Below, piece by piece: positions 1-64,000 of a DNA stretch of 64,000 nucleotides (within the stretch, counting starts at the first letter, position 1; each line of letters opens with the position of its first letter). This DNA is from Corallococcus sp. AS-1-6 (GTDB lineage Bacteria; Myxococcota; Myxococcia; Myxococcales; Myxococcaceae): positions 186,001-250,000 of the forward strand of contig NZ_JAIQDE010000010.1 in assembly GCF_020037015.1 (NCBI RefSeq), written 5' to 3'. Both the position numbers and the translations under genes were made by a program. The notes under the pieces were generated by a model, which saw only the letters and a list, made by a program, of their open reading frames with translations, was not told the DNA's origin and made no database searches.

Positions 1-270
1 TCGGATCTCGAATCGCACGCCGGTCTTGACGCACACGACATCTGCGAGACGAAGTCGCTTGACCTTGGTTTCCCAGATCTTGTTCGACGTACTCCCACGC
101 TCCAGCACCACAGGCTCAAAGCCAAGGGCAGTAAGGCGCTGCATCGCGTGCTGGGTCGCTACTGCCCCCATTGTCACAAAATGTAGAAAGCTGTCGTCTG
201 CCTTCAGTCCCATCGGCCCACTCAAGTAGAAGAAGGGGCAGGTCGCCCGTCGACGGTCGGGCTCATGCAC
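1..270 (-). CDS. Putative type II restriction endonuclease, N-terminal 90 residues, runs off the window
   Basis: The reverse strand is open from a GTG at 270 to the window edge (90 codons, no stop). The GTG overlaps the stop of the controller gene, so the two are translationally coupled. The fragment includes FLHFVTMGAVATQ and STSNKIWETKVKRLRLADVV and reads as a folded, conserved protein. Its position directly after a C-protein gene and divergent from an N4-cytosine methyltransferase is the usual place of the cognate endonuclease. No catalytic motif is visible in the part present, so the function is inferred from context. An internal ATG at 213 is an alternative start. Confidence 0.6.
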   Translation of the reverse strand, partial: MHEPDRRRATCPFFYLSGPMGLKADDSFLHFVTMGAVATQHAMQRLTALGFEPVVLERGSTSNKIWETKVKRLRLADVVCVKTGVRFEIR

Positions 271-514
271 TTCCCGCAGCGTCAAACTGCTCAGCCAGAA
301 GAGCCGAGAGACTCAGGTCCAGTGCTCGCGCAAGCTTCTCCATCGTGTCGATGGAGACATTCCTCTCTGCGCGCTCTACCGAGCTGATGTAGGTCGGATG
401 AAGATCAGCAAGCTCACCGAGCTGCTCCTGCGTCATGCCACGAGCGAGCCGCGCCGCTCGAAGGTTCGCCGCGAACTGGTTCCTCGCTGATCTTCGCCGT
501 CCCTGCGACTGCAC
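263..514 (-). CDS. XRE-family controller (C) protein of a restriction-modification system
   Basis: This 83-residue protein is a single helix-turn-helix domain of the XRE/Cro type. The core (about residues 15-75) contains LRAARLARGMTQEQLGELA, the Y-I-S-S-V-E-R recognition helix and the LARALDLSLSALL closing helix. Size and context match the C proteins that time endonuclease expression after methyltransferase expression. It lies upstream of and overlaps the endonuclease reading frame and is divergent from the methyltransferase. The 15-bp palindrome at 551-565 between the divergent genes is its likely operator. The function is known for the family; the binding site is inferred. Confidence 0.8.
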   Translation of the reverse strand: MQSQGRRRSARNQFAANLRAARLARGMTQEQLGELADLHPTYISSVERAERNVSIDTMEKLARALDLSLSALLAEQFDAAGSA

Positions 515-550
515 GCGGGGCAGGCTCGCAGGCTGAGTCTTCGACCTCCA

Positions 551-565
551 TAGACTTTAGGTCTA
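551..565. promoter_or_regulatory. C-box-like operator between divergent R-M genes
   Basis: TAGACTTTAGGTCTA is a palindrome with five perfect outer base pairs on each side (TAGAC/GTCTA) and one internal mismatch. It lies in the short gap between the controller gene (starts at 514, leftward) and the methyltransferase. GAC..GTC half-sites are typical of C-protein operators. Its position just before a TTG at 567 argues that the methyltransferase starts further downstream. Confidence 0.6.
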
Positions 566-587
566 GTTGCTGTCGGAGCGCCGTGGT

Positions 588-1691
588 ATGCACGCGGCTG
601 GAAGACCCTACGATCCGATCATGCTGCCAGACGAACTCCTGCAACATCGTGTGTACGCAACCGCCCGAGGAAGCCAACTTGTCGGAGACAGCCGCGAGGT
701 ACTCGGCAAGCTCCCCGAGTCATGCGTCGATCTCATCGTGACGAGTCCGCCCTTCGCTCTGCTGCGGGAGAAGAGCTACGGAAATAAGGATCAGACCGAG
801 TACGTCGACTGGCTCGTTGAGTTCGGACGGGCAGCGCACCGCGTGTTGAAGGACACCGGAAGCCTCGTGGTCGATCTTGGTGGCGCATACCAGCGGGGGA
901 GGCCGGTCCGGTCGCTATACCAATTTCGTGTGTTGCTGGAGTTCTGCGACCGCCTCAACTACCGGCTTGCGGAGGAGTTTTTCTGGCACAACCCGGCGAA
1001 GCTCCCGTCGCCCATCGAGTGGGTGAACAAGCGGAAGATCCGTGTGAAGGACTCCGTCAACACCGTCTGGTGGTTCTCTAAGGGCGACTGGCCAAAAGCC
1101 GATGTGCGGAACGTTCTTGCTCCCTACTCGGAGCGCATGAAGAAGCTCATCGCGGACCCGGACGCCTTTTATAGGCCGAAGGACCGCCCCTCGGGTCACG
1201 ACATTGGCAAGGGCTTCGGGACGGACAACGGTGGGGCAATTCCTCCGAACCTTCTCCAGTTTCCGAACACCGAAAGCAACTCCGGCTATCTCCGGATGTG
1301 CAAAGCGCTCGGCAGGGAGAGCCATCCAGCGCGGTTCCCCGCGGACCTGCCGACCTTCTTCATCAAGTTCCTGACCGAGCCGAACGACCTCGTCGTAGAC
1401 ATCTTTTCCGGATCGAACACAACGGGTCGCGCCGCCGAAGATCTGGGACGGCGCTGGCTCGCCATCGACGAACGGCGGGACTACGCCGCGCTGTCCGCGA
1501 TCCGGTTCTTGCCTGATGACGCGGGACTCATCGCTGAGCAGTTGACGAGGATGGAAGATGGCGGGTTCATCGATTTGCCGTCCGGCGTGCTGAAGAACAC
1601 GCAAGTCGAGTCCACGAAGCAGAATGCCTCGAAGCCACGGACGAAGAAGGACCAAGCTGGAACGCAGGGGGCACTTCGGCTCGACCGCTAA
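588..1691 (+). CDS. DNA (cytosine-N4) methyltransferase, beta-class, of a type II R-M system
   Basis: A 367-residue S-adenosylmethionine-dependent DNA methyltransferase. The catalytic TSPPF motif (motif IV, residues 52-56) precedes the SAM-binding DIFSGSNTTG motif (motif I, about residue 271). This permuted order is the beta class, and S-P-P-F indicates cytosine N4 specificity. It would protect host DNA from the adjacent endonuclease. ATG 588 is preferred because the TTG at 567 sits on the operator; ATG 621 is also possible. The C-terminal 40 residues are Lys/Arg-rich and probably unstructured. The target sequence cannot be read from the protein. Confidence 0.85.
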   Translation: MHAAGRPYDPIMLPDELLQHRVYATARGSQLVGDSREVLGKLPESCVDLIVTSPPFALLREKSYGNKDQTEYVDWLVEFGRAAHRVLKDTGSLVVDLGGAYQRGRPVRSLYQFRVLLEFCDRLNYRLAEEFFWHNPAKLPSPIEWVNKRKIRVKDSVNTVWWFSKGDWPKADVRNVLAPYSERMKKLIADPDAFYRPKDRPSGHDIGKGFGTDNGGAIPPNLLQFPNTESNSGYLRMCKALGRESHPARFPADLPTFFIKFLTEPNDLVVDIFSGSNTTGRAAEDLGRRWLAIDERRDYAALSAIRFLPDDAGLIAEQLTRMEDGGFIDLPSGVLKNTQVESTKQNASKPRTKKDQAGTQGALRLDR

Positions 1692-1758
1692 TACCGCTTG
1701 GTCACATCGAGAGGGCAGCTCGGGCAGAGGCCCGCCCGAGGGAAGAGCCTCAGGACTC

Positions 1759-3195
1759 CTACCGCGCGCCCAGGGTCCCGGCCCCTGGGCGTCCGCCCTT
1801 CCCCGTCCCGACGAAATCCTCAGTCGGAACGGGGGGTTGCGGAGTGACCCCGACAGGAATCGAACCTGTGGCCTGCGGTTTAGGAAACTGGCCAGTGGGG
1901 ATTGCGCGACCTTCCCCAGCTTTCCTCTGCCTTGCCAAACCTTCGTTTTTATTCACGTTTCGGCCTCCATGTAGGTGCTCAACCTTCCTCGGTAATACGC
2001 GCGCTTCCTCAGTCTTCACGCCACGTGGACGCCACGGGTCGAGCGTCGCCGCCACGGCGTCGGAGCCCGCGCGAACGTGCTCGGGCAGCGCCACCGCGTA
2101 GTGCGCGCGCGTCGTCTCCACGTCGGCGTGGCCCAGTACCTCCGCCACCAAGCGGATGTCTTTCGTCGTCTGGTAGGCCACCGTCCCCCACGTGGAGCGC
2201 AGATGCTTGAAGCGCAGCGTGAGAGGAATGCCCTTGGGCCACAGATGGAAGTTGCACTGCGGGCACCGTGAGGGGGCATCGTCCGGGCGCTCCTCCCGGA
2301 AGCCGCAGCCCTTGCGACGGCACACGTGTGTCCAGGCCTGCACCAGGCGGGCCCGCACGAGGGCGCGGCGGATGATGTCGTGGATCCGCCAGCTCGGCCC
2401 GAAGGGCTTGGCCGTTCCGGGCCGTGGGAAGAGGTAGGGGCCTGGCGTCGCCATCTGCGCCTCCAGCGTCGGCACCAACACCTCGGGAATGGGCACTCGC
2501 CGCTCGCGCCCACCTTTCGTGGTGTCGCGGTGTCCGCTCCGGCGCACGAGGAGATAGCGCTCCGCGAGGTGGACCTCTTCCTTGCGCAGCACGCGCACCT
2601 CGCCCTTGCGCAGGCCCGTCAGGACGCTGGTGGCTACGGGCGGCCGATGCTCCGGGCTCAGCGCGGCGAAGAGCTGGGCAACCTGCTCCGGCGTGTAGAA
2701 GCCCACCTCACGCCTCGGCACGCGCACCTTCCCAGCCTTCTTGAAGGGATTGGGCCCGGAGAAGAGGCCTGCCTTCTCGTCCAGGAACGAGTAGAGGCCC
2801 TGCCCTGCCATCCGCACATGCTCGCGCGACTGAGGAGAGAGCTTCGTCAGCTTCGCGAGCATCCGCAGTACGTCCGCCGGTGTGACGGAGTCCGCGGGCT
2901 TCGTTCCCAGCGCCGTCGCCACGTAGCGCAGCTTCTGCTCCAGGTTGCGCTTGCTGGCGAACTCTGGCGGCAGCGCATCCAGCCTCATGCGGATGGCTGC
3001 TGCCACGGTGGGCACCTCCCGACGCTCCGCTTCCAGACCGGCTTCCTCCCGCCACGCGCGATGCTCCACCTCGTGCGCTTCGCGGCGCGCCTCCGTGAGC
3101 GTTCTCGCCGGGATGACCCGACGGTGCGGCTTGCCGTTCTTCCCCACCCAGCCGATACGAAATTTCCCAGACGGGAGCTTTTGCGCCCAGGCCAT
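1759..3195 (-). CDS. int: Tyrosine recombinase (phage integrase) with inserted zinc knuckle
   Basis: A 478-residue site-specific recombinase. An N-terminal arm-binding region and a core-binding SAM-like domain (about residues 60-150) lead into a catalytic domain with R196 (TGLRKGE), H331-x-R333 (FKHLRST), H356 (LGHAD) and nucleophile Y366 (RAHYAV). Between the first Arg box and the HxxR box there is an insert with C292, C297, C311 and C314, a likely zinc knuckle that is unusual for the family. The start at ATG 3195 lies 2 nt after the excisionase-like stop and behind a GGGGAAG ribosome site. The last 60 or so residues are encoded across the tRNA-derived att core, so the C-terminus will differ between the free and integrated forms. 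Confidence 0.92.
   Translation of the reverse strand: MAWAQKLPSGKFRIGWVGKNGKPHRRVIPARTLTEARREAHEVEHRAWREEAGLEAERREVPTVAAAIRMRLDALPPEFASKRNLEQKLRYVATALGTKPADSVTPADVLRMLAKLTKLSPQSREHVRMAGQGLYSFLDEKAGLFSGPNPFKKAGKVRVPRREVGFYTPEQVAQLFAALSPEHRPPVATSVLTGLRKGEVRVLRKEEVHLAERYLLVRRSGHRDTTKGGRERRVPIPEVLVPTLEAQMATPGPYLFPRPGTAKPFGPSWRIHDIIRRALVRARLVQAWTHVCRRKGCGFREERPDDAPSRCPQCNFHLWPKGIPLTLRFKHLRSTWGTVAYQTTKDIRLVAEVLGHADVETTRAHYAVALPEHVRAGSDAVAATLDPWRPRGVKTEEARVLPRKVEHLHGGRNVNKNEGLARQRKAGEGRAIPTGQFPKPQATGSIPVGVTPQPPVPTEDFVGTGKGGRPGAGTLGAR
1841..1888 (-). other. Attachment-site core: 3' half of a tRNA-Arg(CCT) gene inside the integrase reading frame
   Basis: On the reverse strand this segment reads as anticodon loop TTCCTAA (anticodon CCT), 3' anticodon stem ACCGC, variable loop AGGCC, T-arm ACAGG/TTCGATT/CCTGT, acceptor strand CGGGGTC and discriminator A. 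The 5' half of the tRNA is absent: the expected 5' anticodon stem is not matched and integrase coding sequence occupies that side. Phages often integrate into the 3' end of tRNA genes and carry an identical core, so this is attP or the phage-host junction. It lies inside the integrase gene, as reported for myxophage Mx8, although there the target is a different tRNA. Confidence 0.8.
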
Positions 3196-3197
3196 GA

Positions 3198-3401
3198 CTA
3201 CTTCCCTCCCCGCTGCTGCGTCTCGCGCCAAGCCAGGAGCCGCGCCGGGTCAAACCGCAGCGAGCCGCCCACCTTGAAGCTGGGAACGCTCCCTTCTGCG
3301 GCGAGGCGGTAGAGCGTCTTCTCGCTGATGGCGAGGAACTGCGCGGCACGCCGCACGTCCCACGCGTCCTGCATCGATCCATTGCTGACTTCGCTGTTCA
3401 T
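3198..3401 (-). CDS. Excisionase-like MerR/helix-turn-helix protein
   Basis: A 67-residue DNA-binding protein of the excisionase/helix-turn-helix_17 type. It contains WDVRRAAQFLAISEKTLYRL followed by a beta-wing with SLRFDPARLLAWRE. These small winged-helix proteins bind the attachment region and set integrase directionality. The gene is immediately upstream of and translationally coupled to the integrase (2-nt gap). It probably shares the promoter in the 3402-3976 gap, close to the palindrome at 3457. Confidence 0.8.
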   Translation of the reverse strand: MNSEVSNGSMQDAWDVRRAAQFLAISEKTLYRLAAEGSVPSFKVGGSLRFDPARLLAWRETQQRGGK

Positions 3402-3976
3402 CGACTTCCCCCACCGCCTGCGGCACTGAACGAAGGATTAGGTTTGAAGTGTGGCAACAACCTGAAAGGTTGTCACCCGGGCCGCACGGTGCCTGGCTGG
3501 AGAACCAGTCCAGGGAACGCGCGCGTAGAGCAACTGCCACGCCAACTCAGGGAGGAAGCGCGGAGGGGGCGCTTCTCCTCAGCGCCAGCACGAGGCCTCG
3601 ACGACAGCGCACCGCCCCCGGCAAGCGAGCGCTGAGCCTCGACGTGGGGAGCGCGAGCGACAGAGGTGCCATGCATGGACACACCGTCCGAACCCGTGGA
3701 TCCTGAGCGTAGGGGGCGAAGCAGCGCAGCGTGTGACGACATCCCATGGCGACCCCAAAACAGGCCCCGCTGGTGCTTGGTGGTCACCAGCGGGAGCCCG
3801 CGGACACACCTGCAGCACCATCACGTGGTTACAGGGCCCTATCGCCGGCCAGACCATCACGACCAACCGGCGAATTCTGTGGCGAAGCTTTGGGACACCC
3901 ACTGCCACCAAGTCAGCGGGCACTTCGGAACGGCTTCAACAATCGTTACTGCTGGTGCGACCGAAAAGCAAGAGCA
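3402..3976. promoter_or_regulatory. Intergenic control region upstream of xis-int
   Basis: A 575-base gap with no convincing gene. It holds the palindrome at 3457-3473 about 55 bases upstream of the excisionase-like start. It is therefore the likely promoter/operator region for xis-int and perhaps a leader for a transcript in the other direction. The remaining sequence is mixed in composition and shows no long hairpin or clear sigma-70 promoter. Open frames here on the + strand have no protein-like character. Confidence 0.4.
3457..3473. promoter_or_regulatory. Palindromic operator candidate, copy 1
   Basis: ACAACCTGAAAGGTTGT has two perfect 7-base arms around GAA. The core CAACCTGAnAGGTTG recurs at 6626-6640, and both copies are preceded at the same distance by GAAG. 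This copy lies just upstream of the excisionase-integrase pair. A shared 15-bp palindrome at two promoter-like positions suggests a common phage regulator; which protein binds it is not known. Confidence 0.55.
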
Positions 3977-4966
3977 CTACTGCGAGATCGACGGAAGCAC
4001 GTCGCCACCGCTCTCCGATACGAGCACGGGCACGTAGCAGGTGTCCCCGTCTTCGTAGAACTCATCCCCACATGGAGGCTCCTTCTTTACAGCTACCCAG
4101 CAGCCGCCGCTGAGTTCCTTCTGGCTCTTTCGGCAAGGTGGTCGCTTTTGCTGCTTGAAGGGCTTCTTCGGAAGATCGCGCGCAAACGGGAGCGGGGCTG
4201 GCGCCTGAACGAAGGAATCGAAGGTGGCAATCTCCGGTGATTCCGCCGCCGCTTCGCCTACTCCTGAAGACAGAAGCTCCTGCGATGGCTGTTGTTCGAC
4301 TGCAACCAGCGCAGAAGACACCTGGCTGGACGAGTCCGGCGCTTGATGGTCAACACGCGGCCACACCAAGTTGCTGAGGAACGCGACAACGAGAAGGCCA
4401 AGCGCGGCGTCCTTCCAGTGTCTATGTGCGACGTCCTTTGATCGGTTTACGTGCCGACGCACTAACCCACGCCAGCGCTGTGCGCGGGTGAGCGGCGGTG
4501 ACAACAGGTGCTCACGCAGCTCTGGCTCCCCCATGGCGCGGTCCAGAAGCTTCGGAAGATCCTCGCTCACAGCTACCAACTCCTCGTGCACCTTGGCGGT
4601 AGCCGCCGCGTGTGGCAGTCGGACCTGGAGCGCGCGGAACGCAGGGGAATCGGATGACGTCCAGGTGACCTCAAGGGATGCGCTGGGAAACTGCTCCAGC
4701 ACCTCCTCCGGTGTCGTCTGAACAAGCTGCGACTCCTCGAGTTCCGGCCGGACGACAATGGCGGGCTGTCCCGTCTGGACGTGGCGCGCCAGGTAGACGT
4801 CACCCTGCTCCGTCCGGCGCTCGATGCACCGGCCCAGGTGGTACTGCCCCACACGGCCGGTCTGCCGGCCCTCGTTGGCGCGCGGCTCTCCCGGACCCAC
4901 ACCACCGCCTCCGCGCGCCCGCTGAGACGTACCACTGCCCCGGCTATTCACACCGCTGCCCATCAC
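3977..4966 (-). CDS. Pseudokinase-like membrane protein with Cys-rich C-terminal module
   Basis: 329 residues. An N-terminal stretch (about 40-70) YHLGRCIERRTEQGDVYLAR resembles the glycine-rich loop of Ser/Thr kinases, but no catalytic HRD or DFG motif follows, so it cannot be an active kinase. A transmembrane segment, ALGLLVVAFLSNLVW, lies near residue 195. The C-terminal 45 residues form a four-Cys module (PPC, GGCW, PPC, CY), known from proteins linked to myxobacterial kinases. A decayed relative lies at 18492-19130. Function unknown; a membrane signalling or exclusion role is only a guess. Confidence 0.65.
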   Translation of the reverse strand: MMGSGVNSRGSGTSQRARGGGGVGPGEPRANEGRQTGRVGQYHLGRCIERRTEQGDVYLARHVQTGQPAIVVRPELEESQLVQTTPEEVLEQFPSASLEVTWTSSDSPAFRALQVRLPHAAATAKVHEELVAVSEDLPKLLDRAMGEPELREHLLSPPLTRAQRWRGLVRRHVNRSKDVAHRHWKDAALGLLVVAFLSNLVWPRVDHQAPDSSSQVSSALVAVEQQPSQELLSSGVGEAAAESPEIATFDSFVQAPAPLPFARDLPKKPFKQQKRPPCRKSQKELSGGCWVAVKKEPPCGDEFYEDGDTCYVPVLVSESGGDVLPSISQ

Positions 4967-5036
4967 ACACTCCCGCTCGCCTGCCTGGAGAGGACTCTAG
5001 CTGCATGACTCTACGGCGTTTCCCTGTCTCTCCTGG

Positions 5037-5327
5037 CTACTTCTTCGACCGTCCGCGGCGCGGCGCTTCGTGAGGCTCCGGCGTCGTCGAAGCCAGCGCG
5101 TCGCCCTGCTCCGCCTTCTTCTCGCGGTAGTCGGCGATGGCCCAGCGCAGGAAGTGCTCACACACGTCGCTGATCGTCCGCTTCTTCTCGGTTCCGCTCT
5201 CGACCTCAGCGATCTCCTTCAGCTCCTCCCACATCGACTCAGGGAGGTAGACCGTGGAGCCCTTCTTCTTCTCTTCAGGCGGGGGAAACAGCGGCATGGG
5301 GGGCTCGCTTTCGGCGGTTCTCTGCAC
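5037..5327 (-). CDS. Ribbon-helix-helix DNA-binding protein
   Basis: 96 residues from a GTG that follows a strong AGGAGG site by six bases. The central part fits an RHH fold: strand GSTVYLPESMW, helix EELKEIAEVE, then a second helix TISDVCEHFLRWAIADYR. The C-terminal tail is basic (RRGRSKK). It is transcribed away from the early + strand operon, and a perfect inverted repeat lies in the shared upstream region at 5413-5429, so it probably regulates that promoter and itself. In lambdoid layouts this is the place for an early repressor, and no CI-like repressor is seen elsewhere in the window. Confidence 0.7.
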   Translation of the reverse strand: MQRTAESEPPMPLFPPPEEKKKGSTVYLPESMWEELKEIAEVESGTEKKRTISDVCEHFLRWAIADYREKKAEQGDALASTTPEPHEAPRRGRSKK

Positions 5328-5408
5328 TGCTCGCCTCCTTTCGTATGCGTCGGTTGCAGTTCGGTCAACGATGCAGAGATGTAGCCACAACAAATCTCCA
5401 GGTCAAAC

Positions 5409-5436
5409 TTGCACTAAACTTAATTTAGTTTAGATT
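5409..5436 (+). promoter_or_regulatory. Early rightward promoter with embedded operator
   Basis: An AT-rich island in GC-rich surroundings. TTGCAC (-35) and TAGATT (-10) are separated by 16 bases. The spacer and the -35 end hold the inverted repeat ACTAAA-CTTAA-TTTAGT. A protein bound there would block polymerase, which fits repression by the adjacent divergent ribbon-helix-helix protein. It is the likely start of the early operon beginning at 5.5 kb. Confidence 0.6.
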
Positions 5437-5538
5437 GCATTCCATCAAGGCGGACGGACGTTGCCCCTCAGGGGAATGGTCGCGGAGCGGGAGTTCGGTG
5501 GTCGCCACCGGAGACGCCTGCAGGAGCAGCACCGCAGC

Positions 5539-5757
5539 ATGGACACGAGCGCGTGGGGGCAGACGATGCGAGCGATGGATGCGGCGAAGGCCCGGGAGGG
5601 CCAGTGGTTCCGGAGGAAGGACGACGGCAAAGACGTGGATGACCGGCAGATTCGCGAAGTGAAGACGACGCGGCGGAAGGGCAAGCCGCTCGTCACACTC
5701 ACGGACACCGCGGGCGAGCCGCACCGGCACACCGACGTGCTGGAAGTGCGCCGGTAG
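5539..5757 (+). CDS. Small early phage protein, unknown
   Basis: 72 residues from ATG 5539, which follows AGGAG by about 11 bases. The frame stays open upstream to TTG 5461, with an alternative ATG at 5476. The protein is charged (REGQWFRRKDDGKDVDDRQ) and ends in a short beta-rich part (KPLVTLTDTAGEPHRHTDV), which suggests a small nucleic-acid-associated fold. It is the first gene after the early promoter. I do not recognise a family. Confidence 0.5.
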   Translation: MDTSAWGQTMRAMDAAKAREGQWFRRKDDGKDVDDRQIREVKTTRRKGKPLVTLTDTAGEPHRHTDVLEVRR

Positions 5758-5824
5758 CACCATCGCGGGCGCCACCACGCGCTCGCACCACCCCATCCAC
5801 CACGAGGACGCGAGGGCCAACGAC

Positions 5825-6076
5825 ATGGCGACGGGAGAGGTGCACCCGCAGACGGACGAGGCGGCAGCGCTGCTGAAGGAAGCGGAGGCCCTGGAGTCCC
5901 GCGCGGAGCACAAAGAGCGGAAGGCCGGGGCGGCGTGGTGCTCGGCGGAGGGCGCCGTCTTCCTTGAGCGCGACGCGGCCGACTGTCGCGCGAAGGCCGC
6001 CGCGATGCGCGCGAAGGCGCAGGAGCTTTGCAATCCGGGGCACTCGGTGCCCCAGAAGGAGGAGTGCCGTGGCTGA
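5825..6076 (+). CDS. Small Ala/Glu-rich helical early protein, unknown
   Basis: 83 residues, almost entirely predicted helix (EAAALLKEAEALESRAEHKE and CRAKAAAMRAKAQEL), probably a coiled coil. It overlaps the start of the next gene by eight bases, so it is part of the early operon. No family recognised. Confidence 0.6.
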   Translation: MATGEVHPQTDEAAALLKEAEALESRAEHKERKAGAAWCSAEGAVFLERDAADCRAKAAAMRAKAQELCNPGHSVPQKEECRG

Positions 6077-6239
6077 GAAGAAGGCGAAGACGCCGCGCGA
6101 AGTGCTGCGCACCTACTTCGACGAGCACGAGGTGGAGCCGGAGGTGCTGCGCGCGTGGCAGGAGCTGGACACCACCGTCGAGGGCGTGGCGCTCCGGCTC
6201 GCGGCGGACGTGGCCCAGCTGAAGGGTGGCGCGAAGTGA
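6069..6239 (+). CDS. Small acidic early protein, unknown
   Basis: 56 residues from a GTG that overlaps the upstream stop. The sequence begins VAEKKAKTPREVLRTYF and contains VLRAWQELDTTVEGVALRLA. Its stop TGA overlaps the next GTG (GTGA), so three genes are translationally coupled in a row. Size and helical character are typical of phage early-operon proteins. Function not known. Confidence 0.55.
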   Translation: MAEKKAKTPREVLRTYFDEHEVEPEVLRAWQELDTTVEGVALRLAADVAQLKGGAK

Positions 6240-6592
6240 AGCCCCTGCACGAGTTGGCCGAGGCGCTCGTCGTCCTCGCCCGCGAGGGGTGGACGCCTCC
6301 GGACCTGGACGCGAAGAGCCTCGCGCAACAGGTGCGCGAGCTGGAGGCGAAGCAGGTCCAGGAGCAGGAGGTGTTGCAGGCCGTCGAGTACCTCCAGGAG
6401 GCGTGCGAGCCCGACGGCACCGACGTCACGCGCGAGCGGTGGCTTCGCCTCCAGCGCCGCGTCACCAGCACGCGGCTTCAGCTCGCCCGTCTCAACGAGG
6501 CGGAGGTGTACCTTCGCGCGGAGCTGGAGCGCCAGGTGTGGCTCGCGCGGCACCTTCGCCTGCGGGCCGAAGCGCAGCGGGCCGCCGCGTAG
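6236..6592 (+). CDS. Coiled-coil early protein, unknown
   Basis: 118 residues from GTG 6236 (overlapping the upstream stop). It is mostly charged helix: AQQVRELEAKQVQEQEVLQ and RLQRRVTSTRLQLARLNEAE indicate a coiled coil through about residues 30-110. It is the last of the coupled early block and is followed by the palindrome at 6626. No recognised family. Confidence 0.6.
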   Translation: MKPLHELAEALVVLAREGWTPPDLDAKSLAQQVRELEAKQVQEQEVLQAVEYLQEACEPDGTDVTRERWLRLQRRVTSTRLQLARLNEAEVYLRAELERQVWLARHLRLRAEAQRAAA

Positions 6593-6625
6593 CACGTCAG
6601 ACTCAATTGGTATGAAGACGGCAAT

Positions 6626-6640
6626 CAACCTGAGAGGTTG
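6626..6640. promoter_or_regulatory. Palindromic operator candidate, copy 2
   Basis: CAACCTGAGAGGTTG is a perfect palindrome (CAACCT-GAG-AGGTTG) matching the core at 3458-3472 apart from the central base. The upstream GAAG is at the same distance in both. It lies immediately before the TTG start of the gene at 6643 and would control the second part of the early operon. Confidence 0.55.
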
Positions 6641-6642
6641 CA

Positions 6643-6852
6643 TTGTCGGAAGCACGCCGCTCCCCCTGCCCCGCCTACGCCGAGCACCCGGAGAGAAGCT
6701 GGGTGCTGTGCGAGCGCGAGTACGAGCACGAAGGGCGGCACCGCTGGCGGGACATGGAGTGGGACTGCCTCACCCCGGAAGACGAGGTTGAGGCGGAGCT
6801 GCGGGAATTGCTGCGCCAGGCCGAGCAGGCCGTGGGCGAGCGTTACGAGTAG
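6643..6852 (+). CDS. Small early protein with Cys residues, unknown
   Basis: 69 residues from a TTG located two bases after the operator palindrome. The N-terminal half has CPAYAEHPERSWVLCEREYEHEGRHRW, with Cys and His spaced like a small zinc-binding fold. The C-terminal half is an acidic helix (DEVEAELRELLRQAEQAV). With the start so close to the operator, either the transcript begins within the palindrome or the real start is downstream. Function unknown. Confidence 0.5.
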   Translation: MSEARRSPCPAYAEHPERSWVLCEREYEHEGRHRWRDMEWDCLTPEDEVEAELRELLRQAEQAVGERYE

Positions 6853-6861
6853 GAGCGGAGC

Positions 6862-7152
6862 ATGGGGCGCATGCCACGACAGTCACGCAAGCCCTCCCCG
6901 GAAACCCTCCGGCACCGGGCCAACCGCACCGCGTACTTCCGCGAGTTGGACGTGCTGCACGGGCGCGCACCGCCGACGCCTCCGGCACCACCGCCCGTGC
7001 CCGCGGCGCCCACCAACTCGGCGCCGGGACGCATCGAGTTCTCCCCGCCGCCGCCCGCGCAACACGCGCCCAACGGCCGTTGCCACTGCGGCGCCCCGCT
7101 CATCGACGGCAAGGACGGCCTCATCTGCGGATGGGGCCTGCACGACGGCTGA
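6862..7152 (+). CDS. Proline-rich protein with C-terminal Cys motif, unknown
   Basis: 96 residues. A basic N-terminus (MPRQSRKPSPETLRHRANRT) is followed by a Pro/Ala linker. The C-terminal CHCGAPLIDGKDGLICG motif has three cysteines and one histidine, a plausible zinc ribbon. It sits just upstream of the recombination ATPase. The mixed basic/zinc character suggests nucleic-acid contact, but this is inference. Confidence 0.5.
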   Translation: MGRMPRQSRKPSPETLRHRANRTAYFRELDVLHGRAPPTPPAPPPVPAAPTNSAPGRIEFSPPPPAQHAPNGRCHCGAPLIDGKDGLICGWGLHDG

Positions 7153-7208
7153 CAGCAGCAGCGCAGTCCCTGAGTTTCTCAACCCCGGTCGAAAGAGGAG
7201 ACCGAAGC

Positions 7209-8183
7209 ATGTCACCCCAACGTAATGGCAGCCCACCGCCCAGGACTCCTGGCGGGCCCCAGCCGAAGCCGCCCTCCCCTTCGCGCATGACGCTGGACGC
7301 GCTCGTGCGCGGCAAGCGCACCGCGCCCCTCCGCGTCGTGCTGTACGGCGTCGAGGGCATCGGCAAGTCCACCTTCGGCGCCAACGCGCCCGCGCCCATC
7401 TTCCTCGGCGCGGAGGACGGCACGGACCACCTGGATGTCACGCGCTTCCCGTCTCCGGAAAGCTGGCAGGAGGTGCTGGACGCCGTCCGCGTCCTCACCA
7501 CCCAGCAGCACGACTACCGGACGCTCGTCGTGGACACCCTCGACTGGGCGGAGCCGCTTCTCTGGGCGCACATTTGTAAGCGCGACGAGCAGGCGAACAT
7601 CGAGTCCTACGGGTACGGCAAGGGCTACAGCGCGGCGCTCGACGAATGGCGCGTCTTCCTCGCCGCGCTCGACAAGCTCCGGCGACAGAAGGGCATGCAC
7701 ATCGTCCTCCTGGCTCACTGCTGGATTAAGCCCTTCAAGAATCCGGAAGGAGAAGACTTCGACCGCTACGAGCTGAAGCTGAATGCGAAGGCCAGCGGGC
7801 TGGTGAAGGAATGGGCGGAGCACGTCCTCTTCGCCAATCACGAGACGTATGCCTCGAAGGACGCGCGCACGAAGCGCGTACGCGGCGTCTCGACTGGCGC
7901 GCGCCTCATCTACACGACGCGCACCGCCGCCTACGACGCGAAGAATCGCGGCGACCTGCCCGAGTCCATACCCCTGTCGTGGACGGACTTCACCGCGGCC
8001 CTGGAGGCGCACCAGCCGGCGGATCCGCAGGCGCTGGAGGCGGCCATCCGCGAGAAGGCGGAGCAACTCTCCGAGGAGCACAAGCGCAGCGCCCTGGCCG
8101 CCATCGAGCGGGCCGGAGGGGACGCGGTGAAGCTGGCGAAGCTCAACGACTGGACGAACGCCCGACTGGGCGAGGTGGCCTGA
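7209..8183 (+). CDS. RecA-like AAA ATPase, Sak4/AAA_24-type phage recombinase
   Basis: 324 residues. Walker A is GVEGIGKST (residues 47-55) and Walker B is LVVDTLDW (about 106-113), within a single RecA-like core. This AAA_24 family in phages includes Sak4-type single-strand annealing or recombination ATPases and is normally encoded beside an SSB. That holds here: the SSB-like gene starts two bases after the stop. The N-terminal 27 residues are Pro-rich and disordered. It likely drives phage recombination or replication of linear DNA. ATG 7209 is chosen because the frame upstream overlaps the preceding gene. Confidence 0.8.
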   Translation: MSPQRNGSPPPRTPGGPQPKPPSPSRMTLDALVRGKRTAPLRVVLYGVEGIGKSTFGANAPAPIFLGAEDGTDHLDVTRFPSPESWQEVLDAVRVLTTQQHDYRTLVVDTLDWAEPLLWAHICKRDEQANIESYGYGKGYSAALDEWRVFLAALDKLRRQKGMHIVLLAHCWIKPFKNPEGEDFDRYELKLNAKASGLVKEWAEHVLFANHETYASKDARTKRVRGVSTGARLIYTTRTAAYDAKNRGDLPESIPLSWTDFTAALEAHQPADPQALEAAIREKAEQLSEEHKRSALAAIERAGGDAVKLAKLNDWTNARLGEVA

Positions 8184-8184
8184 C

Positions 8185-8742
8185 ATGCAACTGGAGAATG
8201 GACGGTACAAGGCGCGCGCCTCGCAGGGCGCTCTCGGCTTCACGTCGGGAGGCAAGGAGCAGGTGGCCATCGAGTTCACCCTGCTGGGCAATGACGGCTC
8301 CGAGCCGTTCGCCGGCCAGAGCATCACCTGGTTCGGCTTCTTCACGGATGCGTCGCTTGAGCACACCATCAAGGCCCTCCGCGCCTGTGGCTGGCAGGGC
8401 AACGACGTCTCGGACCTCACGGGCATCGAGTCCAACGACGTGTCCCTCGTCATCGAGAACGAGGAGTACGAGGGGAAGTGGAGTCCGAAGGTGCGGTGGG
8501 TGAACCCGCTCGGCAGCGGCCTCGCCCTCAAGCAGCAGATGGAGCCCACCCAGGCGCGAAGCTTCGCGGCGCAGATGAAGGGGCGCATCCTCGCGATGGA
8601 GCAGGGCGCCGGGCCTCGTCGCGCGCCCACCCCTGCTCCATCCCGCAGCGCCCCGCCGCAGCAGCGTGGGGGAAATCGACATGCGTCGTACGGCGGCCCG
8701 CCGGAGCCTCCGCCGCACTCGGACGAGGACATCCCCTTCTGA
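8185..8742 (+). CDS. Phage single-stranded DNA-binding protein
   Basis: 185 residues. The N-terminal 120 residues are beta-rich (YKARASQGALGF, QVAIEFTLLGNDG, SITWFGFF), consistent with an OB-like phage single-strand binder. A Pro/Gln linker follows. The protein ends in the acidic tip DEDIPF, matching the DDDIPF tail with which bacterial SSB recruits partner proteins. It is two bases downstream of the RecA-like ATPase, forming a recombination pair. The tail is directly visible; the OB fold is inferred from pattern and context. Confidence 0.75.
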   Translation: MQLENGRYKARASQGALGFTSGGKEQVAIEFTLLGNDGSEPFAGQSITWFGFFTDASLEHTIKALRACGWQGNDVSDLTGIESNDVSLVIENEEYEGKWSPKVRWVNPLGSGLALKQQMEPTQARSFAAQMKGRILAMEQGAGPRRAPTPAPSRSAPPQQRGGNRHASYGGPPEPPPHSDEDIPF

Positions 8743-8815
8743 AGTTGCGCAGCACCGCGCGTTCCGACGCCGCAACACGCGGCCCGGGCCGGTCTCTCAG
8801 CGCGCGGGGCTGCAA

Positions 8816-8987
8816 CCCGGTGGCATTGGGCCACCGGGCCTTGTCGGTGGAGTGGCCAGCACAGCACCTGGCTGGACGGAGCGCTCCACCTCACCCCGCG
8901 CGGCATAGGGCCACGCGGGGCCTTTCACGGCGCTGACGTTGAGCGCTGCCCGGCGAGGGCGGCCCCCCCCACTCGCCCTCGCCGGGC
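8816..8987 (+). terminator. Three stacked GC-rich hairpins downstream of the SSB gene
   Basis: The 378-base gap 8743-9120 has no gene but three strong stem-loops: CCCGGTGG/CCACCGGG (8816-8838), CCCCGCG/CGCGGGG followed by CCTTT (8894-8925), and a perfect 14-bp stem GCCCGGCGAGGGCG with a 12-base loop (8948-8987). The second and third are plausible terminators of the early operon. The tRNA-like structure at 9019 follows them. Confidence 0.6.
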
Positions 8988-9018
8988 CCTTCCGTCCGCA
9001 GCAGCACCTGCAGCACCA

Positions 9019-9084
9019 GCCGATGACGGGGCGTGGGCCCCCGCTGGATGTCTCAGCGCTCCCGGTTCGAGTCCGGCATCGGCA
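9019..9084 (+). other. tRNA-like cloverleaf in the leader of the amidohydrolase gene
   Basis: Sixty-six bases fold as a complete cloverleaf. The acceptor is GCCGATG/CATCGGC (7 perfect bp) with a following A. The D-type arm is GGGG/CCCC with a 6-base loop. The anticodon-type arm is CGCTG/CAGCG with a 7-base loop. The T-type arm is CCGG/CCGG with the canonical loop TTCGAGT. It deviates from a true tRNA: no U33, 0-2 base connectors, a 4-bp T-stem and no A14. It may be a degenerate phage tRNA or a tRNA mimic. It ends 36 bases before the next start codon. Confidence 0.45.
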
Positions 9085-9120
9085 CTCCGTCCAGCCGCAG
9101 CACCCATCCCCAGGAGTCGT

Positions 9121-10893
9121 ATGTCTTTCCGTTCGCGTCTCACCGCGCTGGCACTCGTGTGCCTCGCGTCCTCCCCTGCGCTCGCCGAGCGCATTCCCGT
9201 CCCGCCGCCCATCGAGGTGGCCTCGCGCGTGGTGTTCAACGGCAGCTATCGAGCGGATCCGGACGGGCCGGCCGCGCTCACCTCCTGGGCCTTCAACGCC
9301 CAGGGCGAAGTCATCGCCATGGGCTCCGAGTTCAAGGTGCGGCGCCACGTGGGCACCACCACCGCGGTGATGGATGTCCAGGGGCGGCCCGTCCTCGACG
9401 CCGCGTCGGACATTCACGTCCACGGGGATGCGGTGCTGCTGCCCCAGATGCTGGTGACGCCGGTGCCCGGCGTGCTGGTGCCGTACACGGACTGGAGCCA
9501 GCTGCTGTCCGACGTCCAGGCCCGGGCGGCTCAGGTGCGCGCGGCCGAGCAGGCCGCCGTGGACGCGGGCCAACCGATGCCCACGCGCCTGCCCATCGTG
9601 GGCGTCATGCTCTTCCCGCTCTACTCCCAGCTGCGCGGCTTTAACATCGCGGACGCGCTGGAGGCGACCGCACCCGGGTTCGTCGTGCACTTCTTCGACG
9701 CGGATGGGCACGGGAGCCTCTTCAACTGGACGGCGGCCGCCGCCGCGGGCTTCAACCCCTACAGCCCGGACCCCGAGGGTGGCCGCTTCGCTCGTGACGC
9801 GGGCCTGCGCCTCAAGGGCAAGGCCTTCGAGTACGCCCAGGTTCCCTTCTACCGGTACGTGGCCAGCTTCATCCCCCATGCGGCCAAGGTGGGCCAGCTG
9901 AACGCCCTGGTGCGTGGCGCCGCCGCCAATGGCTACTGCCGCCTCACCGACATCAACTTCGTGGACGCGCCAGCCCAGGCCGAGCAGGTGCGACTGGACA
10001 CGGACGAGCCCCAGTTCATCCAGGGGGCGTGCCTGGCGACGACCATGGCCGAGGTGTCCCAGTGCAGCGCGGATGACAACGGCATCACCACGTTGAAGGT
10101 GTTCGCCGACGGCGCCTATGTGGACGGCGGTGCGGACACGGACGAGTACGGGGACAGCAACCTGGCCCTGGCCTACGCCAACCCGCAGCTGGTGCTGGAC
10201 GACGCGGAGACGCCCTACTGGGGCCACCTCAACCTGACGGACGCGCAGTTGGACCAGCGCCTGGCGTGGGTGCTCGCCGACAAGGAGCACCGCCGCCTCA
10301 TCGTCCACGCCACGGGCCGGGGTGCCATCGGCCAGCTCGCCCGCCGGATGAAGGTGGTGGGCGGCTCGCTGGCGGCATTCGTCGACGTGATGAGCATTGA
10401 GCACGCGGAGCTCATCTCCGACGAGCTGATGGCGGAGCTGGGTGAGGCGCGCCTGCGTGTGGCGCTGAACACCCCGCACTACGAGCTCTTCCCCGCCATC
10501 GCGGCGCTCTATCCCCAGCACATCGCGGAGGAGGCCCAGTTGCTGAGGTCCTTCTACGCGGCCGGCTTCGAGGTGGGCTTCGGCGGGGACCGCTTCCAGA
10601 CCACGGCGCCAGTGTTCGCTCAGGCAGCCCAGGCCGCCAACCACCGCCTCCCCGGCGAGAGCATCAGCTTCGCCACCTTCTGGCGCTCCCAGGCGCGCAC
10701 GTCCCCGGCCATCCGTGGCATGCGCGGCGTCGGCACCCTCAAGGTGGGCGCGCGGGCCAACCTCATCGTCACCTCGCAGGACCCGTACACCGTGACAGCC
10801 GCGACGCTCGGCAACACCACGTCGCGGCTGACCATCTGCGACGGGCGGGTGTTCTTCTCCGACGGCACGCTGGCGCCGGCCACGCCCCTGTAG
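9121..10893 (+). CDS. Secreted amidohydrolase-superfamily protein (Amidohydro_3/YtcJ-like)
   Basis: 590 residues with an N-terminal signal peptide (residues 1-22, cleavage after SPALA). The metal-binding pattern of the family is present: D97-x-H99-x-H101 after VMDVQGRPVL, K326 in TTLKVFADG, H396 in IVHATGRG, H428 in SIEHAEL and an Asp in GFGGDRF near 515. It ends with the usual beta-strand return (GTLKVGARANLIVT). Such enzymes hydrolyse amide or related bonds; the substrate cannot be predicted. It has its own CAGGAG ribosome site and is bracketed by hairpins, so it is a stand-alone cargo gene. A secreted metabolic hydrolase inside a phage early region is unusual. Confidence 0.8.
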   Translation: MSFRSRLTALALVCLASSPALAERIPVPPPIEVASRVVFNGSYRADPDGPAALTSWAFNAQGEVIAMGSEFKVRRHVGTTTAVMDVQGRPVLDAASDIHVHGDAVLLPQMLVTPVPGVLVPYTDWSQLLSDVQARAAQVRAAEQAAVDAGQPMPTRLPIVGVMLFPLYSQLRGFNIADALEATAPGFVVHFFDADGHGSLFNWTAAAAAGFNPYSPDPEGGRFARDAGLRLKGKAFEYAQVPFYRYVASFIPHAAKVGQLNALVRGAAANGYCRLTDINFVDAPAQAEQVRLDTDEPQFIQGACLATTMAEVSQCSADDNGITTLKVFADGAYVDGGADTDEYGDSNLALAYANPQLVLDDAETPYWGHLNLTDAQLDQRLAWVLADKEHRRLIVHATGRGAIGQLARRMKVVGGSLAAFVDVMSIEHAELISDELMAELGEARLRVALNTPHYELFPAIAALYPQHIAEEAQLLRSFYAAGFEVGFGGDRFQTTAPVFAQAAQAANHRLPGESISFATFWRSQARTSPAIRGMRGVGTLKVGARANLIVTSQDPYTVTAATLGNTTSRLTICDGRVFFSDGTLAPATPL

Positions 10894-10921
10894 CCCTCCC
10901 CCGCTCGCCGTCCGTGACGCA

Positions 10922-10982
10922 GCGGCCCGCGCAGTCGCCGCGGGCCGCCCCTCCTCGCGCGCCGGTGAGGCCCTCCGGCGCG
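10922..10982 (+). terminator. Two hairpins after the amidohydrolase gene
   Basis: A perfect 10-bp stem GCGGCCCGCG/CGCGGGCCGC with a 7-base loop (10922-10948) is followed by an 8-bp stem CGCGCCGG/CCGGCGCG (10958-10982). No U-tract follows. They isolate the amidohydrolase from the gene at 11009 and may act as terminators or RNA-stabilising ends. Confidence 0.5.
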
Positions 10983-11008
10983 TCCTCTTCCTCCCCTACA
11001 GGTTCCCC

Positions 11009-11605
11009 ATGAAGACGCTGAAGTGGCTGCTCGTCGTCCTGCTGTGCTGGTCGCTCCCAGCCGTAGCTGAACCGTTCGCTCCGCTCACCATCAACTCGAA
11101 GATCCCCGGGCTCCGTCAGCCATTCTCTGGCATCACCTTCACCAATTCGGAGAAGTCGCTGAAGGACCTCATCGCCGCCTACGGGAAGCGATTCAACGTG
11201 AAGTCCATCGGCGACTTGCACTCGGACGAGGTGCAGTGCGGCTTGGCGAAGTTCGGGATCATGTTCGTCAAGAACCTCATGCTCAACGAGATCCCGGGCA
11301 TGAAGTCGGCGGACCTGGAGGGCTTCCCCAAGGCCTTGGAGCACTACCAAGCGAGGGAAGCGTTCTTTTGCAACAAGCCGCCCCCGCCCGGCGTCAAAGC
11401 CAACCGGGGCGCGGAGTTGATGCGCCTCTGGATGGTTCGCGTGATGGATGAATCAGCCAAGGCTCGTGAGCAGGAGTTGACCGCGACGTACACGGCCAGG
11501 GCCAAGCAGCGCGGGTTCGACGTGACGGCGCGCGACGTCGCCATGGCGGTGGGCATCGGCCTCGCGATGCTGGCCGGCGACCTGCTTCCGATTCCGGTCC
11601 CCTAG
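11009..11605 (+). CDS. Secreted protein of unknown function
   Basis: 198 residues with a clear signal peptide (MKTLKWLLVVLLCWSLPAVA, cleavage about residue 20). The mature part is mixed alpha/beta with two cysteines (VQCGLAKF and FFCNKPPPP). It ends with a hydrophobic stretch (VAMAVGIGLAMLAGDLLPI) that may be a C-terminal membrane anchor. It stands alone between hairpins at 10922-10982 and 11625-11651. It is likely lysogenic cargo; I do not recognise a family. Confidence 0.65.
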   Translation: MKTLKWLLVVLLCWSLPAVAEPFAPLTINSKIPGLRQPFSGITFTNSEKSLKDLIAAYGKRFNVKSIGDLHSDEVQCGLAKFGIMFVKNLMLNEIPGMKSADLEGFPKALEHYQAREAFFCNKPPPPGVKANRGAELMRLWMVRVMDESAKAREQELTATYTARAKQRGFDVTARDVAMAVGIGLAMLAGDLLPIPVP

Positions 11606-11624
11606 TCCCCCCGATGACGTGCCA

Positions 11625-11651
11625 GCGGGCGGCGTAACGCGGGCCGCCCGC
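11625..11651 (+). terminator. GC-rich hairpin after the secreted-protein gene
   Basis: A perfect 9-bp stem GCGGGCGGC/GCCGCCCGC with a 9-base loop. It belongs to the same hairpin-bounded pattern as those around the amidohydrolase gene. No U-tract follows. Confidence 0.45.
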
Positions 11652-11708
11652 CCTCTCCCCGCGCGCCGTCACGACGGCGGCGCGCTCAACCCCAACAACG
11701 AGACGAAC

Positions 11709-12113
11709 GTGACGACGAAGACGAAGAGCAGTGGTGGCCTGCTGGAGCTGGCGAACAGGCTGGAGGACGCCGCGAGGATGCTGCGCGACACCGTGGCGCA
11801 GTTCGGTGGCGTGGCGATGCCCGCGCCTGCGGTGAAAGCGCCCCCGACGAGCGCGGCCAGGGCGGCGAAGCCCGGCAGGGCGAAGGCGGCCCAGGCCGAC
11901 GGCGTGCGCGGGTGCGCCATCAAGGGCTGCGGCAAGCCCAGCCGGACGAAGGGCTACTGCGCGGCGCATTACCAGAAGCTGCGCAACCTGGAGAAGACGA
12001 ACCGGCGCCCGGCGGCCTGGGCGGACAACGCCAACCCCAACAGCGTGGAGGACGTCCAGCTGCCGCGCGGCCGCGCCGCCTCGAAGGCGCTGGCGGAGGC
12101 GAGCGCCCAATGA
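11709..12113 (+). CDS. Small protein with CxxxxC-C-H zinc motif
   Basis: 134 residues from GTG 11709 (an upstream GTG at 11619 lies inside the hairpin and is less likely). The N-terminal helix LLELANRLEDAARMLRDTV is followed by an Ala/Lys linker. A zinc-knuckle-like GCAIKGCGKPSRTKGYCAAH follows, a Cys/His arrangement common in phage DNA-associated proteins. Its stop overlaps the next start. A nucleic-acid-related role is inferred. Confidence 0.55.
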   Translation: MTTKTKSSGGLLELANRLEDAARMLRDTVAQFGGVAMPAPAVKAPPTSAARAAKPGRAKAAQADGVRGCAIKGCGKPSRTKGYCAAHYQKLRNLEKTNRRPAAWADNANPNSVEDVQLPRGRAASKALAEASAQ

Positions 12114-13225
12114 AGTCAGCGGACGTCAGCGGCATGCCGAAGGAGCTGGAGGAGGTCCGCCGCATCGCGCTGGGCGAGGTGCCCGCCGACGAGGCTCAGG
12201 TACGGGCCGCGCTGGCGCAGGCATGGGCCTGGCTCGCGCCGCTGACGTCCGCCTCGCTGTCGGATGAGCCGTCGCCCTGCGCGGCGGCGTACGCGACCGA
12301 GGATGTGGAACGGTGGTTCCGGGCAGTGGTCGCGAGGACACAGGGTGCCCTCGAAACGCTGATGGCCCGGATGCTTCGCGATGCCGCACTGGAGGGCGCG
12401 AAGGTGCCGGGGTTGGCGGCGGAACTGGAGACGCAGGCCAACCGTGTGGAGGCCATCTCCGACACGCTGGACTGCGACATGGCCAAAGCGCCGACGGAGG
12501 TCGTAAAGCTCAAGGCGGAGCGTGACGCCCTCCGTGCGCAGGTGGTGGAGTTGGAACAGGCCGTCCTTGCTCGCGCGGAGGCGCAAAAACGGACGTCGCT
12601 AGTCCTTCGCGACGCTCCCTCCGCCCTCTCCGCCGAGACGACGCTCTCCCCGAACTCTTCGGCCATTCCGGATGGTTCGACTCCGCCCGCGTACCGGATG
12701 CTGTCCCAGGTCGACGTGCGCCCCACGGTGCCGCCGCTGATGCCGCTCAGCGAGCGCATCCAGTACTCCCTGGCCAAGGTCGGCCACGAGCCCACGCCAC
12801 TGACGACGGCTGCGGCGGATGCGCTGCACCCATTGGGGCGCTGCACCTGCGTGGGCGAGGGCACGTGCACCTGGTGCCGGGCCCGCTGCGGCGCGTGCGG
12901 CAGTCCGTACATCCCCGAGGCCGTGCGCCACGCGCTGCGCCAGGTGTGGGGCGCGCTGCACGTCACCACCGCGCACCAGGGCGTGGCCGTTGCGGTCCTC
13001 CGGGCCGTCTACCCGGAGCTGCCGGTGCCGATCGCGCGGGCCGGTGCGGACAGTCTCTTGGCCTGGGACGCGTTCGCCCAGGTCGTCACCGAGGCCGCGC
13101 GCCTCGGGGCGGAGGACATGCGCGAGCGGGCGGCGTGGACCTCCAGCAACGTGCCGATGCGTGAGGTGGAGGAGCGTATTCGCCGCCTCTCGCTGCTCCC
13201 CTGGGAGGAGGTGTCCCGTGGCTGA
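12110..13225 (+). CDS. Phage protein with coiled coil and multi-Cys cluster, unknown
   Basis: 371 residues from an ATG overlapping the upstream stop (ATGA). A predicted coiled coil lies at about 115-160 (KLKAERDALRAQVVELEQAV). A dense Cys cluster, CTCVGEGTCTWCRARCGACG, near residue 245 is a likely zinc-binding module. The C-terminal third is helical. It is in a tightly coupled run with neighbours on both sides (12110, 13218, 13810). Function unknown. Confidence 0.6.
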   Translation: MKSADVSGMPKELEEVRRIALGEVPADEAQVRAALAQAWAWLAPLTSASLSDEPSPCAAAYATEDVERWFRAVVARTQGALETLMARMLRDAALEGAKVPGLAAELETQANRVEAISDTLDCDMAKAPTEVVKLKAERDALRAQVVELEQAVLARAEAQKRTSLVLRDAPSALSAETTLSPNSSAIPDGSTPPAYRMLSQVDVRPTVPPLMPLSERIQYSLAKVGHEPTPLTTAAADALHPLGRCTCVGEGTCTWCRARCGACGSPYIPEAVRHALRQVWGALHVTTAHQGVAVAVLRAVYPELPVPIARAGADSLLAWDAFAQVVTEAARLGAEDMRERAAWTSSNVPMREVEERIRRLSLLPWEEVSRG

Positions 13226-13817
13226 GCCGCTCGTCTACCAGTACCGCCTCCGCACCGAGAAGGGCGCCTGGCTCGCGGACGTCATCCTCCGGAGCGACGG
13301 CTTCTTTGCCACCGTATCCGACTGGGGCAACTACGCGTTCCGGTGGACCGCGCCGGGGCGCGAGTTCCGCGCCTTCGTCGCGCAGCTCGCGGGCCAGGGT
13401 GACTACGTGTGCAGCAAGCTGGAGACGCGCGACTGGTGGGATGGCGTGCGGACACTGAAGCGCATCCGCGAGCACATCCTCACCTACCGCCGCGACGGCA
13501 CCTACTCGAAGGAGAAGGCGGCCGAGGCGTGGCAGTCCCTCGCGGATGCCCTGGGCTGCTGGAGCGGGCGTGACGCGAAGGGTTGCGACGAGATTGGCAT
13601 CGACCAGTTCGCTGTCTGGTGCCACGACACCGCGTTGGAGATGCCCTACGAGTTCGCCTCCTACGACTACCCGCCGGACGTGCGCGGCTTCTGCGACAAC
13701 GTGATGCCCGCGCTCGCCACCGCCATCCGCAAGGAGCTTCTGGCCGAGGCCCAGGCTCTTACGCGCCAGCACGAGCGCGAGGCCTGGGAGTCCGAGGGAG
13801 GCGTCGTCCATGGCTGA
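13218..13817 (+). CDS. Conserved-looking phage early protein, unknown
   Basis: 199 residues from a GTG overlapping the upstream stop by eight bases; its own stop overlaps the kinase start. It is rich in aromatic residues (YQYRLRTEKGAWLADVILR, GNYAFRWTAPGREF, ETRDWWDGVRTLKRI), consistent with a compact globular domain. Small phage proteins of this kind upstream of nucleotide-metabolism genes are common, but I cannot name a family. Confidence 0.6.
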   Translation: MAEPLVYQYRLRTEKGAWLADVILRSDGFFATVSDWGNYAFRWTAPGREFRAFVAQLAGQGDYVCSKLETRDWWDGVRTLKRIREHILTYRRDGTYSKEKAAEAWQSLADALGCWSGRDAKGCDEIGIDQFAVWCHDTALEMPYEFASYDYPPDVRGFCDNVMPALATAIRKELLAEAQALTRQHEREAWESEGGVVHG

Positions 13818-14430
13818 TCTGCCTGGACTCTTCGTCGTCCTGGAAGGCGGAGACGGCAGCGGGAAGACAACGCTGGCCCGTCTCATTGGCGACGAACTGC
13901 ACGCCAGGGGCGTGCGAGCGCTGAACACGGAGGAGCCCTCCGGCGGGCCCGTGGGGATGCTGGTCCGGCGCATGCTGGCGGAACGTCCCCTGTCCCCGGA
14001 GGTGATGGCTCTTCTGTACGCGGCTGACCGTGCGCACCACACGGAGACGGTCATCCGGCCGGCGCTCGCCCGCGGCGAAGTGGTGCTGTCCACCCGCTAC
14101 GTGCTGTCGTCGCTGGCCTACCAGGGGCCGCACGTGGGACTGGAGCGCGTGATGAGCCTCAACGCCCATGCGCTTAAGCCGGACCTGCTCATCTTCTTGG
14201 AATGCCCGGTGGGCGTCGCTCTCGGACGCGCGGGAGCTGCGCGCGTCCTGGACGCCTATGAGACGCCCTCGGTCGCGGCCAGCGCGGCCGAGGGCTACGC
14301 ACGGGCCCTCACGTACCTGGAAGCCCAGGGCCAGCGCGTAGGCCGCGTGGATGCGGCCCAGGGTCCCGCGCAGGTGCTGCGCGCGGCGCTCGAGCAGGTG
14401 CTGTCCCTGATCCCCCGCACCAGCCCGTAG
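13810..14430 (+). CDS. tmk: Thymidylate (dTMP) kinase
   Basis: 206 residues, the usual length. It phosphorylates dTMP to dTDP with ATP in the cytoplasm. The P-loop is GGDGSGKTT (residues 13-21). The nucleoside-binding region follows with EEPSGGP, the ADRAHH segment and the STRYVLSSLAYQG segment that replaces the common DRY motif. It would raise the dTTP supply for phage replication. It overlaps the upstream gene by eight bases. Confidence 0.9.
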   Translation: MADLPGLFVVLEGGDGSGKTTLARLIGDELHARGVRALNTEEPSGGPVGMLVRRMLAERPLSPEVMALLYAADRAHHTETVIRPALARGEVVLSTRYVLSSLAYQGPHVGLERVMSLNAHALKPDLLIFLECPVGVALGRAGAARVLDAYETPSVAASAAEGYARALTYLEAQGQRVGRVDAAQGPAQVLRAALEQVLSLIPRTSP

Positions 14431-14523
14431 CCGCTCCACCCCCGAAACCCCCTCACCACCTGCCGGCCGGGGCGCCGGACGGCAGGGCTCTCCCCGTGCG
14501 CCGACAACATCAGGAGGAAGCAG

Positions 14524-14862
14524 ATGGACGACGTACAACAGAAAGTGCAGCGGTTCCGTGAGGTGCTGACAAAGGACTGGAACGACGGCGTGACCCGTGG
14601 GACGCCTCTCGTGACACGCATCAGCAGCCCCGTCATCACCACGCGACATTTCGGGATGCCCAGCCATGACAGCCCGAGGCTTCCGGCGGACGAGTTGCTC
14701 CGCATCGCCGCCGACGTCACCGGCGTGCCACTGGAGGTCATGACGGACGCGCAAGGACGTGACGTGCAGGTATGGCGGCCGGCTCGTGGCGAAGTCGGGT
14801 GGCTCCCTTACGACGTGCCGCCAGCGAACTGGACTCCTCCGCCGCCTGGATACCCGGAGTAG
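14524..14862 (+). CDS. Small phage protein, unknown
   Basis: 112 residues behind a strong AGGAGG site. The gap before it holds a hairpin (CTGCCG/CGGCAG near 14459-14485). The N-terminal helix VQQKVQRFREVLTKDW is followed by a beta/loop part and a Pro-rich end (WTPPPPGYPE). No recognised family. Confidence 0.55.
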   Translation: MDDVQQKVQRFREVLTKDWNDGVTRGTPLVTRISSPVITTRHFGMPSHDSPRLPADELLRIAADVTGVPLEVMTDAQGRDVQVWRPARGEVGWLPYDVPPANWTPPPPGYPE

Positions 14863-14915
14863 CGCCGCAAGACGCGGGTGCGGGTAACAACCACTGCGCC
14901 CGGCGTCTCTTGGGC

Positions 14916-15137
14916 ATGACGCCAATCACCTATCGCTGCCCCGTCTGCGGGCAGCACCTCGTCCCACTGCCCGGTGGCTTCCTTGCCTGCGCGGGCAACC
15001 ACGCGGCGGGGCCGCGCCGCCAGGACCGGAACGTCTATCGCGCCGGCCGGAATGGCCGCCTCCAGCCAACAAAGATGGGGGCCGTCGCGAGGTGGCGTGC
15101 GGCCGGTGCTGCGCCGGGCCTACCTCTTGAGGGGTAG
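14916..15137 (+). CDS. Zinc-ribbon small protein
   Basis: 73 residues. The N-terminal CPVCGQHLVPLPGGFLACAG has a CxxC knuckle and a third Cys, consistent with half of a zinc ribbon. The basic middle part (RRQDRNVYRAGRNGRLQ) suggests nucleic-acid contact. ATG 14916 is chosen because upstream in-frame codons overlap the previous gene. Function not known. Confidence 0.5.
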   Translation: MTPITYRCPVCGQHLVPLPGGFLACAGNHAAGPRRQDRNVYRAGRNGRLQPTKMGAVARWRAAGAAPGLPLEG

Positions 15138-15191
15138 CGCTCCGATACCCTCCAAGCGGTACTCTTTTCCCACCGCGCACCGGAGGCCGTC

Positions 15192-15578
15192 ATGGGCGTC
15201 GTGATGGTTCGCATCGACAGCATCATCCCGCCGCACGAGGTCCGCGATGACGGGAAGCTGGCCGCCTTGCGTGAGTCCATAGAGGAGAATGGCTGGCAGG
15301 GACGCCCACTGCTCGGCGTGCCCCATCCTTCCGCCGTCGGGGCCTTCCTCGCGCTCACGGGGAGTCACCGCACCGCCGCGGCACAAGCGGCAGGGCTTGA
15401 GGAGGTCCCTCTCTACGTGGCGCAGCTGGGCGGTGGGCTCCACGTGCACGAGTCCATCCACGGCGACTCCCTCCGAAACGAGAGGGACAACCCCATCGAG
15501 CAAGAGGACCTGGCCAACTACCTCCGCCCCTGGGACCCTGGCGCGGCTGCGCTCGCCGAGGCCGAGGACGCAGTGTGA
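15192..15578 (+). CDS. ParB/Srx-like domain protein
   Basis: 128 residues. The layout follows the ParB N-terminal domain: VRIDSIIPPHEVRDDGKLAALRESI (first strand and helix), GWQGRPLLG, then the box ALTGSHRTAAAQAAGLEEVPLYV with the S/GHRR-like ligand loop. Such domains in phages occur in CTP-binding partition-like proteins or nucleases. No helix-turn-helix follows, so it is not a full partition ParB. Role unknown, probably DNA-associated. Confidence 0.65.
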   Translation: MGVVMVRIDSIIPPHEVRDDGKLAALRESIEENGWQGRPLLGVPHPSAVGAFLALTGSHRTAAAQAAGLEEVPLYVAQLGGGLHVHESIHGDSLRNERDNPIEQEDLANYLRPWDPGAAALAEAEDAV

Positions 15579-15650
15579 CGCCTGGGCCCGGCCGCAACTT
15601 GCGGTTGTGGCCGCGCGTGCTCACGCGCACCCTCCGTCGTGGAGGTGGCC

Positions 15651-15863
15651 ATGTCCCTGTCCCGGATGTCCGTCATGAAGCGGCACCTCACCGCCGCCGC
15701 GGCGAGCCTGCACGCGGAGGCCATGGAGTCCGGCGGCCAGCTTCCGCCCAACGCCGAGCGCGTGGACGCCTTGGTGGACGACTCGCTCCGCGAGGCCAAC
15801 CGCGAGGCCCAGACGGACGTGCGCGGGCCGCCGCCGGAGGACTGGGCGGCCCCGCAGTCGTAG
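15651..15863 (+). CDS. Small helical phage protein, unknown
   Basis: 70 residues from an ATG preceded by GGAGGT. Largely helical: SVMKRHLTAAAASLHAEAM and RVDALVDDSLREANREAQ. A CCAGGAGGTGGAAC ribosome site for the next gene lies right after the stop. No family recognised. Confidence 0.5.
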   Translation: MSLSRMSVMKRHLTAAAASLHAEAMESGGQLPPNAERVDALVDDSLREANREAQTDVRGPPPEDWAAPQS

Positions 15864-15886
15864 GATGCCGCGCCAGGAGGTGGAAC

Positions 15887-16258
15887 GTGGACCTGTCGGA
15901 CGAGAACAAGGCGGCACTACGAACTGCAGCAGAGGCGGCGTCACGCCCAGGCGGCAAGCTCGTCGTCGTGAACATCCACAAGCAGCGCGACACCGACATT
16001 CGACTCCAGTCGGTCGCCACGTCGTCGGCCATTCTCGCGCTTCTTGCTGAGAATGAGAGGCTGCGGACCAAGGCCGCGTCTGCGGTTCAGCGATTCGTCC
16101 AGGAGGCGCCAACAGGGCACCCACCTGCAGAACGTGCCGCATCGCTGGCGTGGGCCATGGCCTCGGATGCCCTTGAGGCGCTGGGGCTGTCGTTCCAGGA
16201 CGTTGAGAAGGCAGGTAGTGTCGCTGCTGCGCTCGCGACGTTGACGCGCACGCCGTAG
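15887..16258 (+). CDS. Phage protein of unknown function
   Basis: 123 residues from GTG 15887, which has a strong AGGAGG site seven bases upstream. Beta strand KLVVVNIHKQ is followed by helices (SSAILALLAENERLR, AASAVQRFVQEA, ASLAWAMASDALEALG). Mixed alpha/beta, compact; no signal peptide or membrane segment. It lies in the rightward operon after the ParB-like gene. No recognised family. Confidence 0.55.
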   Translation: MDLSDENKAALRTAAEAASRPGGKLVVVNIHKQRDTDIRLQSVATSSAILALLAENERLRTKAASAVQRFVQEAPTGHPPAERAASLAWAMASDALEALGLSFQDVEKAGSVAAALATLTRTP

Positions 16259-16313
16259 ACGGAGCGCCTCCGCTACCGTTGGACCGGCACGGCTCCTGCT
16301 CTCCGCGCCCGGC

Positions 16314-16508
16314 ATGACGACGACGGAGCGAGTGGCGCTGGCGCAGCGCCTGGGTGAAGCGGAGTTGGAGCTGCAGGGCGCGATGCGCGGGCTGGACGGG
16401 AGTCCCGCGGCACGGACGCGGCTGGCGGAGGCGCGCCGCGAGTACCTCGCAGCGGAGCACGAGGCGCTGGAAGTACTCGCCGGCCATGAAGCCCGCGCGG
16501 CTGCGTGA
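16314..16508 (+). CDS. Small coiled-coil protein, unknown
   Basis: 64 residues, one continuous predicted helix (LAQRLGEAELELQGAM and RLAEARREYLAAEHEALEVL). Heptad-like spacing suggests a coiled-coil dimer. It is the last small gene of the early run; the 16509-16749 gap after it holds nothing I can support as a gene. Confidence 0.45.
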   Translation: MTTTERVALAQRLGEAELELQGAMRGLDGSPAARTRLAEARREYLAAEHEALEVLAGHEARAAA

Positions 16509-16749
16509 GGCCGAGGCTGCGGGCCGCACCCACGGCGACCGCGAGGACGGGGAGCTTACGCATTACCCGAATCTCATCCCCGCCGTAGACATGGTTCAGA
16601 CGGGGGCTACCGGCTCAACTTCATCTGCCTGGGGTGCATCTCCACCCTGTCCTCCTCTGTGACAACCCCTTTACCCAGGCTCAGAGCCGCGTAATGTCGC
16701 CCCCGTCGTTCTGCGCCCATGGGGAGCGTTTAGGCGACACGGGGGTTAC

Positions 16750-17430
16750 ATGAAGCTCCGCTACGTACCGATGCAGGGCAGTGGTGCTGTTGAACTGGGG
16801 ACAGGCAGCCTGCGGTTCGACGGCACAACAACCAACGCCACCGGCATGGCGTACTGGGTGCGAAATGGTTTCGTGAACCTCGACTATCGCGTCCAAGGGA
16901 CCGTCGCCGGTGTTGCTGCTGCCGGGCTTGCCTTGAAGCCGGACCTGGCAGCGCGAGTGCAGAGCAATCCGACTGACTGGGAGTTCGTGTACACCATCGG
17001 GGAGGGAGTCGATGACGAACACGGTGCATCAATCCCATTCGTTGTCTACGCGCAGCCACTCATCATCATCCGCGAGCCGAAGCTCCCAACGGTCATCCCT
17101 GTGAATGCGAAGGTCCAAGGGGACATCGTCGTGGAGGACAGGCTTGAGCTCTACGGCGACTCTATCGGCTACGTCACGGTCAAGAACGGTGGCGTCTTCA
17201 TTCTTCACGGCTCCATTGGCGCGGCGCTCATTGTGGCCAATGGCGGAACCGCGCACGTCTACGGCACCGTTGGCCACCACATCTTCACTACGAGCGGAGG
17301 GACCGTTGAGGTGCGAGGCGTCGTCAAGCACCACCTCGACACAGAACGAGGCGGAGTGACGAAGGTATTCGCCGGCGCGGTGATTGGTGGCAAGCGCGTC
17401 GACGAGGACTTCACTCACGTCAACCCGTAG
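16750..17430 (+). CDS. Beta-solenoid (bactofilin/polymer-forming-like) protein
   Basis: 226 residues. The C-terminal half (about 115-215) is a run of short strands with repeated Gly turns: VQGDIVVEDRLELYG, VTVKNGGVFILHGSIG, LIVANGGTAHVYGTVG, TTSGGTVEVRGVV. The 16-18-residue periodicity is typical of right-handed beta-solenoids such as bactofilins. The N-terminal half is a separate globular part. It could form a filament or cap in the cell, or be a host-surface cargo protein. No signal peptide. Confidence 0.55.
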   Translation: MKLRYVPMQGSGAVELGTGSLRFDGTTTNATGMAYWVRNGFVNLDYRVQGTVAGVAAAGLALKPDLAARVQSNPTDWEFVYTIGEGVDDEHGASIPFVVYAQPLIIIREPKLPTVIPVNAKVQGDIVVEDRLELYGDSIGYVTVKNGGVFILHGSIGAALIVANGGTAHVYGTVGHHIFTTSGGTVEVRGVVKHHLDTERGGVTKVFAGAVIGGKRVDEDFTHVNP

Positions 17431-17483
17431 CTTGAGTCACGGAGCATGGGCGGTCCGCTCCTTCCCGGACGGGCCGCGTGCAG

Positions 17484-17840
17484 CTACTTCAGGTGCCACA
17501 GTGCCGCGATGATCTGCCACGCCAGGGACACGAGGCCGACGCCCAGCGCCACGCGCGGCACCCAGCGCGCGACCGGCCTGTCGAGGAGCCCTTCGAGCAC
17601 GGCGTGCTCGGCGATGAGCCTATCCCGATGCTCCATCATCCTCTTCATGAGCTGCTCGTTTTCGAGGTAGAGCGACGACCGCCCATCCTTCAGGTCGCTC
17701 CTCATGTCTTGCTGGATTTGCTCAATCTCCGCGAGCGTTGAGAGGATTCCAATCTCAACACCGGCAAGGCGAGCCTTCACCGCGTCTCGAAGCTTCGTGC
17801 GCCGCTCGTCGTCCGCATGCAGCCTGTCGATTTCGTCCAC
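17484..17840 (-). CDS. Coiled-coil protein with C-terminal membrane anchor
   Basis: 118 residues from GTG 17840 behind a G-rich ribosome site. A long charged helix (about residues 10-90, including LAEIEQIQQDMRSDL and LYLENEQLMKRMMEHRDRL) leads to one transmembrane helix, VALGVGLVSLAWQIIAALW, at the very C-terminus. The shape resembles phage lysis accessory or superinfection-exclusion proteins. It is on the opposite strand to the early operon and convergent with it. Function not known. Confidence 0.55.
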   Translation of the reverse strand: MDEIDRLHADDERRTKLRDAVKARLAGVEIGILSTLAEIEQIQQDMRSDLKDGRSSLYLENEQLMKRMMEHRDRLIAEHAVLEGLLDRPVARWVPRVALGVGLVSLAWQIIAALWHLK

Positions 17841-17962
17841 GGGCCCCCCCCTCACCGAGTCGTGCGCCGCACCCTACCCCACGCGCCTCCGCGTGAGGCG
17901 CTGGACGGGGCGGCGGACGAGCAGAACTCCTGCGAGGGTCCTGCTCGTCACGCCTCAGCGGA

Positions 17963-18367
17963 TCAGCGGTCCACCAGCGCCTTGACGATAGAGGTCAGGG
18001 CCGATTCACGTTCCTTCTTTCCGTCGGGCCCGACAACCTCGTTGCCAAGGAACATCTTGGCCTCTAGCGAGAACGGCAACTCGATTCTCCTCTCGCCGTC
18101 GTTGGTCGCGAGGAGAAACGCCTTTGCATCACCTGCTAGGCTGATGCTCGCATCGGCCCGAGTACTTCGTCGCCATGGGACATGGGCGATGTAGATGCCG
18201 GGGGCTGACTCCACAAACGTGACGCCGTGGATCCCCTGGCCATTCAGGGCCAACATCTCCCTGAAGAGCTTCTCTGCGGCTTCGCGGCGGGCCGCAATAT
18301 TCGGACGTTTTTCCTCGGAGAGCTCTTCGAGGAACGAAAGCGCTTCCTTGCTCATGTCGGTTGGCAC
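17963..18367 (-). CDS. Hypothetical cytoplasmic protein
   Basis: 134 residues from GTG 18367, five bases after AAGGGGG; ATG 18355 is an alternative. The helical N-terminus (ALSFLEELSEEKRPNIAARR) is followed by a beta-rich domain (GIHGVTFVESAPGIYIAHV, DAKAFLLATNDGERRIELPF). No signal or membrane segment. It stands alone in the cargo region. Not recognised. Confidence 0.5.
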   Translation of the reverse strand: MPTDMSKEALSFLEELSEEKRPNIAARREAAEKLFREMLALNGQGIHGVTFVESAPGIYIAHVPWRRSTRADASISLAGDAKAFLLATNDGERRIELPFSLEAKMFLGNEVVGPDGKKERESALTSIVKALVDR

Positions 18368-18491
18368 AGGAACCCCCTTGCCTGCGCTGACGGTGGCAGG
18401 CACGAGGACCCTACGACAGGACATTCACCGCTCGCCACAAGCCACTGCTGCACCTACCGCCTCTTCTTCTCCCGGTCGGCGGGCGCGCTGC

Positions 18492-19130
18492 TCAGGGTTG
18501 CCGACGGATGCTGGCGGGCCAGTTCTTCGCGCCCTGCACCGGCGCGTAGCACCTGTCCTTGTGCTCGACGGGGTTCTTCGGGCAGGGCGGTTCGTCGCCC
18601 AGGAGAAGCCAGCAGCCGCGGTTGACCTCGCGCGCGGGCGACTGGCATGGCGGGCGCGCCTGCCCCTCCAAGGGCTCACTCGGCATGCTGAGACGTCGCT
18701 CGATGGTCTGGGCCTGCGGTGCGGACGCGTCGGCAATCATGTCCGTCATCACGACGTCACCCACGGTGGCGGGGACGTACTCGACGAGCGGTGCTGGCGT
18801 GGGCTCCGGGGGCTTCGGCGCGCTCACCTGGACGGCCAGGAGGACGCCATCAGCTGCCAGCGCGACGGCTTTGAGAAGGCGCAGGCCACGCCCACTGCCG
18901 GCAGGTGCCGGGGCGAGCTCCGGCTGGGGGCGCGGCGCCACTGGCGCGCGGCCGGACAGCAGGCGCGCCAGCTTCCGTTGCGGGCGCATCCAGACAGGAC
19001 TCCAGCTCCAGGACGACGACGGCGGGGGAAGAGGATGTGCGGACGCGCAGATCCAGGTCCACCACGGGCGCCAGGTCCGTCCAGGCGCCCGTGGGCAGCA
19101 GGACGAGGCTAAGCGTCCGTGCCTTCTCGC
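18492..19130 (-). pseudogene. Decayed relative of the pseudokinase/Cys-module protein at 3977-4966
   Basis: The C-terminal end carries the same module: PPC, then NRGCW, EPPC and CYAPV. The upstream part matches the middle region of that family (LSLVLLPTGAWTDLAP, then LDLRVRTSSSPAVVVLELES), but the two pieces are in different frames with a shift around 18850-19000. The kinase-like N-terminus is missing. The surviving C-terminal frame has a weak hydrophobic helix (LLKAVALAADGVLL). I read it as a truncated, frameshifted pseudogene. Confidence 0.55.
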
Positions 19131-19300
19131 GTAGCGGGCGTCGTTGAGCCGGCCACGGCTTCCCTGCCCGCAGACACCCTCCGAAACGGGAGTCCTATGC
19201 CGCCCGCAGGTAGCGAGATGTGTTCGCGGCACGCGTCCTGCTCTTGGTCGGCGCTCTTGCGCCGAATGCCATCGCGCCGGCGCGCCACCCAGGACACCCT

Positions 19301-20239
19301 TTGAGCCCGCGCCGCCCCTCTTCCCTGCCTCGCCTCGCCCTACTTCTTCTCGTCGCCGTGACGGCCCTACGATGCGGCCCGTCCGAGGATCTGGACGAGG
19401 GTCCGCCCACGCGGCCTCCTGTCTTGCAGGACGGAGGCTCCTCGGACGGCGGTGTGAGTCAGGTGGACGGCGGAGTGCCCATGCAGGACGGGGGCTCCAC
19501 GCCCCGTGATGGAGGTAGCGGCCCCATCTGCACGCCCTCCTGCTCCGGTAGGTCCTGCGGGCCGGATGGCTGCGGTGGCGCATGCGGAACGTGCCGAAGC
19601 GGCACCACGTGCAGCGGTGGCAGTTGCATCTGCGTCCCGCAGTGCAACGGCAAGACGTGCGGCCCGGACGGGTGTGGAGGCGTCTGCGGCACCTGCCCCG
19701 CCAACGCCACCTGCAACACTGCGGGCAACTCCTGCGCGTGCGCGCCGGGCTACGTGCCAAACCAGGCGCACAGCGGCTGCGTCCGCGTCGGCGGTGCCTG
19801 CGAGGGTGTCAACCAGTACGGCTACTGCTCCGGCGATACCTGGGTGCGGTGCGACGAACAGGAGGGCATCGTCACCATGGAGTGCGGGCCGGGCCGATGT
19901 AAACGGCTCGACTCCGCCGGCAATGGCGCCTGCACCTGCGGCAGCATCGACGCCAACGGCGTCTGCGCCACGGCCTCTGGCGCCAGCGCCGCGACGCCCC
20001 GTGTTCACTTCACCTGCGCGACGAGCGCTGGGGTGCTCATCGCCAGCAACTGCGCCGTGGAGACAGGCTCCTCCGCGGGCTTCTGCTCCACCTTCGTCAC
20101 GTCCTTCGGGCACCAGACGACGTGCTTCTGCGGCACCTGCTCCATCCCCGGGCGCAACAACCAGTGCGGCTCGCTGTGCAGCAACCCCGCCCAGTGCCAG
20201 TACTCGTCGTCCGGCAACTTCCACACGTGCGGATTCTGA
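19301..20239 (+). CDS. Cys-rich surface lipoprotein with two CGPDGCGG repeats
   Basis: 312 residues from TTG 19301, six bases after AGGA; a GTG at 19220 would push the signal peptide inside the protein. The lipobox is TALRC with Cys25. An Asp/Gly linker (DGGSSDGG, DGGVPMQDGG) leads to two tandem Cys-rich repeats of the form C-x-GK/RSCGPDGCGGxCGTC. A longer Cys-rich C-terminal domain follows with about 16 cysteines. This composition is typical of myxobacterial outer-membrane lipoproteins. It is probably a lysogenic-conversion surface protein; function unknown. Confidence 0.7.
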   Translation: MSPRRPSSLPRLALLLLVAVTALRCGPSEDLDEGPPTRPPVLQDGGSSDGGVSQVDGGVPMQDGGSTPRDGGSGPICTPSCSGRSCGPDGCGGACGTCRSGTTCSGGSCICVPQCNGKTCGPDGCGGVCGTCPANATCNTAGNSCACAPGYVPNQAHSGCVRVGGACEGVNQYGYCSGDTWVRCDEQEGIVTMECGPGRCKRLDSAGNGACTCGSIDANGVCATASGASAATPRVHFTCATSAGVLIASNCAVETGSSAGFCSTFVTSFGHQTTCFCGTCSIPGRNNQCGSLCSNPAQCQYSSSGNFHTCGF

Positions 20240-20246
20240 GCTGCAC

Positions 20247-20723
20247 TTAACGCCTGCGCTGCTCGGAGTCAGTCAACTCATCCAGGCTCGCGGAAATGCT
20301 CTCTTCAAGCCATGGTCCAACAGTGAAATCCATCGCTTTGAAAGTCTTCATCTCCTGTCCCTCGCTGAAATAGTAAACTGAAGATGAATCACCGAGGCTT
20401 GCCCGGAAGAACTCGATATAATAGCCCTGGTGCGACAAGAAGATGACCGCATCTTCAGGCAAGTCCTCTTCAAGCCCATACAAATCAAGCCGTCGATTTT
20501 CCCTCAGGTCCTTGGCGAAGGATTGAACAATGCCGGGTCCCCAGTCCGACCCCCAAAAGAGCTTGCCGGCTCCCCCTCCTGCGAGGCGGAGAAAGCCCCT
20601 GTAAGAGGGAGGGAGTGGAAGCGAGATGTTGCGCTCCAACTGCAACAACTCCGCTTCGGAACAGCCTCTCAGCGGCTGAGCGAGTGGATGGGTCAGCAGG
20701 GTCTTTATGCGTTCCATCGACAT
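20247..20723 (-). CDS. SUKH (SMI1/KNR4)-family protein, likely immunity protein
   Basis: 158 residues. It has the SUKH signature: an N-terminal helix with CSEAELLQLERNISLPLPPSYRGFLRLAGG, the typical LP-x-SYRxFL box, then GSDWGPG, VIFLSHQGYYIEFF and VYYFSEGQ strands. SUKH domains commonly neutralise contact-dependent or polymorphic toxins. The gene converges on the Cys-rich lipoprotein and is divergent from the DUF4157-like gene, so its partner is unclear. Base composition is less GC-rich than its neighbours, which suggests recent acquisition. Confidence 0.75.
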   Translation of the reverse strand: MSMERIKTLLTHPLAQPLRGCSEAELLQLERNISLPLPPSYRGFLRLAGGGAGKLFWGSDWGPGIVQSFAKDLRENRRLDLYGLEEDLPEDAVIFLSHQGYYIEFFRASLGDSSSVYYFSEGQEMKTFKAMDFTVGPWLEESISASLDELTDSEQRRR

Positions 20724-20881
20724 TGCCACGTCTCTCGATTCCGGAGGATTGAGCCGCATCACGGAGCACAGAACTGGACGGCTGTCTCTCGGGGTGGATG
20801 GTACTCCACTACGGCAGCAGAGGAGCGGTCCGAGGCACGCGCGCTGCACCGTTCCGGAGGGAAACGCCTTCCGGAGCCAGC

Positions 20882-21922
20882 ATGGACCCCATCTCACGCA
20901 GCCGCACCGCCCTCCTCCCCACCACATACCGCGAGCCCGCGGAGCAGCCCCAGCGCTCCGCACCGAAGCCCCCGGCGCTAGAGCGGGCCATCAACACCGT
21001 CGACGCCTTCACCCCGCACACGCCCGTCCAGAAGGCGCTCGTCGACCAGGCCCGCCGCGCGACGACGCCCACGGCCATCACCATCCGCCCGCCGGCCGAG
21101 GGGCTGACGCAGGCGGCGGAGAGCGGGCCGCGCGTCGCGGCTCAGGGGTTCTTCAGCTCCATCGGTGACGCGCTGACGGACTTCGGCGGGCGTGTGGTGG
21201 ACGGCGTGGCCGGCATCGCTGAGGGCATCTACGACAGCGTCAAGGGCACCCTGAAGAACACCTGGGAGATGGCGGAGACGGCCGGCAAGGGCCTCGCCAA
21301 CATCTTCACCGGCCGCTTCAAGGAGGGCTTCGCGCAGCTCGGCTTGAGCCTGCTGAAGGCCATCCAGACGCCAACGGACGGGCTCCTGCGCCTGGGCGGG
21401 AGCGTTCTCAGCGCCATCCAGACGATGCTCTTCATCGAGCCCGCCGGCCGCAAGCTGACGGACGACGAGTTCGCGGCGTTGCACAAGGTGTACGGGGACT
21501 CCATCGACTACACGCGCATCGAAATCAAAGAGGGCAACGCGGGACTCCTCACGGTGGGTGGACGCCCCTTCACGCACGGGGACACCCTCTACATCCCGAA
21601 GGACTCGCTGCCCCTCCAGCCGGAACTGCTCGTGCACGAGGCGGCCCACGTGTGGCAGCACCAGAATGGTGGCAACGACTACATGAGCGAGGCGTTGGTG
21701 GCGCAGCTCTTCGGCGACGGCTACAACGTCGGCAAGGCCCTCCGGGCAGGCAAGTCGTGGGAGGAGATGAACCCGGAGCAGCAGGCAGAGTTCATCGAGT
21801 TGGCCTTCGGCCAGGGCTGCTTTGAAACGCCCCCGGCGCCGTTCAAGCTCGACGGCAAGGACTACACTGCGCAGTTCGAGGCCGCGAAGAAGGCCCTCCG
21901 CGCCGGCCAGGGAGCACCGTGA
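20882..21922 (+). CDS. DUF4157-like (eCIS core-domain) putative metallopeptidase
   Basis: 346 residues. The C-terminal third has the DUF4157 layout: YGDSIDYTRIEI, HGDTLYIP, then the zinc-peptidase-like LLVHEAAHVWQHQNGG. H-E-A-A-H supplies two His and one Glu; a third ligand is not obvious. The middle contains amphipathic repeats (SIGDALTDFGGRVVDGVAGI, GKGLANIFTGRFKEG). DUF4157 proteins are common in myxobacteria and near secretion systems and toxins. It starts after a GGAG site and overlaps the next lipoprotein gene, so the two form an operon. Confidence 0.65.
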   Translation: MDPISRSRTALLPTTYREPAEQPQRSAPKPPALERAINTVDAFTPHTPVQKALVDQARRATTPTAITIRPPAEGLTQAAESGPRVAAQGFFSSIGDALTDFGGRVVDGVAGIAEGIYDSVKGTLKNTWEMAETAGKGLANIFTGRFKEGFAQLGLSLLKAIQTPTDGLLRLGGSVLSAIQTMLFIEPAGRKLTDDEFAALHKVYGDSIDYTRIEIKEGNAGLLTVGGRPFTHGDTLYIPKDSLPLQPELLVHEAAHVWQHQNGGNDYMSEALVAQLFGDGYNVGKALRAGKSWEEMNPEQQAEFIELAFGQGCFETPPAPFKLDGKDYTAQFEAAKKALRAGQGAP

Positions 21923-22332
21923 CCATGCGCCTCCACCGAGTCCTGCCGCTCGCGCTCGTCGTCTTCCAAGTGGCGCTCCTCACCGCCTGCCAGCCGCCCC
22001 TGGACGTGACGCTCGCATCGAGCAGCGAGCACCTGCCAAGCCCGGCCTTCCTCGTGGATGAGCCATCCCAGGATGGCGGCCCGCCGCGGTACGACGTCAT
22101 CCGCGTGGTGACCGAAGAGGGGAAAACGTTGTGGCACGTGCGCGCGCTCTCCTTCGGCGGGACGCGCGGACGCCGCATCGTCTACGGCGAGGCGCCGGAC
22201 GGCTTCGAGACGGTGGAGCCCGCCCAGCAGCTTCAGTCGGGGCGGCTCTACAGCATCGGCGTCTCTGGCGAAGCGTCCGGCGCGCTGCGCGTCACCGTGG
22301 GCCAGGACGGCAGCGTGCGACCAGAGAAGTAG
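21919..22332 (+). CDS. Small lipoprotein
   Basis: 137 residues from GTG 21919 (ATG 21925 is equally possible). A signal peptide ends in lipobox LLTAC (Cys near 24). The mature part is beta-rich with a late segment, RLYSIGVSGEASGALRV, ending in VGQDGSVRPEK. The ending closely resembles that of the small protein at 23305-23502 (VGLDGTVRPENE), so the two share a module. It overlaps the DUF4157-like gene. It could be the SitB-like accessory lipoprotein of the toxin cassette downstream, but that is speculative. Confidence 0.6.
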   Translation: MTMRLHRVLPLALVVFQVALLTACQPPLDVTLASSSEHLPSPAFLVDEPSQDGGPPRYDVIRVVTEEGKTLWHVRALSFGGTRGRRIVYGEAPDGFETVEPAQQLQSGRLYSIGVSGEASGALRVTVGQDGSVRPEK

Positions 22333-22582
22333 CCGCACTCCGGGCGTCGCGATCCAGTTGTGTGTCACGACGTGAAGGCAGTCGGAGGAAACTGAGCACG
22401 TCGGACCGGGACTCCACGCAGGTGAAGGCCTTCACCTGCGGGCCAGCTCGCGCCGCGTCCTCCAGAGTGAGCGTCTTGCGCCCACCCTCGGAGGCGCCAA
22501 CCACGCCCACGCCATCGTGCTCCATTCAAAGGCGGACTGCGCAGCCCCCACCTCCGCGACGGCGGAAGGCGGGCTCGCTTAC

Positions 22583-22789
22583 ATGGCGAGCAAGCGCAAG
22601 AAATTCGAGGAGCAGTTCAGCAAGTTCACCGGCCAGGACGGTGGCCACAGGCGTGATGACCGCGCGGATGCATTCGCTTGGCCCATCTACAAGTACGTCT
22701 GCCGGAAAATGAAGAACGTGGGCGGGGCCGAAAGGAACGCAGCGTCAGTAACCCCTGGAAATGACGAGGATGACGAGGGCGTATCATGA
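22583..22789 (+). pseudogene. Remnant of a foreign terminase large subunit (C-terminal end)
   Basis: The 68-residue frame begins MASKRKKFEEQFSKFTGQDG and continues RRDDRADAFAWPIYKYV. The pattern F-x-FTG...DDRADAxAW is the end of the nuclease domain of phage terminase large subunits. The resident terminase (59603-61159) is intact and differs here (SPNRMDAVVWALTEL), so this is a fragment of another phage. No start with good ribosome spacing is visible, and the 250 bases upstream hold nothing interpretable. Confidence 0.45.
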
Positions 22790-22840
22790 GCCCCCGCGCG
22801 GATTCGATACATACTCGGCAGTCCACCAGAGGAGAGCCGA

Positions 22841-23266
22841 ATGACCACGAAGCAGCGGAAGCCGAAGCGGAAAGAACACCGGCCACATGCCGGGTACGAA
22901 TACACGTGGCCGGGCAGGCCACCTCATCACCCGGGCCTCCTGCTGCTCGCGGAGGCCGCACAGCGGGCCTACCGCCCATGGAGCGTCTGCGACGCATACT
23001 TGCCCACGGGCGGGCCGCACGTGGAGACCCTCCTTGTGGGTGACCGCGGACAATACGAAGTTGCGCAAGAACGACCCGATGGGACCTACTGGACAGGGAC
23101 CTACGACGCCGAGCGTGCTGTCACGCGACTGGACGAGCAGTTCGCAAAGCGTCTCAAGGCCTACCGGGGAGAGAACCTCTACTTCGACCTGACGGGTGCC
23201 ATCTTCCAGGAAAGCGACCTGGACGAAGAGGCAGCGGCTGAAGCTGAAGCAGAGCGGAAGACGTAG
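22841..23266 (+). CDS. Hypothetical cargo protein
   Basis: 141 residues. The basic N-terminus (TKQRKPKRKEHRPHAGYEY) is followed by a globular domain (HVETLLVGDRGQYEVAQERP, YWTGTYDAERAVTRL) and an acidic C-terminus (EEAAAEAEAE). It has no signal peptide. It lies between the terminase remnant and the toxin cassette. Unrecognised. Confidence 0.5.
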   Translation: MTTKQRKPKRKEHRPHAGYEYTWPGRPPHHPGLLLLAEAAQRAYRPWSVCDAYLPTGGPHVETLLVGDRGQYEVAQERPDGTYWTGTYDAERAVTRLDEQFAKRLKAYRGENLYFDLTGAIFQESDLDEEAAAEAEAERKT

Positions 23267-23304
23267 CTTGGCGCGCAGGGGGAGGTCCGGCCCTTCTCGA
23301 GGAC

Positions 23305-23502
23305 ATGGCCTCCTTCTTCCGTCACGCCCTCACGCCTGTGGGCCTCCTGCCCACCCGCCAGGGCCACCTCGTCCATGGCCTGCCCATCTTCTCGTTCTCG
23401 CCTCGGCGCGGCAGCAAAGAGGTGCTCGCCACGTACCGGGAGAACGGACGGCTACGCTTCATCGTGGGCCTGGACGGCACCGTACGACCGGAGAATGAGT
23501 AG
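23305..23502 (+). CDS. Small protein sharing an end module with the lipoprotein at 21919
   Basis: 65 residues. The C-terminal half, ENGRLRFIVGLDGTVRPENE, is closely similar to the end of the lipoprotein encoded at 21919-22332. It has no lipobox of its own, so it may be the decayed or N-terminally trimmed relative of that protein. It lies 92 bases upstream of the toxin gene, where a SitB-like accessory gene would be expected. No independent function is known. Confidence 0.45.
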   Translation: MASFFRHALTPVGLLPTRQGHLVHGLPIFSFSPRRGSKEVLATYRENGRLRFIVGLDGTVRPENE

Positions 23503-23594
23503 CACGCCAGGGTTGTCCCGCCATCCCTACCCGGTGGGTCTATCCATCTGACAAGACTTAACTTTCTCGTTTTGCCGTGCTGGCATGTTGAGCC

Positions 23595-24236
23595 ATGCCA
23601 GCCGTCCTCCCCCTCCACCGCTCCGCGAGTGTTGCCGCTCTCCTCGCCGTCGTTGGCTGCGGCTCGGCGACCATCGCCGGGGGCGGCAGTCCAGCGCACG
23701 CGAAGTGGGTCAGCCCCATCTTCACGACGCCAGACGGCGGGCAGATGCGCACGACCATCTACTACGGGCCCTGGCAGTGCAGTGCCGCGTTCCTATCCCG
23801 CTGCGAGTCGAAGTGCTCGGCGCAGGGGCTCCCCCTCATGGGCTGCATGTGGCTGGCCGACATCAAGGGCGACTGGCAGGGGCGATTCCTGCTGATGCCC
23901 GCTGAGGCCGGCGGACGTCTCGCCATCACCCACTGCTGCTGCGACTACCCGAAGGTGGCGGACCCTGAGAGCCTCCGAAAGGTGTGGTCACGCTCCCGCA
24001 TCCGCTTCCGCGAGGAGTGGGCGAAGGAGCTCGGCACCTGGCCGAACACGGCGGGACGAGCGTGGCCCGGGCACCACCTGCGCGACTTCCTTCATGGAGG
24101 AGATCCGACGGCGCCCGGCAACGTCTTGCCCGTCCCTGATGACGTGCACACCACCATCAACACCGAGTACCCGGCCTGCTACGCCCCCGGCGGGAAGTGG
24201 CTCACGCCGGGTCCTGAGCGCCCGTACGCGGATTGA
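23595..24236 (+). CDS. Lipoprotein with C-terminal HNH/WHH-like toxin domain (SitA-like)
   Basis: 213 residues. The signal peptide ends in lipobox LLAVVGC (Cys22). The middle is Cys-rich (WQCSAAFLSRCESKCSAQG, THCCCDY). The C-terminal 60 residues have WPGHHLRDFLHGGDPTAPGN, then NVLPVPDDVH and YPACYAPGG, a His-rich core that looks like a small nuclease-type toxin domain. A SUKH gene follows after 11 bases. Lipoprotein toxins with immunity partners are the hallmark of SitA/SitI cassettes, which move between myxobacteria by TraA/B outer-membrane exchange and are carried on Mx-alpha prophages. Membership is inferred from architecture and context. Confidence 0.65.
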   Translation: MPAVLPLHRSASVAALLAVVGCGSATIAGGGSPAHAKWVSPIFTTPDGGQMRTTIYYGPWQCSAAFLSRCESKCSAQGLPLMGCMWLADIKGDWQGRFLLMPAEAGGRLAITHCCCDYPKVADPESLRKVWSRSRIRFREEWAKELGTWPNTAGRAWPGHHLRDFLHGGDPTAPGNVLPVPDDVHTTINTEYPACYAPGGKWLTPGPERPYAD

Positions 24237-24247
24237 GGTCGGAGCCC

Positions 24248-24736
24248 ATGTCCACGCTCATGCAGCGATTGCTCGCGGAAGTTGACCAGCACCATTTCCC
24301 GAATCCTCCCGCAGCTGCCGAGGAGCTCGCGGCCTTCGAGGCACGCGTGGGCTGGAGGCTCGACGATGACCTGCGCGCCTTCTACCGGCACTGCGATGGA
24401 GCTGCCCTCTTCATGCCCTGGCCGGACACCAACTTCTGGATCCTCCCGCTCGCCCAGGTTCGCCGCGGGCGCGTGGCCATCCAGGGGCGGGACGAGGACG
24501 CGAATGGCCCCGCAACCTGGTACACGCTGGTGGACCTCCAGGACACGGACTTCGTACTGGTAGACGTGTCGCAGAAGAAGGACGGACGATATCCGCTGCG
24601 AGACGGGTACCACGGGACGTTCCCGGACCCAGTCCACAGCCGGATCATCGCATCGTCCTTCAGCGAGTTCCTGGAGAAGGCGCTGGCCAGCGGGGACGAC
24701 TACTTCTGGCTGAGCGAGAGTTCGTCGGAGGGCTGA
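24248..24736 (+). CDS. SUKH (SMI1/KNR4)-family immunity protein
   Basis: 162 residues from ATG 24248 behind GGAG. SUKH layout: PAAAEELAAFEARVGWRLDDDLRAFYRHCDG (helix and box), FMPWPDTNFWILPLAQV, TDFVLVDVSQKKDGRYPL, then a C-terminal helix SSFSEFLEKAL. It follows the lipoprotein toxin after 11 bases, the standard toxin-immunity order, and so should protect the lysogen from that toxin in the cytoplasm. The pair is followed by a hairpin (GGTTCCGGTTT/AAACCGGAACC) near 24739-24780 that probably terminates the unit. Confidence 0.78.
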   Translation: MSTLMQRLLAEVDQHHFPNPPAAAEELAAFEARVGWRLDDDLRAFYRHCDGAALFMPWPDTNFWILPLAQVRRGRVAIQGRDEDANGPATWYTLVDLQDTDFVLVDVSQKKDGRYPLRDGYHGTFPDPVHSRIIASSFSEFLEKALASGDDYFWLSESSSEG

Positions 24737-24738
24737 GC

Positions 24739-24781
24739 GGTTCCGGTTTCTCGCCGCCATTCGATAGGAAAACCGGAACCG
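24739..24781 (+). terminator. Terminator of the toxin-immunity unit
   Basis: GGTTCCGGTTT pairs perfectly with AAACCGGAACC across a loop of about 20 bases. It lies three bases after the immunity stop and nine bases before the end of the convergent methyltransferase gene, so it probably serves both directions. Confidence 0.6.
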
Positions 24782-24789
24782 GGTGCAGC

Positions 24790-25497
24790 TCAGGCGGCGC
24801 GGGCAGCCGTGATCGCGCCTGCCTCAAGACGCCGTGCGGCGGCCTCGCAGTAGCGCTCCTCCAGTTCCACACCCACGGCACGCAGCCCGAGCTGCTGCGC
24901 GGCCACCAGGGTCGCCCCGCTGCCGGCGAATGGGTCCAGGACGAGGCCGCCCGTCGGGCAGGAGCGCTCCAGCAGGTAGCTCAGCAGGTTGACCGGCTTC
25001 TCGGTGGGGTGCGTCCGCGCCCGCGCGGGCACCGGCGGGTAGCCATCGAGGACCGCTCCGTGCCGCTTCCCGGCGAGCGGCCGGCGCCTCGGGCCCGCGC
25101 CGTGGAGCACCACCTCGTAGTCCGGCGCGAAGCTGGCGGCGCAGTCACCCATGCCTCCACGGGCCTTCCACCACATCAACGCGCCCTTGATCTTCAGGTG
25201 GGCACTCGCCGCGTCGAAGAAGTCCGGCCAGCTCTCCCAGTGGCAGAAGACGAACGCGTGCAAGTCCGGCTTCAGCGCGGGACTGGCGGCGATGAGCGCC
25301 TGGCGAAAGACGCGCATGCCCTGGCGGGAGCCGTCCGCGCGGATGGCCGCGCCGCTCTTCGCCTTGGCCTCGTAGGCCATCCCGTAGGGTGGGTCGGTGA
25401 GCAGTACGTCCACGGAGCCGGACGGGAGTCCAGGCAGCACGTCGCGGCAGTCGGCGTGGAACAGGGTGATGGTGTCGGACTGGAAGTAGGGATTCAC
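24790..25497 (-). CDS. Orphan DNA adenine-N6 methyltransferase
   Basis: 235 residues from GTG 25497. The catalytic DPPY (residues 35-38, VLLTDPPYGM) precedes the SAM-binding DPFAGSG (about 188-194). This permuted order with D-P-P-Y fits a beta-class adenine N6 methyltransferase. The THPTEKP box before motif I is also present. No endonuclease partner is visible, so it is an orphan phage enzyme that could mask phage DNA from host restriction or affect regulation. The specificity cannot be read from the sequence. Confidence 0.85.
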   Translation of the reverse strand: MNPYFQSDTITLFHADCRDVLPGLPSGSVDVLLTDPPYGMAYEAKAKSGAAIRADGSRQGMRVFRQALIAASPALKPDLHAFVFCHWESWPDFFDAASAHLKIKGALMWWKARGGMGDCAASFAPDYEVVLHGAGPRRRPLAGKRHGAVLDGYPPVPARARTHPTEKPVNLLSYLLERSCPTGGLVLDPFAGSGATLVAAQQLGLRAVGVELEERYCEAAARRLEAGAITAARAA

Positions 25498-25845
25498 TCT
25501 GGGGGCCTCGTGAGGACGTGGCGCGGAGGTGCACCACACGCGCGCGTGATGCACGCGGGATGCCACTTGGCCTTGGCGGCACCTCGTCTTGACAGGGGGT
25601 TTTATCGGATTTAGATAAACATCACCGAGGGCATTCCGCCCTGGTTCACCCACCTGACACGCCCGGAGTCCCCGTGTTCGCCCCGTCGCAATCCGGAGAG
25701 AACCAACGCAAACACAGTAGAACTCACTTCGCGGCTGAGTAACGAGCAATTCAATCTGCATGAATTGCATACAGGCCCTCATTGGCATTGAGCCATGAAG
25801 GACTGTGACCACCGTATCAATACGTAACGGTGAACGAAAGGAAAA
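25498..25845. promoter_or_regulatory. 348-base divergent control region
   Basis: No gene is supported here. It contains the near-consensus promoter at 25589-25617 and a long, relatively AT-rich leader up to the PadR start at 25846, where the ribosome site is GAAAGGAAAA. The leader also contains GTATCAATAC, a 10-base palindrome at about 25814-25823, a candidate site for PadR autoregulation. Confidence 0.5.
25589..25617 (+). promoter_or_regulatory. Near-consensus sigma-70 promoter upstream of the PadR operon
   Basis: TTGACA and TAGATA are separated by exactly 17 bases. The inverted repeat TTATC...GATAA (25602-25618) overlaps the -10 element and could bind a repressor. It lies about 230 bases upstream of the PadR start, so a long leader is expected. 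Confidence 0.7.
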
Positions 25846-26163
25846 ATGATGACGACCGCGAAGTTGAGTGCGTCCGCTGCAATTCTTGCCGAGCTAATGC
25901 ACGGCGATGGTTACGGCCTTGATCTGATGGAACGTGTCACGCAACGAAGTAAGGGACAGGTCACGCTCACCTCGGGCAACACCTACCCTGCGTTGCGGCA
26001 ACTAGAGGCTGACGGCCTCGTGACGTCGAGGGAAGGCGATGCCTCGTCGGATCGAGGTGGTCGGCCCCGCGTTTACTACCGCCTCACGGCGGAGGGTAGG
26101 CGCGCAGCCACCACGCAGCAGCAAGGGCTTCTCGCGTTGCTGTTGCATCCCCAGGGAGTCTGA
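25846..26163 (+). CDS. PadR-family transcriptional regulator
   Basis: 105 residues. Winged-helix PadR features: ASAAILAELMHGDGYGLDLMERV, GNTYPALRQLEADGLVTSRE, the beta-wing GGRPRVYYRLTAEG and a trailing helix. PadR proteins usually repress their own operon and respond to small molecules or envelope stress. The gene directly precedes a membrane-protein gene after a 1-base gap, a common PadR pairing. Its composition is more AT-rich than the phage backbone. Confidence 0.8.
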   Translation: MMTTAKLSASAAILAELMHGDGYGLDLMERVTQRSKGQVTLTSGNTYPALRQLEADGLVTSREGDASSDRGGRPRVYYRLTAEGRRAATTQQQGLLALLLHPQGV

Positions 26164-26164
26164 A

Positions 26165-26878
26165 GTGAACGGAAACTCTGCGCTGTTGAGCCTGACCGAA
26201 ACTGAACGGTACGTCTTGAACCTCCGCGTGTTTCAGGAGGTGCTGGTTCGCAGCGCATTAATTGTGATTGAGTGCGAGAATCAGGCGCTCAATCTCTCGC
26301 AAAAGGAAAGGACGAAGCTCAAGCGTCGGGCTGCGCGAGCCCGACTGCTCATGATGTCGACCATCACGATCGCGCTGAGTCTCGCCACGGCAAGCACGGT
26401 GGCAAAGATGGCGGCGCAGCGGTATTGGATGTCAGTCTCAGCCGCACTCACGTGGGTGGCTTTCGGGCACTTCGTGCGCCCCGACCTCCAGCACACGTGG
26501 TGGTTCACGGGAATCCACCTGCTCCTTGCGTCGTACCCGATTTTGGACACGGGCGCTCGCATCTTCATGCGCCGCCTGATTGAGCGTCAGCGCCAGCTCC
26601 AGAGCGGCATCTTTGTTGAGCCCAACGACGTTTTCATGATCCGGGCGAGCCGCATCATCAACACGTTCTCGCTCTTCGTTCCGAGCCGAATCGCGAAGGA
26701 GGATCTTGGTGACCTCTTGGAGGTCATCAACCGTCGCCTTGCCGCTGGTGAAGAGCGCTCTGCAGTCGTCGCGCGTCTGGCTATGGGGATTTGGTATGCG
26801 TTCCTTTCTACTCTGCAATACCTCATCGGCCCGATCGTGACGCTTTTGAAGCTGCTCATGTTCTTCACGAAGAAGTAA
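26165..26878 (+). CDS. Multi-span membrane protein co-transcribed with PadR
   Basis: 237 residues from GTG 26165. There are transmembrane helices around 60-75 (MMSTITIALSLATASTV), 85-105 (YWMSVSAALTWVAFGHFV), 115-135 (WWFTGIHLLLASYPIL) and a C-terminal one (YLIGPIVTLLKLLMFF). A basic N-terminal region (SQKERTKLKRRAARARLL) precedes them. It ends at a strong bidirectional terminator, so the PadR pair is a self-contained cassette. Candidate roles are superinfection exclusion or envelope defence; none is proven. Confidence 0.6.
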   Translation: MNGNSALLSLTETERYVLNLRVFQEVLVRSALIVIECENQALNLSQKERTKLKRRAARARLLMMSTITIALSLATASTVAKMAAQRYWMSVSAALTWVAFGHFVRPDLQHTWWFTGIHLLLASYPILDTGARIFMRRLIERQRQLQSGIFVEPNDVFMIRASRIINTFSLFVPSRIAKEDLGDLLEVINRRLAAGEERSAVVARLAMGIWYAFLSTLQYLIGPIVTLLKLLMFFTKK

Positions 26879-26898
26879 AGGACAGCAAACTTGAGGCA

Positions 26899-26930
26899 GC
26901 GGCCCACCCGAAATGTTTCGGGCGGGCCGC
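26899..26930. terminator. Bidirectional terminator between cargo and late regions
   Basis: GCGGCCC-A-CCCGAAA pairs with TTTCGGG-C-GGGCCGC, giving a 14-bp stem with one mismatch and a 2-base loop. It sits between the convergent PadR operon and the end of the leftward late operon, and is the strongest hairpin in this part of the window. Confidence 0.8.
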
Positions 26931-26936
26931 GGTGCT

Positions 26937-27116
26937 TCACCCGCCGAACGTCCACCGCACGCCAGCTCCGGCCATCCGCTCGCGCTGGTTGGCTTCCGCG
27001 AAACCGAAGAGGCCTAGGTTCTGCCGGAGCCGCGCCCCACCCTCCAGACGCGTGTAGGCGCCCGTAAGGGAGGAGACGCCCGCCTGGGCCTCCAGGTAGC
27101 CGGTCCGCACCGGCAA
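26937..27116 (-). CDS. Beta-rich small protein overlapping the holin-like gene, possibly made by frameshift
   Basis: From the only in-frame start (TTG 27116) the product is 59 residues: a beta-rich sequence (GYLEAQAGVSSLTGAYTRLE, NLGLFGFAEANQ) ending in VRWTFGG, reminiscent of an outer-membrane strand. The open frame continues upstream, with no start codon, to about 27172. A decayed copy at 43394-43613 keeps that upstream frame, with almost only third-position changes. This suggests the protein is normally made as a -1 extension of the 27146-27655 product. The last gene of the late operon before the terminator. Confidence 0.5.
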   Translation of the reverse strand: MPVRTGYLEAQAGVSSLTGAYTRLEGGARLRQNLGLFGFAEANQRERMAGAGVRWTFGG

Positions 27117-27145
27117 GTCGCTCAGTACCCGCGACAGCCCCGCGG

Positions 27146-27655
27146 CTACTGCTGCCCGCGGGGCGTCGTAGGGACCGCGCCCTCCAGGGCCGCCTTCGAG
27201 GCGACGGCGCCGAGCGCGACGGAAAGAGCCTGCTCCTGCACCTTCTCCTCCGCCTTCTGCTCGCCGTGCAGCGCGGAGAACTGGAGCTTCGCGAGCGCCT
27301 GCTCGCCGGGCTTCAGCGGACGCCAGCCGTTCGCCTTCATCCAGTTGTCAATGACCTCCAGGCCCTTGGCCGCCTTGTCCGCGAGGTTCTCCTCCGGGTC
27401 CTCGGCGGCGATGTCCTCGACGACATGGAAGGCGTGGTAGGCGCCCAGGGCGATGCGCCGCTTGCGCCGCTCGGTGAGCCAGGTGCCGCCGGCGAAGAGG
27501 CCGATGACGGCGGTGGCGATGCCCACCAGCCCGGCGCCGATGGCCTCGGCCGTCGTCCAGGACGTTGCGGCGGTGCTGGTGGACGCCTGGGCAAGGGCCA
27601 CCGGCGCGGAGAGGATGACCGCGAGGCACGCGGCCAGGGTGAGACGCTTCTTCAT
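27146..27655 (-). CDS. Signal-bearing membrane protein, holin-like (lysis)
   Basis: 169 residues from ATG 27655. A signal-like N-terminus (KKRLTLAACLAVILSAPVALA) is followed by a transmembrane helix (IGAGLVGIATAVIGLFAGG), a basic patch (TERRKRRIALG) and a long soluble helical region (VEDIAAEDPEENLADKAAKG). This order resembles LLH-type phage holins. It lies at the distal end of the late operon with other lysis genes. Its C-terminal end (VPTTPRGQQ) overlaps a second frame described in the previous entry. Confidence 0.55.
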   Translation of the reverse strand: MKKRLTLAACLAVILSAPVALAQASTSTAATSWTTAEAIGAGLVGIATAVIGLFAGGTWLTERRKRRIALGAYHAFHVVEDIAAEDPEENLADKAAKGLEVIDNWMKANGWRPLKPGEQALAKLQFSALHGEQKAEEKVQEQALSVALGAVASKAALEGAVPTTPRGQQ

Positions 27656-27729
27656 GGTGTTGCTCCTTCTGGGGTGTGGGGCTCCCGGGAGCGCCCCGGG
27701 CAGGCGCCGGCAGCTGCCGGACGAATGCG

Positions 27730-28053
27730 TCAGGTGGCCGCGGGGACCTCGACGCCCGACTTCATCGCTTTCGCGCGCAGAGCCAGCGCTTTCGGCAGCC
27801 ACAGCTCGCCCTCGGCGCCGAACTTCCACACGCCACGCTCGTCCAGGGGCTCGCCCAGCTCCTCCGAGCAGATGCGCATGAAGTCGAAGGCCAGGTCGTA
27901 GTGGCTCGGGTGGACGAAGTGCCGGAGCGTGAAGGACGCGGTGTTCCTCCCGTTGTACGGAGTGCTCGCTTTGGCGACGTCCTCACGGATGGCCGTCCGG
28001 AACCGCTCAAGCAACTGTTCGCGACCGGTGCGGGGCTTCGTGGTGGCGTTCAT
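27730..28053 (-). CDS. Late phage protein, unknown
   Basis: 107 residues. The basic helical N-terminus (REQLLERFRTAIREDVAKA) is followed by a globular part (HFVHPSHYDLAFDFMRICSE, GEPLDERGVWKFGAEGELWL). No signal or membrane segment. It lies in the leftward late operon among lysis genes. Unrecognised. Confidence 0.55.
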   Translation of the reverse strand: MNATTKPRTGREQLLERFRTAIREDVAKASTPYNGRNTASFTLRHFVHPSHYDLAFDFMRICSEELGEPLDERGVWKFGAEGELWLPKALALRAKAMKSGVEVPAAT

Positions 28054-28117
28054 TCAGGTGCTCCTAGTGGTGCTTCGGGGAGGCCGAGGGATGGATGGCC
28101 GAAGCTGGAGGAAGGCG

Positions 28118-28594
28118 TCAGACGCGCGGCATCCAGTTCCACTTGCCGGCCTCGGGTGCCTCGGTGGGGGCCTGGGACACGTTGCTCGCCGTGAACGGCA
28201 GGAAGCGGGGCGGCTTCACCAGGAGTTCCATGGTGCCGTCGTCGTTGACCGCGGTGATGTCCGCCGCGCACACCACCTCGTCGCGCTGGTAGTGGACGGC
28301 CCGGCCCACGCTGGGCTTCTGGCCCGGCGGCACCATCGGGGCGCCCTTCACGGACGCCACCGGCGTGTTGATGGCCTCGGCGACCGCGAGCCAGCCGGCG
28401 CGCACCAGCGCGGAGCACTTCTCGAACGGCGGCAACTCGGCGCCCGTCACCGCGGAGCGCCCGCCGGTGACACTGCCATAGCAGGTGTAGAGCGTGAGGG
28501 CGGTGGCAAGCTTGCCGGGATTGGCCTGGGCCAGGGCCTTCTCGGCGGCTTCGACGAGCGCGGCGGGCGGCGTGTACGGCGCGGGGCTGGACAT
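28118..28594 (-). CDS. Late phage protein, unknown
   Basis: 158 residues. The helical N-terminal half (AALVEAAEKALAQANPGKLA) leads to a beta-rich region (GRAVHYQRDEVVCAADITAV, DGTMELLVKPPRFLP) resembling a small SH3-like or beta-barrel phage domain. No signal peptide. It lies between the lytic transglycosylase and the holin-like gene. Function unknown. Confidence 0.55.
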   Translation of the reverse strand: MSSPAPYTPPAALVEAAEKALAQANPGKLATALTLYTCYGSVTGGRSAVTGAELPPFEKCSALVRAGWLAVAEAINTPVASVKGAPMVPPGQKPSVGRAVHYQRDEVVCAADITAVNDDGTMELLVKPPRFLPFTASNVSQAPTEAPEAGKWNWMPRV

Positions 28595-28640
28595 GCAGAT
28601 GCTCCTGATGGTGCTGCGGGTTGGACTGTGAGATGGCGGG

Positions 28641-28727
28641 TCAGCGGCGCGGCAGCCAGCGCGGGTGGTCGCACTGGCCCAGGCGCTTCCCGCACAGCCG
28701 GCAGTGGGGCGGGCGTCCCATGCTCAT
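28641..28727 (-). CDS. 28-residue zinc-finger-like microprotein
   Basis: Only 28 residues from an ATG that overlaps the upstream stop (ATGA). It contains HCRLCGKRLGQCDHPRW, with three Cys and two His, enough for one zinc site. The stop-start overlap supports translation. Such microproteins are common in GC-rich phages; role unknown. Confidence 0.4.
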   Translation of the reverse strand: MSMGRPPHCRLCGKRLGQCDHPRWLPRR

Positions 28728-29266
28728 GACTCCAGCGACGCTTCGGCGGGGGCCCACTGCGCGCGACGCCGGAGGACATCCCGGCCGTAGTCGCCACCGG
28801 ACGTCAGCGCGTCGGCGGCGGCACGGCGCTGCTCCATCAGCTTCGCCAGGTCCCCGCCCACCGTGATGGCATCGGCCGCCCGGCGCACCTTGCCGACGCC
28901 CGCGTTGTAGGCGGCGAGCGCCAGGTGCACGTCCTTGAGCGAGTCCAGGTACGAGCGCAGCAGCAGCGCGCCGTAGAGGATGTTGTACGCGGGCAGCTTC
29001 CACAGGTGTTTCCCGGTACTGTCGGACGCGACCAGGAAGCCCGGGTGGAAGCGATCATCCACCTGCATGAGTCCGCGCCCGTGCCCCTTGTCCCCGGTGC
29101 CGGCTGGGCCCCTCGGCGTGAGCGCGAGCCCTCCGCGCGACTCGCGGTCGCACATGCCCGCCAGCAGGTATGGGCACAGGCGCGTCACCGTAGACGCAGC
29201 GAGCAGTTCGCGGCTCCACTGCGCCAGATGCTTCGGCAGGTGCTGCTCCAGATCAGTCAGGGTCAC
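28724..29266 (-). CDS. Lytic transglycosylase endolysin
   Basis: 180 residues from GTG 29266. SLT/goose-lysozyme-like fold: catalytic Glu42 in CDRESRGG, the GRGLMQVDDRFHPGF box, then AYNILYGALLLRSYL and LALAAYNAGVGKVRRA. It cleaves peptidoglycan glycan strands during host lysis. No signal peptide, so release depends on the neighbouring holin-like membrane proteins. It overlaps genes on both sides by 4 bases. Confidence 0.88.
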   Translation of the reverse strand: MTLTDLEQHLPKHLAQWSRELLAASTVTRLCPYLLAGMCDRESRGGLALTPRGPAGTGDKGHGRGLMQVDDRFHPGFLVASDSTGKHLWKLPAYNILYGALLLRSYLDSLKDVHLALAAYNAGVGKVRRAADAITVGGDLAKLMEQRRAAADALTSGGDYGRDVLRRRAQWAPAEASLES

Positions 29267-29619
29267 GACGTCACCACCTTCGGGAAGCGGGCGCGGTACC
29301 AGCGGCGCCACAGAGGGTGCACGGCGAAGACGGCGCAGCCGACGAGAGCGGAGTACGAGCCCTTCGCGGCGAAGTAGGCGAACCACGCCACCTCCTTGCC
29401 GACGAAGTAGAGGGCCGCCATCCGGAAGCACTCGACGGAGGGGACGGGCCGCGCAGCCTCCGCCTCGGCCATGCGAGACGAGACGGAGGCATGGTGAAAG
29501 CCGAGCGCCACTGCCAGCGCGCCCAGCCACTCCAGAGCGTCCGCGCGCGTGACGAGGTTGACGGCGATGAGGACAACGTAGACGACGGCCGCCTCCAGGT
29601 GCCAGGTGCGAAGCTTCAT
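29263..29619 (-). CDS. Membrane protein, holin candidate
   Basis: 118 residues with about three hydrophobic segments: LEAAVVYVVLIAVNLV, LEWLGALAVALGFHHA and ALYFVGKEVAWFAYFAA. The C-terminus is basic (WRRWYRARFPK). It is directly upstream of and overlaps the endolysin gene, the classic holin position. Function inferred from topology and context. Confidence 0.6.
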   Translation of the reverse strand: MKLRTWHLEAAVVYVVLIAVNLVTRADALEWLGALAVALGFHHASVSSRMAEAEAARPVPSVECFRMAALYFVGKEVAWFAYFAAKGSYSALVGCAVFAVHPLWRRWYRARFPKVVTS

Positions 29620-29729
29620 CGTGCAGACTCGATAGGTGCCGGAGTCGAAGGCCCGCAGGCTCGCCACGCGGCCATGGCCATGGCCACACACGCGGCAAGC
29701 ACGTGCACGGCGAAGAGGGCGAGGCTCAC
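29616..29729 (-). CDS. 37-residue membrane microprotein, spanin-like candidate
   Basis: From a GTG overlapping the upstream stop (GTGA). One hydrophobic helix (SLALFAVHVLAACVAMAMAA) with an LAAC sequence, then a short polar tail ending PIESAR, whose stop overlaps the next gene. LAAC could be a lipobox, as in small outer-membrane spanins, but the N-terminus lacks positive charge. It lies inside the lysis cassette. Confidence 0.4.
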   Translation of the reverse strand: MSLALFAVHVLAACVAMAMAAWRACGPSTPAPIESAR

Positions 29730-30283
29730 CGGCGCCTCGTGGAGGAACCGGGCTCGGGCGCGTCCTGGATGGACTGGTGCTGGGCGGGCGCCTGGGCCTG
29801 GACGAACCAGCGTCCGCAGTCGCGCAGCCCAGCGAGCCCCAGCAGGCCAACGACGACGCCCACCACCCACAGCGCCCCAGCCTGACGGGAGTTGCGGTGC
29901 TCCTGCGCGTCCTGGCGCTCCCGGATGGCGGGGATGGCCTCCACCGCAACACCGTGGGCGGCAGAGGACTTCTCCAGCGCCTCCACCTTCGCCGCCAGTC
30001 CCGGCACCGCGCCGACGGCCGGCGCGTGCTCCGTCACGCGCCGGTCCACCTCCATGATGCGGTCTTCCAAGCGGCGCACCTGCTCGGCGGTGGCCATGCG
30101 CTCGCCGACACTGCGCACCTCCGTCTGAACGCCCTCCATGAGCCGGTGGAGGTCCACCGCCATCCGCTCGGCCGCCTTGAGGGCAGTACCGGCGCGCTCG
30201 TTCGTCGCCTCCTGCTGAGCAGCGAGCCGGGCGAGGTCCTCGCGGACGGTGTTGTCGGGGGTACGGCGGGGAGCGGGGGGCAT
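29726..30283 (-). CDS. Coiled-coil protein with C-terminal membrane helix (lysis accessory)
   Basis: 185 residues. A long coiled coil (about 15-130: ATNERAGTALKAAERMAVDL, AEQVRRLEDRIMEVDRR) is followed by one membrane helix (GALWVVGVVVGLLGLAGL) and a short polar tail. It is similar in shape to XhlA-type lysis proteins or inner-membrane spanins. First gene of the lysis cluster, overlapping the 37-residue gene. Confidence 0.55.
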   Translation of the reverse strand: MPPAPRRTPDNTVREDLARLAAQQEATNERAGTALKAAERMAVDLHRLMEGVQTEVRSVGERMATAEQVRRLEDRIMEVDRRVTEHAPAVGAVPGLAAKVEALEKSSAAHGVAVEAIPAIRERQDAQEHRNSRQAGALWVVGVVVGLLGLAGLRDCGRWFVQAQAPAQHQSIQDAPEPGSSTRRR

Positions 30284-30435
30284 ACCGCCGCATGGTCAAC
30301 GGTCGCGTGGACAGCGTCCGGTCCCCCGCCATTCACGCCCAGGTAGGGGCAAAACCGCCCCATCTATTCGGTAGCGCAATACCCATGCGACGCTTCCTGC
30401 TTTGCGAGCCCTCAGGCCGCTTCAAGGGGACCCCC

Positions 30436-30795
30436 ATGGCATTGCGTTACGACCCGTCTGTGATTCAGGAGCATGCGGAGGACTTGTACAGCCGAGCGTC
30501 GCGCCTCGTTGTGCTGTATGGTTTTATGGGCATCGTCGTCGGCGCGGCGATTGGATTCATCCTTAGCGCCTCTGCTGACGACCTGCGGCCAGTGGCCCTC
30601 ACGGGAGGGGCCATCATCGGCGTTCTCATCGGCGTCAGCATGGGAAGAAGCCGCGCCTTCGCGTTGGAACTACAGGCCCAGATGGCCCTGTGCCAGGTCG
30701 CCATCGAGGCGAACACCCGGCGCGCTGCTGAGGCGGCCGAAGCCGACGCTGGCCAGCGGCAGGAAGCGCAGCCCCCGCTTCAGCAGGCGGGCTGA
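30436..30795 (+). CDS. Two-helix membrane protein, + strand insert
   Basis: 119 residues from ATG 30436; the frame is open further upstream, but this start fits the first helix. Two transmembrane helices (LVVLYGFMGIVVGAAIGFIL and PVALTGGAIIGVLIGVSMG) are separated by a short acidic loop, then a cytoplasmic helix. It is on the strand opposite to the late operon, between lysis and tail genes, so it is an independently expressed insert. It could be an exclusion protein. Confidence 0.5.
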   Translation: MALRYDPSVIQEHAEDLYSRASRLVVLYGFMGIVVGAAIGFILSASADDLRPVALTGGAIIGVLIGVSMGRSRAFALELQAQMALCQVAIEANTRRAAEAAEADAGQRQEAQPPLQQAG

Positions 30796-30798
30796 CGC

Positions 30799-31338
30799 CT
30801 ACGCCGCCGCGCCGAGCGCCCGCTCCTTCCCGACGGCGATCAGCCAGTCGCGGAGGGTGGGCCAGGAGTCCTCCGCGATGAGCCCGCGCGCGAATGCGTT
30901 CGCCTGCCACTCGCGGACGAGCCCCTCGCCGCGCTGGAGCAGCCAAGGCCGCCCCCGGGCGGTCCGCTGCTCCAGCATGTACTTCTCGAACTCGGCCACC
31001 GTCTCCTCGAAGGTGGCCAGCGGGTTGTAGACGAGCCAGTCATAGCCCTTGTCCTTCGCGTAGAAGCGCTCGTCCTGGGCCGCCATCTCGACGGTGGAGT
31101 ACTTCCCCCAGTCGTCGCTGCTACCTGGGGCCGCGCCCCCAGACTCCAGTTGCAGCAGCTCCTGCTCGAGCGCCGTCTTCTTCACCAGCGTGGCGGAGTT
31201 CACCTCCGCGGCTGCTCGCGACAGCACGGCCGACGCGTCCATCTGCCCCTTGATGCGGGCGACCTCCAGGCGCAGGTCCCGCTTCCGGGCCTCGGCGGCA
31301 TTGATGGCGTAGACGTCGCTCTGCGTGAGGGTGGGCAT
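30799..31338 (-). CDS. Late protein next to the tail-tip genes, unknown
   Basis: 179 residues. The N-terminal half is helical and charged (AAEARKRDLRLEVARIKGQM, LVKKTALEQELLQLE); the C-terminal half is globular with many aromatics (KGYDWLVYNPLATFEETVAE, GRPWLLQRGEG). It starts 10 bases after the tail-tip stop. Position suggests a tail-fibre assembly or tip accessory protein, but I do not recognise a family. Confidence 0.55.
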   Translation of the reverse strand: MPTLTQSDVYAINAAEARKRDLRLEVARIKGQMDASAVLSRAAAEVNSATLVKKTALEQELLQLESGGAAPGSSDDWGKYSTVEMAAQDERFYAKDKGYDWLVYNPLATFEETVAEFEKYMLEQRTARGRPWLLQRGEGLVREWQANAFARGLIAEDSWPTLRDWLIAVGKERALGAAA

Positions 31339-31347
31339 GGCCGACTC

Positions 31348-33492
31348 CTAGATGGACTGCTTGATGTTGTGGCTGAGGAGCCCCTCGGACTCGTAGGTGC
31401 GGGCACCGTGCACGGTGAGCATCACGACAGCGCCCTCCCCTTCCGGCGCCACGCGGCGCACCAGTCCCGGGCGCAGGCCCTCCAGCAGCTCGCCGGGAAG
31501 CAGCGCGCGCACCTGCGTCCAGCCCGCGAAGCGCCGGTAGAGGAGGTGGTTGGGCGTCGCCACCAGGACGCGGCCGTCGGTGAGTTCCACCCGCCAGCGC
31601 GAGGCGCGGTGGCTGGATGCGGCCACCACCTCGAAGACGCCCACGCGGCGCGTCTCCTCGTGCTGGGTGAGGACGCGCATGCCGGGGCGAAGCTGCTCCG
31701 CGGGCACCTCCTGCCCGCCCGCCAGGGTGATGAGCGTCTCGGGCGCGACGCACGTGCCGCCCGTCCCACCGGAGCCCCCGCCCCCGCCCCCAGAGGGCCC
31801 GCCTGTGAAGGGCGCCGAGGCCGAGCGCGAGAAGCTGCTGTTGAGGCCGTTGCCGAAGATGGGGGTAAACCACGCGGCCGCGCTCACCCCGTAGACGTTG
31901 TGCACCTCCACCAGCAGAGCGACGTACTCACCCAGCCCCGAGCCAGCCAGTCCGGAGAGGGCGGCCGGCGCGTTGAAGGTGTGGCTCACCGCGAAGCGGT
32001 TGGAGGCGTTGCCCTCGACGGCGTTGGCGTACTTCCTGTCCGCGAGTGCGATGAAGCGCGTTCCCCGGAAGGTGGCCGCGAGGCTGGGCGAGCCGCTGTA
32101 GTAGTCCACCTTCAGGTAGCGGAGCGCGTCCAGGTTGTCGTCCACGCTGGAGGGCTGGACGAAGAAGTTGTGCGTCAGCCACGAGTGGACAAGGGGCGTG
32201 GAGTACTTCGCGTAGTCCGTGCACTGGACGTCCAGCCTGTCGATGAGCGGCGCGCCGCCGCGCACGCCTGTGTTGTTGCTGCCCCGGTAGTGGACGCGCC
32301 CTGCGGCCGACGTGCCGTCCAGGGCCTGGTTCGCCCGGAAGAAGGGCGTGTCCAGGAGGTAGCTGCCGATTTGGACGTTGCCGCCGGCCGCCTTGAAGGC
32401 GGTGCCCACGTTGTCCAGCTTCGCGCCGGCCACGGGCACCCCGTTACCGTCCTCCGCGTAGTTGGACGTCTGGAGGGTGTTGGCCACCAGCAAGTCGAAC
32501 GTCACCATCTTCCGCATGGAGACGGCGTCCACGTACACCGCCTTCCCGGTGTCGGAGCTGGCGGCGTTGATTTCGAAGTAGAGCTCGACGCCGGTGCACC
32601 CCGCTGGGCAAGCGCCCTTCACCTTCACGCGCTGGTACGCGGTGGTGAGCGTGACGAAGGTGCTCGTGGACTGGCCGCTGTAGGCGCCGCTGGCATCCTC
32701 CCAGAGGAGAATCAGGTTGGCGCCAGCCTGGGCGAGCGCGGCGGAGGACTTCACCCATGCCTCCGCGTAGAAGGAATCCCCGGCGGTGCAGCGGATGCGA
32801 CCGCCCGGCGCCGTGCTCTGGAAACCGCCGATGAAGTTGAGCCCCGTGTAGCCGCCCCCAGCCAGGACGGGCAGCTTCCGGCACCAGCGCCCCTCCTTCG
32901 CGTTGGAGGGCTCCTCCACGAGGCAGTCACCCTCGGGGAACTTCCCGACCGCCTCGGCCCCGGCCTCCGAGTACCCGTTGGGCACCAGATTGTCGGTGGG
33001 CGGCAGCAACAGGTGGGTGAAGCTGATGGCCTCTGGCGCCACCGCGGCGCTGGTGATGGAGCTGGCCGACATGTGCCGGGCGGAGACGCTGCCGGTGGGG
33101 ACGTTGGAGAGGTCCGCCACGGCCATGGTGACGGTGTCCGGGTCCGCCACCACGCCGCCGCCGAGGACGCGCCAGCTACTCTGGCTGCCGTTGGTGTAGA
33201 GGGCCTGGACGGCGCACTTCACCTCCGTCTGCGCCTTCAGCTTCAGCGGGGCTACCCACCGCCTTTCCGAGGGGCCGAACTTCCGCGGCTCCAGCAGGTA
33301 GCGGTCCGTGTCGTTGGGGTCGCTGCCCTCGTAGACGACCACCTGGAAGCCGGCGAGGAGGTGGGCGGGGAGCACCTCGTCGTGCGTCCAGCGGATGTCC
33401 AGGTAGCGCGACTTGACGAGTTGCGGAGAGCGGACGCCGTCCACCTCACGGTCGTAGATGCCGGCCGCTTCCTCCTGCTCGCGCGAGCGCAT
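31348..33492 (-). CDS. Tail-tip/central fibre protein with C-terminal Hint (intein-like) domain
   Basis: 714 residues, encoded right after the J-like protein and probably a split-off distal part of it. The N-terminus has a fibronectin-like region (YLDIRWTHDEVLPAHLLAGF), then carbohydrate-binding-like beta modules. A Gly-rich linker leads to a Hint domain at residues 581-709: Cys581 after the linker, then LITLAGGQEVP, T646-PN-H649, ARTYESEGLL and S-H708-N709. Only five residues follow the N, and the next residue is Ile, so ordinary splicing is not possible; self-cleavage or ligation remains possible. Tail function inferred from position. Confidence 0.75.
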   Translation of the reverse strand: MRSREQEEAAGIYDREVDGVRSPQLVKSRYLDIRWTHDEVLPAHLLAGFQVVVYEGSDPNDTDRYLLEPRKFGPSERRWVAPLKLKAQTEVKCAVQALYTNGSQSSWRVLGGGVVADPDTVTMAVADLSNVPTGSVSARHMSASSITSAAVAPEAISFTHLLLPPTDNLVPNGYSEAGAEAVGKFPEGDCLVEEPSNAKEGRWCRKLPVLAGGGYTGLNFIGGFQSTAPGGRIRCTAGDSFYAEAWVKSSAALAQAGANLILLWEDASGAYSGQSTSTFVTLTTAYQRVKVKGACPAGCTGVELYFEINAASSDTGKAVYVDAVSMRKMVTFDLLVANTLQTSNYAEDGNGVPVAGAKLDNVGTAFKAAGGNVQIGSYLLDTPFFRANQALDGTSAAGRVHYRGSNNTGVRGGAPLIDRLDVQCTDYAKYSTPLVHSWLTHNFFVQPSSVDDNLDALRYLKVDYYSGSPSLAATFRGTRFIALADRKYANAVEGNASNRFAVSHTFNAPAALSGLAGSGLGEYVALLVEVHNVYGVSAAAWFTPIFGNGLNSSFSRSASAPFTGGPSGGGGGGSGGTGGTCVAPETLITLAGGQEVPAEQLRPGMRVLTQHEETRRVGVFEVVAASSHRASRWRVELTDGRVLVATPNHLLYRRFAGWTQVRALLPGELLEGLRPGLVRRVAPEGEGAVVMLTVHGARTYESEGLLSHNIKQSI

Positions 33493-33502
33493 GCCCTCCC
33501 GT

Positions 33503-35983
33503 TTACGGAGGGGGCGTGGACGAAATCCCCAGGGTGAGGGTGGCCGGCACCGTGGGCGCCGCGAGGATGAGGACGCTCGCCGTGCCGGTGCTGTAGTTGC
33601 CCGAGGTGTCGATGGCCTTCACGTACACCACCTGGTTGACGCTCGGCACCGGCAGGGCCCACTCGCACGTGGTGGCGCGCACCTTGCCGATGAGGGTGCC
33701 CGCCTCCCAGCTTGCGCCGTAGCGCAGCTCGTAGGTGTCCCTGTCCAAGTCCGGCACCTCCGCCCAGCGCAACGTCGCGGTGTTGCCGTTGAGGGCATAG
33801 CTGAGGCCCGTCACGTCCGAGGGCGGCGCGGCCTTGCCCTGCACGGAGTAGCTGGCCGAGGCGTAGGTGGTGACGAGTCCGTTGAGGACGGCGGCCACCT
33901 GCACGGTGTACGCGCCCGGCAGGCAGTCCAGCAACTCCCAGTAGTGCGTCTGCACCGGCGCCTCCGACGTCCAGTTGCCGCCCTCGCGCTGCCAGCGCAC
34001 CCGGTACTCGGTGGCAGTGGGCACCTGCGTCCACCGGGCCGTCGCCATGACTTTCACGCCGCCATTCGTCGTCTTGTACAGCGACTCGCCCACCACCAGC
34101 CCCGCGGGCGGCGCGGACGAAGGCAGCACGGACGTGGGCAGCGGCTGCAGCTTCACCCCGTACTCCACCTCCGCGTACTTCCCCGGCTCGTGGCGCAGGG
34201 CGGTGATTTCGTAGAGGTGCGGCTCCACCTCCGCCACGTTGAGGATGCGCCAGAGGGTGGGCGTCAAGTCGGACGCAGCCAGCACCCAGACGGCGTGGGG
34301 CTGGGGCGCTGCCGCGAAGGGCGTAGCCACGGTGAGGGCCCGGTAGGGTGCCGGCGCGAGCGCGGCCAGAGGGCGCTCCTCCACCGTGCCGTCCGGCAGC
34401 ACCACGGAGAGGGCGTACGTCTTCCCCGCCTCCAGGGTGACGTCGGCGTCGAGCTCCACCTGGCTGGCGGTGGCGGCCACCACGCGCCCACCCCACCGGC
34501 GTCCGGCCCGGTACGGGTCCTGGAGCTTCACGACGGCGCCGGGGTTTCGCATGGCTCCCTCGAAGCCCGTGCGGAACGTCACCGTCTCCGTCTCCAGCCG
34601 CTCCGTGAGGAGAAGCCATCGGCCCACGCGCTGCGCCTGGCCCCGCGAGGTGCAGCCGAGCGCCACCACCTCGGTGGGGTTGTAGCCGTAGGTGGCGAGG
34701 CCCTCCTCGTCGGTGACGTACTCCTGCGCCGCCTTGAAGTGGTTGTCCGGGTCGTTCCAGGTGACGAGCGCCACGGTGTGCCGCGCGCGCTTCCCGCTGG
34801 AGGCGTAGGTGAAGAGGCCGTCCACCACGTTGGCCGGCGTGAAGAGGTACTCGGCGTCGCGCGGCGCGTCCTGGGCGACGAAGACGGCGCCGGAGGCCCA
34901 GTACGTCATGCCTCTGAAGACGGACGCGAGGTTGTTGATGACCTTGTACGCGTCCTCCTGCGTCTGGAGGTAGAGGTTGCAGCGGAAGCGCGGCTCCGTG
35001 CCGCCCTTCCCGTCCGGCACCAGCTCGTCGCAGTACTTCGCCACCGTGTAGAGGCCCCATTTGTCCACCGCGGCCTCGTTGAGGTAGCGGCCCAGGCCGT
35101 ATCGCTCCGTGGTGAGCAAGTCGTAGAAGCACCAGGCCGGGTTGTCCGTCCAGGCCACCTTCCACGTGCCGTCCCAGGTGCCCTCGTACGTCCGGGCCGA
35201 GGGGTTGTAGTTGCTGGGCACGCGCACCCGCAGCCCGCGAATCCGGTAGCTGCGCGTGGGGATGCTGGAGAACTGGCTGGCCGCCACCTGCAGCGCGCAC
35301 AGCGCGGTGTTGGGGAAGCTGAGCTTCTCGTCCAGCAGCGTGGCGTAGGACTTCCAGATGACCCTGTTCTGCGTCGTCACGCTGTCCGCGTCCTCGCTGA
35401 CGCGCGTGACGCGGATGTCCCAGGGCGGTGCACCCGTCAGCTCCACGCGGAAGGTGCGCTCGTAGGGGCTGGTGCACTTCCCTCGGAAGTACTCCGCGCC
35501 CTCGAAGTCCTGAGTGACGTACCCGCCCCCATTGCTCTGCACGGCGATGGAGACGAGGACGGAGGTGGGCTTCAAGTCGCCCGTCGTGGGATTCTGGTAG
35601 GTGAGCTGGGGCACCTGGAGGGTGAGGCGCACCGCGTCCACCTCCGCGTCCGTCACCGTGCGCACCACCGGGGCCGCGTGCTTCACCTCCACGCCCACGG
35701 AGTGCTCCGCCTCACCGGAGGGGAAGCCGGGGATGTACTCCTGGGACTGGGTGCCCTTCACGTCGTACACGGTGACGCCCGTGAAGTTGAAGGTGCCGTC
35801 GGGGTTCTGGATGGCGACACCGTCCAGGTAGACGGACTTCAGCCCGTCCACGAGGCCCTGAATCTCCCCCTCGCACAGCAAGTCCAGCACGCGCGCCTTG
35901 GAGCTGGACTTCAACGTGTTGGGGGACTCGACGGGCGTGCGCTGTGCACCGCCCTCCCCCTTGCCGCCGCTGCTGCCGCCCAT
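33503..35983 (-). CDS. Host-specificity tail-tip protein, lambda J-like
   Basis: 826 residues. The N-terminal 400 residues match the lambda J core: SKARVLDLLCEGEIQGLVDG, SVYLDGVAIQN, RITR/VRV strands, NRVIWKSYATLLDEKL and AWCFYDLLTTERYGLG. Several fibronectin-like repeats follow from about 600 (ATEYRVRWQREGG, DTYELRYGASWEAG). It forms the tail tip that contacts the host receptor. Lambda J is longer (1132 residues); here the distal part is a separate gene downstream. It starts one base from the I-like stop. Confidence 0.9.
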   Translation of the reverse strand: MGGSSGGKGEGGAQRTPVESPNTLKSSSKARVLDLLCEGEIQGLVDGLKSVYLDGVAIQNPDGTFNFTGVTVYDVKGTQSQEYIPGFPSGEAEHSVGVEVKHAAPVVRTVTDAEVDAVRLTLQVPQLTYQNPTTGDLKPTSVLVSIAVQSNGGGYVTQDFEGAEYFRGKCTSPYERTFRVELTGAPPWDIRVTRVSEDADSVTTQNRVIWKSYATLLDEKLSFPNTALCALQVAASQFSSIPTRSYRIRGLRVRVPSNYNPSARTYEGTWDGTWKVAWTDNPAWCFYDLLTTERYGLGRYLNEAAVDKWGLYTVAKYCDELVPDGKGGTEPRFRCNLYLQTQEDAYKVINNLASVFRGMTYWASGAVFVAQDAPRDAEYLFTPANVVDGLFTYASSGKRARHTVALVTWNDPDNHFKAAQEYVTDEEGLATYGYNPTEVVALGCTSRGQAQRVGRWLLLTERLETETVTFRTGFEGAMRNPGAVVKLQDPYRAGRRWGGRVVAATASQVELDADVTLEAGKTYALSVVLPDGTVEERPLAALAPAPYRALTVATPFAAAPQPHAVWVLAASDLTPTLWRILNVAEVEPHLYEITALRHEPGKYAEVEYGVKLQPLPTSVLPSSAPPAGLVVGESLYKTTNGGVKVMATARWTQVPTATEYRVRWQREGGNWTSEAPVQTHYWELLDCLPGAYTVQVAAVLNGLVTTYASASYSVQGKAAPPSDVTGLSYALNGNTATLRWAEVPDLDRDTYELRYGASWEAGTLIGKVRATTCEWALPVPSVNQVVYVKAIDTSGNYSTGTASVLILAAPTVPATLTLGISSTPPP

Positions 35984-35984
35984 G

Positions 35985-37043
35985 TCAGTCCTCCACCGTC
36001 GGGTCCGCCTTCTTGACGTTGTGGCTGAGGAGGCCGTCGGAGACGTACGTGTGCGCGCCCGCCACGGTGAGGCGCACCACGGGGCCTCGCTCGCCGCGCG
36101 TCACCTGGCGCACCACGCCCGGCCGCGCGCCCACCAGCCGCGTGCCGGCCGCGAGGTGGCGCAGCTCCACCCAGGCGTCCTCCGTCCGCACGCGGTGGTT
36201 GCCTGTGGCCTCCAGGCGCCGGCCGTCCTCCAGCTCCAGCAGCCACCGCACGCCCTCTGCGGGCTCCGCGGCGGTGACGAGGAAGCAACCCCACTCCAGC
36301 GTCTCCTCGTCCTGGGTGCGCACCAGCATGCCCACCTGGACTTCGCCCGCGGGCAGCTCGCGTCCGTCCGACAGGAGGATGGGCACCCACGGCGCAGGGC
36401 AGGTGCCGCCACCCGGCTCGGCCCCGCCGGGGCCCGTCTGCCCGCTGCCGCTGCTGCCTCCGAAGCCACCATCGGACCACTCGGTGACGATGCCGGCGGA
36501 GACGACGCAGCTGCCCACCTCCATCTCCCCGTAGCAGATGGGCACCGGGTGGCCCTGGGCGAGCGTGTTGACGGGGCCGTTGAAGACGTAGCTGGGCTTG
36601 TTGGCGTCGTCCTCGTCCGGCCCGGTGGCGTTGGGAGGGGCGAAGAGGAGCTGCGAGACGCCGCCTACCACCAGGGAAATGCCCGCGGTGATGAGGGGCA
36701 CGCCCGCGCCGTACCCGTAGACGGAGAGGACGGCACCGGCGGCGATGAGCACCGCGCCCGCCACCACCTGGAACCAGCCCGACTTCGCCCCCGCCAGCGC
36801 GGGCATGAGGGCGAGGACGCGCGCGCCGGTGGGCATGCCCAGGTCGTCCTCCCCCACGTCCCGCTTGCCCGCGAAGACGTGGTAGCCGGGCTCGCTGTTC
36901 TCCGCGAGGTAGCGCCGGAAGCCGTCGCAGACGGCCGAGAGGGCCCGCACCGCCTCCGCGGGCGAGGGCACACAGAGGTCCAGCTTCCAGACGCGCCCGA
37001 AGCGCTTTCCCAGGGGCCCGCCCAGGACGATGGTCGTCAGCAT
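35985..37043 (-). CDS. Tail assembly protein I-like, with C-terminal Hint domain
   Basis: 352 residues from ATG 37043, overlapping the K-like stop. Residues 1-85 fit the beta-grasp (ubiquitin-like) domain of lambda I. A hydrophobic stretch (AVLIAAGAVLSVYGYGAG, ISLVVGGVSQLLF) follows, then HPVPICYGEMEVGSCVVSAGI as in lambda I. After a Gly-rich linker comes a Hint domain: C215, LLSDGRELP, T280-GN-H283, AHTYVSDGLL, S-H341-N342, then 10 residues starting with Val. Lambda I has no such domain. It is clearly homologous to the Hint on the distal J protein. Confidence 0.85.
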   Translation of the reverse strand: MLTTIVLGGPLGKRFGRVWKLDLCVPSPAEAVRALSAVCDGFRRYLAENSEPGYHVFAGKRDVGEDDLGMPTGARVLALMPALAGAKSGWFQVVAGAVLIAAGAVLSVYGYGAGVPLITAGISLVVGGVSQLLFAPPNATGPDEDDANKPSYVFNGPVNTLAQGHPVPICYGEMEVGSCVVSAGIVTEWSDGGFGGSSGSGQTGPGGAEPGGGTCPAPWVPILLSDGRELPAGEVQVGMLVRTQDEETLEWGCFLVTAAEPAEGVRWLLELEDGRRLEATGNHRVRTEDAWVELRHLAAGTRLVGARPGVVRQVTRGERGPVVRLTVAGAHTYVSDGLLSHNVKKADPTVED

Positions 37044-37768
37044 CGGGAGGAGTGCCTCACGACGCGCTGGGTGATGCGCGCCCAGAAGCCGGAGTACGTC
37101 TCCCGGCCGGACAGGCGCCCCATGACGTGGTGCAGGAGGACATCCCCGCCCAGGTACACGCCCGCGTGGTTGGGCACCGGGGCGCGCAGCTGCATGAGGA
37201 GGACGTCGTGCTCGCGCAGGGGCTGGCCAGTGACGTCCACGAAGCCCGCCCGGCCGAAGCCGTCCAGGTAGAGGTTGCCGCCCTTCGCCCACCAGTCGTC
37301 CGGACGCTCGAAGTCGGGCAGCGTCAGGCCCAGGCGCTCCCGGTAGTAGTCCTGGATGAGGGAGTAGCAGTCCAGGACGCCGTGACTGAAAGTGCGGCCC
37401 ACCAGCGGCGGCCGGTAGCCGTCGGGGTACCAGAGGCGCCAGTGCCCCACGGGCACGTTGAGGATCAGCCAGGGCAGGCCCCAGCGCTCCATCATCACCC
37501 GGTCCGCCTCGCTCGGCTCCGGCGCGGCGTTCGGGTGGGAGTGCACCACCGCCAGCACCTCGCCCTCCCCTTCTGCCCGCGCGTAGTCCTCGGGAGATAG
37601 AACGAAGTGCGCTTGGCCGTCGGCGAGGTTCCGGCAAGGGCGGTACCGCTGGGAGCAGTCCACCAGCACCACGAGGCCGCAGGACTCGCGCGGGTACTCC
37701 TCCTGGGCGTGGGCGAGCGCGGCGCCCAGAACGTCATCGGCCAGCGTCAGCCGGCAGGGGTCGACCAT
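37037..37768 (-). CDS. Tail assembly protein K-like: JAMM protease plus NlpC/P60
   Basis: 243 residues. The N-terminal JAMM/Mov34 metalloprotease has E28 (PRESCG), H76-S-H78-P, then S86 and D89 with the correct HSHx7SxxD spacing. The C-terminal NlpC/P60 hydrolase has Cys134 (HGVLDCYSLIQDYY) and His201 (NHAGVYLGG). In lambda, K works with I during tail tip assembly and may open peptidoglycan on entry. ATG 37768 is preferred; ATG 37804 is possible. It overlaps the I-like start by 7 bases. Confidence 0.9.
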   Translation of the reverse strand: MVDPCRLTLADDVLGAALAHAQEEYPRESCGLVVLVDCSQRYRPCRNLADGQAHFVLSPEDYARAEGEGEVLAVVHSHPNAAPEPSEADRVMMERWGLPWLILNVPVGHWRLWYPDGYRPPLVGRTFSHGVLDCYSLIQDYYRERLGLTLPDFERPDDWWAKGGNLYLDGFGRAGFVDVTGQPLREHDVLLMQLRAPVPNHAGVYLGGDVLLHHVMGRLSGRETYSGFWARITQRVVRHSSRC

Positions 37769-37903
37769 ACCGACATGGTGAAGACGGGCGTGGACGGAAT
37801 CCACCGCCTTGCACAGACGCGCCGCCCTCGATTAACGAGGCGTCTCAGTCACCACCCCTCAAACACGCAACCCACCACAGCTTCATCGAACAAGCACAAA
37901 CAA

Positions 37904-38602
37904 ATGACGCTCGACGACATTCACAAGATCGCTCAGATCGCCTTTTTCACTGCGGCCGGAACAGTTTCCATCCTCACATACATAAGCGCCAAGCGCGGCC
38001 TACTGAACACCATCAACACCGAATACCACAAGCACACCATCGCAAGACTCAAGGAATTGTCAGACGAACTCATCAGCGAATTCATCCCCTCTTCATCCAA
38101 TCACTGGATCAAGCAAAAGCCTGTCGAAGAAGCTGTAGGCCTAATCAATGAAGACCTTCACAACATGCTTGCACGGGGTGGAAAAACCCTGCCTGAACGG
38201 CTACCCGTTAGCACCCAGCGGCAGAATATTGGCGACTTCTCCAGAAGAATTAAATCAGACCCCTTCATCCCTATGGCTATAAGGGAAAAGGTGGTCTCTT
38301 TCCTGGAAGAACGCCTACAGGTGCTTCACGAGACCACGAACAAGAGTCTCAGGAAGTACATTGAGGGACTAAATGCCGGAAAGCATCGCGACACACTTGC
38401 CACGAACTATCGCTGGATTCACAACGAAATCCTTAGCGAGCTAGGCAGTCGCGGACACGGAATACTGGATCTTGAGCGACGGACTGACGAAATCCTTGGC
38501 GAGATTCAAAAATATTTCGAATCGTTCAACCCAATGAGACCCATGGCCCTTGTTCCCAAGATTCGTATCGACAGCCAAAGAACGTCAGGCACTTCGGATT
38601 GA
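37904..38602 (+). CDS. AT-rich insert: membrane-anchored protein between K and L
   Basis: 232 residues on the strand opposite to the tail genes. An N-terminal transmembrane helix (IAQIAFFTAAGTVSILTYIS) is followed by a long cytoplasmic helical region (INTEYHKHTIARLKELSDEL, VVSFLEERLQVLHETTNKSL). Codon use and base composition are far more AT-rich than in neighbouring genes, a sign of recent transfer. It is a typical moron site. It resembles small membrane proteins of phage exclusion or defence, but no specific family is recognised. Confidence 0.6.
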   Translation: MTLDDIHKIAQIAFFTAAGTVSILTYISAKRGLLNTINTEYHKHTIARLKELSDELISEFIPSSSNHWIKQKPVEEAVGLINEDLHNMLARGGKTLPERLPVSTQRQNIGDFSRRIKSDPFIPMAIREKVVSFLEERLQVLHETTNKSLRKYIEGLNAGKHRDTLATNYRWIHNEILSELGSRGHGILDLERRTDEILGEIQKYFESFNPMRPMALVPKIRIDSQRTSGTSD

Positions 38603-38630
38603 CCATAGAACAAAAACCCCATCGGGCTAC

Positions 38631-39326
38631 CTACCTGATGAGTCCCACTGCAGGGAATCCGCCGTACGGGAGGACGTTCCTCTCCCCGAAGCGCAGCTTG
38701 CAGCTCGCGAGGCGCTTCCCGCAGCGGTCCTCCGGGGCGCCGGACGTGGGCGTGTCGTCCAGCTTCGCCACCGGGGGCCCCGCGTAGCCGCAGCCCTCGC
38801 TGCGGTACTCCCACGGGCACATCTGCGTGATGATGCGCAGCGGGATTCGGACGCCGTCCAGGTCGCACTTCGCGGCCAAGCTGAACTCGATGACGTGCTT
38901 GTTCTCCACCGTCTTCTGGTCCACCACGAACTCGTCGTCCGGGAAGGCGTCCAGCGGCGAGGCGGTGGGGTTGACGCCTCCGGGGAAGTTCACCGCGTCC
39001 AGGTAGCGGACGAAGGTTCGCTTCCGGAGGACACGCGCGCCCAGCAGGTCGTTCAGGTCCCGCGCCATGGCGCCGATGGTGCCGGCGACGTTGGCGAGCG
39101 TCAGGGTGGGCCTGGGCAGCCGGCCCATACCGGACTTGTCGAAGCCCTTCACCTGGATGGCCCAGGACTCGTACGCCATACCCTGCCAGACGACGGGCCC
39201 GCGGAGGCCGTTGGTACCAGCGTGGAAGTGGCTGGCGCCTCCGCCAGGCAAGTTGGTGGCGTCCAAGACGAAGAGCTCCACGAGAGCCCCCGCGTCCAGC
39301 CTCTGGATGTCGCTGGCGATGCTCAC
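38631..39326 (-). CDS. Minor tail protein L-like
   Basis: 231 residues from GTG 39326, overlapping the M-like stop. N-terminal SIASDIQRLDAGALVELFVL is typical of L. The C-terminal part has conserved cysteines (AKCDLD, MCPWEYRSEGCGY, RCGKRL, SCKLRFG) like those that hold the iron-sulphur cluster of lambda L. It builds the tail tip together with M, K, I and J. The gene order M-L-(insert)-K-I-J follows lambda apart from the insert at 37.9 kb. Confidence 0.85.
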   Translation of the reverse strand: MSIASDIQRLDAGALVELFVLDATNLPGGGASHFHAGTNGLRGPVVWQGMAYESWAIQVKGFDKSGMGRLPRPTLTLANVAGTIGAMARDLNDLLGARVLRKRTFVRYLDAVNFPGGVNPTASPLDAFPDDEFVVDQKTVENKHVIEFSLAAKCDLDGVRIPLRIITQMCPWEYRSEGCGYAGPPVAKLDDTPTSGAPEDRCGKRLASCKLRFGERNVLPYGGFPAVGLIR

Positions 39327-39910
39327 CCGGCCTCCTCCTGGAACGTCGCGGTGAAGTCGTAGGCGTTGAAGCCCTTCGCGACGCGGTGCCACTCCTCGCA
39401 CACCACGTGCGCCACCAGCTCGCCCGCGCCGGTGAAGGTGAGCACGGCTCCTGCGGCCGGCGCCGCGGCGAAGGTGACGAGGCCCGAGGCGGCCAGGCCG
39501 AAGTCCGTCCCCTCCACCTGGGCGACATCCGCGACGTAGACAGTGGGCGGCGCAGTCCAGCCCGTGGCAGGCACCAGCAGCCCCGGCACCTCCGGGGACA
39601 GCGGCCGCTGCAGGAGCCACTGCGTCTGGGCCCCGTCCCCCACCCCAAAGGGCTGGGCGGTGACGGCCCAGGCCGTGTCCGGGGTGACGAACTCGAAGGC
39701 CTCGACGCCCGCGCGGGCGCGCAGGAAGGCCTCCAGGCCGTCCGCGTCCACTTTCGAGAGGTTGGAGAACTGGAGGGCCCAGCGCCGCAGGACGGGGTTG
39801 AGGCCGTCCGCGGAGCGCTGGGTGTAGCCCTCGCCGAACTGCGCCTTGCGCACCCGGGGCACCGAGTCCGCCTGGGCCCCGTAGTCCGGGGTGAAGAGGA
39901 AGCGATCCAT
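39323..39910 (-). CDS. Minor tail protein M-like
   Basis: 195 residues. The N-terminal part is the short M domain (MDRFLFTPDYGAQ, FGEGYTQRSADGLNP, RRWALQFSNLSKVDADGL). The C-terminal extension (about 85-195) adds a beta-rich module (TVYVADVAQVEGTDFGL, AVLTFTGAGELVAHV) and ends with the M-like YDFTATFQEE. Lambda M is 109 residues, so the inserted central module is an addition. Its stop overlaps the L-like start. Confidence 0.8.
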   Translation of the reverse strand: MDRFLFTPDYGAQADSVPRVRKAQFGEGYTQRSADGLNPVLRRWALQFSNLSKVDADGLEAFLRARAGVEAFEFVTPDTAWAVTAQPFGVGDGAQTQWLLQRPLSPEVPGLLVPATGWTAPPTVYVADVAQVEGTDFGLAASGLVTFAAAPAAGAVLTFTGAGELVAHVVCEEWHRVAKGFNAYDFTATFQEEAG

Positions 39911-40001
39911 GCCCTATCGCCTACCGCCGAGAGTCAACCTGCTCATGCTGGCCATCTTCGGAGGAGGCGTGGACTGCGGCCGAGCAGGCTCTGCTGCACT
40001 T

Positions 40002-40811
40002 CTACGGCAGGAACTGAGGCGGCGGGAGGAGATCATCCACGAGCGCCAGGAAGAGGTTCCTACCCTGGCGAGGGTGGAAGCGGTCCATCGCAATAGTGAA
40101 GTCCCCCCATGTCGTGGACGCGCGCATGATGCTGAGCACCGCATAGAGGTGCCGCTCCAGCGCGGGATGGCCAATGTTGTCCGTGAGGAACTGGTGATGT
40201 CGCGCCCTGCGGCTGCCGCGCTCGTTTGCAGGGTTGCGCTTCACGAGTTCATCCAGCAAACCCGGAGCGATGCGCTCGTAGATGTAGTCGATGGTGTAGG
40301 TAGCGACGGCCTGTGGGTGATTGACCTCCATGTTCCTCCAGGTCCACCCGCGCAACCGGTAGATGTGCCAGTAGAACTCGTCCGGGAAGCGCTTCGCCCA
40401 GGCACCCAACGTTGGGCGCACGAAGAGCCTCGCCACTGCCTCGCGAACCACTGGCATCGGCACGACGTAGGCGCCCGTCTTGCGGATGGAAGGGATGACC
40501 TCCTTCGTCACCCACTTCCGAAGGCGTCGGGCCTCGGGCTTCCGGCTCCGGAACGTCAGGGCCCAGACGCCGGACTCGCTGATGATATTAAAGGACTGCG
40601 CACCTTGGCCCGGCCGACCGTCGGTATTGCCGACGGTCGCTTTCTCGTCCTCGTCGAGGCGCCCCACCGCGTCTCGCGGGTTGCTGAGTCCGAGCACGGC
40701 GCACACGTCTGCCGCAACGAACCACGGCTGGTCATCCGGCCCCGTCACGGACCTGACCCTCTTGGACTCGAAATCGAACTCCTGGATGCTGCTGGGCCTG
40801 CAACGACTCAT
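40002..40811 (-). CDS. Bro-N and P63C domain protein (antirepressor-like)
   Basis: 269 residues behind a GGAGG site. The Bro-N domain is residues 1-115: IQEFDFESKRVRSV, PWFVAADVCAVLGLSNPRDA and RLRKWVTKEVIPSIRKTGAY. A P63C domain follows with FPDEFYWHIYRLRGWTW, IYERIAPGLLDELVKRNP and HHQFLTDNIGHPALERHL. Bro-N proteins are phage antirepressors or DNA-binding regulators. Its position within the tail operon, just downstream of the cargo cluster at 41-44 kb, suggests insertion as a module. Confidence 0.8.
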   Translation of the reverse strand: MSRCRPSSIQEFDFESKRVRSVTGPDDQPWFVAADVCAVLGLSNPRDAVGRLDEDEKATVGNTDGRPGQGAQSFNIISESGVWALTFRSRKPEARRLRKWVTKEVIPSIRKTGAYVVPMPVVREAVARLFVRPTLGAWAKRFPDEFYWHIYRLRGWTWRNMEVNHPQAVATYTIDYIYERIAPGLLDELVKRNPANERGSRRARHHQFLTDNIGHPALERHLYAVLSIMRASTTWGDFTIAMDRFHPRQGRNLFLALVDDLLPPPQFLP

Positions 40812-41521
40812 GGGGACAACCTCCGGGGAAAGACACGTCCCATTCGATGCCGTGCAACACCGGGTGGGACGCGGCGCTCACCGCCCGAAGCTGGCGTGTG
40901 GCGGCTGAAGGGGGACGGCCTGCACGGGGGCCTGGAGCGACCTGTAGCGCGTGGCCCATCCGGCGTCCAAGAAGGTGCGCGGTCCGGTAGCCAGCTCGCG
41001 TGCGGAGAGGGGCGACGCGAACCTGCACGATCTCCACGACGTTGTTCGCTCTTGCCTTCTGCTGCTTCGGCTGCGCTGGGTTCCGTTCGGTTGCGCTTCG
41101 TTTCCTTCGGCTTCCTCTGGCTTCCTCTCGCGTCCCCAAGCCTCCCAGCAGCCACGCCCAACCGGTCCGCCGAGCCTTGGGTACGAAACCCTCTCACCAT
41201 CAGCCGTCGCCATTCTCCGGTCCCCGGCGCGGAACGCAGGACTCACGCCCGCTTCCTCCAGCAGGGACAGCAGATCGGGCGCCACCGCAGGTGTAGGGAG
41301 GGGCCCGCGCTGGGGCTATCCGCCGCCGGCCGAGCCCCTTTCAGCGTGATCCATCTAGCCGGGACGCATGAACTGGCCCTGCGCCACCGCCTGGCTGTGC
41401 TCCAGATTGCGGTCGCTCCCGCCCTGGGTGCACGAGTTCAGGCTCGATCCTTTTCTCGTGGGGCCGTTCACTCGCTCTGGACACAGCGCTAGGTTGGCGA
41501 CCTCTCGGGAGGGAAGTCGCC
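40812..41521. other. 710-base gap with no supported gene
   Basis: Several open frames exist on both strands, but none has protein-like composition, signal or ribosome site. The - strand is purine-rich around 41050-41150 with short imperfect repeats of GGAAGCC/GAAG, and could be the leader of the Bro-N gene transcript. The right end must hold the promoter for the + strand cluster starting at 41522 (ribosome site GGGAGGGAAG). It may contain remnants of an insertion. Confidence 0.35.
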
Positions 41522-42133
41522 ATGCCAGGCCATACACAAACCCATCTGCCGTACGAGATTAAGGTCAACTCGCCGTTCGAAAAGCTTCTGCTGGACGCTC
41601 TGCCGCAAGCAACGAGAACGCGCGTCGACCGGCAATTGAAGGAAGCCTCGGAGGAAGCGGGCCTCAGCCGCGACTCCCAATCCCGACCGGGTTCAGGGTT
41701 CATCGACTTGGGTCCAATCAGGGGTGTGAAGTTGGATGGTTACGAGGTTATTTACCGGCTCGACTTCCCCAGCAGGTGTCTTGTCGTCATGAACGTGGTG
41801 ACGACAGGGTGTCGCTGTCGAGCGATTGGATCTGCGGAGCAGGAGGAGTGCCGATGCGAAATCTATGAGCCAGCCAAGTTGGTCGAGTTCATAGATGAAC
41901 TTGCCGGCACATATGCCGTTGGTAACTTAGTAATTGCCCTGCCGGAAGGCGTGTATGCTCGATACGTTGGGCACCGTTCGCCGGGGCAAGAAGATTCGAG
42001 CTACGTGATGATGGATTGTGTCTACGGGCGAGCGCAAATCGACAATGCTCGCTGGCAGAGCCATCATGATGTCTGTTCACTTCTTGCGATGCATAAGTCT
42101 GGAGAGCTGAAGCGCAGGAACGCGCTCTCGTGA
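41522..42133 (+). CDS. RelE/ParE-like fold protein with Cys cluster, unknown
   Basis: 203 residues. The N-terminal 90 residues (PYEIKVNSPFEKLLLDALPQ, GYEVIYRLDFPSRCLVVMNVV) follow the strand-helix-strand pattern of ParE/RelE toxins, but the protein is twice their length. Four cysteines follow (GCRCRAIGS, ECRCEIYEP), possibly a metal site. The base composition is lower in GC than surrounding genes. First gene of a + strand cargo cluster. A toxin role is only suggested. Confidence 0.45.
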   Translation: MPGHTQTHLPYEIKVNSPFEKLLLDALPQATRTRVDRQLKEASEEAGLSRDSQSRPGSGFIDLGPIRGVKLDGYEVIYRLDFPSRCLVVMNVVTTGCRCRAIGSAEQEECRCEIYEPAKLVEFIDELAGTYAVGNLVIALPEGVYARYVGHRSPGQEDSSYVMMDCVYGRAQIDNARWQSHHDVCSLLAMHKSGELKRRNALS

Positions 42134-42235
42134 ACGCGATGACACCGTCAGCGGACGGCTGGGGTGCTGCGAGGAGGCTACGACCGTTTCTCTTGGCACG
42201 GCCCACCCGACGTCAACTGGCGGGCGAAGGAGCAT

Positions 42236-42455
42236 ATGGGTAGTCGCCCCTTCATCCAGGGCATGACCAACAACCCAAGCCGCATGACGGTGACGGACCA
42301 CGAGGGGCGCGCGGTGGGCGCCCTGGAGCCCGTGACTCGATGGACTCCTCTACGACAGCAGCCCCCGGCCGCGCGTCGATGAGGCAGTGGGCCGTCTGCG
42401 CCTCGGCTGGTACGAATGGGACGCGGACGGCCGGGATGCGGGACCGGCGCGATGA
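42236..42455 (+). pseudogene. Small gene with an apparent 1-base frameshift
   Basis: Starts at ATG 42236, six bases after GGAG: MGSRPFIQGMTNNPSRMTV and GRAVGALEPVTR. Near 42338 the protein-like frame switches to the next one: GLLYDSSPRPRVDEAV and GRLRLGWYEWDADGRD, ending in a TGA that overlaps the next ATG. Both halves look coding and the ending preserves the operon overlap, so a single-base loss (or a sequencing error) is likely. Function unknown. Confidence 0.45.
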
Positions 42456-42670
42456 GCGAGCGCCGCTTCCCGCTGCCCGTGATCAACAAGGACATCAAGG
42501 CCGGGCTACACAGGACCACCCCCTGGAGCCTGGCTGAGCGCGCCTACGCTGACTACTCGCGGCGCTACGGCACCGACCAGTCCCTGGAGCGCATTGCCCA
42601 ACGCGGCGGATTCGAGTCCACGGAGCTGGACATGTTCGTCCCCGGGTGGCGCGCGGAGTTGGAGCTGTGA
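42452..42670 (+). CDS. Small hypothetical protein
   Basis: 72 residues from an ATG that overlaps the upstream stop; its own stop overlaps the next GTG. Sequence: basic start (ERRFPLPVINKDIKAGLHR), then SLAERAYADYSRRYGTDQSL and a hydrophobic end. No known family. Stop-start overlaps on both sides support that it is translated. Confidence 0.5.
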   Translation: MSERRFPLPVINKDIKAGLHRTTPWSLAERAYADYSRRYGTDQSLERIAQRGGFESTELDMFVPGWRAELEL

Positions 42671-42999
42671 CGTCCTGCACCTGCCCCCGGGAGCGCGAGG
42701 GCCTGCCGTGCCCGGTGCCTGGGTGCCCTCCGAGCGTGGCGCTCGAGCGCGGCTTCCACCGAGGACCGGGCGGACGCCGCTGGCGCCGCGAGCCCGTCCC
42801 CGGCCCGCCCGGCGAGGTGTCCCGGTGGACGTGGACGCGCTGGGCGCCCGCCCGGACTCGCGCTCTGCGTGCTTCAGCGGACAATGGAGGACGTACGGCC
42901 GGCACGCTACCACCCACGTCCGTAGGTTCTGCTGCCACGGTGGATGTCAGACGCCTACTTATAGTGGCCTCTCCCACACAAAGGAGGTCATCCGCGTGA
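42667..42999 (+). CDS. Cys/Pro-rich small protein in the toxin-like cluster
   Basis: 110 residues from GTG 42667 (GTGA overlap). The N-terminal CTCPREREGLPCPVPGC has four cysteines spaced as a possible zinc knuckle. The remainder is Arg/Pro-rich and low in complexity. Its stop overlaps the GTG of the RelE/ParE-like gene, so it may be the upstream partner in that unit, though it does not resemble a known antitoxin. Confidence 0.4.
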   Translation: MTSCTCPREREGLPCPVPGCPPSVALERGFHRGPGGRRWRREPVPGPPGEVSRWTWTRWAPARTRALRASADNGGRTAGTLPPTSVGSAATVDVRRLLIVASPTQRRSSA

Positions 43000-43244
43000 C
43001 GAGCAACAAGCCCTACAGCGTCGAGTTCAGCATTGCCGCGAAGGATCAACTGTCCCGACTCCCACCCGCCGTCGAAACCCACCTCAGAACCTGCCTGGAT
43101 GTTTATGCCCCCGTGCGCGCACCTGTTGAGGGACACGGCAGTGGCGGAACGGGAGTCATCAAACTGGGCGAGCACGATGCCGTCCTCAGCATCGACAACG
43201 CCGCGCGACACGTGCGAGTCGAGAGCGTGTTGCCGAAGCTGTAG
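42996..43244 (+). CDS. RelE/ParE-family toxin-like protein
   Basis: 82 residues from GTG 42996 after a strong AAGGAGGT site. It shows the RelE/ParE pattern: KPYSVEFSIAAKDQLSRLPP (strand and helix), ETHLRTCLDVYA, then GVIKLGEHDAVLSIDNAARHVRVESVLPK. Family members either cut mRNA on the ribosome or inhibit gyrase. No recognised antitoxin is adjacent, so it may be an orphan. Confidence 0.6.
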   Translation: MTSNKPYSVEFSIAAKDQLSRLPPAVETHLRTCLDVYAPVRAPVEGHGSGGTGVIKLGEHDAVLSIDNAARHVRVESVLPKL

Positions 43245-43393
43245 CGCTCACTGGGCCGAGCTCCTTCTCCGGGGGACACCTGTTCCCTGCTGAGCCCGCT
43301 GTGCCCATCATCACCTCGCAACGCACTCCCCATGGGCCAGGGAGTTGCCTGCTGGGCGCCAGGGGCAGCACATCCGCGCTGCCCCTGGCGATG

Positions 43394-43613
43394 GTGGTCC
43401 CCACGACGCCCCACGGGTAGCCGTCGCCGCGGGGCTGTCACGGGTGCTGAGCGACGTGCCGGTGAGAAGCGGGTACCTGGAGCCCCAGGCGGGCATCCTC
43501 CCTCACGGGCGCCTACGCGCGCTTGGCAGGCACCGTGAGGCTTCGGAGCAACCTGGGCCTCTTCACCTTCACCGAGGCCAATGCCCGCGAACGCACGGCC
43601 GGCTCAGGCGCGG
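43394..43613 (+). pseudogene. Decayed copy of the holin-like/beta protein overlap from 26937-27172
   Basis: On the + strand this repeats the end of the 27146-27655 gene (VVPTTPHG, then stop) and the overlapping second frame (DAPRVAVAAGLSRVLSDVPV, SGYLEPQAG). A 2-base loss then breaks the frame. After the break the third part (RLRSNLGLFTFTEAN) continues in another frame. It shows that a lysis-region block was duplicated into the tail region. Pseudogene status is clear from the deletion. Confidence 0.7.
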
Positions 43614-43630
43614 TAGACATTCGCCAAGTG

Positions 43631-43667
43631 AGTCGGCCCCGCCCTGAGGAGCGGAGCTGGGCCGACT
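43631..43667. terminator. Hairpin closing the + strand cargo cluster
   Basis: AGTCGGCCC pairs perfectly with GGGCCGACT over a 19-base loop, followed by a short T-containing stretch. It lies between the decayed lysis copy and the convergent PIN-domain gene and can serve either direction. Confidence 0.55.
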
Positions 43668-43698
43668 GACTTAACCGGTTTGGTCTCCCTGTTTTCGA

Positions 43699-44622
43699 CT
43701 AGGGGCGTTTGACGTCCTCAATGAACTCATCAGTGGTTCGGACGCGCGCTGCCGGCCAGACTGGTCCTGGACTCAGCGAGTGTGCATTAAGAAGGCGGGC
43801 AAGCCGCTCCGATGCCTCCTGCAGGGCACGCACAGTCCCACGATCGCCTGTGACAAGAATGCTTTTCTCTGTCAGCGACAAGTGAGCGCAAATACCAGCA
43901 TCTTCAGAGTCATTTAAATCTATAGCAAGGGATGCTCCTGGCTTACCAGCCTTAAGCATGTAATCTCGCGTCCGAGCAATAAGGTATGATGTCGAAAAGT
44001 ACGTATTCCTAATCCACATTCGAATCTCGACATCGCTCGACAGTTCGCTTCGGCCCGCGACTTCCCATGAGCTTCTGAGAACTGGGCCAGAAGACGCAGC
44101 CACAAAAAGTTCGTCAGGAAGCTGTCTGAGTCCTTCCGGCGGAAACAAGTGCGAGAGATAGTCGGCAATATGGTGAACCATCTGCCGAAAGGAGGCCTTT
44201 TGCATCTGATGATGCTCTCGCGCCTGTCCTGCAGCAAGCAGAAGGCCGCCACGCACGCGCTCCTGGAGTTCAGCATGTTCAGGTGGAAGTGTCGCGTAGC
44301 CAAGCATATCGAGCGTCGACTCTACGAATCGTGCGACTTCATCCGTTGCGTCGCTCTCTGGGTCAAATGCCTTAACGGTTCTTGAGTACGAATCAGGCAG
44401 TATTCTCGCGTGCTTCAGCTTGAGCACTTGTCCGAGACTGTCAAAACCAATCTTTTTGCCATCATCGCTTCCGAGGTGCCGAAATAGTTCACTGAACGAG
44501 ATCGGCGAAACGGCAATGTCGAGGCCCTTGGTCTTTCCGGCCTCTAGCAACTTACCGCTTAGGCTCCGAATAGCCGATGTGTCGAGGATATAAGTAGGCT
44601 CGCCTAGGGATTTCTCTTGCAT
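43699..44622 (-). CDS. PIN-domain-like nuclease protein
   Basis: 307 residues. PIN-type acidic residues are at D14 (YILDTSAIRSL), E45 (SPISFSELFRHL) and in the C-terminal block DLNDSEDAGICAHL with ILVTGDRGTVRAL. These are the usual four-Asp/Glu positions for RNA cleavage. It is longer than toxin-type PIN proteins because of a helical insert between about 75 and 225. It is low in GC, alone, and inserted in the tail operon. A phage-defence or toxin role is inferred. Confidence 0.6.
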   Translation of the reverse strand: MQEKSLGEPTYILDTSAIRSLSGKLLEAGKTKGLDIAVSPISFSELFRHLGSDDGKKIGFDSLGQVLKLKHARILPDSYSRTVKAFDPESDATDEVARFVESTLDMLGYATLPPEHAELQERVRGGLLLAAGQAREHHQMQKASFRQMVHHIADYLSHLFPPEGLRQLPDELFVAASSGPVLRSSWEVAGRSELSSDVEIRMWIRNTYFSTSYLIARTRDYMLKAGKPGASLAIDLNDSEDAGICAHLSLTEKSILVTGDRGTVRALQEASERLARLLNAHSLSPGPVWPAARVRTTDEFIEDVKRP

Positions 44623-44774
44623 TAGAGTCTCAGAATAGCAGTGACTATTTCCAAGTGTAGCTCACATCAGCAAATGCGCACAGGAACCGTCCTGGGGCTG
44701 CGGGCCGGTGCCTTCCGGAGAGCCCCTTGGCCTACACGGCGGCTGAGTCCTGACTGGTGCGGCCACCAAGCCGC

Positions 44775-47700
44775 TTAGCGCCCCCGGACGAACGTGTACG
44801 TCATTCCCCCGGGAGCCATCTCCTCGCGCATCACCTTGCGCACGGCGTCCGCGAGGCGCCGCCCCAGACGCTCCGCCTCCGCGCGCCCGCCCTCTCCTGA
44901 CGCGCTCACCTGGGAAGAGCCGTCCGCGTTGACGGTGATGGTGATGGGAATCTGCACGTCCCCGCCCCCCAGTGCCTCGTTGGGGACGATGCGGCCGGAA
45001 CTGGAGGGGATGAAGAGCTCCGGCCCGAGTTCGCCCACCAGGTGAGCCTGCTGCGCACGGACAGGACCGCCGGCCGCGTGCGCGCCGCCCAGCATGAAGC
45101 CGTAGGTGCTGCTCATGTCCGCGCCGCCAACCAGCGTGGAGCCGCTGCCGGACGACACCGTGCCACCGAGGGCGTCCATGCCCAGGTTGACGAGGGCCAT
45201 GAAGGCCTTCTGCGCCGCCAGCCGCGCCAAGTCTTTCAGGATGCCGTCCACCAAGGCGGAGAACTCCAGCCGGCCCGTGGTGACGAAGTTCGCGAAGGCG
45301 TCCGCCATGTGCTGCGTGGCCGTGCCGACGATCTCCTTCGTGTAGGAGAAGCCGCCGTGGAGCTGGTCCTGGAGGCGCTCCACCTCCTGCCGGTACTGCT
45401 CCGCGGTGATGCGCCCCTCGGCGAAGAGCTGCTTCACCATCTCCAGGCGCTTCTGCAGCTCCGCCGTCGGGTTGAGCTGCTTGGCGAGCTGATCCATCTC
45501 CGTCTTCAACGCGGCCTCGGCCTTGCCCTCGGGAGTCCACATCGCCCGGGCCTTCTTCATGGCCGCTTCGAACTCCGCGGCCTTGAGGCGCCCGGCCTCC
45601 AGTTCCTCGCGGAGGAGCTTCTGGGCTTGGCTGTACTTCTCCGTGTCCTGGTTGCCCAGCTCGCGGTTGAGTCCCTGGAGTACGCGCGCCCGCTCCTCCT
45701 CCGCCTTCTTCACCCGCTCCGTCTCCTCCTTCTGCTTCCGGAGGGCCTCCATCTGCGCGATGGCCGCGTCCGCCCGCGCGATCATCTTCGGGTCCTTCAG
45801 CGAGCGGTACTCGTCGGATAGCTCCTTCGCCTCGTCCTTCGTCTTGCCGAGGGTGCGCGCCTCCTCCTCCAGATTCATCAGCCACTGCTCCTGGCGCTTC
45901 AGCAGCTTCTCCCGGGCCTTCTCCTCCTGCTCCGCCTCTTTGAGTGCAGCCTTCGAGTGGTCGCTGGCATCCTTCGCCTCGGCTGCGCTCGCCTTCGCGT
46001 CCTCTGCTTTTGCCGCCCTAACCCGTTGAAGACTCTTCTCGATGTCGGCCGCACGCTGCATTTGAATGCCGAGATCCTTCTCCAGGGGCGCGAGGTACTT
46101 CTCAATGTCATCGGCGTAGTACGGATCCGCGCGAATCTTTGAGAACGGCACGTCGCGAGCAGTATTCGCTCCTTTCCCTGGCACAGTGGCGCTATTGACA
46201 ACAATCCTTCTCTTCATGCCGGTAACAGGGTCATTGATCTCCTTTTCGAGTCGCGCAATCTCGGCCAAAGCCGCCACTCGATCTTCCATGGCAAGGCTTT
46301 CGTAAACCCTGACGATATCCTCCGCGGAGTCGCCAACGCTTTTCAGGGCATCCTGATATCTCCCACCCAGTGACGCCATCTCCGTACGGGCGATGGTGGC
46401 CGCTTTCTGCGCCTGCTCGTAGTCCTTGAGTGCCTTTGTTTCGCGGATGAGGTTCTCCGCGATTTGACTGCCACGGACGGCGTTGGCGCCGCTTTCCTGG
46501 GCGAACTGCCGCGTCTTCTCCTTCGCGTCCTCGGCGGCTTTGCCGTACTCGTGCCAGAGGGCAACCGCCGTGGTGAGCGCGCCGGTGATGATGCCGATGG
46601 GGCCTCCCATGAACTCCAAGGCTGTCTTCCCCGCGCGTGCAGCCAGGGACGCGCCTTCGATGGCTGACGCCTCTCTCACCTTCGCCAGCGCCAGCTCCGT
46701 GGAAGCCAGCGTGGCCCGCTTCGTCGCCGACATGAGGCTGCCCTCCACGGCCGCCGAAGCCTGGAGTGCCGCGAGTTTTTTCTCCAGCATCGCCTGCGCC
46801 GAGCGGAGCGCGGCGATGCGACTCTCGTCGGCGGCTCGGGCGTACTTCGCCTCGGCGAGCGCGGCGCTTGCAGCGGACTCGCGCGCCTGGGTGAGCGCGG
46901 TGGACTTCGCCACCAGCCCCTTCACCCACTCCTGGGCCCACGCGGCCCCGCGCATCGCCGCCACCACCACCAGCGACTCACCGAAAAGCTTCACCGCGTA
47001 GGTGGCCGTCTCGAAGTTCTCCGTCAGCGCGCGGACGCTTGGCTCCGTCGCGGAGAGGATGTCGCCGCCCACCTCGCCCTGGAGTTCCGAGAAGCGCGCG
47101 CGGAGCTGGTCGAGAGCGAACTGCGGCGTCGAGGCCATCTTGCTGAAGGCGGCCTCCGTGCGCCCGGCGGAGTCCTGCATGTGCTTCAGCGAGGCCGCGA
47201 AGTCTGCGGAGGCGGTTCCGGTGAGCGTCATCACCGGCAGCAGGGCCTCCACGCCCCCGAAGAGCATGGCCATCTCCTCGGTGCTGCCGCGCGTCTTCTC
47301 GTTCACGTCCTGGAGGAAGCCGGCGAGCCCCTTGGCCTTCAGCGCAGCGACAGAGAACTCCAGGCCGAGTGCGTCCGCGAGCTTCGCCGCCTCGTGAGAC
47401 GGCTTCGCGACGGCGGCGATGATGGCGCGCAGTCCCTCCATGGAGGTGGACGTCTGGATGTTGTTCTTCGTCAGCGCGCCTGTGGCTGCGAGCAACTCCG
47501 CGAGGCTGACGCCCGTCTGGGACGCGATGGGGGCCACCCGACCGATGAAGCGCGAGAGGTCCTCGATGCTCGTCTTCCCGTCCGCCGCGGAGACGAACAT
47601 CATGTCCGCCGCCTGGGTGACGTTGCGCAACTGGCTCCCATAACTGGCCATGACACCGGTCAAGCCATCCGCCGCCGTCCTCACGTCCGTCACGCCGCCG

Positions 47701-48515
47701 ATGGCCAGCTTGTTGGACACGGTTAGCAACTCCGTGGCTTTCGCCGCGTCGCTCGCACCCGCGCTGAGGATTTCGTAGAGGGCCCCGGCCTGATCCGTGG
47801 GCGTCCGCCCGAACTGGTTTCCCAGTTCCTTCACCTTCGCGGTGAGCGCGTCCATCATCCCGAGTTGGTCCTGCTCCAGCACCGTGGAGACCTGGGCCAT
47901 GGCCGTGCTGAACCGCAACGCCTCCTCGGTGGCGCTCTTGATGGCCGCGCCCGCCGCAGCGACGCCGAGGAATTGGCCCGCCAGCCGCTTCATCCCGTCC
48001 GCGAACTTGCTCACCGGGGGCTCCGCCTTCGCAGCCTCCTCCTTCGCCTTGCGGAGGGCATCCGCTACCCCCTCCTTCTGCTTCCCCATCTCGTCGAAGC
48101 GCTTGTTGAGGGACTCCACGTGCGTCAAGAAGCGGGACAGAGCGGACGTGTCCGCCAGGGTCGCCTGGAGCTTCCCGGCCGCGCCTCCGAGGGACATGAG
48201 CTGGGCCTCCAGCGCCCCCGTGGCCGTCGCGGTCGCGGTGAAGGCCGTCTGAATCTTCGCGGCGGACTGCTCCAACACCGAGAGGTGCGAGGTGGCGGCC
48301 CGGATGTCGGCCAGCGCCTTCGAGGTGCCGTCCAGGCTCCGCGTCGCGCGGGCGAACGCCTTGGTGAGGGCCTCAGTGGCGTTCTCCAGCCCCGTCGTCC
48401 TCCGCTCCGTCTTCTCGGCGGCCTCCTCCAGCCCGCCCAGCGACGTGACGGCCTCCTTCGCTTCGGAGGTGTCGATGCGGAGGCTCAGCTCAGCCAAATC
48501 AAAGCCACCAGACAT
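44775..48515 (-). CDS. Tail tape measure protein
   Basis: 1246 residues. The N-terminal part has a TP901-type core (MSGGFDLAELSLRIDTSEAK, GTSKALADIRAATSHLS, then FSTAMAQVSTVLEQDQL and the IGGVTDVRTAADGLTGVMAS region). A long coiled-coil middle (EEKAREKLLKRQEQWLMNLE) follows, and hydrophobic segments near 500-650 (PIGIITGALTTAVALWHEYG) fit membrane insertion on DNA entry. The protein sets tail length and plugs the tube. The distance from the tail chaperone gene fits the lambda layout, apart from a + strand insert at 48.6 kb. Confidence 0.9.
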   Translation of the reverse strand: MSGGFDLAELSLRIDTSEAKEAVTSLGGLEEAAEKTERRTTGLENATEALTKAFARATRSLDGTSKALADIRAATSHLSVLEQSAAKIQTAFTATATATGALEAQLMSLGGAAGKLQATLADTSALSRFLTHVESLNKRFDEMGKQKEGVADALRKAKEEAAKAEPPVSKFADGMKRLAGQFLGVAAAGAAIKSATEEALRFSTAMAQVSTVLEQDQLGMMDALTAKVKELGNQFGRTPTDQAGALYEILSAGASDAAKATELLTVSNKLAIGGVTDVRTAADGLTGVMASYGSQLRNVTQAADMMFVSAADGKTSIEDLSRFIGRVAPIASQTGVSLAELLAATGALTKNNIQTSTSMEGLRAIIAAVAKPSHEAAKLADALGLEFSVAALKAKGLAGFLQDVNEKTRGSTEEMAMLFGGVEALLPVMTLTGTASADFAASLKHMQDSAGRTEAAFSKMASTPQFALDQLRARFSELQGEVGGDILSATEPSVRALTENFETATYAVKLFGESLVVVAAMRGAAWAQEWVKGLVAKSTALTQARESAASAALAEAKYARAADESRIAALRSAQAMLEKKLAALQASAAVEGSLMSATKRATLASTELALAKVREASAIEGASLAARAGKTALEFMGGPIGIITGALTTAVALWHEYGKAAEDAKEKTRQFAQESGANAVRGSQIAENLIRETKALKDYEQAQKAATIARTEMASLGGRYQDALKSVGDSAEDIVRVYESLAMEDRVAALAEIARLEKEINDPVTGMKRRIVVNSATVPGKGANTARDVPFSKIRADPYYADDIEKYLAPLEKDLGIQMQRAADIEKSLQRVRAAKAEDAKASAAEAKDASDHSKAALKEAEQEEKAREKLLKRQEQWLMNLEEEARTLGKTKDEAKELSDEYRSLKDPKMIARADAAIAQMEALRKQKEETERVKKAEEERARVLQGLNRELGNQDTEKYSQAQKLLREELEAGRLKAAEFEAAMKKARAMWTPEGKAEAALKTEMDQLAKQLNPTAELQKRLEMVKQLFAEGRITAEQYRQEVERLQDQLHGGFSYTKEIVGTATQHMADAFANFVTTGRLEFSALVDGILKDLARLAAQKAFMALVNLGMDALGGTVSSGSGSTLVGGADMSSTYGFMLGGAHAAGGPVRAQQAHLVGELGPELFIPSSSGRIVPNEALGGGDVQIPITITVNADGSSQVSASGEGGRAEAERLGRRLADAVRKVMREEMAPGGMTYTFVRGR

Positions 48516-48618
48516 GATGGTCCTCGGTCACAACGGGGGGAGGCGAACAGCAGGGTCATGCCGCACCCAGGCAACGCGCCCAGTGGACTGCTCAGCGGCT
48601 ATATGGTGGCCTTGGAGC

Positions 48619-49380
48619 ATGAAAGCTCTCGTGGCATTTCTTATTGGTTTGCTTTCGGCGACCGCATTTGCAGGAAGCGCGTTCGGCCATCTTGCCGACG
48701 CTACAGCGTTTCGCGTCAGCGCTTCCGTTCCCGAACTACTTGCACAACAGGGACTTTCATCGACGCGCCTAGAGGAAACAATTTACGGCGCATTTAAGCT
48801 TGCAGCGATCCCCGCCGCCGATCGAGCGGACACAACCGCAGGCTTATCACTATTCAGCATATCAATTGAGGAAGTCACCTGGGAAAACCATGGAACAACA
48901 GCGATTCACATCAACGTCTCCGCCGCGCAACCAGCCACCATCACTGGAACTGAATATCGACGCCTTGTAACAACGTGGGAGACCTCTCAACTGGTCCAGT
49001 CGCGCACTGACTTCGCAGCCAAGCGCGCGCTAGAAACCGCCAACAAACTAATCAAGGAGTTCATTACGGAACACCAAAACGCACTGAAAGACAGAAAGAG
49101 CCATGCACTCAGCAAGCAAATAGAGCCCACCATTTCCAAAGATCAATCACCACCCACTGCGCCAGCCGCCCCATCGTCAACCAGCGCCACCAAGGCAAAT
49201 TCGAAACAACCAGACAGAAGCAACATCACTCCACCAGCAACACACAATGGGCGCCCTCTTACTGGGTGCTCTGGAGGATTTGAATACTCCTGCTGCTCAT
49301 ACAGTGGCGATGGCTGTGCATACATCCTTTGTCGCGAAGCAGGCGGTAAGTGGGCTGAAAACACATCGGCCTGCATGTAG
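48619..49380 (+). CDS. AT-rich secreted insert between tape measure and tail chaperone
   Basis: 253 residues. The signal peptide (KALVAFLIGLLSATAFAGSA) is followed by a beta/helix domain (FSISIEEVTWENHGTTAIHI, WETSQLVQSRTDFAAKRALE), a Thr/Pro/Ser linker, and a Cys-rich C-terminus (GCSGGFEYSCCSYSGDGCAY). Composition and codon use are clearly more AT-rich than in the tail genes on both sides. It is a cargo gene inserted on the opposite strand, likely expressed in the lysogen; the exported product may alter the cell surface. Confidence 0.65.
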   Translation: MKALVAFLIGLLSATAFAGSAFGHLADATAFRVSASVPELLAQQGLSSTRLEETIYGAFKLAAIPAADRADTTAGLSLFSISIEEVTWENHGTTAIHINVSAAQPATITGTEYRRLVTTWETSQLVQSRTDFAAKRALETANKLIKEFITEHQNALKDRKSHALSKQIEPTISKDQSPPTAPAAPSSTSATKANSKQPDRSNITPPATHNGRPLTGCSGGFEYSCCSYSGDGCAYILCREAGGKWAENTSACM

Positions 49381-49397
49381 CCGCGAGTGCACTCTCC

Positions 49398-49757
49398 TCA
49401 CTTCTTCGAGACCTCAACCAGGAATGCTTCATCCAGCCGACGGAGGATTTGCACCTCGAAGGCCGTGGGCCGGTGGCCGGAGAGGCGCACCCAGGCCTCC
49501 ATGTCCGGGAAGGAGATGGGGTTGAGGGTGAAGGCACCGGCGCCGCGGGCGTTGGACAGCTCGGCGAACCACCCCCACACGTGGGCGAGGGCATCAGGCA
49601 GCGGGGGCGCCTCCAGCAACTCCGGCGGAGGCTTCCCGGTAGCGCGCTCCACCTGCTCCAGATGGGCGCGGACGGAGACGCCCTCCGCGTCGGTGCGGCT
49701 CAGGCGGAATTCGTGGCGGGCGAAGTCGAGGAGTCGCTCGCCCTCTCCTCGAAAAAA
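49398..49757 (-). CDS. Tail assembly chaperone T part (gpGT extension, made by -1 frameshift)
   Basis: Frame following the slippery site. It is typical of the T-like C-terminus: PLPDALAHVWGWFAELSNAR, TLNPISFPDMEAWVRLSGH, then VQILRRLDEAFLVEVSKK. It begins at the slippery site (EFFRGEGERLLDFAR) in the -1 frame relative to the G-like gene and is made as a G-T fusion. In lambda the G and GT proteins coat the tape measure during tail assembly in a defined ratio. There is no separate ribosome site for this frame. Confidence 0.78.
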   Translation of the reverse strand, partial: FFRGEGERLLDFARHEFRLSRTDAEGVSVRAHLEQVERATGKPPPELLEAPPLPDALAHVWGWFAELSNARGAGAFTLNPISFPDMEAWVRLSGHRPTAFEVQILRRLDEAFLVEVSKK

Positions 49758-50156
49758 CTCGCGCGGTCCGAGACGGCCTCGTCCACCTGGCGACGCAGCC
49801 ACGGGTGGGTGGTGAAGAGGCGCCGGGCGTTGTCCGGCGTGAGGGGCACCGCCGCGCCGCCCTCCAGGACGCCCGTCCAGGAGACGGTGCAGGCCACCAG
49901 CAGCTCCAGCGCGTCGGCCTCCATGTCCCGCGGCGCCTCCTGCCGAGCGCGGCGGCCGGCGCGCGGCGCGCTGGCGGTGGCCTTGTCGATGAGGGAGCGC
50001 GTGGCGTCGCGGTAGCGCGGCGAGTCCATGCCGGCCACCTCCACCTGCATGCCCGTGGGCTTGCCGGTGACGGGGTGGAGGATGTCCACCGTGAGGGTGT
50101 CGTGGTGGACGAGGCTGGAGAGGTCGAAGCCGGAGGGGGCAGGGGCGGTGCTCATG
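49700..50156 (-). CDS. Tail assembly chaperone G-like
   Basis: 151 residues from ATG 50156 behind a GGAGTCCC site. A beta-rich N-terminus (LSSLVHHDTLTVDILHPVTG) is followed by a helical part (RYRDATRSLIDKATA, EADALELLVACTVSWTGVLE) and LTPDNARRLFTTHPWLRRQV, as in other G-like proteins. Near its end the codons AGT TTT TTC form the slippery site that yields the longer GT fusion. Confidence 0.78.
49751..49757 (-). promoter_or_regulatory. Programmed -1 ribosomal frameshift site U UUU UUC
   Basis: In the G frame the codons are AGT TTT TTC GAG, giving the heptamer T TTT TTC, one of the most efficient known slippery sequences. A -1 slip moves the ribosome into the T-like frame (TTT TTT CGA GGA), which is open for 118 codons. 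Position near the end of the G gene and function match lambda, where the site is GGGAAAG. Confidence 0.75.
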
Positions 50157-50202
50157 CGGGACTCCTGGTGGTGAAGGGAGGAAGGGCTGCGCAGGCCGCG
50201 GG

Positions 50203-51351
50203 CTACGCGTTGCTGCGCTGGTAGAGAATGGAGGCGCCGGACGCGGCGTCGAGCAGCGCGGTGAAGGGCATGGACACCTGGACGGGGCCCTCCTTGGGGT
50301 TGTCGAGCTCGCCGCCCGTGTACTTGAGGCGGGGAATCCGGAGGGTGTGGAAGTCCGTCCCGTTCACGTCCTGCAGCACCACCTCCAGCGAGGACTCGGA
50401 CTCGTCGAGGAACTTCGCCAGCAGGTCCTGCCCCATGAAGTAGGCGCTGAGGGTGCCGGAGACGCCGAAGCCGCCCTCGTGAATCTCCGTGGCGGAGCGC
50501 TGGCCGATGACGCCCTTCGTGGAGCGCCCGTTGGTGATGTCCAAGTCGAGGGACGTGACGTTGGCCACCAGCTGCCCGCCCTCGCGCAGGCTTCCGGTGA
50601 AGGCGTCGAAGGGGCTGTTGGTGCCCGGGGGCGTAACGGTGGCCGCGTGGGAGGCGGTGGCCATCTGCATGTCCTTGCCCAGCAGGGCGAAGGTGCCGGT
50701 GATGATTTCCTCCGGCTTGATGGAGAGCTTCAGACTGTCCACCGCGCAGCCGCGGTAGAGGGCGTACTGGTCGATGTCGGTGAAGGCGCGTTCGAAGCTG
50801 AACGTCTTCAGGACGGTGCCGGACTTCAGCCGGCGGCCCACCAGCGCCACGGTGCGGCCAGCGGCGGCCACGTCGTCCACCAACTCCCGGTCCACCGTGA
50901 GGCCCAGGGCGGTGACGGCCTCGACGCGCGCGCGGCCGTTGTTGCCCGCCTCCGCAAAGCCGGACACCAGCACCTGGTCCCCGGGCAGGAAGCCGTCCGC
51001 AAGGAAGCTGCCGGTGGTGCGCACGAAGGCGCCCGTGGCCGCGTCCGCGGAGAGGGAGACGCTGCCGGTGGTGGCCGTGGCCCAGGTGCCGCTGAGGGCG
51101 GCCTCCAGGAGGTCGTCGAAGGTGCTGAGGGAGAGCTCGACGCCGATGTCCCCGCCGACGCTCACCATGCCGTGACGCAAGTCGGAGAGGTGCCTGTCGG
51201 CGCGAATCTCGTTGGAATGGTAGTTGGCCTTCGAGAGGTTGAGGCCGGTGCTGGTGAAGCGCAGCGCCTTGTAGGCGGTGCTGGCCGCGACGCCGAAGGT
51301 GGCCTCGGGGGTGAAGCGCAGCGCGGTGCGCTGGCCGGAAGCGGAAGGCAT
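50203..51351 (-). CDS. Major tail tube protein
   Basis: 382 residues, beta-rich. Typical features: N-terminal SGQRTALRFTPEATFGVAA, a receptor-like beta domain (IGVELSLSTFDDLLEAALSG), and the C-terminal tube domain with SATEIHEGGFGVSGTLSAYF, LLAKFLDESESSLEVVLQDV and PVQVSMPFTALLDAASG. It polymerises on the tape measure to make the tube. Between it and the chaperone lies a short gap. Position and size match the V-like gene in this order. Confidence 0.82.
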   Translation of the reverse strand: MPSASGQRTALRFTPEATFGVAASTAYKALRFTSTGLNLSKANYHSNEIRADRHLSDLRHGMVSVGGDIGVELSLSTFDDLLEAALSGTWATATTGSVSLSADAATGAFVRTTGSFLADGFLPGDQVLVSGFAEAGNNGRARVEAVTALGLTVDRELVDDVAAAGRTVALVGRRLKSGTVLKTFSFERAFTDIDQYALYRGCAVDSLKLSIKPEEIITGTFALLGKDMQMATASHAATVTPPGTNSPFDAFTGSLREGGQLVANVTSLDLDITNGRSTKGVIGQRSATEIHEGGFGVSGTLSAYFMGQDLLAKFLDESESSLEVVLQDVNGTDFHTLRIPRLKYTGGELDNPKEGPVQVSMPFTALLDAASGASILYQRSNA

Positions 51352-51381
51352 GGGTTTCTCCTGTCGCGCGAGGCGACGGTG

Positions 51382-51801
51382 CTACGCGTGGACGAGCCAG
51401 AAGACGGAAACAGGACGCAGCCACCAGGGCTCCTCGCGGAGGCCGGGCCCGGCGGAGGCGGACTGGATGCGGACGACGGTGGCGCCCGCCTGCAGCGAGG
51501 TGCCGCGCGCGAAGCCGTCGCACACGGCCTGGGCGGCGGTGTTGGCGGACCCGGCGCCCTCGCCCAGGGGGAAGAAGAGGGACACCTGGAAGACGCCCGG
51601 GTGGCGAGTCTGCGCGTCCTGGCCCAGGCCGGCGGCGGCCGTGCGCGCGGGCAGGTGGTCCACCCGCGCCCAGGGCGTACCCTCCTTCGGGACGTAGAGG
51701 ACGTTGGGGAAGGCGATGTTGTCCGCCCCCACCACGGGGGCCAGCACCACCGCAGCGTGCGCCTCCAGCGCCCGGGGGATGTCCAGGAGGACGGTGCTCA
51801 C
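51382..51801 (-). CDS. Tail terminator-like protein
   Basis: 139 residues. N-terminal TVLLDIPRALEAHAAVVLAP, then PWARVDHLPARTA and VFQVSLFFPLGEGAGSANTA, and an FARGTSLQAGATVVRIQSAS strand are typical of DUF4128/U-like tail terminators that cap the tube and join it to the head. It overlaps the upstream gp10-like gene by 4 bases. Confidence 0.7.
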   Translation of the reverse strand: MSTVLLDIPRALEAHAAVVLAPVVGADNIAFPNVLYVPKEGTPWARVDHLPARTAAAGLGQDAQTRHPGVFQVSLFFPLGEGAGSANTAAQAVCDGFARGTSLQAGATVVRIQSASAGPGLREEPWWLRPVSVFWLVHA

Positions 51802-52217
51802 TTCACCGCCTCCTCGAGGATTTCATTCACCTGGGCCAGGGTGGTGCGCACCATCCCCTTCGGGGCCTGCTGGCTCCAGCCGAACTCCAGCCGACGGGCG
51901 TAGGGCAGGTTGTTGGTGATGTAGACGGTCTCGCCCAGCTCCACGCCCTCCAGCTTCGCGCCCTCGCGGGAGACGACGGCGCTGCCGTCCTTGTCCTCCG
52001 CGTCCACGGTGCCAGCGGGCCTGTCGCCCAGCCCCACCTGCCAGTTGCCCCGGAAGCGGCCGGTGTCCACCGGGGAGGCAGTGACGACGTTGGCCAAGAT
52101 GCCCAGCGCCGTCTTGAGCACCACCTCGTTGGCGCGCGCCTCGGTGGCCTTCACGAAGGCCTGCACCTGCTTGCTGAAGCGGGCCCCCTTGCGGATGCGC
52201 CTGTCCACCTTCGTCAT
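51798..52217 (-). CDS. HK97 gp10-like neck/tail completion protein
   Basis: 139 residues. Helical N-terminus (RFSKQVQAFVKATEARANEV), then the family signature TASPVDTGRFRGNWQVGLGD and ETVYITNNLPYARRLEFG, with a C-terminal helix. These features are typical of gp10/Z-like neck proteins. It overlaps genes on both sides, consistent with its place in the connector block. Confidence 0.82.
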   Translation of the reverse strand: MTKVDRRIRKGARFSKQVQAFVKATEARANEVVLKTALGILANVVTASPVDTGRFRGNWQVGLGDRPAGTVDAEDKDGSAVVSREGAKLEGVELGETVYITNNLPYARRLEFGWSQQAPKGMVRTTLAQVNEILEEAVK

Positions 52218-52600
52218 GCGGACACCCGGAGGTTGAAGAGGATGGGGGTGCCGCCCAGCTGCGTCGGCGGGTCGGTCCGCAGCACGCGCCAGGTGCGGCC
52301 CTCCAGTGGGCCCACCGTGTCCCCCGGCGCCGGCACCACCGGCAGTCCGCTGGCCGCGACGAGCACCTTCCGCCGGTCCGCGCGGGTGGTACCGCCGTCG
52401 GAGAGGCTGTCGCCCTCCTTGTCCTGGCCGCTGTCCGCCTGCACCAGCACCTGGACGGGGTACGCCGTCGTGGAGGCCACCACCTTCGACGTGGCCACGT
52501 CGTACGTGCCCGGCCCGGCCCGCGTGAGGGTGGCCTGCTGGCCGAAGCGCTTCACCAGCGCCAGGGCCTTCTTCGCCAACCTGTCGGCCTGGGCGCTCAT
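52214..52600 (-). CDS. Head-tail connector/stopper protein
   Basis: 128 residues from ATG 52600. N-terminal helix (QADRLAKKALALVKRFGQQA), then a beta barrel (LTRAGPGTYDVATSKVVAST, YPVQVLVQADSGQDK, LPVVPAPGDTVGPLEGRTWR). The fold pattern is that of phage head-closure proteins. Overlaps the genes on both sides by 4 bases. Confidence 0.65.
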   Translation of the reverse strand: MSAQADRLAKKALALVKRFGQQATLTRAGPGTYDVATSKVVASTTAYPVQVLVQADSGQDKEGDSLSDGGTTRADRRKVLVAASGLPVVPAPGDTVGPLEGRTWRVLRTDPPTQLGGTPILFNLRVSA

Positions 52601-53088
52601 CCGCGCACCGTGGTGTGGACGCGGATCCCGCCGGGGCTGCCCTGAACGAGGGGCCCCAGCAGGGCCAGCACCTGGGAGGGGATGGGCCGGTGCGTCTCCT
52701 TCGACGTCTTCAGCGGGCCTACCGTCACGCCCTCGTCCACCACCGGCCCGAGGCCGGCCGTCCAGTCCTCCCCCAGCAGCCGGAAGGCGAACTCCGCCAC
52801 CGCGGACTTCACCCGACGGGGGACGGCGCCCTCCGCCAGCGGGCACCCATCCAGCACCACGCCCCGGCGCGGCCAAGCCAGGGCCTGCTCCGCGTCGGCG
52901 CGCGCGCCCACCCACTCGCAGCGGGAGTCCAGGACGGACGTCGCCCACTTCAGGTGCCGCTCCTTCGCCGCCTCGTCAGCGGCGGCCCAGGCGTCGTTGT
53001 GGGCGCGCGCCGCGTGGTAGGCGTCCGCCTCCACAACGTCGCAGTAGGAGTCGGCGAGCGGGCCGCCGGGAGTGGTGTCGAGTGCCAT
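52597..53088 (-). CDS. DnaT-like/head-tail adaptor protein
   Basis: 163 residues. The helical bundle ADSYCDVVEADAYHAARAHN, ERHLKWATSVLDSRCEWVGA and PRRVKSAVAEFAFRLLGED resembles the putative DnaT-like/adaptor family in this place in many siphophages. The C-terminal tail is less structured. It sits between a small unknown gene and the stopper gene in the connector block. Confidence 0.7.
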   Translation of the reverse strand: MALDTTPGGPLADSYCDVVEADAYHAARAHNDAWAAADEAAKERHLKWATSVLDSRCEWVGARADAEQALAWPRRGVVLDGCPLAEGAVPRRVKSAVAEFAFRLLGEDWTAGLGPVVDEGVTVGPLKTSKETHRPIPSQVLALLGPLVQGSPGGIRVHTTVRG

Positions 53089-53109
53089 GGGCAGCTCCTC
53101 GTGTGCGGA

Positions 53110-53532
53110 CTACTTCGCCGCCTTGGCGGGCTTCGGCGGCTTCTCCTGGGCCTCGACGGGGGGCGCGGCAGACGCCTCGGTGGCCGAAATGCTGGTGCCC
53201 TTCCCGGCGCCCTCCGCGCGCGCCAGCCGGGCCGCCAGCTCCTCGCGCTCGCGGTTGGCCGCCTCCAGTTGGGCCTTGAGGTCATCCACCAGGTCGCCGC
53301 CCGTGGTCAGCTTCCCGCCGGAGGACGCCTGGCGGTCCTCCCATGCATCCCGCGCCTTTTCGTACTCCCGCGACTCGCGCGGGTATGCCGAGTGGTACGT
53401 GGCGAGGATGGAGAGCGCCGCTCCCGCGTCCGCCGGCACGAGCGCGACGCCGCGGCTGAACTCGAAGCCGGCGAGCACGCATGACTGCCCCGACCGGGGC
53501 CCCACCAGCTCCACTTCGATGACTCGACTCAT
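53110..53532 (-). CDS. Late protein between capsid and connectors, unknown
   Basis: 140 residues from ATG 53532. The first half is beta/helix (VIEVELVGPRSGQSCVLAGF, ALSILATYHSAYPRESREYE), then a coiled coil (DLKAQLEAANREREELAARL) and an Ala/Pro/Lys tail. Unknown role; position suggests capsid decoration or a spacer. Confidence 0.55.
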   Translation of the reverse strand: MSRVIEVELVGPRSGQSCVLAGFEFSRGVALVPADAGAALSILATYHSAYPRESREYEKARDAWEDRQASSGGKLTTGGDLVDDLKAQLEAANREREELAARLARAEGAGKGTSISATEASAAPPVEAQEKPPKPAKAAK

Positions 53533-53657
53533 GAAAGACTCCTTGGAAAAGGAGCGCCCGGCACGCGCCGGACGCCAGGTTGACGGCGCAACACGAAGGG
53601 GAGCCCGCCACGACACGCGCGCAGCGCGTACCCAGGGCGAGCCCTCGCCGCGCACTG

Positions 53658-54575
53658 CTAGTTGGAGATGCCCTTGACGACGGCCAGCGCCAGGTCGGAG
53701 TAGCAGGCGAGGCCGCAGTAGAACTTCACGCGGGTGATGGACTCGTCCTTCGACTCGGACTCACCCAGCGCCTTCACCTGGATGCCCATGGCCTTCTTCG
53801 CATGGAGGCCGGCAATGCCCACCTTCCGGCTGCCGTCGTCCAGGCACCCGGCGATGATGCTGGTGCAGGTGGTGCTGCTCCCCTGCGTCTGGTTGGTGGG
53901 CACCCAGTCGTTACGGAAGATGGGCACGCCCTCGTACACCAGCGTCTCCTCGCCGCTCGGCAGCGTCAGCGTCTCAATGATGCCGGCGCCGCTCTGGCCG
54001 CGCAGCAGCGTCTTCACCGAGCGGATGGTTCGCGCGTGCATCATCAGGAAGTCCACCTTCCCGTCCTTCGCCTTCACCGCGTCCAGCAACTCGTCCAGCA
54101 GCGAGAAGGAAACGTCCGCGCCGTTGGTGCCGGCCGTCAGCGTCTGGCCCGAGCTCACGAGACCCAGGAGACCGACGAACTCCTCGTTGGCGCCCGTGCC
54201 GTTGATGAGGAGGCTGGAGTACTTGCGCCCCACCGCCTTGGCCTTGCCGGCCACCTGCACGGCCTCCTGATCCGTGGTGTCGCTGTGCGTGGCCTCGACG
54301 AAGTTGTCCACCTCGGCGTCGCCGACGATGCGCTTCAGGGGACTCGTCACCTGGGTGAAGGTGGTGGCGGCCTTCGCGGTGATGGTGCCGCCGACGCCCA
54401 GCATCTGCACGTCGCCCAGGACGTTCTCCCGGTTGTAGACGGCCGCGGGGCCCTCGACGGGCTCGAAGGGGAGGACGCCGAAGAAGCGGTCCACCGTGAC
54501 GATGTTCTCGATGATGCCGGCCACCAGGTCGTTGTTCGACAGCTTGGCCGCCTCGGAAAGGATGACGGAAGGCAT
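53658..54575 (-). CDS. Major capsid protein, HK97-fold-like
   Basis: 305 residues. The N-terminal SEAAKLSNNDLVAGIIENIV, then DRFFGVLPFEPVEGPAAVYN and TFTQVTSPLKRIVGDAEVDN are the strand-helix pattern of HK97-type coat proteins. The C-terminal part (GYSDLALAVV-like ACYSDLALAVVKGIS) forms the P-domain end. It is the most abundant structural gene candidate, preceded by the scaffold gene. There is no long N-terminal delta domain, in line with a separate scaffold. Confidence 0.85.
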   Translation of the reverse strand: MPSVILSEAAKLSNNDLVAGIIENIVTVDRFFGVLPFEPVEGPAAVYNRENVLGDVQMLGVGGTITAKAATTFTQVTSPLKRIVGDAEVDNFVEATHSDTTDQEAVQVAGKAKAVGRKYSSLLINGTGANEEFVGLLGLVSSGQTLTAGTNGADVSFSLLDELLDAVKAKDGKVDFLMMHARTIRSVKTLLRGQSGAGIIETLTLPSGEETLVYEGVPIFRNDWVPTNQTQGSSTTCTSIIAGCLDDGSRKVGIAGLHAKKAMGIQVKALGESESKDESITRVKFYCGLACYSDLALAVVKGISN

Positions 54576-54711
54576 GGAAAGGCTTTCTTCCTCGCGTGAG
54601 AGGGAAAAGAAGACGAGTGGGCGGACGCGCTACGGCGAGGGCTGGGGAAAGCCCGGTGGACGCGTCTGGTTTGGAAGGAGAGTGACTGCGTCCGGGCATC
54701 CCGCCCGGTGT

Positions 54712-54741
54712 GTTTCAGGCCGCATCCCGCGAACCTGAAAC
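54712..54741. promoter_or_regulatory. Stem-loop between scaffold and capsid genes
   Basis: GTTTCAGG pairs perfectly with CCTGAAAC over 14 bases. It lies immediately after the scaffold stop on the leftward transcript. A hairpin here could adjust the ratio of scaffold to capsid message by partial termination or by protecting the downstream RNA. Confidence 0.45.
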
Positions 54742-54743
54742 GG

Positions 54744-55496
54744 CTACTTCAGCTCCGCCAACCCCTTCGCGATGCGCTGCGTAGAGGTGAGCTTCTCACC
54801 GCCGGGCGTCCCGCCCGTTTTGCCCCCCGGCGGCGTCCCGCTGCCGGAGGAACCCGAGCTTTCGAAGGCCCGGGCGAAGTCCGGATTCTTCTTGAGTTCC
54901 GCGACGAACTCTCGCGTCGTCACGTAGCCGCCCGACTTGTTGACGCGAGGCTCACCCTTCGCGTCGACAATCCGAGCCAAGAAGTCACCGTCCTCCTCAA
55001 TCACTTTCACATAACGCTCGACGTAAGGCAACAGCAGCGACGTGCTTCCCTTCGCCTCGGCGATGGCGGCGAGGGCCTCCGCGTTGGCGACGCGCTGGTG
55101 GTACGTGGAGCGCATGCGCTCGATGGTGGAGTCCTTCTCCGTCAGCACCTTCGCGTGCCCGGCCTCCAGCTCCGCGCGCTGCTTCTCCCACGCCGCCGCA
55201 CCTTCCTTCCCCTTCTGCGCCTCGGCCAGCTGCGCGCGCAGCTCTCCCAGCTGCTTCTCCGCGTCCTCGGGCGTCTTCCCCAGCTTCTGGTAGCCGGCCA
55301 CCTGGGCCTTCAGCTCCTTCACCGCGTCGCGCTCCTTCTTCAGCGCGGTGCTGAGGCTGGTGGTGTCCATGCGCTTCACCAGGTCCGCCTCGAGGACGTA
55401 CTTCGCGCCCTCACCCTCCCCCTTCGCGTACAGCCCGCGGAACTTCTCCGGGACGATGTCCAGCGCGTCCAACTCCTGCTGCCACTCGAATTCCAC
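54744..55496 (-). CDS. Capsid scaffolding protein
   Basis: 250 residues. A long coiled coil (about 50-150: TALKKERDAVKELKAQVAGY, KQLGELRAQLAEAQKGKEG) is followed by YVERYVKVIEEDGDFLARIV and a Gly/Ser linker ending in LTSTQRIAKGLAELK. The coiled-coil core and position upstream of the capsid gene are typical of phage scaffolds. Starts with ATG 55496. Confidence 0.8.
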   Translation of the reverse strand: MEFEWQQELDALDIVPEKFRGLYAKGEGEGAKYVLEADLVKRMDTTSLSTALKKERDAVKELKAQVAGYQKLGKTPEDAEKQLGELRAQLAEAQKGKEGAAAWEKQRAELEAGHAKVLTEKDSTIERMRSTYHQRVANAEALAAIAEAKGSTSLLLPYVERYVKVIEEDGDFLARIVDAKGEPRVNKSGGYVTTREFVAELKKNPDFARAFESSGSSGSGTPPGGKTGGTPGGEKLTSTQRIAKGLAELK

Positions 55497-55525
55497 GTGT
55501 CTGCCTTTCTCGGCCCGGCGGGCCG

Positions 55526-56725
55526 CTACATCTGTGCCTTCTTGAAAGCGGCGGCCTCGGCGGCGCGCAGCTCGTCCAGGGTGAGCGTCTTGCCGCTAGC
55601 GTCGGTGAAGCTGCCGAGGCGAAGTCCCCCGTCCCGGAAGAGGCGCCCGCGCGCGGGGCCCAGCACCTCGTCCTGGAAGCTCGTGGGCTGACGGCGCAGC
55701 CAGTCCTCGTAGGACAGGCCCTTGGGCGCAGAGCCGATGTTCTCCTTGGCCCAGCGCTCGCGGATGCGCTTCACCGCCGCGCCGCGCTCCTTCTCCGTCA
55801 TGTCCTTCCAGGCCTCGCCCGCCTTGGCCTTCGCCTCGGCCCGGAAGTCGATTTCCCGGTTCCGCCTGTCGCGGGTGTCCCGGACGGTGGGCCTGTCGCC
55901 CACGAGGCGCACGCCGTCGATGACGGGGATGGTGGTGCTGCGGCAGCGCCAGTGGGCGGGCGGGCGCGGGCCCCCGCGCACCGGGAAGGTGTGGCCGTCG
56001 CGGGAGGCGCACAGCAGCGTGGTGCGGCCGTCCAGCGTGGACACCCAGCGCACCTCGCGCACCAGGTCCTCGTTGGCCCGGTACACCTCTTCCCGGGCCT
56101 GGGTGGCCACGTGGTTGAGGGCGGTGCGCGCCACTGCCTCCGCGCCGCGGCGGCTGCCCTCCAGCGCCCCGTCCCCGCTGATGAGGTCCCGGACAATCTG
56201 CTGCGTCGTCCGCCCCTCCACCACGCCCGCCTGGATGGTGCGCTCGATGCGGGCCAGGTCCGCCGGCTCCATGCCGGCCACCCACGTCTCGAAGACGGCG
56301 CCGTTGAAGGGCCGCGAGAAGACGGCCGCCTCCAGCACCTCCGCGGTGGGCGCGGCGATGGAGACGTCCACGATGAGCGTCTCCTCCAACAGGGCCGCCT
56401 GCCACCGCGCCTCATACGCAGCGAAGGAGGCGGCCTCCTCCTGCAGCGTGCTGGAAATGGCGGCGTAGGCCCCGGCCCGGAGGGTGCGCACCTCGGACAG
56501 CAGCCCGGCGATGCGCTCCGTCGTCTCGCGGCCGGCGTCGTACCCGCCCGCGGCCTCGATGGCCTGGAGGCGCGCGGCGAGCTGCTCCGTGAGGCGCTCC
56601 TCCGTGTCGTTGAGGAGAGCCACCACGCGCCGGGCGACGCCGGCCTTGTAGCGCTCCAGCTGGACGGCGTGCGCGACGGAGCGCTCCAGCAGCTCCTCGT
56701 TGGCGGTGGGGCGGACGGGGCTCAC
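55526..56725 (-). CDS. Head morphogenesis protein, MuF/SPP1 gp7-like
   Basis: 399 residues from GTG 56725. The N-terminal helical domain is followed by the MuF core: AEAVARTALNHVATQAREEV, VRWVSTLDGRTTLLCASRDG, FPVRGGPRPPAHWRCRSTTI. This is the standard DGRTT..C..H-C pattern. A basic C-terminal part (ERGAAVKRIRERWAKEN) may contact DNA. It is thought to enter the capsid with DNA or aid head assembly. Overlaps the upstream gene. Confidence 0.87.
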   Translation of the reverse strand: MSPVRPTANEELLERSVAHAVQLERYKAGVARRVVALLNDTEERLTEQLAARLQAIEAAGGYDAGRETTERIAGLLSEVRTLRAGAYAAISSTLQEEAASFAAYEARWQAALLEETLIVDVSIAAPTAEVLEAAVFSRPFNGAVFETWVAGMEPADLARIERTIQAGVVEGRTTQQIVRDLISGDGALEGSRRGAEAVARTALNHVATQAREEVYRANEDLVREVRWVSTLDGRTTLLCASRDGHTFPVRGGPRPPAHWRCRSTTIPVIDGVRLVGDRPTVRDTRDRRNREIDFRAEAKAKAGEAWKDMTEKERGAAVKRIRERWAKENIGSAPKGLSYEDWLRRQPTSFQDEVLGPARGRLFRDGGLRLGSFTDASGKTLTLDELRAAEAAAFKKAQM

Positions 56726-56940
56726 CGTTCCCCCCACTTCACCTGGGCGCGTGCGGTGATGCGCTGCTCGCGGGCAAGCCGTGCCTGACGCAGTTCGCGC
56801 AGGCGGCGGCGTACCTTCCGCGCGCCGCGACGGTTGGAGCGGAACCAGTGGGCGGCCCGCGCGAAGTCCTCCGTGAGGCACGGCAGCCGCTCCCCAAGGA
56901 GTCCCGCCGCGCACAGCGTCTCGTCATGGAGCAGCTTCAC
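56722..56940 (-). CDS. Small basic late protein, unknown
   Basis: 72 residues from GTG 56940, overlapping the upstream stop. The helical and very basic middle (FRSNRRGARKVRRRLRELRQ) suggests nucleic-acid binding. Overlaps on both sides support translation. It sits between the portal and the MuF gene. Not recognised. Confidence 0.5.
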   Translation of the reverse strand: MKLLHDETLCAAGLLGERLPCLTEDFARAAHWFRSNRRGARKVRRRLRELRQARLAREQRITARAQVKWGER

Positions 56941-57104
56941 TGGGCACCGCCTGGGCTCGAGCCGGAGCCCAACTCGATGAAGGCCCGCCGGGCCGTCCAG
57001 TCATGCAGCGCATCCCCCCACGCCTCGGGGAGCGCCTCCATGAGGGGGTGGGCGATGACGTTGTGGACGAAGCGCCAGAGGCGGGCGCGCAGGGCGGGCG
57101 TCAT
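56937..57104 (-). CDS. Small late protein with HNVIAHPLMEAL motif
   Basis: 55 residues. The sequence LWRFVHNVIAHPLMEALPEA is a recurring small-protein motif in phage and bacterial genomes, sometimes annotated as DUF-type proteins that follow portal or terminase genes. Overlaps the portal stop (ATGA-type) and the next GTG. Function unknown. The context supports it being real. Confidence 0.5.
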   Translation of the reverse strand: MTPALRARLWRFVHNVIAHPLMEALPEAWGDALHDWTARRAFIELGSGSSPGGAQ

Positions 57105-58579
57105 GCAGCCCTCCCACCGGCGGGAAGCTGCTGGCCCGGGGGCACCTGGCCGCCAGCTGCCGGCGCCGTGCGCAGGCTGCCCAGCGCGGGCCCCTCGCTC
57201 GCCAAGCGCTCCCCGTCCGCTTCCACGTCGAAGTCGGCCATGAGGACACCGCGGCGCTTGAGCTCCGCGAGGAAGGCCTCGCGGGAAATCTCCCGGGCCG
57301 CGCGCGCCTTGAAGAGGACGTCCAGGCCCTGCGCGTCAGCCTCGGAGATGCCGAAGTCGGTGTGCACTTCCACCTTCAGCTTCGCGTCCTCCACCTCCAA
57401 CCCCAGCCACCGGGCCGCGAAGTAGAAGGCCAACTCCAGCGCGTCGCTGAAGGACTCCGCCATGGCCTGCAACTCGCTGTGCGACTGCGCCGTGTTGATG
57501 GACTTCTCGGTGGCCGTGGGCGTGCCGGAGCGCCGGACGAGGAGCTCCACGCCCAGCATGGCCATCTCGTCCTTCAGGTCCTCCAGGTCCTGCCGGCCGG
57601 CCTCAATCGCCTTTCCCGTGTGCTCGACGTAGTAGAACTTCCCCTGCGGGCTGCTGGTGGTGAGGAGGGCGTGGGGCCCCACCGTCACCTTCCCCGAGCC
57701 TCGCCCCTCCCCTTCCCCGCGGTCCTGCTCCAGCCCGGAAGCCGCCAGGATGGGGAAGCGCGCCACGTTGAGGATGTTTCGCTGGTCGCTGGCGGACTGC
57801 CAGTGCTCCACGTTCTTGTCCGCCAGGTCCATCAGCGGCGGCTTCGCGGCACACAAGGCGGTGCGCTCCCCGGCGTACCAGGTGACGAGGGGGATGAAGC
57901 CCAGCGTGCTGCGGCCGCCCGCCACCACCTTCCACTCGCTGGTGCCGCTACGCTCGTAAATCGCCCAGGAGTCGCGCTCGAGGACGCGCACCCGCTCCAC
58001 CAGCACCTCCTCGAAGCCGTCCCGGCGCGTCTCGCTCTCGCGGATGCGCACGTGGGTGAGCACCTCCACCCCGTCCACCGTCTCCGCGTACGCGGCGATG
58101 AGGGACTCGGCGGAGACGTGCACGAAGTACGGGCGGAGGCCGGCGCGCTGCTCGTCCTCCAGCGTCTTCACCGTCTCCGGGTCCACCACCGGGAAGTCCA
58201 CGAGGATGTGGGCGAGGCCCTTGGCCAGGCCGTCCCGGAAGACGCCGCGGGCCCACGCGGTGATGTCGCTGCCCTGCCTGTCCACGTCATCCACCAGGAC
58301 GCGCAGCGGCTCCGGCGCGGAGTCGCCCAGGCGCACGGGCTTGGCGAAGGGCTTCGCGGCGAGGTTGCGCGCCGTCTTGCCAAAGACGTTGAGGAGGACG
58401 GCGCGCTGGAGGCGCTCCTTGTACGCCGCGTCCTCCTCCGCGTGGTACTGCGGCAGGTAGGTGCGCCCGGCGGCGCGCATGGTGCCGGTGCCGCCCAGGA
58501 GGGCGAGGACGAGGGCCCACGCGGGCTGCATGGCCCGGTAGGCGCTGCTGGGGGTGCTGACGTCGGCGGCGCCGCTCAT
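57101..58579 (-). CDS. Portal protein
   Basis: 492 residues. Features of DUF4055-type portals: LPQYHAEEDAAYKERLQRAV, VRLGDSAPEPLRVLVDDVD, FRDGLAKGLAHILVDFPVV, HWQSASDQRNILNVARFPIL and FYYVEHTGKAIEAGRQDLED, then a helical C-terminus with SREAFLAELKRRGVLMAD. It forms the dodecameric ring through which DNA enters the head and to which the connector binds. Overlaps both neighbours. Confidence 0.87.
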   Translation of the reverse strand: MSGAADVSTPSSAYRAMQPAWALVLALLGGTGTMRAAGRTYLPQYHAEEDAAYKERLQRAVLLNVFGKTARNLAAKPFAKPVRLGDSAPEPLRVLVDDVDRQGSDITAWARGVFRDGLAKGLAHILVDFPVVDPETVKTLEDEQRAGLRPYFVHVSAESLIAAYAETVDGVEVLTHVRIRESETRRDGFEEVLVERVRVLERDSWAIYERSGTSEWKVVAGGRSTLGFIPLVTWYAGERTALCAAKPPLMDLADKNVEHWQSASDQRNILNVARFPILAASGLEQDRGEGEGRGSGKVTVGPHALLTTSSPQGKFYYVEHTGKAIEAGRQDLEDLKDEMAMLGVELLVRRSGTPTATEKSINTAQSHSELQAMAESFSDALELAFYFAARWLGLEVEDAKLKVEVHTDFGISEADAQGLDVLFKARAAREISREAFLAELKRRGVLMADFDVEADGERLASEGPALGSLRTAPAAGGQVPPGQQLPAGGRAA

Positions 58580-59112
58580 CCGGACACCACGAGGAAGGGG
58601 CCCCGCACGCCGTTGTTGAAGCGCTCCGCCGCGCGCAGGGCGGTGCGCACGCGCTCCGCCGGCTTCTCGCCCTTGGTGGCGAAGAGGGCCCCACGAGCGA
58701 CGTCCGCCCCGCAGCCGATGGCAGCGAAGGAGTCCCGCGACTCGCCCACCTGGTAGTCGTCCTCCACCGTGAAGAGGCGGCCGGCGACGCCCACCAGGAA
58801 GTGGCCGCCGTGCTCCTGCCCGTTTCCGTGGCGCGCGAAGCCCGCCTCCTTCAGCGTCGCGCGCAAGGTGTCGACGAAGTCCACCACCATGAAGCGCTCC
58901 AGGGCGCTCCTCCGGCGGGGCGGAGTCGGCGGCCGGAAGGCGTGGCGCAGCACCTGTCCCATCCGGAAAGAGGTGGTGAAGCCGAGGACGTAGGGGCCGT
59001 TGCGGAACACCTTCGCGTCCTTCCGCACCACCAACTGCCAGCTGTTGGAGCCGGCGCTGTCCCCGCCGACGTACACACGCCCCTGGTGCACCACTCCGGC
59101 AATGCACGTCAC
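58576..59112 (-). CDS. Proteasome/HslV-like N-terminal-nucleophile hydrolase in the head module
   Basis: 178 residues from GTG 59112, starting V-T-C-I-A-G-V. After removal of the initiator residue, Thr1 is the N-terminal nucleophile; Asp17 (GGDSAGS) and Lys33 (RKDAKVF) fall at exactly the positions of the proteasome beta/HslV catalytic residues. Strands typical of the fold follow (YVLGFTTSFRMGQVL, FLVGVAGRLFTVEDD, AIGCGADVARGALFA). No HslU-like ATPase is seen. It lies between the portal and a JAMM protease gene, where prohead maturation proteases are often found. Role proposed, not shown. Confidence 0.78.
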   Translation of the reverse strand: MTCIAGVVHQGRVYVGGDSAGSNSWQLVVRKDAKVFRNGPYVLGFTTSFRMGQVLRHAFRPPTPPRRRSALERFMVVDFVDTLRATLKEAGFARHGNGQEHGGHFLVGVAGRLFTVEDDYQVGESRDSFAAIGCGADVARGALFATKGEKPAERVRTALRAAERFNNGVRGPFLVVSG

Positions 59113-59603
59113 GACACCACCTCCATGCGGCGGATGGCCGGCTCGCCGAGCACCGCGGCGAAGACGCTCGCCACCACGTGGCCCTGCATGGCGGACGGGC
59201 CGGACAGCAGCAGGTGCAGCACCTCCGGCCTGTTCGCGCGGAGGGACTCGCGGACCGAGGCCTCGTCGGTGCGCGACAGCCTGGCGGGCCCACCCGGGTG
59301 GGTGTGCCAGTCGCCCAGGTAGCGCAGGCGCGGGTACACCCGGGCCAGGAGGCGGTTGTCGTGGGCGCGGTCCGCGTCGTAGCCCACGCGGCCGTGCACG
59401 GCACGCCGCCCAGGGCCGGTGATGGTGAGCACGTGCGCCTCGCCGTCCACCACGTCGCCCAGCAGCAGGCCGCCTGTCTCCAGCGGGGCGCGCACGCGCG
59501 CCAGGCGCAGGGCCTTGGCCAGGACGCCGGGCGCCAGGCGCACGCGGTAGCCGTCGGAGACGTAGAGGTCCGGCGCGGACGCGGTCGGCAGCGGGCAGGC
59601 CAT
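59109..59603 (-). CDS. JAMM/Mov34 metalloprotease in the head module
   Basis: 164 residues from ATG 59603, overlapping the terminase stop. All JAMM residues are present: E42 (LETGGLLLG), H100-T-H102-P, S110 and D113 with HTHx7SxxD spacing. It is a stand-alone zinc protease of the Rpn11/RadC-like fold and lacks the NlpC domain of the K-like protein. It may cut capsid or terminase partners, or ubiquitin-like tags. Located directly between terminase and the proteasome-like hydrolase. Confidence 0.85.
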   Translation of the reverse strand: MACPLPTASAPDLYVSDGYRVRLAPGVLAKALRLARVRAPLETGGLLLGDVVDGEAHVLTITGPGRRAVHGRVGYDADRAHDNRLLARVYPRLRYLGDWHTHPGGPARLSRTDEASVRESLRANRPEVLHLLLSGPSAMQGHVVASVFAAVLGEPAIRRMEVVS

Positions 59604-61159
59604 CACCGGTAGCTCCCAACCTGGAAGGTGGCCGTGCCCTCGCCGAGCATCAGCTCCGTCAGCGCCCACACCACCGCGTCCATGCGGTTGGGGCTCCAGC
59701 CCGATTCGCCCGGCACCCATGTCGTCTGCTCGTCCTCCAGGGCAGGAAGGCGCACCACGTGGTGAGCCATCCCGCGCTCGTAAAGGGCGGCCACCGGTGC
59801 CGCGCGCTTCGCCTTGCCGCGCGTGGCCGTCACCACCTTCACGGTGACGTGCTTCTTCATCTCGCGCGCCTTGGTGCGGACGTTCGTCTCCACCATGTCG
59901 CCGCCGTAGTTCTTCTCACCCACGACGGCGTCCGCGCGCTCCTTCTCGTAGAGGGCCAGCGCCTTCGCTGCCCAGCCCTCTGCGGAGTACTTCCCCGAAG
60001 CATCCAGCCACACGTAGGCGTGGCCGTTGCTGGCCTTGCCGGCGCAGACGATGCCCACCTCGTCGTTGTCGGGCCCGTCGCCGCCGGCCGGATCCACCGC
60101 CACTACCACGCGCACCATGGGCAGCGGATTGCCCTCGGCGTCCTTCGGGAGCTCGGCGCGGCAGTTGTCCAGTAGCTCCTGCGTCCAGAGGGCGCCCACG
60201 GCAGCCGCCTGGAAGGCCTCCTTCACCGTCGCCGGGTACTCGCGGCGGAAGTCGTGGATGCCCTTCTCGTAGACGGAAATCTTCGCCCGGCGCCAGGCAA
60301 GCTGCGCGTCGTCCAGCTCGAAGCCGTGCGCCTCGCGGCAGAGGGCAGCGTACCGCTCCTCCTCGCTGGTGCGCTCGAAGCCCGGCGGCACCTCCCGCCG
60401 GTACTCCTCCTGCCAAAACCAGGGGACGAAGATGAGCTCGAAGTCGTTCTCCCCCTTCTGCGCCGCCGTGCACAGGTGGTGGAAGAGGCCCTGGGGCCCG
60501 TCGCTGGTGCTCTCCAGGATGACTTCGGTACCGGGCGCCGTCGGCACGCCTTCCATGACGCCGCGCATGTGCGTCGCGGCGTTCGGCCAGAAGGCCACCT
60601 CGCTGCCGTGGAAGTACTGGATGGTGGAGGAGCGGCCCGTCCCCTTCGCACCCGCAGTGCCCACCTTGTAGCCGCTGGACAGCTTGTCGAAGAGGAGCTC
60701 CTTCGCGTTGGAGGCGCTCGTCGACGGCTTCACCAGGGCCGGGACATGGTCGTGGTACCGCTTCGCCATGTCGAAGAGGTTCACCGTCGCCGCGTCCTCG
60801 TGCGTGAGGATGTAGGCGCGCACGCCCTTCAGGTGGCTCACCTTCCAGTAGAAGCGGGCCTCCACGTACGTGCTGCAGCCCTGCTGGCGCCCCTTCAGGA
60901 CGATGGCGCGCACGAAGCCCCGGCGCTTCAGCTGCGCCTCCAGCCGCTCGTGGATGTACAGCTGCGCGCGGTTGAGCTTCAGCGCCGGCAACTCCCCGCC
61001 CGTCACCTCCTTCGGACGGATGCGCAGGCACCGCGAGGCGTAGTGCGGGAAGTCGTCCTTCAGCCGCTGGCGGATGGCCTTCTCTCGCGGGGAGAGGGGC
61101 TTGCGGCGCGCTCCCTGGTGGGGCGGCTCGGCCGCGCGGCGACGGGCGCGGGCGCTCAT
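59603..61159 (-). CDS. terL: Terminase large subunit
   Basis: 518 residues. The N-terminal ATPase has RAIVLKGRQQGCSTYVEARF (Walker A-like, with a Cys in place of the usual Lys/Ser context), a DEAD-like YILTHEDAATVNLFDMAKRY and the coupling segments. The C-terminal RNase H-like nuclease has VVVAVDPAGGDGPDNDEVGI (metal-binding Asp), VVGEKNYGGDMVETNV and the final SPNRMDAVVWALTELML. It packages DNA into the head. The last codons overlap the JAMM gene, the first codons overlap the small subunit. Confidence 0.92.
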   Translation of the reverse strand: MSARARRRAAEPPHQGARRKPLSPREKAIRQRLKDDFPHYASRCLRIRPKEVTGGELPALKLNRAQLYIHERLEAQLKRRGFVRAIVLKGRQQGCSTYVEARFYWKVSHLKGVRAYILTHEDAATVNLFDMAKRYHDHVPALVKPSTSASNAKELLFDKLSSGYKVGTAGAKGTGRSSTIQYFHGSEVAFWPNAATHMRGVMEGVPTAPGTEVILESTSDGPQGLFHHLCTAAQKGENDFELIFVPWFWQEEYRREVPPGFERTSEEERYAALCREAHGFELDDAQLAWRRAKISVYEKGIHDFRREYPATVKEAFQAAAVGALWTQELLDNCRAELPKDAEGNPLPMVRVVVAVDPAGGDGPDNDEVGIVCAGKASNGHAYVWLDASGKYSAEGWAAKALALYEKERADAVVGEKNYGGDMVETNVRTKAREMKKHVTVKVVTATRGKAKRAAPVAALYERGMAHHVVRLPALEDEQTTWVPGESGWSPNRMDAVVWALTELMLGEGTATFQVGSYR

Positions 61160-61755
61160 TCCAGCTCCCCCAGCGCGTCCTCGTGGCTGAACTGGACGGT
61201 GGTTTCCACCTTGTCGACGAAGAGGCGCAGGTGCTTACCCAGCAGCTCCAGCGACTTCGGCTTGTCCCAGAGCTTCACCTTGGCCACGGTGCCGATGGCC
61301 TCCCCGTCCACAGTGAGCTGCTCCACCTCGATGGAGGAGATGGCCCGGCGCAGGTGGGCCGGCATCTGCTTCAGCGGCAGCAGCGCCCCGGTGGGGCTAA
61401 AGGCGTCACCGATGTCCGTCCGGGCGATGAGGAGCAGCTCGCGCAGGACGTCGTCCGACTTCACCTCGACGCGCTCGGCACGGGCCTTCTGGGCCGCCGC
61501 CACGGACTCCAACACCTTGACATTCCTCAACATGCGGCTGCCCTGCGACTCGGCGGTGCGCTCCGAGTAGCCAGCAGCCCGGGCGGCCCGGGTGGCGTTG
61601 AGGTCGAGGAGGTACTCCTGGACGAAGCGCTCCTGCTTCGCCGTCAGGACCTGGTCGCGCGACTCATCCGCCGGCGTCTTCCGGCTGGAGCGCGTGCTGG
61701 GCTTGCGAGGAGGCGTGCTTCCCACGCCGCCGAGTCTCCGGTGTCGCGTGGACAA
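61156..61755 (-). CDS. terS: Terminase small subunit
   Basis: 199 residues from TTG 61755 (no good ribosome site is visible, so the exact start is uncertain). Terminase_2-type N-terminal helix-turn-helix: LTAKQERFVQEYLLDLNATRA, ARAAGYSERTAESQGSRML. A coiled region (SVAAAQKARAERVEVKSDD) and beta end follow. It recognises the packaging site (pac or cos), probably located near 61756-61834. It overlaps terL by 4 bases. Confidence 0.85.
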   Translation of the reverse strand: MSTRHRRLGGVGSTPPRKPSTRSSRKTPADESRDQVLTAKQERFVQEYLLDLNATRAARAAGYSERTAESQGSRMLRNVKVLESVAAAQKARAERVEVKSDDVLRELLLIARTDIGDAFSPTGALLPLKQMPAHLRRAISSIEVEQLTVDGEAIGTVAKVKLWDKPKSLELLGKHLRLFVDKVETTVQFSHEDALGELE

Positions 61756-61834
61756 CGTCCGGCGCTGGCGCGGGAGGCCGGCCCTTCTTCATGGGTACCG
61801 GCGACTTTCCGCCGGCCGTCCCCATGGAGAAGCC

Positions 61835-62227
61835 GTGTCCGACGATCCGCGCTACTGCCCCGCCTGCCGCACCCACAACCGGCCCTCCGCAGGCCACTGG
61901 TGCTCTGGCCTGGAGGATTTGCGCCAGCGCGCCGAGAGGCTCAGTACCTGTCCGCACACCTACGCATCCCGGGTCCCGGGCACGAAGGACTGGCACTGCT
62001 CGGACTGCGACTACCTCGGCCGCAGCCCAAGGGAACCGGGCCGCGCGGATGACGCGCTCAGCCTCAGCCCTGGCCGTCCACGTCGTCGCCCCACAGCGCC
62101 AGCTGCCCCTCCGGCTCCGGCCGCTTCCGCGGGGCGCGGGGGGCCGCCTCCACCTCGGATGCCGGGGGCGACTCCTTCTGCGCGTAGGCCTGGGCTGCTT
62201 TTCGGAGCCTGTCCTGGGCGCGGCTGA
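61835..62227 (+). CDS. Zinc-binding small protein
   Basis: 130 residues from GTG 61835, opposite strand to terminase. Two CxxC-like sites: YCPACRTHNR...HWCSG and CPHTYAS...WHCSDCDYLG, a zinc-ribbon pair. The last 50 or so residues are Pro/Arg-rich and overlap the convergent gene, so the real end may be earlier than the stop at 62227. It lies beyond the terminase where the next early region would start in a circular phage map. Unknown function. Confidence 0.5.
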   Translation: MSDDPRYCPACRTHNRPSAGHWCSGLEDLRQRAERLSTCPHTYASRVPGTKDWHCSDCDYLGRSPREPGRADDALSLSPGRPRRRPTAPAAPPAPAASAGRGGPPPPRMPGATPSARRPGLLFGACPGRG

Positions 62228-62435
62228 AGTCCTCCTCGTCCCCGTCGTCCGCCTCCGCGTAGGCCAGGGCCGCAGCCGTCAGCCGCTCCCAAGGCGTGGC
62301 GTAGGGCTCGCGCAGCGGCTCCGACATGGGCTGACGCCGCCTCTGGCGCATGAGGTGTGCGTGGCAGCGACGATGCCGTGGCGCCGCTGAGCGGGTGCAG
62401 TCACCTTCGCAGCACTGAGGGCGGCAGGAGGACAT
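62064..62435 (-). CDS. Zinc-knuckle/helical protein, intact copy of a duplicated gene
   Basis: 123 residues from ATG 62435. The N-terminal SSCRPQCCEGDCTRSAAPRH with RCHAHLMRQRR is a Cys/His knuckle; then SEPLREPYATPWERLTAAAL, AYAEADDGDEEDFSRAQDRL and a Pro/Glu tail. A decayed copy lies at 63742-63985 with the same opening residues, knuckle and helix. Its role is unknown; the basic knuckle suggests nucleic-acid binding. Confidence 0.55.
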   Translation of the reverse strand: MSSCRPQCCEGDCTRSAAPRHRRCHAHLMRQRRRQPMSEPLREPYATPWERLTAAALAYAEADDGDEEDFSRAQDRLRKAAQAYAQKESPPASEVEAAPRAPRKRPEPEGQLALWGDDVDGQG

Positions 62436-62588
62436 GGTCACGCCTACTGTGCCGCAGCTCCGCAGGGTCCGCACGAGGTGCGCGCTCGGAAGAGAGTCAG
62501 CCAGAATCGGGTTTAGCGGTTTGCCACGATTCCAGGGCTTCTCCCTCAGGGGCAGCATTCACGCGCACCCCTGCAACGGAGTCCCCGC

Positions 62589-62885
62589 ATGCGCTTCCGT
62601 CCTCTCCTCGCTGCCGCTTCTCTTCTCTCGCTGCTCCCCGCCACCAGCTTCGCCCTCCCTCCTCAGTGCGACGACGTGTGCTTCTCCAAGCCCTGCAACA
62701 CGTTCTGCGCCGTGGGATTCCGCACATCGACCTGCGAGAAGGAGGGATACTGCGGAGCTCCGAGCCCCGGTGACGAGGCGTCTGATTCCGTTACCGCGAA
62801 CGCGTCCCAGCAAACCGAAGACACCGCGCCGGTGTGTCGCGAGGGCCGTCCAGAGGCGGAGCAGGCCGCGACCGCCGAGAGCTGA
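62589..62885 (+). CDS. Small secreted Cys-rich protein
   Basis: 98 residues. The signal peptide is MRFRPLLAAASLLSLLPATS, cleavage about residue 22. The mature part has seven cysteines (QCDDVCFSKPCNTFCAVGF, STCEKEGYCG), then an acidic tail. It is like small disulphide-rich secreted proteins of myxobacteria and is likely lysogen cargo. It starts with an ATG shortly after a purine-rich segment. Function unknown. Confidence 0.65.
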   Translation: MRFRPLLAAASLLSLLPATSFALPPQCDDVCFSKPCNTFCAVGFRTSTCEKEGYCGAPSPGDEASDSVTANASQQTEDTAPVCREGRPEAEQAATAES

Positions 62886-63184
62886 GCCACCAGCCAATGG
62901 GCGGGCGGCGATGCCGGCCCCCGCCCCCTCTCCACTTACTTCTCCCTGGGAGTACCCGCCCGGATCTGGCCCCACGGCTTCCACCCCCACCGCGAGGGTT
63001 GCCCCGGGACGAGGATACGGGCCCAGTTCCTACCGTCTGGATCCGCGTGGAAACCACGCGGGAGCACCACGCCCGCCTGGTACCCCGGCATCGGGCACGG
63101 CAGGTCCCCGCGCTCGCGGGGCAGGCACAGGGCGTCAATGACCGCCGCCCTTCGCCAGCTGCAAATCCGGCAGGCAGGAAACGG
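62886..63184. terminator. Gene-free gap with two perfect hairpins
   Basis: No supported gene here. CCGCGTGG-AAA-CCACGCGG (63043-63061) and CCCCGCG-CT-CGCGGGG (63106-63121) are perfect stems. They lie between the + strand secreted gene and the end of the convergent - strand gene at 63185, and probably terminate both. Confidence 0.5.
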
Positions 63185-63439
63185 CTACACCGTCTCCGGC
63201 GTCTTGGGCTTCAGCGGCACCGGCTGCGCGCCTGCGGACGGCAGCGGGTCCAGGAACTCGATGCCGTTGCCGTGGAGGACGACGCGCCGTCCGCCCAGGC
63301 TCGCCACATCGATCTCCTGCCCCGAGGGCTTCAGGATGATGGTGCTCCACTCGCCGCCGCGGTGCCGCACGCCCACGAAGTGCGGGAAGTCCACCGTCTC
63401 CCAGGGCTTGAGCGTGGCCACGCCGTCGTTGGTCTCCAT
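63185..63439 (-). CDS. Small beta-rich protein, unknown
   Basis: 84 residues. A compact beta pattern: TVDFPHFVGVRHRGGEWSTI, ILKPSGQEIDVASLGGRRVV, LHGNGIEFLDPLP. No signal peptide. It is on the - strand beyond the terminase, near the start of an adjacent operon. Not recognised. Confidence 0.55.
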   Translation of the reverse strand: METNDGVATLKPWETVDFPHFVGVRHRGGEWSTIILKPSGQEIDVASLGGRRVVLHGNGIEFLDPLPSAGAQPVPLKPKTPETV

Positions 63440-63687
63440 CCTCGCAGCATCACCTGCGGCGTAGACCGGGTCCGGCGGTGCGCTTCAAGGATTCGGCAGC
63501 CCCGCGTAGGTGAGGCAGGGAAGCGCTCCAGGACGGCGCTGTGGTGCCCCCCTTCACGAAGCAGATCCAGCGCCTTCGCTCGCTGCTGGCGCCGCAGCTG
63601 CGCGGGCGGCAGCCCCTCCGGCTGGTCCGGACCGAGGCACTGCGGCTCCGGGCCCTCGTCCTCTGGTGGTTTGCGGCATCGGGCCAT
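63331..63687 (-). CDS. Small helix-turn-helix-like protein
   Basis: 118 residues if the whole frame is used. The first 80 look coding: MARCRKPPEDEGPEPQCLG, then PAQLRRQQRAKALDLLREGG and SAVLERFPASPTRGCRIL, which resembles a helix-turn-helix. The last third overlaps the gene at 63185-63439 by 109 bases in another frame and may be untranslated, so a frameshift or an early end is possible. Function unknown. Confidence 0.35.
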   Translation of the reverse strand: MARCRKPPEDEGPEPQCLGPDQPEGLPPAQLRRQQRAKALDLLREGGHHSAVLERFPASPTRGCRILEAHRRTRSTPQVMLRGWRPTTAWPRSSPGRRWTSRTSWACGTAAASGAPSS

Positions 63688-63741
63688 GCTCCCTCACCGT
63701 GCCTCATTCCAGGCCCGTCTGCACGGAACGCGCTGGCGGCC

Positions 63742-63985
63742 TCATCGGAGCCGACCTTTCGCGCGGAAGAAGTCCTCCTCGTCTCCGTCGTCCGCCTCGC
63801 CGTAGGCCAAGGACGCAGCCGTCAGCCTGTCCCCGTCGTGGCGTAGGGCTCGCGCAGCGGCTCCGACATGGACTGCCCGCGCCGCTGCCGCATGAGGTGT
63901 CCCGAGCAGCGCCGGTGTCGTGGCGCGGCGTCGCGGGAACACCCATCGTCAGAGCATGTGACTGGGCGGCAGGCAGCCGTGACAC
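63742..63985 (-). pseudogene. Frameshifted copy of the gene at 62064-62435
   Basis: Reads CRPVTCSDDGCSRDAAPRH, then MSEPLREPYATTGTG and a stop; after a 1-base loss the other frame continues LTAASLAYGEADDGDEEDFF and stops early. The start is not visible inside the window. The DNA repeats the 62301 region, including GTAGGGCTCGCGCAGCGGCT, at 63843. So this is a second, decayed copy in the same orientation. Confidence 0.65.
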
Positions 63986-64000
63986 ACTAATTTCGCCTCA

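Follow-up and report, generated by a model that had tools for sequence, protein, structure and literature searches.

The thioester of Hint domains is attacked by cysteine, serine or threonine in inteins and by cholesterol in Hedgehog proteins. What would attack it when the domain sits close to the end of a protein, with only a few residues behind it and none of these nucleophiles directly following? This question is raised by a lambda-like tail-tip locus of Corallococcus sp. AS-1-6, in which two proteins, I and J2, each end in a Hint domain. The window analyzed here is a stretch of 64,000 nt (GCF_020037015.1, contig NZ_JAIQDE010000010.1, positions 186,001-250,000 of the forward strand), and the genes and domains concerned are collected in Table 1.

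The tail-tip locus

I, K and J are homologous to the lambda-type proteins gpI, gpK and gpJ. K lies directly upstream of I, where a first-pass annotation of this DNA had placed a K-like protease, and contains HSHPNAAPEPSEAD, which as read from the sequence fits the JAMM consensus given in an excerpt of PMC300881. Residues 117-196 of I align with the gpI fragment of 9e7m (phmmer), and residues 1-87 have pLDDT below 50 in the AlphaFold2 model; with Pfam Lambda_tail_I the protein scores 17.1 bits (cut-off 23.8). Unlike I, lambda gpI has no Hint in the structure described in the excerpted text of PMC10721106, where its chain in the plug is traced as far as residue 223, with residues 135-223 forming a trimer in the tip lumen. 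The N-termini of lambda-type I proteins are ubiquitin-like according to an excerpt of PMC1779556. In aligned relatives of I, the residues before Cys1 are GGGT, or GGG after Ser, Val or Gly. The J2 tail is five residues long in 12 lambda-like J2 Hints, and the 179-aa gene downstream of J2 is present in 12 of 12 lambda-like loci with a J2 Hint and in 0 of 2 whose J2 lacks one.

Table 1. Genes and domains of the tail-tip locus, in positions of the window.
Feature	Positions	Strand	Evidence
I, lambda-I-like tail-tip protein, 352 aa	35985..37043 (stop included)	-	phrog_32 tail assembly protein E 8.7e-55, residues 2-188; PDB 25vf; lambda 8iyk gpI E 2.9e-22
I-type domain of I, residues 1-190 (N-terminal part and plug region)	36474..37043	-	phmmer to gpI chains
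Gly-rich linker of I, residues 191-214, GGGT just before Cys215	36402..36473	-	sequence
Hint domain of I, Cys215-Asn342	36018..36401	-	sequence and predicted fold
C-terminal tail of I, VKKADPTVED, Lys344 at +2	35988..36017	-	Lys344 invariant in 19 aligned sequences
J2, distal tail protein, 714 aa	31348..33492	-	weak tail PHROGs (E 4e-4, 1e-3); conserved gene following J in relatives
Hint domain of J2, Cys581-Asn709	31366..31752	-	sequence and predicted fold
C-terminal tail of J2, IKQSI, Lys711 at +2	31351..31365	-	Lys711 invariant in 18 aligned sequences
J, central tail-tip protein, 826 aa, without Hint	33503..35983	-	phrog_31 E 1.8e-288; Pfam FNIII-A_GpJ and Phage-tail_3
K, JAB (JAMM) and NlpC/P60 protease	37037..37804	-	Pfam Prok-JAB E 1.9e-18, NLPC_P60 E 1.4e-10
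179-aa gene, family unassigned, directly downstream of J2	30799..31338	-	in 12 of 12 lambda-like loci with a J2 Hint

Complete Hint domains without a +1 nucleophile

We confirm that I and J2 end in complete Hint domains, whose predicted folds match those of mini-inteins and BIL domains. The first-pass annotation had drawn the domains from Cys215 to Asn342 of I and from Cys581 to Asn709 of J2, called them related and listed their catalytic blocks as kept, and all of this holds: the two are 50% identical (64 identities in 129 columns), with a local alignment score of 272 against a maximum of 62 among 1000 shuffles, and both have Cys1, the block-B [TS]xxH and the terminal His-Asn. Across 47 unique relatives, one of which (row L070 of the R1080 group) is a fragment without Cys1, the Cys1, block-B His and final His-Asn are invariant wherever the residue is present. 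The domains are 128-129 aa long, and the endonuclease is absent. Block-mean pLDDT in the AlphaFold2 models is 87-96 for the I Hint (residues 221-340) and 77-93 for the J2 Hint (residues 581-710); residues 345-352 in the tail of I fall below 50, and the remainder of both models is also of low confidence. The best ten Foldseek matches are solved mini-inteins or BIL domains for both the I model (E 3e-11 to 3e-10, target TM 0.75-0.84) and the J2 model (E 1e-9 to 7e-9, target TM 0.74-0.85), and every one of the first 18 rows returned by VIA-align for the I model (Z 18.3-20.3) is an intein or BIL domain. Structure prediction, which had been proposed as a check, thus gives the Hint horseshoe at both C-termini, by Foldseek for both and by VIA-align for I. 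Neither domain reaches the gathering score of a Pfam Hint family, the best scores being 18.5 bits for J2 (Hint_2, cut-off 28.4) and 13.9 for I (Intein_splicing, cut-off 35.8); we attribute this shortfall to the sensitivity of the models, since some members of the wider phage Hint set do pass.

Closest or among the closest in solved sequence or fold are the Npu and Ssp DnaB mini-inteins (4O1R, 1MI8), which interrupt helicases and use a +1 nucleophile to splice, whereas the Hints here are terminal and have Val343 (I) or Ile710 (J2) at +1. The absence of Cys, Ser or Thr at this position is as first annotated, and with 10 residues after the Hint in I and 5 in J2 there is no real C-extein of the kind that marks an intein. 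A BIL domain of Clostridium thermocellum (2LWY) likewise ends in His-Asn in the alignment (E 9.8e-9) and resembles the I Hint in fold (Z 18.4). A His-Asn end with no +1 nucleophile is the mark of a type A BIL domain, as defined in an excerpt of a review (PMC7765530) and in the title of Dassa et al., 2004, and both Hints have it. The statement that normal splicing cannot occur here was too strong, because that title reports BIL splicing without a C'-flanking nucleophile, although the review excerpt denies A-type BILs the ability to ligate.

Against three close relatives, omega is 0.22 for the I Hint and 0.23 for the J2 Hint; against more distant relatives it is 0.60 and 0.69. Constraint on the Hint of I does not exceed that on the remainder of the protein (0.22 vs 0.13 for close relatives, 0.60 vs 0.46 for distant ones), and omega for the 5- and 10-residue tails, which rests on 15-30 codons, is uninformative. 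The catalytic residues, invariant in both classes, and the values of 0.22 and 0.23 support the earlier suggestion that these domains could cleave themselves or pass their N-terminal part to an amine.

A lysine follows the terminal asparagine

The first-pass annotation noted how short the tails are and missed a regularity in them. Their second residue is an invariant lysine, so the tails are not arbitrary: Lys stands at +2 in 16 of 16 I Hints and 12 of 12 J2 Hints, and in 39 of 39 when the I, J2 and I-less (R1080) Hints are counted together. The pattern extends to viral sequences in IMG/VR, where our sets are samples retrieved with patterns that demand T-Y-x3-G-x-L-S/V-H-N; His-Asn conservation is therefore by construction in these sets and not in the myxobacterial one. 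After removal of duplicates and of three unique motif places that lacked Hint support, the matches listed include 139 unique Hints without Cys, Ser or Thr at +1, with Lys at +1 or +2 in 115, at +3 to +6 in 17 and at none of these positions in 7, and 41 Hints with Cys at +1 (an unfiltered count), 0 of them with Lys at +2 and 4 with Lys among the first six residues. Where Ser or Thr occupies +1, Lys at +2 is also found in 9 of 21 Hints among the matches listed, so that lysine and a hydroxyl nucleophile are compatible. Clustered at 50% identity, the Hints listed without these nucleophiles fall into 53 clusters, 47 with Lys within six residues against 18% expected from equal windows of the same proteins, a comparison that used 190 of 248 Hints and dropped 58 with a short or unplaced start, including most of those with Cys at +1. 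The same filter left 6 of the 41 Cys-+1 Hints, so the figure of 0 of 5 Cys clusters with Lys rests on few. Lysine is not strictly required, since 6 of the 53 clusters listed have none within six residues. Cys1 lies outside the search pattern and nevertheless begins 51 of the 53 clusters among the matches listed, the remaining two running off the contig end.

The lysine is found at positions between +1 and +6, some of the tails being Gly-rich (GGGNKR and GGGKK, for example), and some phage Hint proteins terminate exactly at His-Asn-Lys. Among the matches listed, 13 Hint proteins (7 clusters) extend just one or two residues past Asn; the final residue is Lys in 12 of them, and the other finishes with Lys-Asp. 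A bias toward C-terminal lysine is rejected as the general cause, because only 5% of 1023 other open reading frames of at least 250 aa in the same loci end in Lys and because internal Hints without a +1 nucleophile keep it (among the matches listed, 31 of 31 in the SHN set and 7 of 9 in the VHN set have Lys at +1 or +2). In one lineage of tandem-Hint proteins, a copy without Cys1 is followed by Arg-Arg and the intact copies by Lys. The PT-HINT domains of polymorphic toxins (PF07591) are Hints that also end in His-Asn, the myxobacterial examples being mostly VHN, but the stretches retrieved continue for 63 to 217 residues behind them. Drawn from 30 loci, 14 of them without a recognizable motif and the rest giving 16 unique rows, one with a false WHN place, this small control comprises 15 true motifs, 1 with Lys at +1 or +2 and 6 with Lys within six residues, and differs from the phage Hints only at +1 and +2.

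Pairing and spread of the Hints

The proposal that the two Hints form a matched system holds in part. Both are present in 12 of 14 readable lambda-like loci, and such pairing is frequent in this phage group; it is not obligate, because two distinct loci, L009 and L020 (the same as L068 of genome G116), have an I Hint with a Hint-less J2, and in ten myxobacterial loci the C-terminal half of J2 is present with its Hint, whereas reading 12-19.5 kb of sequence revealed no lambda-I gene. Cross-linking of the tip by the I and J2 Hints, as first suggested, is possible. In a tree with few columns for its number of rows and several weak forks, the I Hints hold together against other groups (94/78) and the J2 Hints fall into two sets, one placed weakly beside the I-less proteins (82/69). 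A recent duplication between the I and J2 genes is not supported by this tree, in which I Hints group apart from J2 Hints. Hint domains are attached to several kinds of phage tail protein, and, given the loci and the tree, they look like a module attached separately to the tip proteins. L092 and L093 contain incomplete Hint-like pieces. One long-pattern scan of genome contigs gave three loci. An I homologue is present in 1450 phage records, but a tblastn query with the I Hint, which could miss distant Hints, matched only three phage records, two of them helicase entries of one phage.

Candidate mechanisms

A precedent for lysine as acceptor is BIL2 of the BUBL1 locus of Tetrahymena thermophila (6Y75, 6TMM), among the closest folds to the I Hint (Z 20.1 over 137 residues, 18% identity). 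The likeness to the I and J2 lysines rests on the description in an excerpt of PMC8616854, by which BIL2 splices through a peculiar mechanism, with an isopeptide to Lys, between ubiquitin-like domains. BIL2 belongs to a eukaryotic polyubiquitin-like locus and has a full ubiquitin-like domain downstream as acceptor, whereas the phage Hints here have a tail of 5-10 residues with Lys at +2.

From this analogy and the conserved residues, we put slightly short of an even chance on the reading that the I and J2 Hints are catalytically competent, self-excising BIL-type domains that process their own C-termini, the tail lysine replacing the +1 nucleophile and taking the thioester as an isopeptide. The Hint would fold at the C-terminus of the tip protein, as the models predict, and Cys1, with the aid of block-B Thr/Ser and His, would turn the bond before it into a thioester, as the invariant residues suggest. 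The amine of the lysine shortly after Asn, conserved here and with its precedent in BIL2, may then attack the thioester to form the isopeptide, after which Asn would cyclize and the Hint be released. I and J2 would thereby shed their Hints and end in ...GGGT or ...GGT, capped through the lysine side chain by the short tail peptide, and with the lysine, Hint removal would be fast and irreversible and would not depend on hydrolysis of the thioester. Because some 130 aa per subunit would be removed from the tip proteins, and because I in lambda is a trimeric plug in the tip lumen, the Hint may be a transient C-terminal pro-domain. Against this reading, 6 of the 53 clusters listed lack a nearby Lys, 9 of 21 listed Hints with Ser or Thr at +1 also have Lys at +2, the small toxin control differs at +1 and +2 alone, omega rises against distant relatives, and a C-extein of one residue would be an odd splicing product, so the lysine may be catalytic or electrostatic. 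The intramolecular chaperones of tail fibers have a fold and chemistry other than those of Hint domains. They are also self-cleaving, by a Ser-Lys dyad, and an excerpt of PMC12403621 describes a C-terminal domain that removes itself after aiding trimer folding.

Plain autoproteolysis, in which the thioester is lost by hydrolysis or to a small thiol or amine and the lysine only aids catalysis or orients the tail, with no isopeptide, seems to us a serious if rather doubtful alternative. It accords with the invariant Cys1, block-B His and His-Asn and with BIL domains cleaving at both their N- and C-ends, as the excerpted review (PMC7765530) has it; a lysine close behind the last catalytic residue could play an electrostatic or acid-base role. 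A lysine that moves between +1 and +6, in tails as Gly-rich as GGGNKR and GGGKK, is nonetheless easier to reconcile with a tethered nucleophile than with a catalytic residue held in one place. In the classical BIL-A order of steps, Asn would cyclize first and the freed alpha-amine of Val or Ile would attack the thioester, so that the tail becomes attached through an ordinary peptide bond. We consider such splicing very unlikely here: His-Asn before a non-nucleophilic residue suits an A-type BIL, and the title of Dassa et al., 2004 speaks for it, but the lysine is left unexplained, proteins ending in His-Asn-Lys would join one residue only, and A-type BILs are unable to ligate according to the same review excerpt (PMC7765530).

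Alternatively, the thioesters of I and J2 could react in trans with amines, either on another tip protein or on the host surface, which would covalently fix the tip or anchor the phage; the neighboring JAMM protease K might edit the bonds formed. BIL2 is reported to pass its ubiquitin-like domain to other proteins, including a Ras GTPase (PMC8616854, in excerpt), lambda-type I has a ubiquitin-like domain and is paired with a JAB-bearing K (PMC1779556, in excerpt), and 12 of 14 loci have Hints on both tip proteins. Yet the two loci with only an I Hint and the ten with only a J2-type Hint have no need of a matched pair, the lysine in cis is a nearer acceptor, and lambda has K and I with a resolved gpI that ends at 223 without a Hint, so we regard transfer in trans as unlikely. 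The least probable reading, to which we give very little credence, is that the domains are dead or selfish leftovers, degenerate mini-inteins persisting at a harmless terminus. The lost endonuclease (128-129 aa), the degenerate copies in tandem-Hint proteins and the omega of 0.60-0.69 against distant relatives would suit it; the invariant active site, the omega of 0.22-0.23 against close relatives and the occurrence of Hints on several kinds of tail protein argue against it.

Meaning for phage tails

In the papers searched, all from an open-licence subset of PubMed Central, we met no description of Hints on the proteins of phage tails; in the structure library, some phage proteins are already named 'Hint domain'. 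More tentatively than the self-excision proposed for I and J2, and with more doubt than confidence, we suggest that phages may hold a widespread class of Hints in which a lysine 1-6 residues after Asn replaces the +1 Cys, Ser or Thr as acceptor, so that proteins of the tail and other parts of the phage structure would process themselves and be sealed or joined by an ATP-independent isopeptide. In the group to which this window belongs, the Hint sits on an I of the lambda type, for which a ubiquitin-like N-terminus has been described, Cys1 follows GGGT or GGG, and the adjacent gene encodes a JAMM (deubiquitinase-like) protease, which might amount to a minimal system of activation, conjugation and editing without E1, E2 and E3. 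The sequences hint that phages trim or covalently tag their tails with lysine-tailed Hints by an unusual chemistry. If this is true, a conserved lysine standing where inteins have their splicing nucleophile would add one more, testable answer to what attacks the Hint thioester, it could yield compact lysine-selective ligation tools, and some phage tails would be chemically matured.

Two tail-tip proteins end in Hint domains

A lambda-type tail module lies on the minus strand of the window, in a source genome of 9.5 Mb. Its lambda-I-like tail-tip protein (I, 352 aa) runs through a Gly-rich linker into a 128-residue domain, Cys215-Asn342, followed by the tail VKKADPTVED, and the 714-aa distal protein J2 has the same layout (Cys581-Asn709, then IKQSI). 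The J protein of a related locus (L054:8222-10987) has about 70 extra residues, which split its alignment to window J into two stretches. The sole tRNA gene found by ARAGORN in the window, a Thr tRNA (anticodon tgt, 9019-9085), is a possible attachment site.

Tail-module genes of the window and the gene that follows J2
Feature	Position	Strand	Remarks
Tape measure	44775-48515	-	
Minor tail protein	39323-39910	-	
L	38631-39458	-	
K	37037-37804	-	JAB and NlpC/P60
I	35985-37043	-	residues 2-188 match tail assembly protein I; solved gpI chains also match
J	33503-35983	-	
J2, distal protein (name given here)	31348-33492	-	
179-aa gene	30799-31338	-	no known family

The first-pass annotation had called both terminal domains Hint domains, and this is right, well beyond chance. 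They are identical to each other at 64 of 129 aligned columns; Pfam Hint models match I and J2 below cut-off only, and a profile of 17 sequences reaches the Npu DnaB mini-intein (E 9.4e-12) and a bacterial intein-like (BIL) domain (E 9.8e-9). The fold comparison proposed at that stage agrees: the Hint parts of both structure models are well predicted and match mini-inteins and BIL domains (target TM 0.74-0.85 for the ten best structure matches of each model; structural Z 18.3-20.3 for the first 18 matches of I). Retention of the active-site residues, also claimed there, extends to the relatives: among 47 unique ones (16 I, 12 J2, 11 from loci lacking I, and 8 others), the first Hint residue, Cys1, is kept in all 46 that reach that far, and the block-B His and the terminal His-Asn in 47/47. 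Nei-Gojobori omega, a rough measure in this GC-rich DNA, was 0.22 (I Hint) and 0.23 (J2 Hint) in comparisons with three close relatives, and 0.60 and 0.69 in those with three more distant ones; the rest of I gave 0.13 and 0.46 and the rest of J2 0.26 and 0.65, so that the I Hint is no more constrained than the remainder of its protein and the J2 Hint about equally. It is the invariance of the active site, more than omega, which argues from sequence that both Hints are active.

The Hint pair is frequent but not obligate

Full-length I genes number eight in 145 genomes of the host's order (besides two fragments in genome G095 and one weak match in G065), and all eight run on in the same open frame into a Hint. 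Both Hints occur in 12 distinct lambda-like loci (the window, L003, L004, L005, L006, L007, L008, L018, L054, L055, L059, and L060); in L012 and L013 the contig stops inside J2. Two loci, L009 and L020 (the same as L068 of genome G116), combine an I-Hint with a 637-aa J2 that has no Hint. In ten others (L056-L058, L061-L066, and L069), three of them from the single genome G118, the C-terminal half of J2 and its Hint recur on a protein of about 1,080 aa, and the 12-19.5 kb read at each locus gave no lambda-I gene. In the Hint tree, the I-Hints separate as a single group from all other groups (94/78), and the J2-Hints split into two. From this survey and the tree grouping, the suggestion that the twin Hints are a matched system holds only in part: the pair is frequent in this group, but an I-Hint without a J2-Hint in two loci and a J2-type Hint alone in ten mean that it is not obligate. 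The Hint looks like a module separately attached to, or retained on, tip proteins.

Neighbouring genes that each end in a Hint occur again at L245:1332-3512 and L245:4645-7386 (HNIKVYIGL and HNIKAATEVL); at E 0.001 neither had a match among PHROG or Pfam families. Of the 221 IMG/VR loci with a Hint among the matches listed, 8 contain two Hint ORFs, and several of these are intein parts or partial matches. The 179-aa gene follows J2 in 12/12 lambda-like loci with a J2 Hint and is also present in L069 and L024; it was not found in the two loci with a Hint-less J2, and among the ten I-less loci only in L069. Its product could be a Hint partner, chaperone, or acceptor.

A lysine follows the terminal asparagine

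Counting from the terminal Asn, Lys stands at +2 in 16/16 I, 12/12 J2, and 11/11 of the ~1,080-aa-protein Hints, and in 5/8 other relatives, where three related ones end Ala-Thr-Lys-Leu. IMG/VR was scanned with a DNA pattern for T-Y-x3-G-x-L-S-H-N, with V-H-N as contrast (at least 120 stretches each), leaving the post-Asn positions free; once duplicates were removed, the Hint-supported places among the matches listed numbered 104 for SHN and 97 for VHN. Within these listed matches, Hints without Cys, Ser, or Thr at +1 have Lys at +1 or +2 in 115/139 (82/84 SHN, 33/55 VHN), at +3 to +6 in 17/139, and none in 7/139, whereas those with Cys at +1 have Lys at +2 in 0/41 and within six residues in 4/41, and those with Ser or Thr at +1 have it at +2 in 9/21. 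Clustered at 50% identity, the same listed Hints lacking a +1 nucleophile give 53 clusters, with Lys at +1 in 24, at +2 in 20, at +3 to +6 in 3, and absent in 6, against an expected 18% with Lys within six in equal windows of the same proteins; Cys1 starts 51 of them, the other two running off the contig end. Thirteen listed proteins (7 clusters) stop one or two residues past Asn, 12 with a final Lys and one with Lys-Asp, while 5% of 1023 other ORFs of the listed loci end in Lys. In the C-terminal class of the matches listed, Lys leads all residues at +1 (28/116) and +2 (53/110) and is outside the top five from +3 through +12; some listed phage Hint tails place a Lys towards the end of a run rich in Gly. 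The control, myxobacterial toxin-type Hints, has Lys at +1 or +2 in 1/15 true motifs and within six in 6/15.

In one lineage (L151, L156, L185, and L233), several Hints lie in one protein with Pro-rich linkers between them. Arg-Arg follows the copy without Cys1, and Leu-Lys or Lys the copies that keep both Cys1 and His-Asn; another copy keeps Cys1 but not His-Asn, a pattern that would fit activity in only some copies.

Since most of the named PHROG families matched by 48 C-terminal Lys-type proteins, among the matches listed, belong to tails (phrog_5616 tail fiber 9/48, phrog_31 central tail fiber J 6/48, phrog_376 tail protein 5/48, and several others in one or two proteins each), the pattern appears to fall chiefly, perhaps not only, on proteins of the tail and the rest of the virion. 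This listed set also matched a virion structural family and a terminase family, besides families without function; its single phrog_32 (tail protein I) member, L223, is the same protein as L008. L091-L093 (the contigs of L091 and L092 also appear as L172 and L205) have an internal Lys-type Hint, with Lys at +1 and some 290-385 residues after it in a protein of 674-786 aa. In several phage proteins of the VHN type (L260, L275, L261, and L338), Pfam AXH (the ataxin-1 module) scores above cut-off, up to E 1.9e-22, on a portion of the Hint, which suggests that the AXH and Hint models may be linked.

Discussion

Inteins pass their N-terminal thioester to a Cys, Ser, or Thr at +1. In the phage Lys-type Hints this nucleophile is missing and a Lys stands nearby. 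Tetrahymena BIL2, among the nearest folds to the predicted structure of the I Hint, is reported by its authors to splice with an isopeptide to Lys, and they call it an ATP-independent ubiquitin-dispensing platform (PMC8616854). Because of the missing nucleophile, the nearby Lys, and this precedent, we propose self-excision of the Hint with Lys as acceptor: Cys1 would form a thioester, the tail Lys would attack it, and Asn would cyclise, with the net result that the Hint would be excised and the tip protein left Lys-capped. Predicted fold, residues, and conservation are the basis on which we infer every chemical step. Phage Hint domains are already known from annotation (BFVD names), as is BIL autoprocessing without a +1 nucleophile (PMC7765530). 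In the subset of the literature searched, we found no description of the Lys rule or of a Hint on a lambda-I-type protein, which, an earlier description being possible, appear to be what is new here.

The tip lumen of lambda is plugged by a trimer of gpI residues 135-223, and gpK is reported not to have been found in the virion (PMC10721106). Because the plug is trimeric, and the solved gpI fragment aligns to window I residues 117-196 with the Hint beginning at 215, the plug would be expected to carry three dangling Hints if they are not removed. A Ub-like domain stands at the N-terminus of lambda-type I proteins, and the JAB peptidase of K is thought to process it (PMC1779556). Lambda has K and I and lacks the Hint, which in the window group is added to I; the link between JAB and I therefore does not need the Hint. 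The residues before Cys1 are Gly-Gly-Gly-Thr in window I and Gly-Gly-Gly in other loci. It is suggestive that one operon brings together a protein of the Ub-like type, a JAMM peptidase, and a thioester that may be self-made behind Gly-Gly-Gly-Thr.
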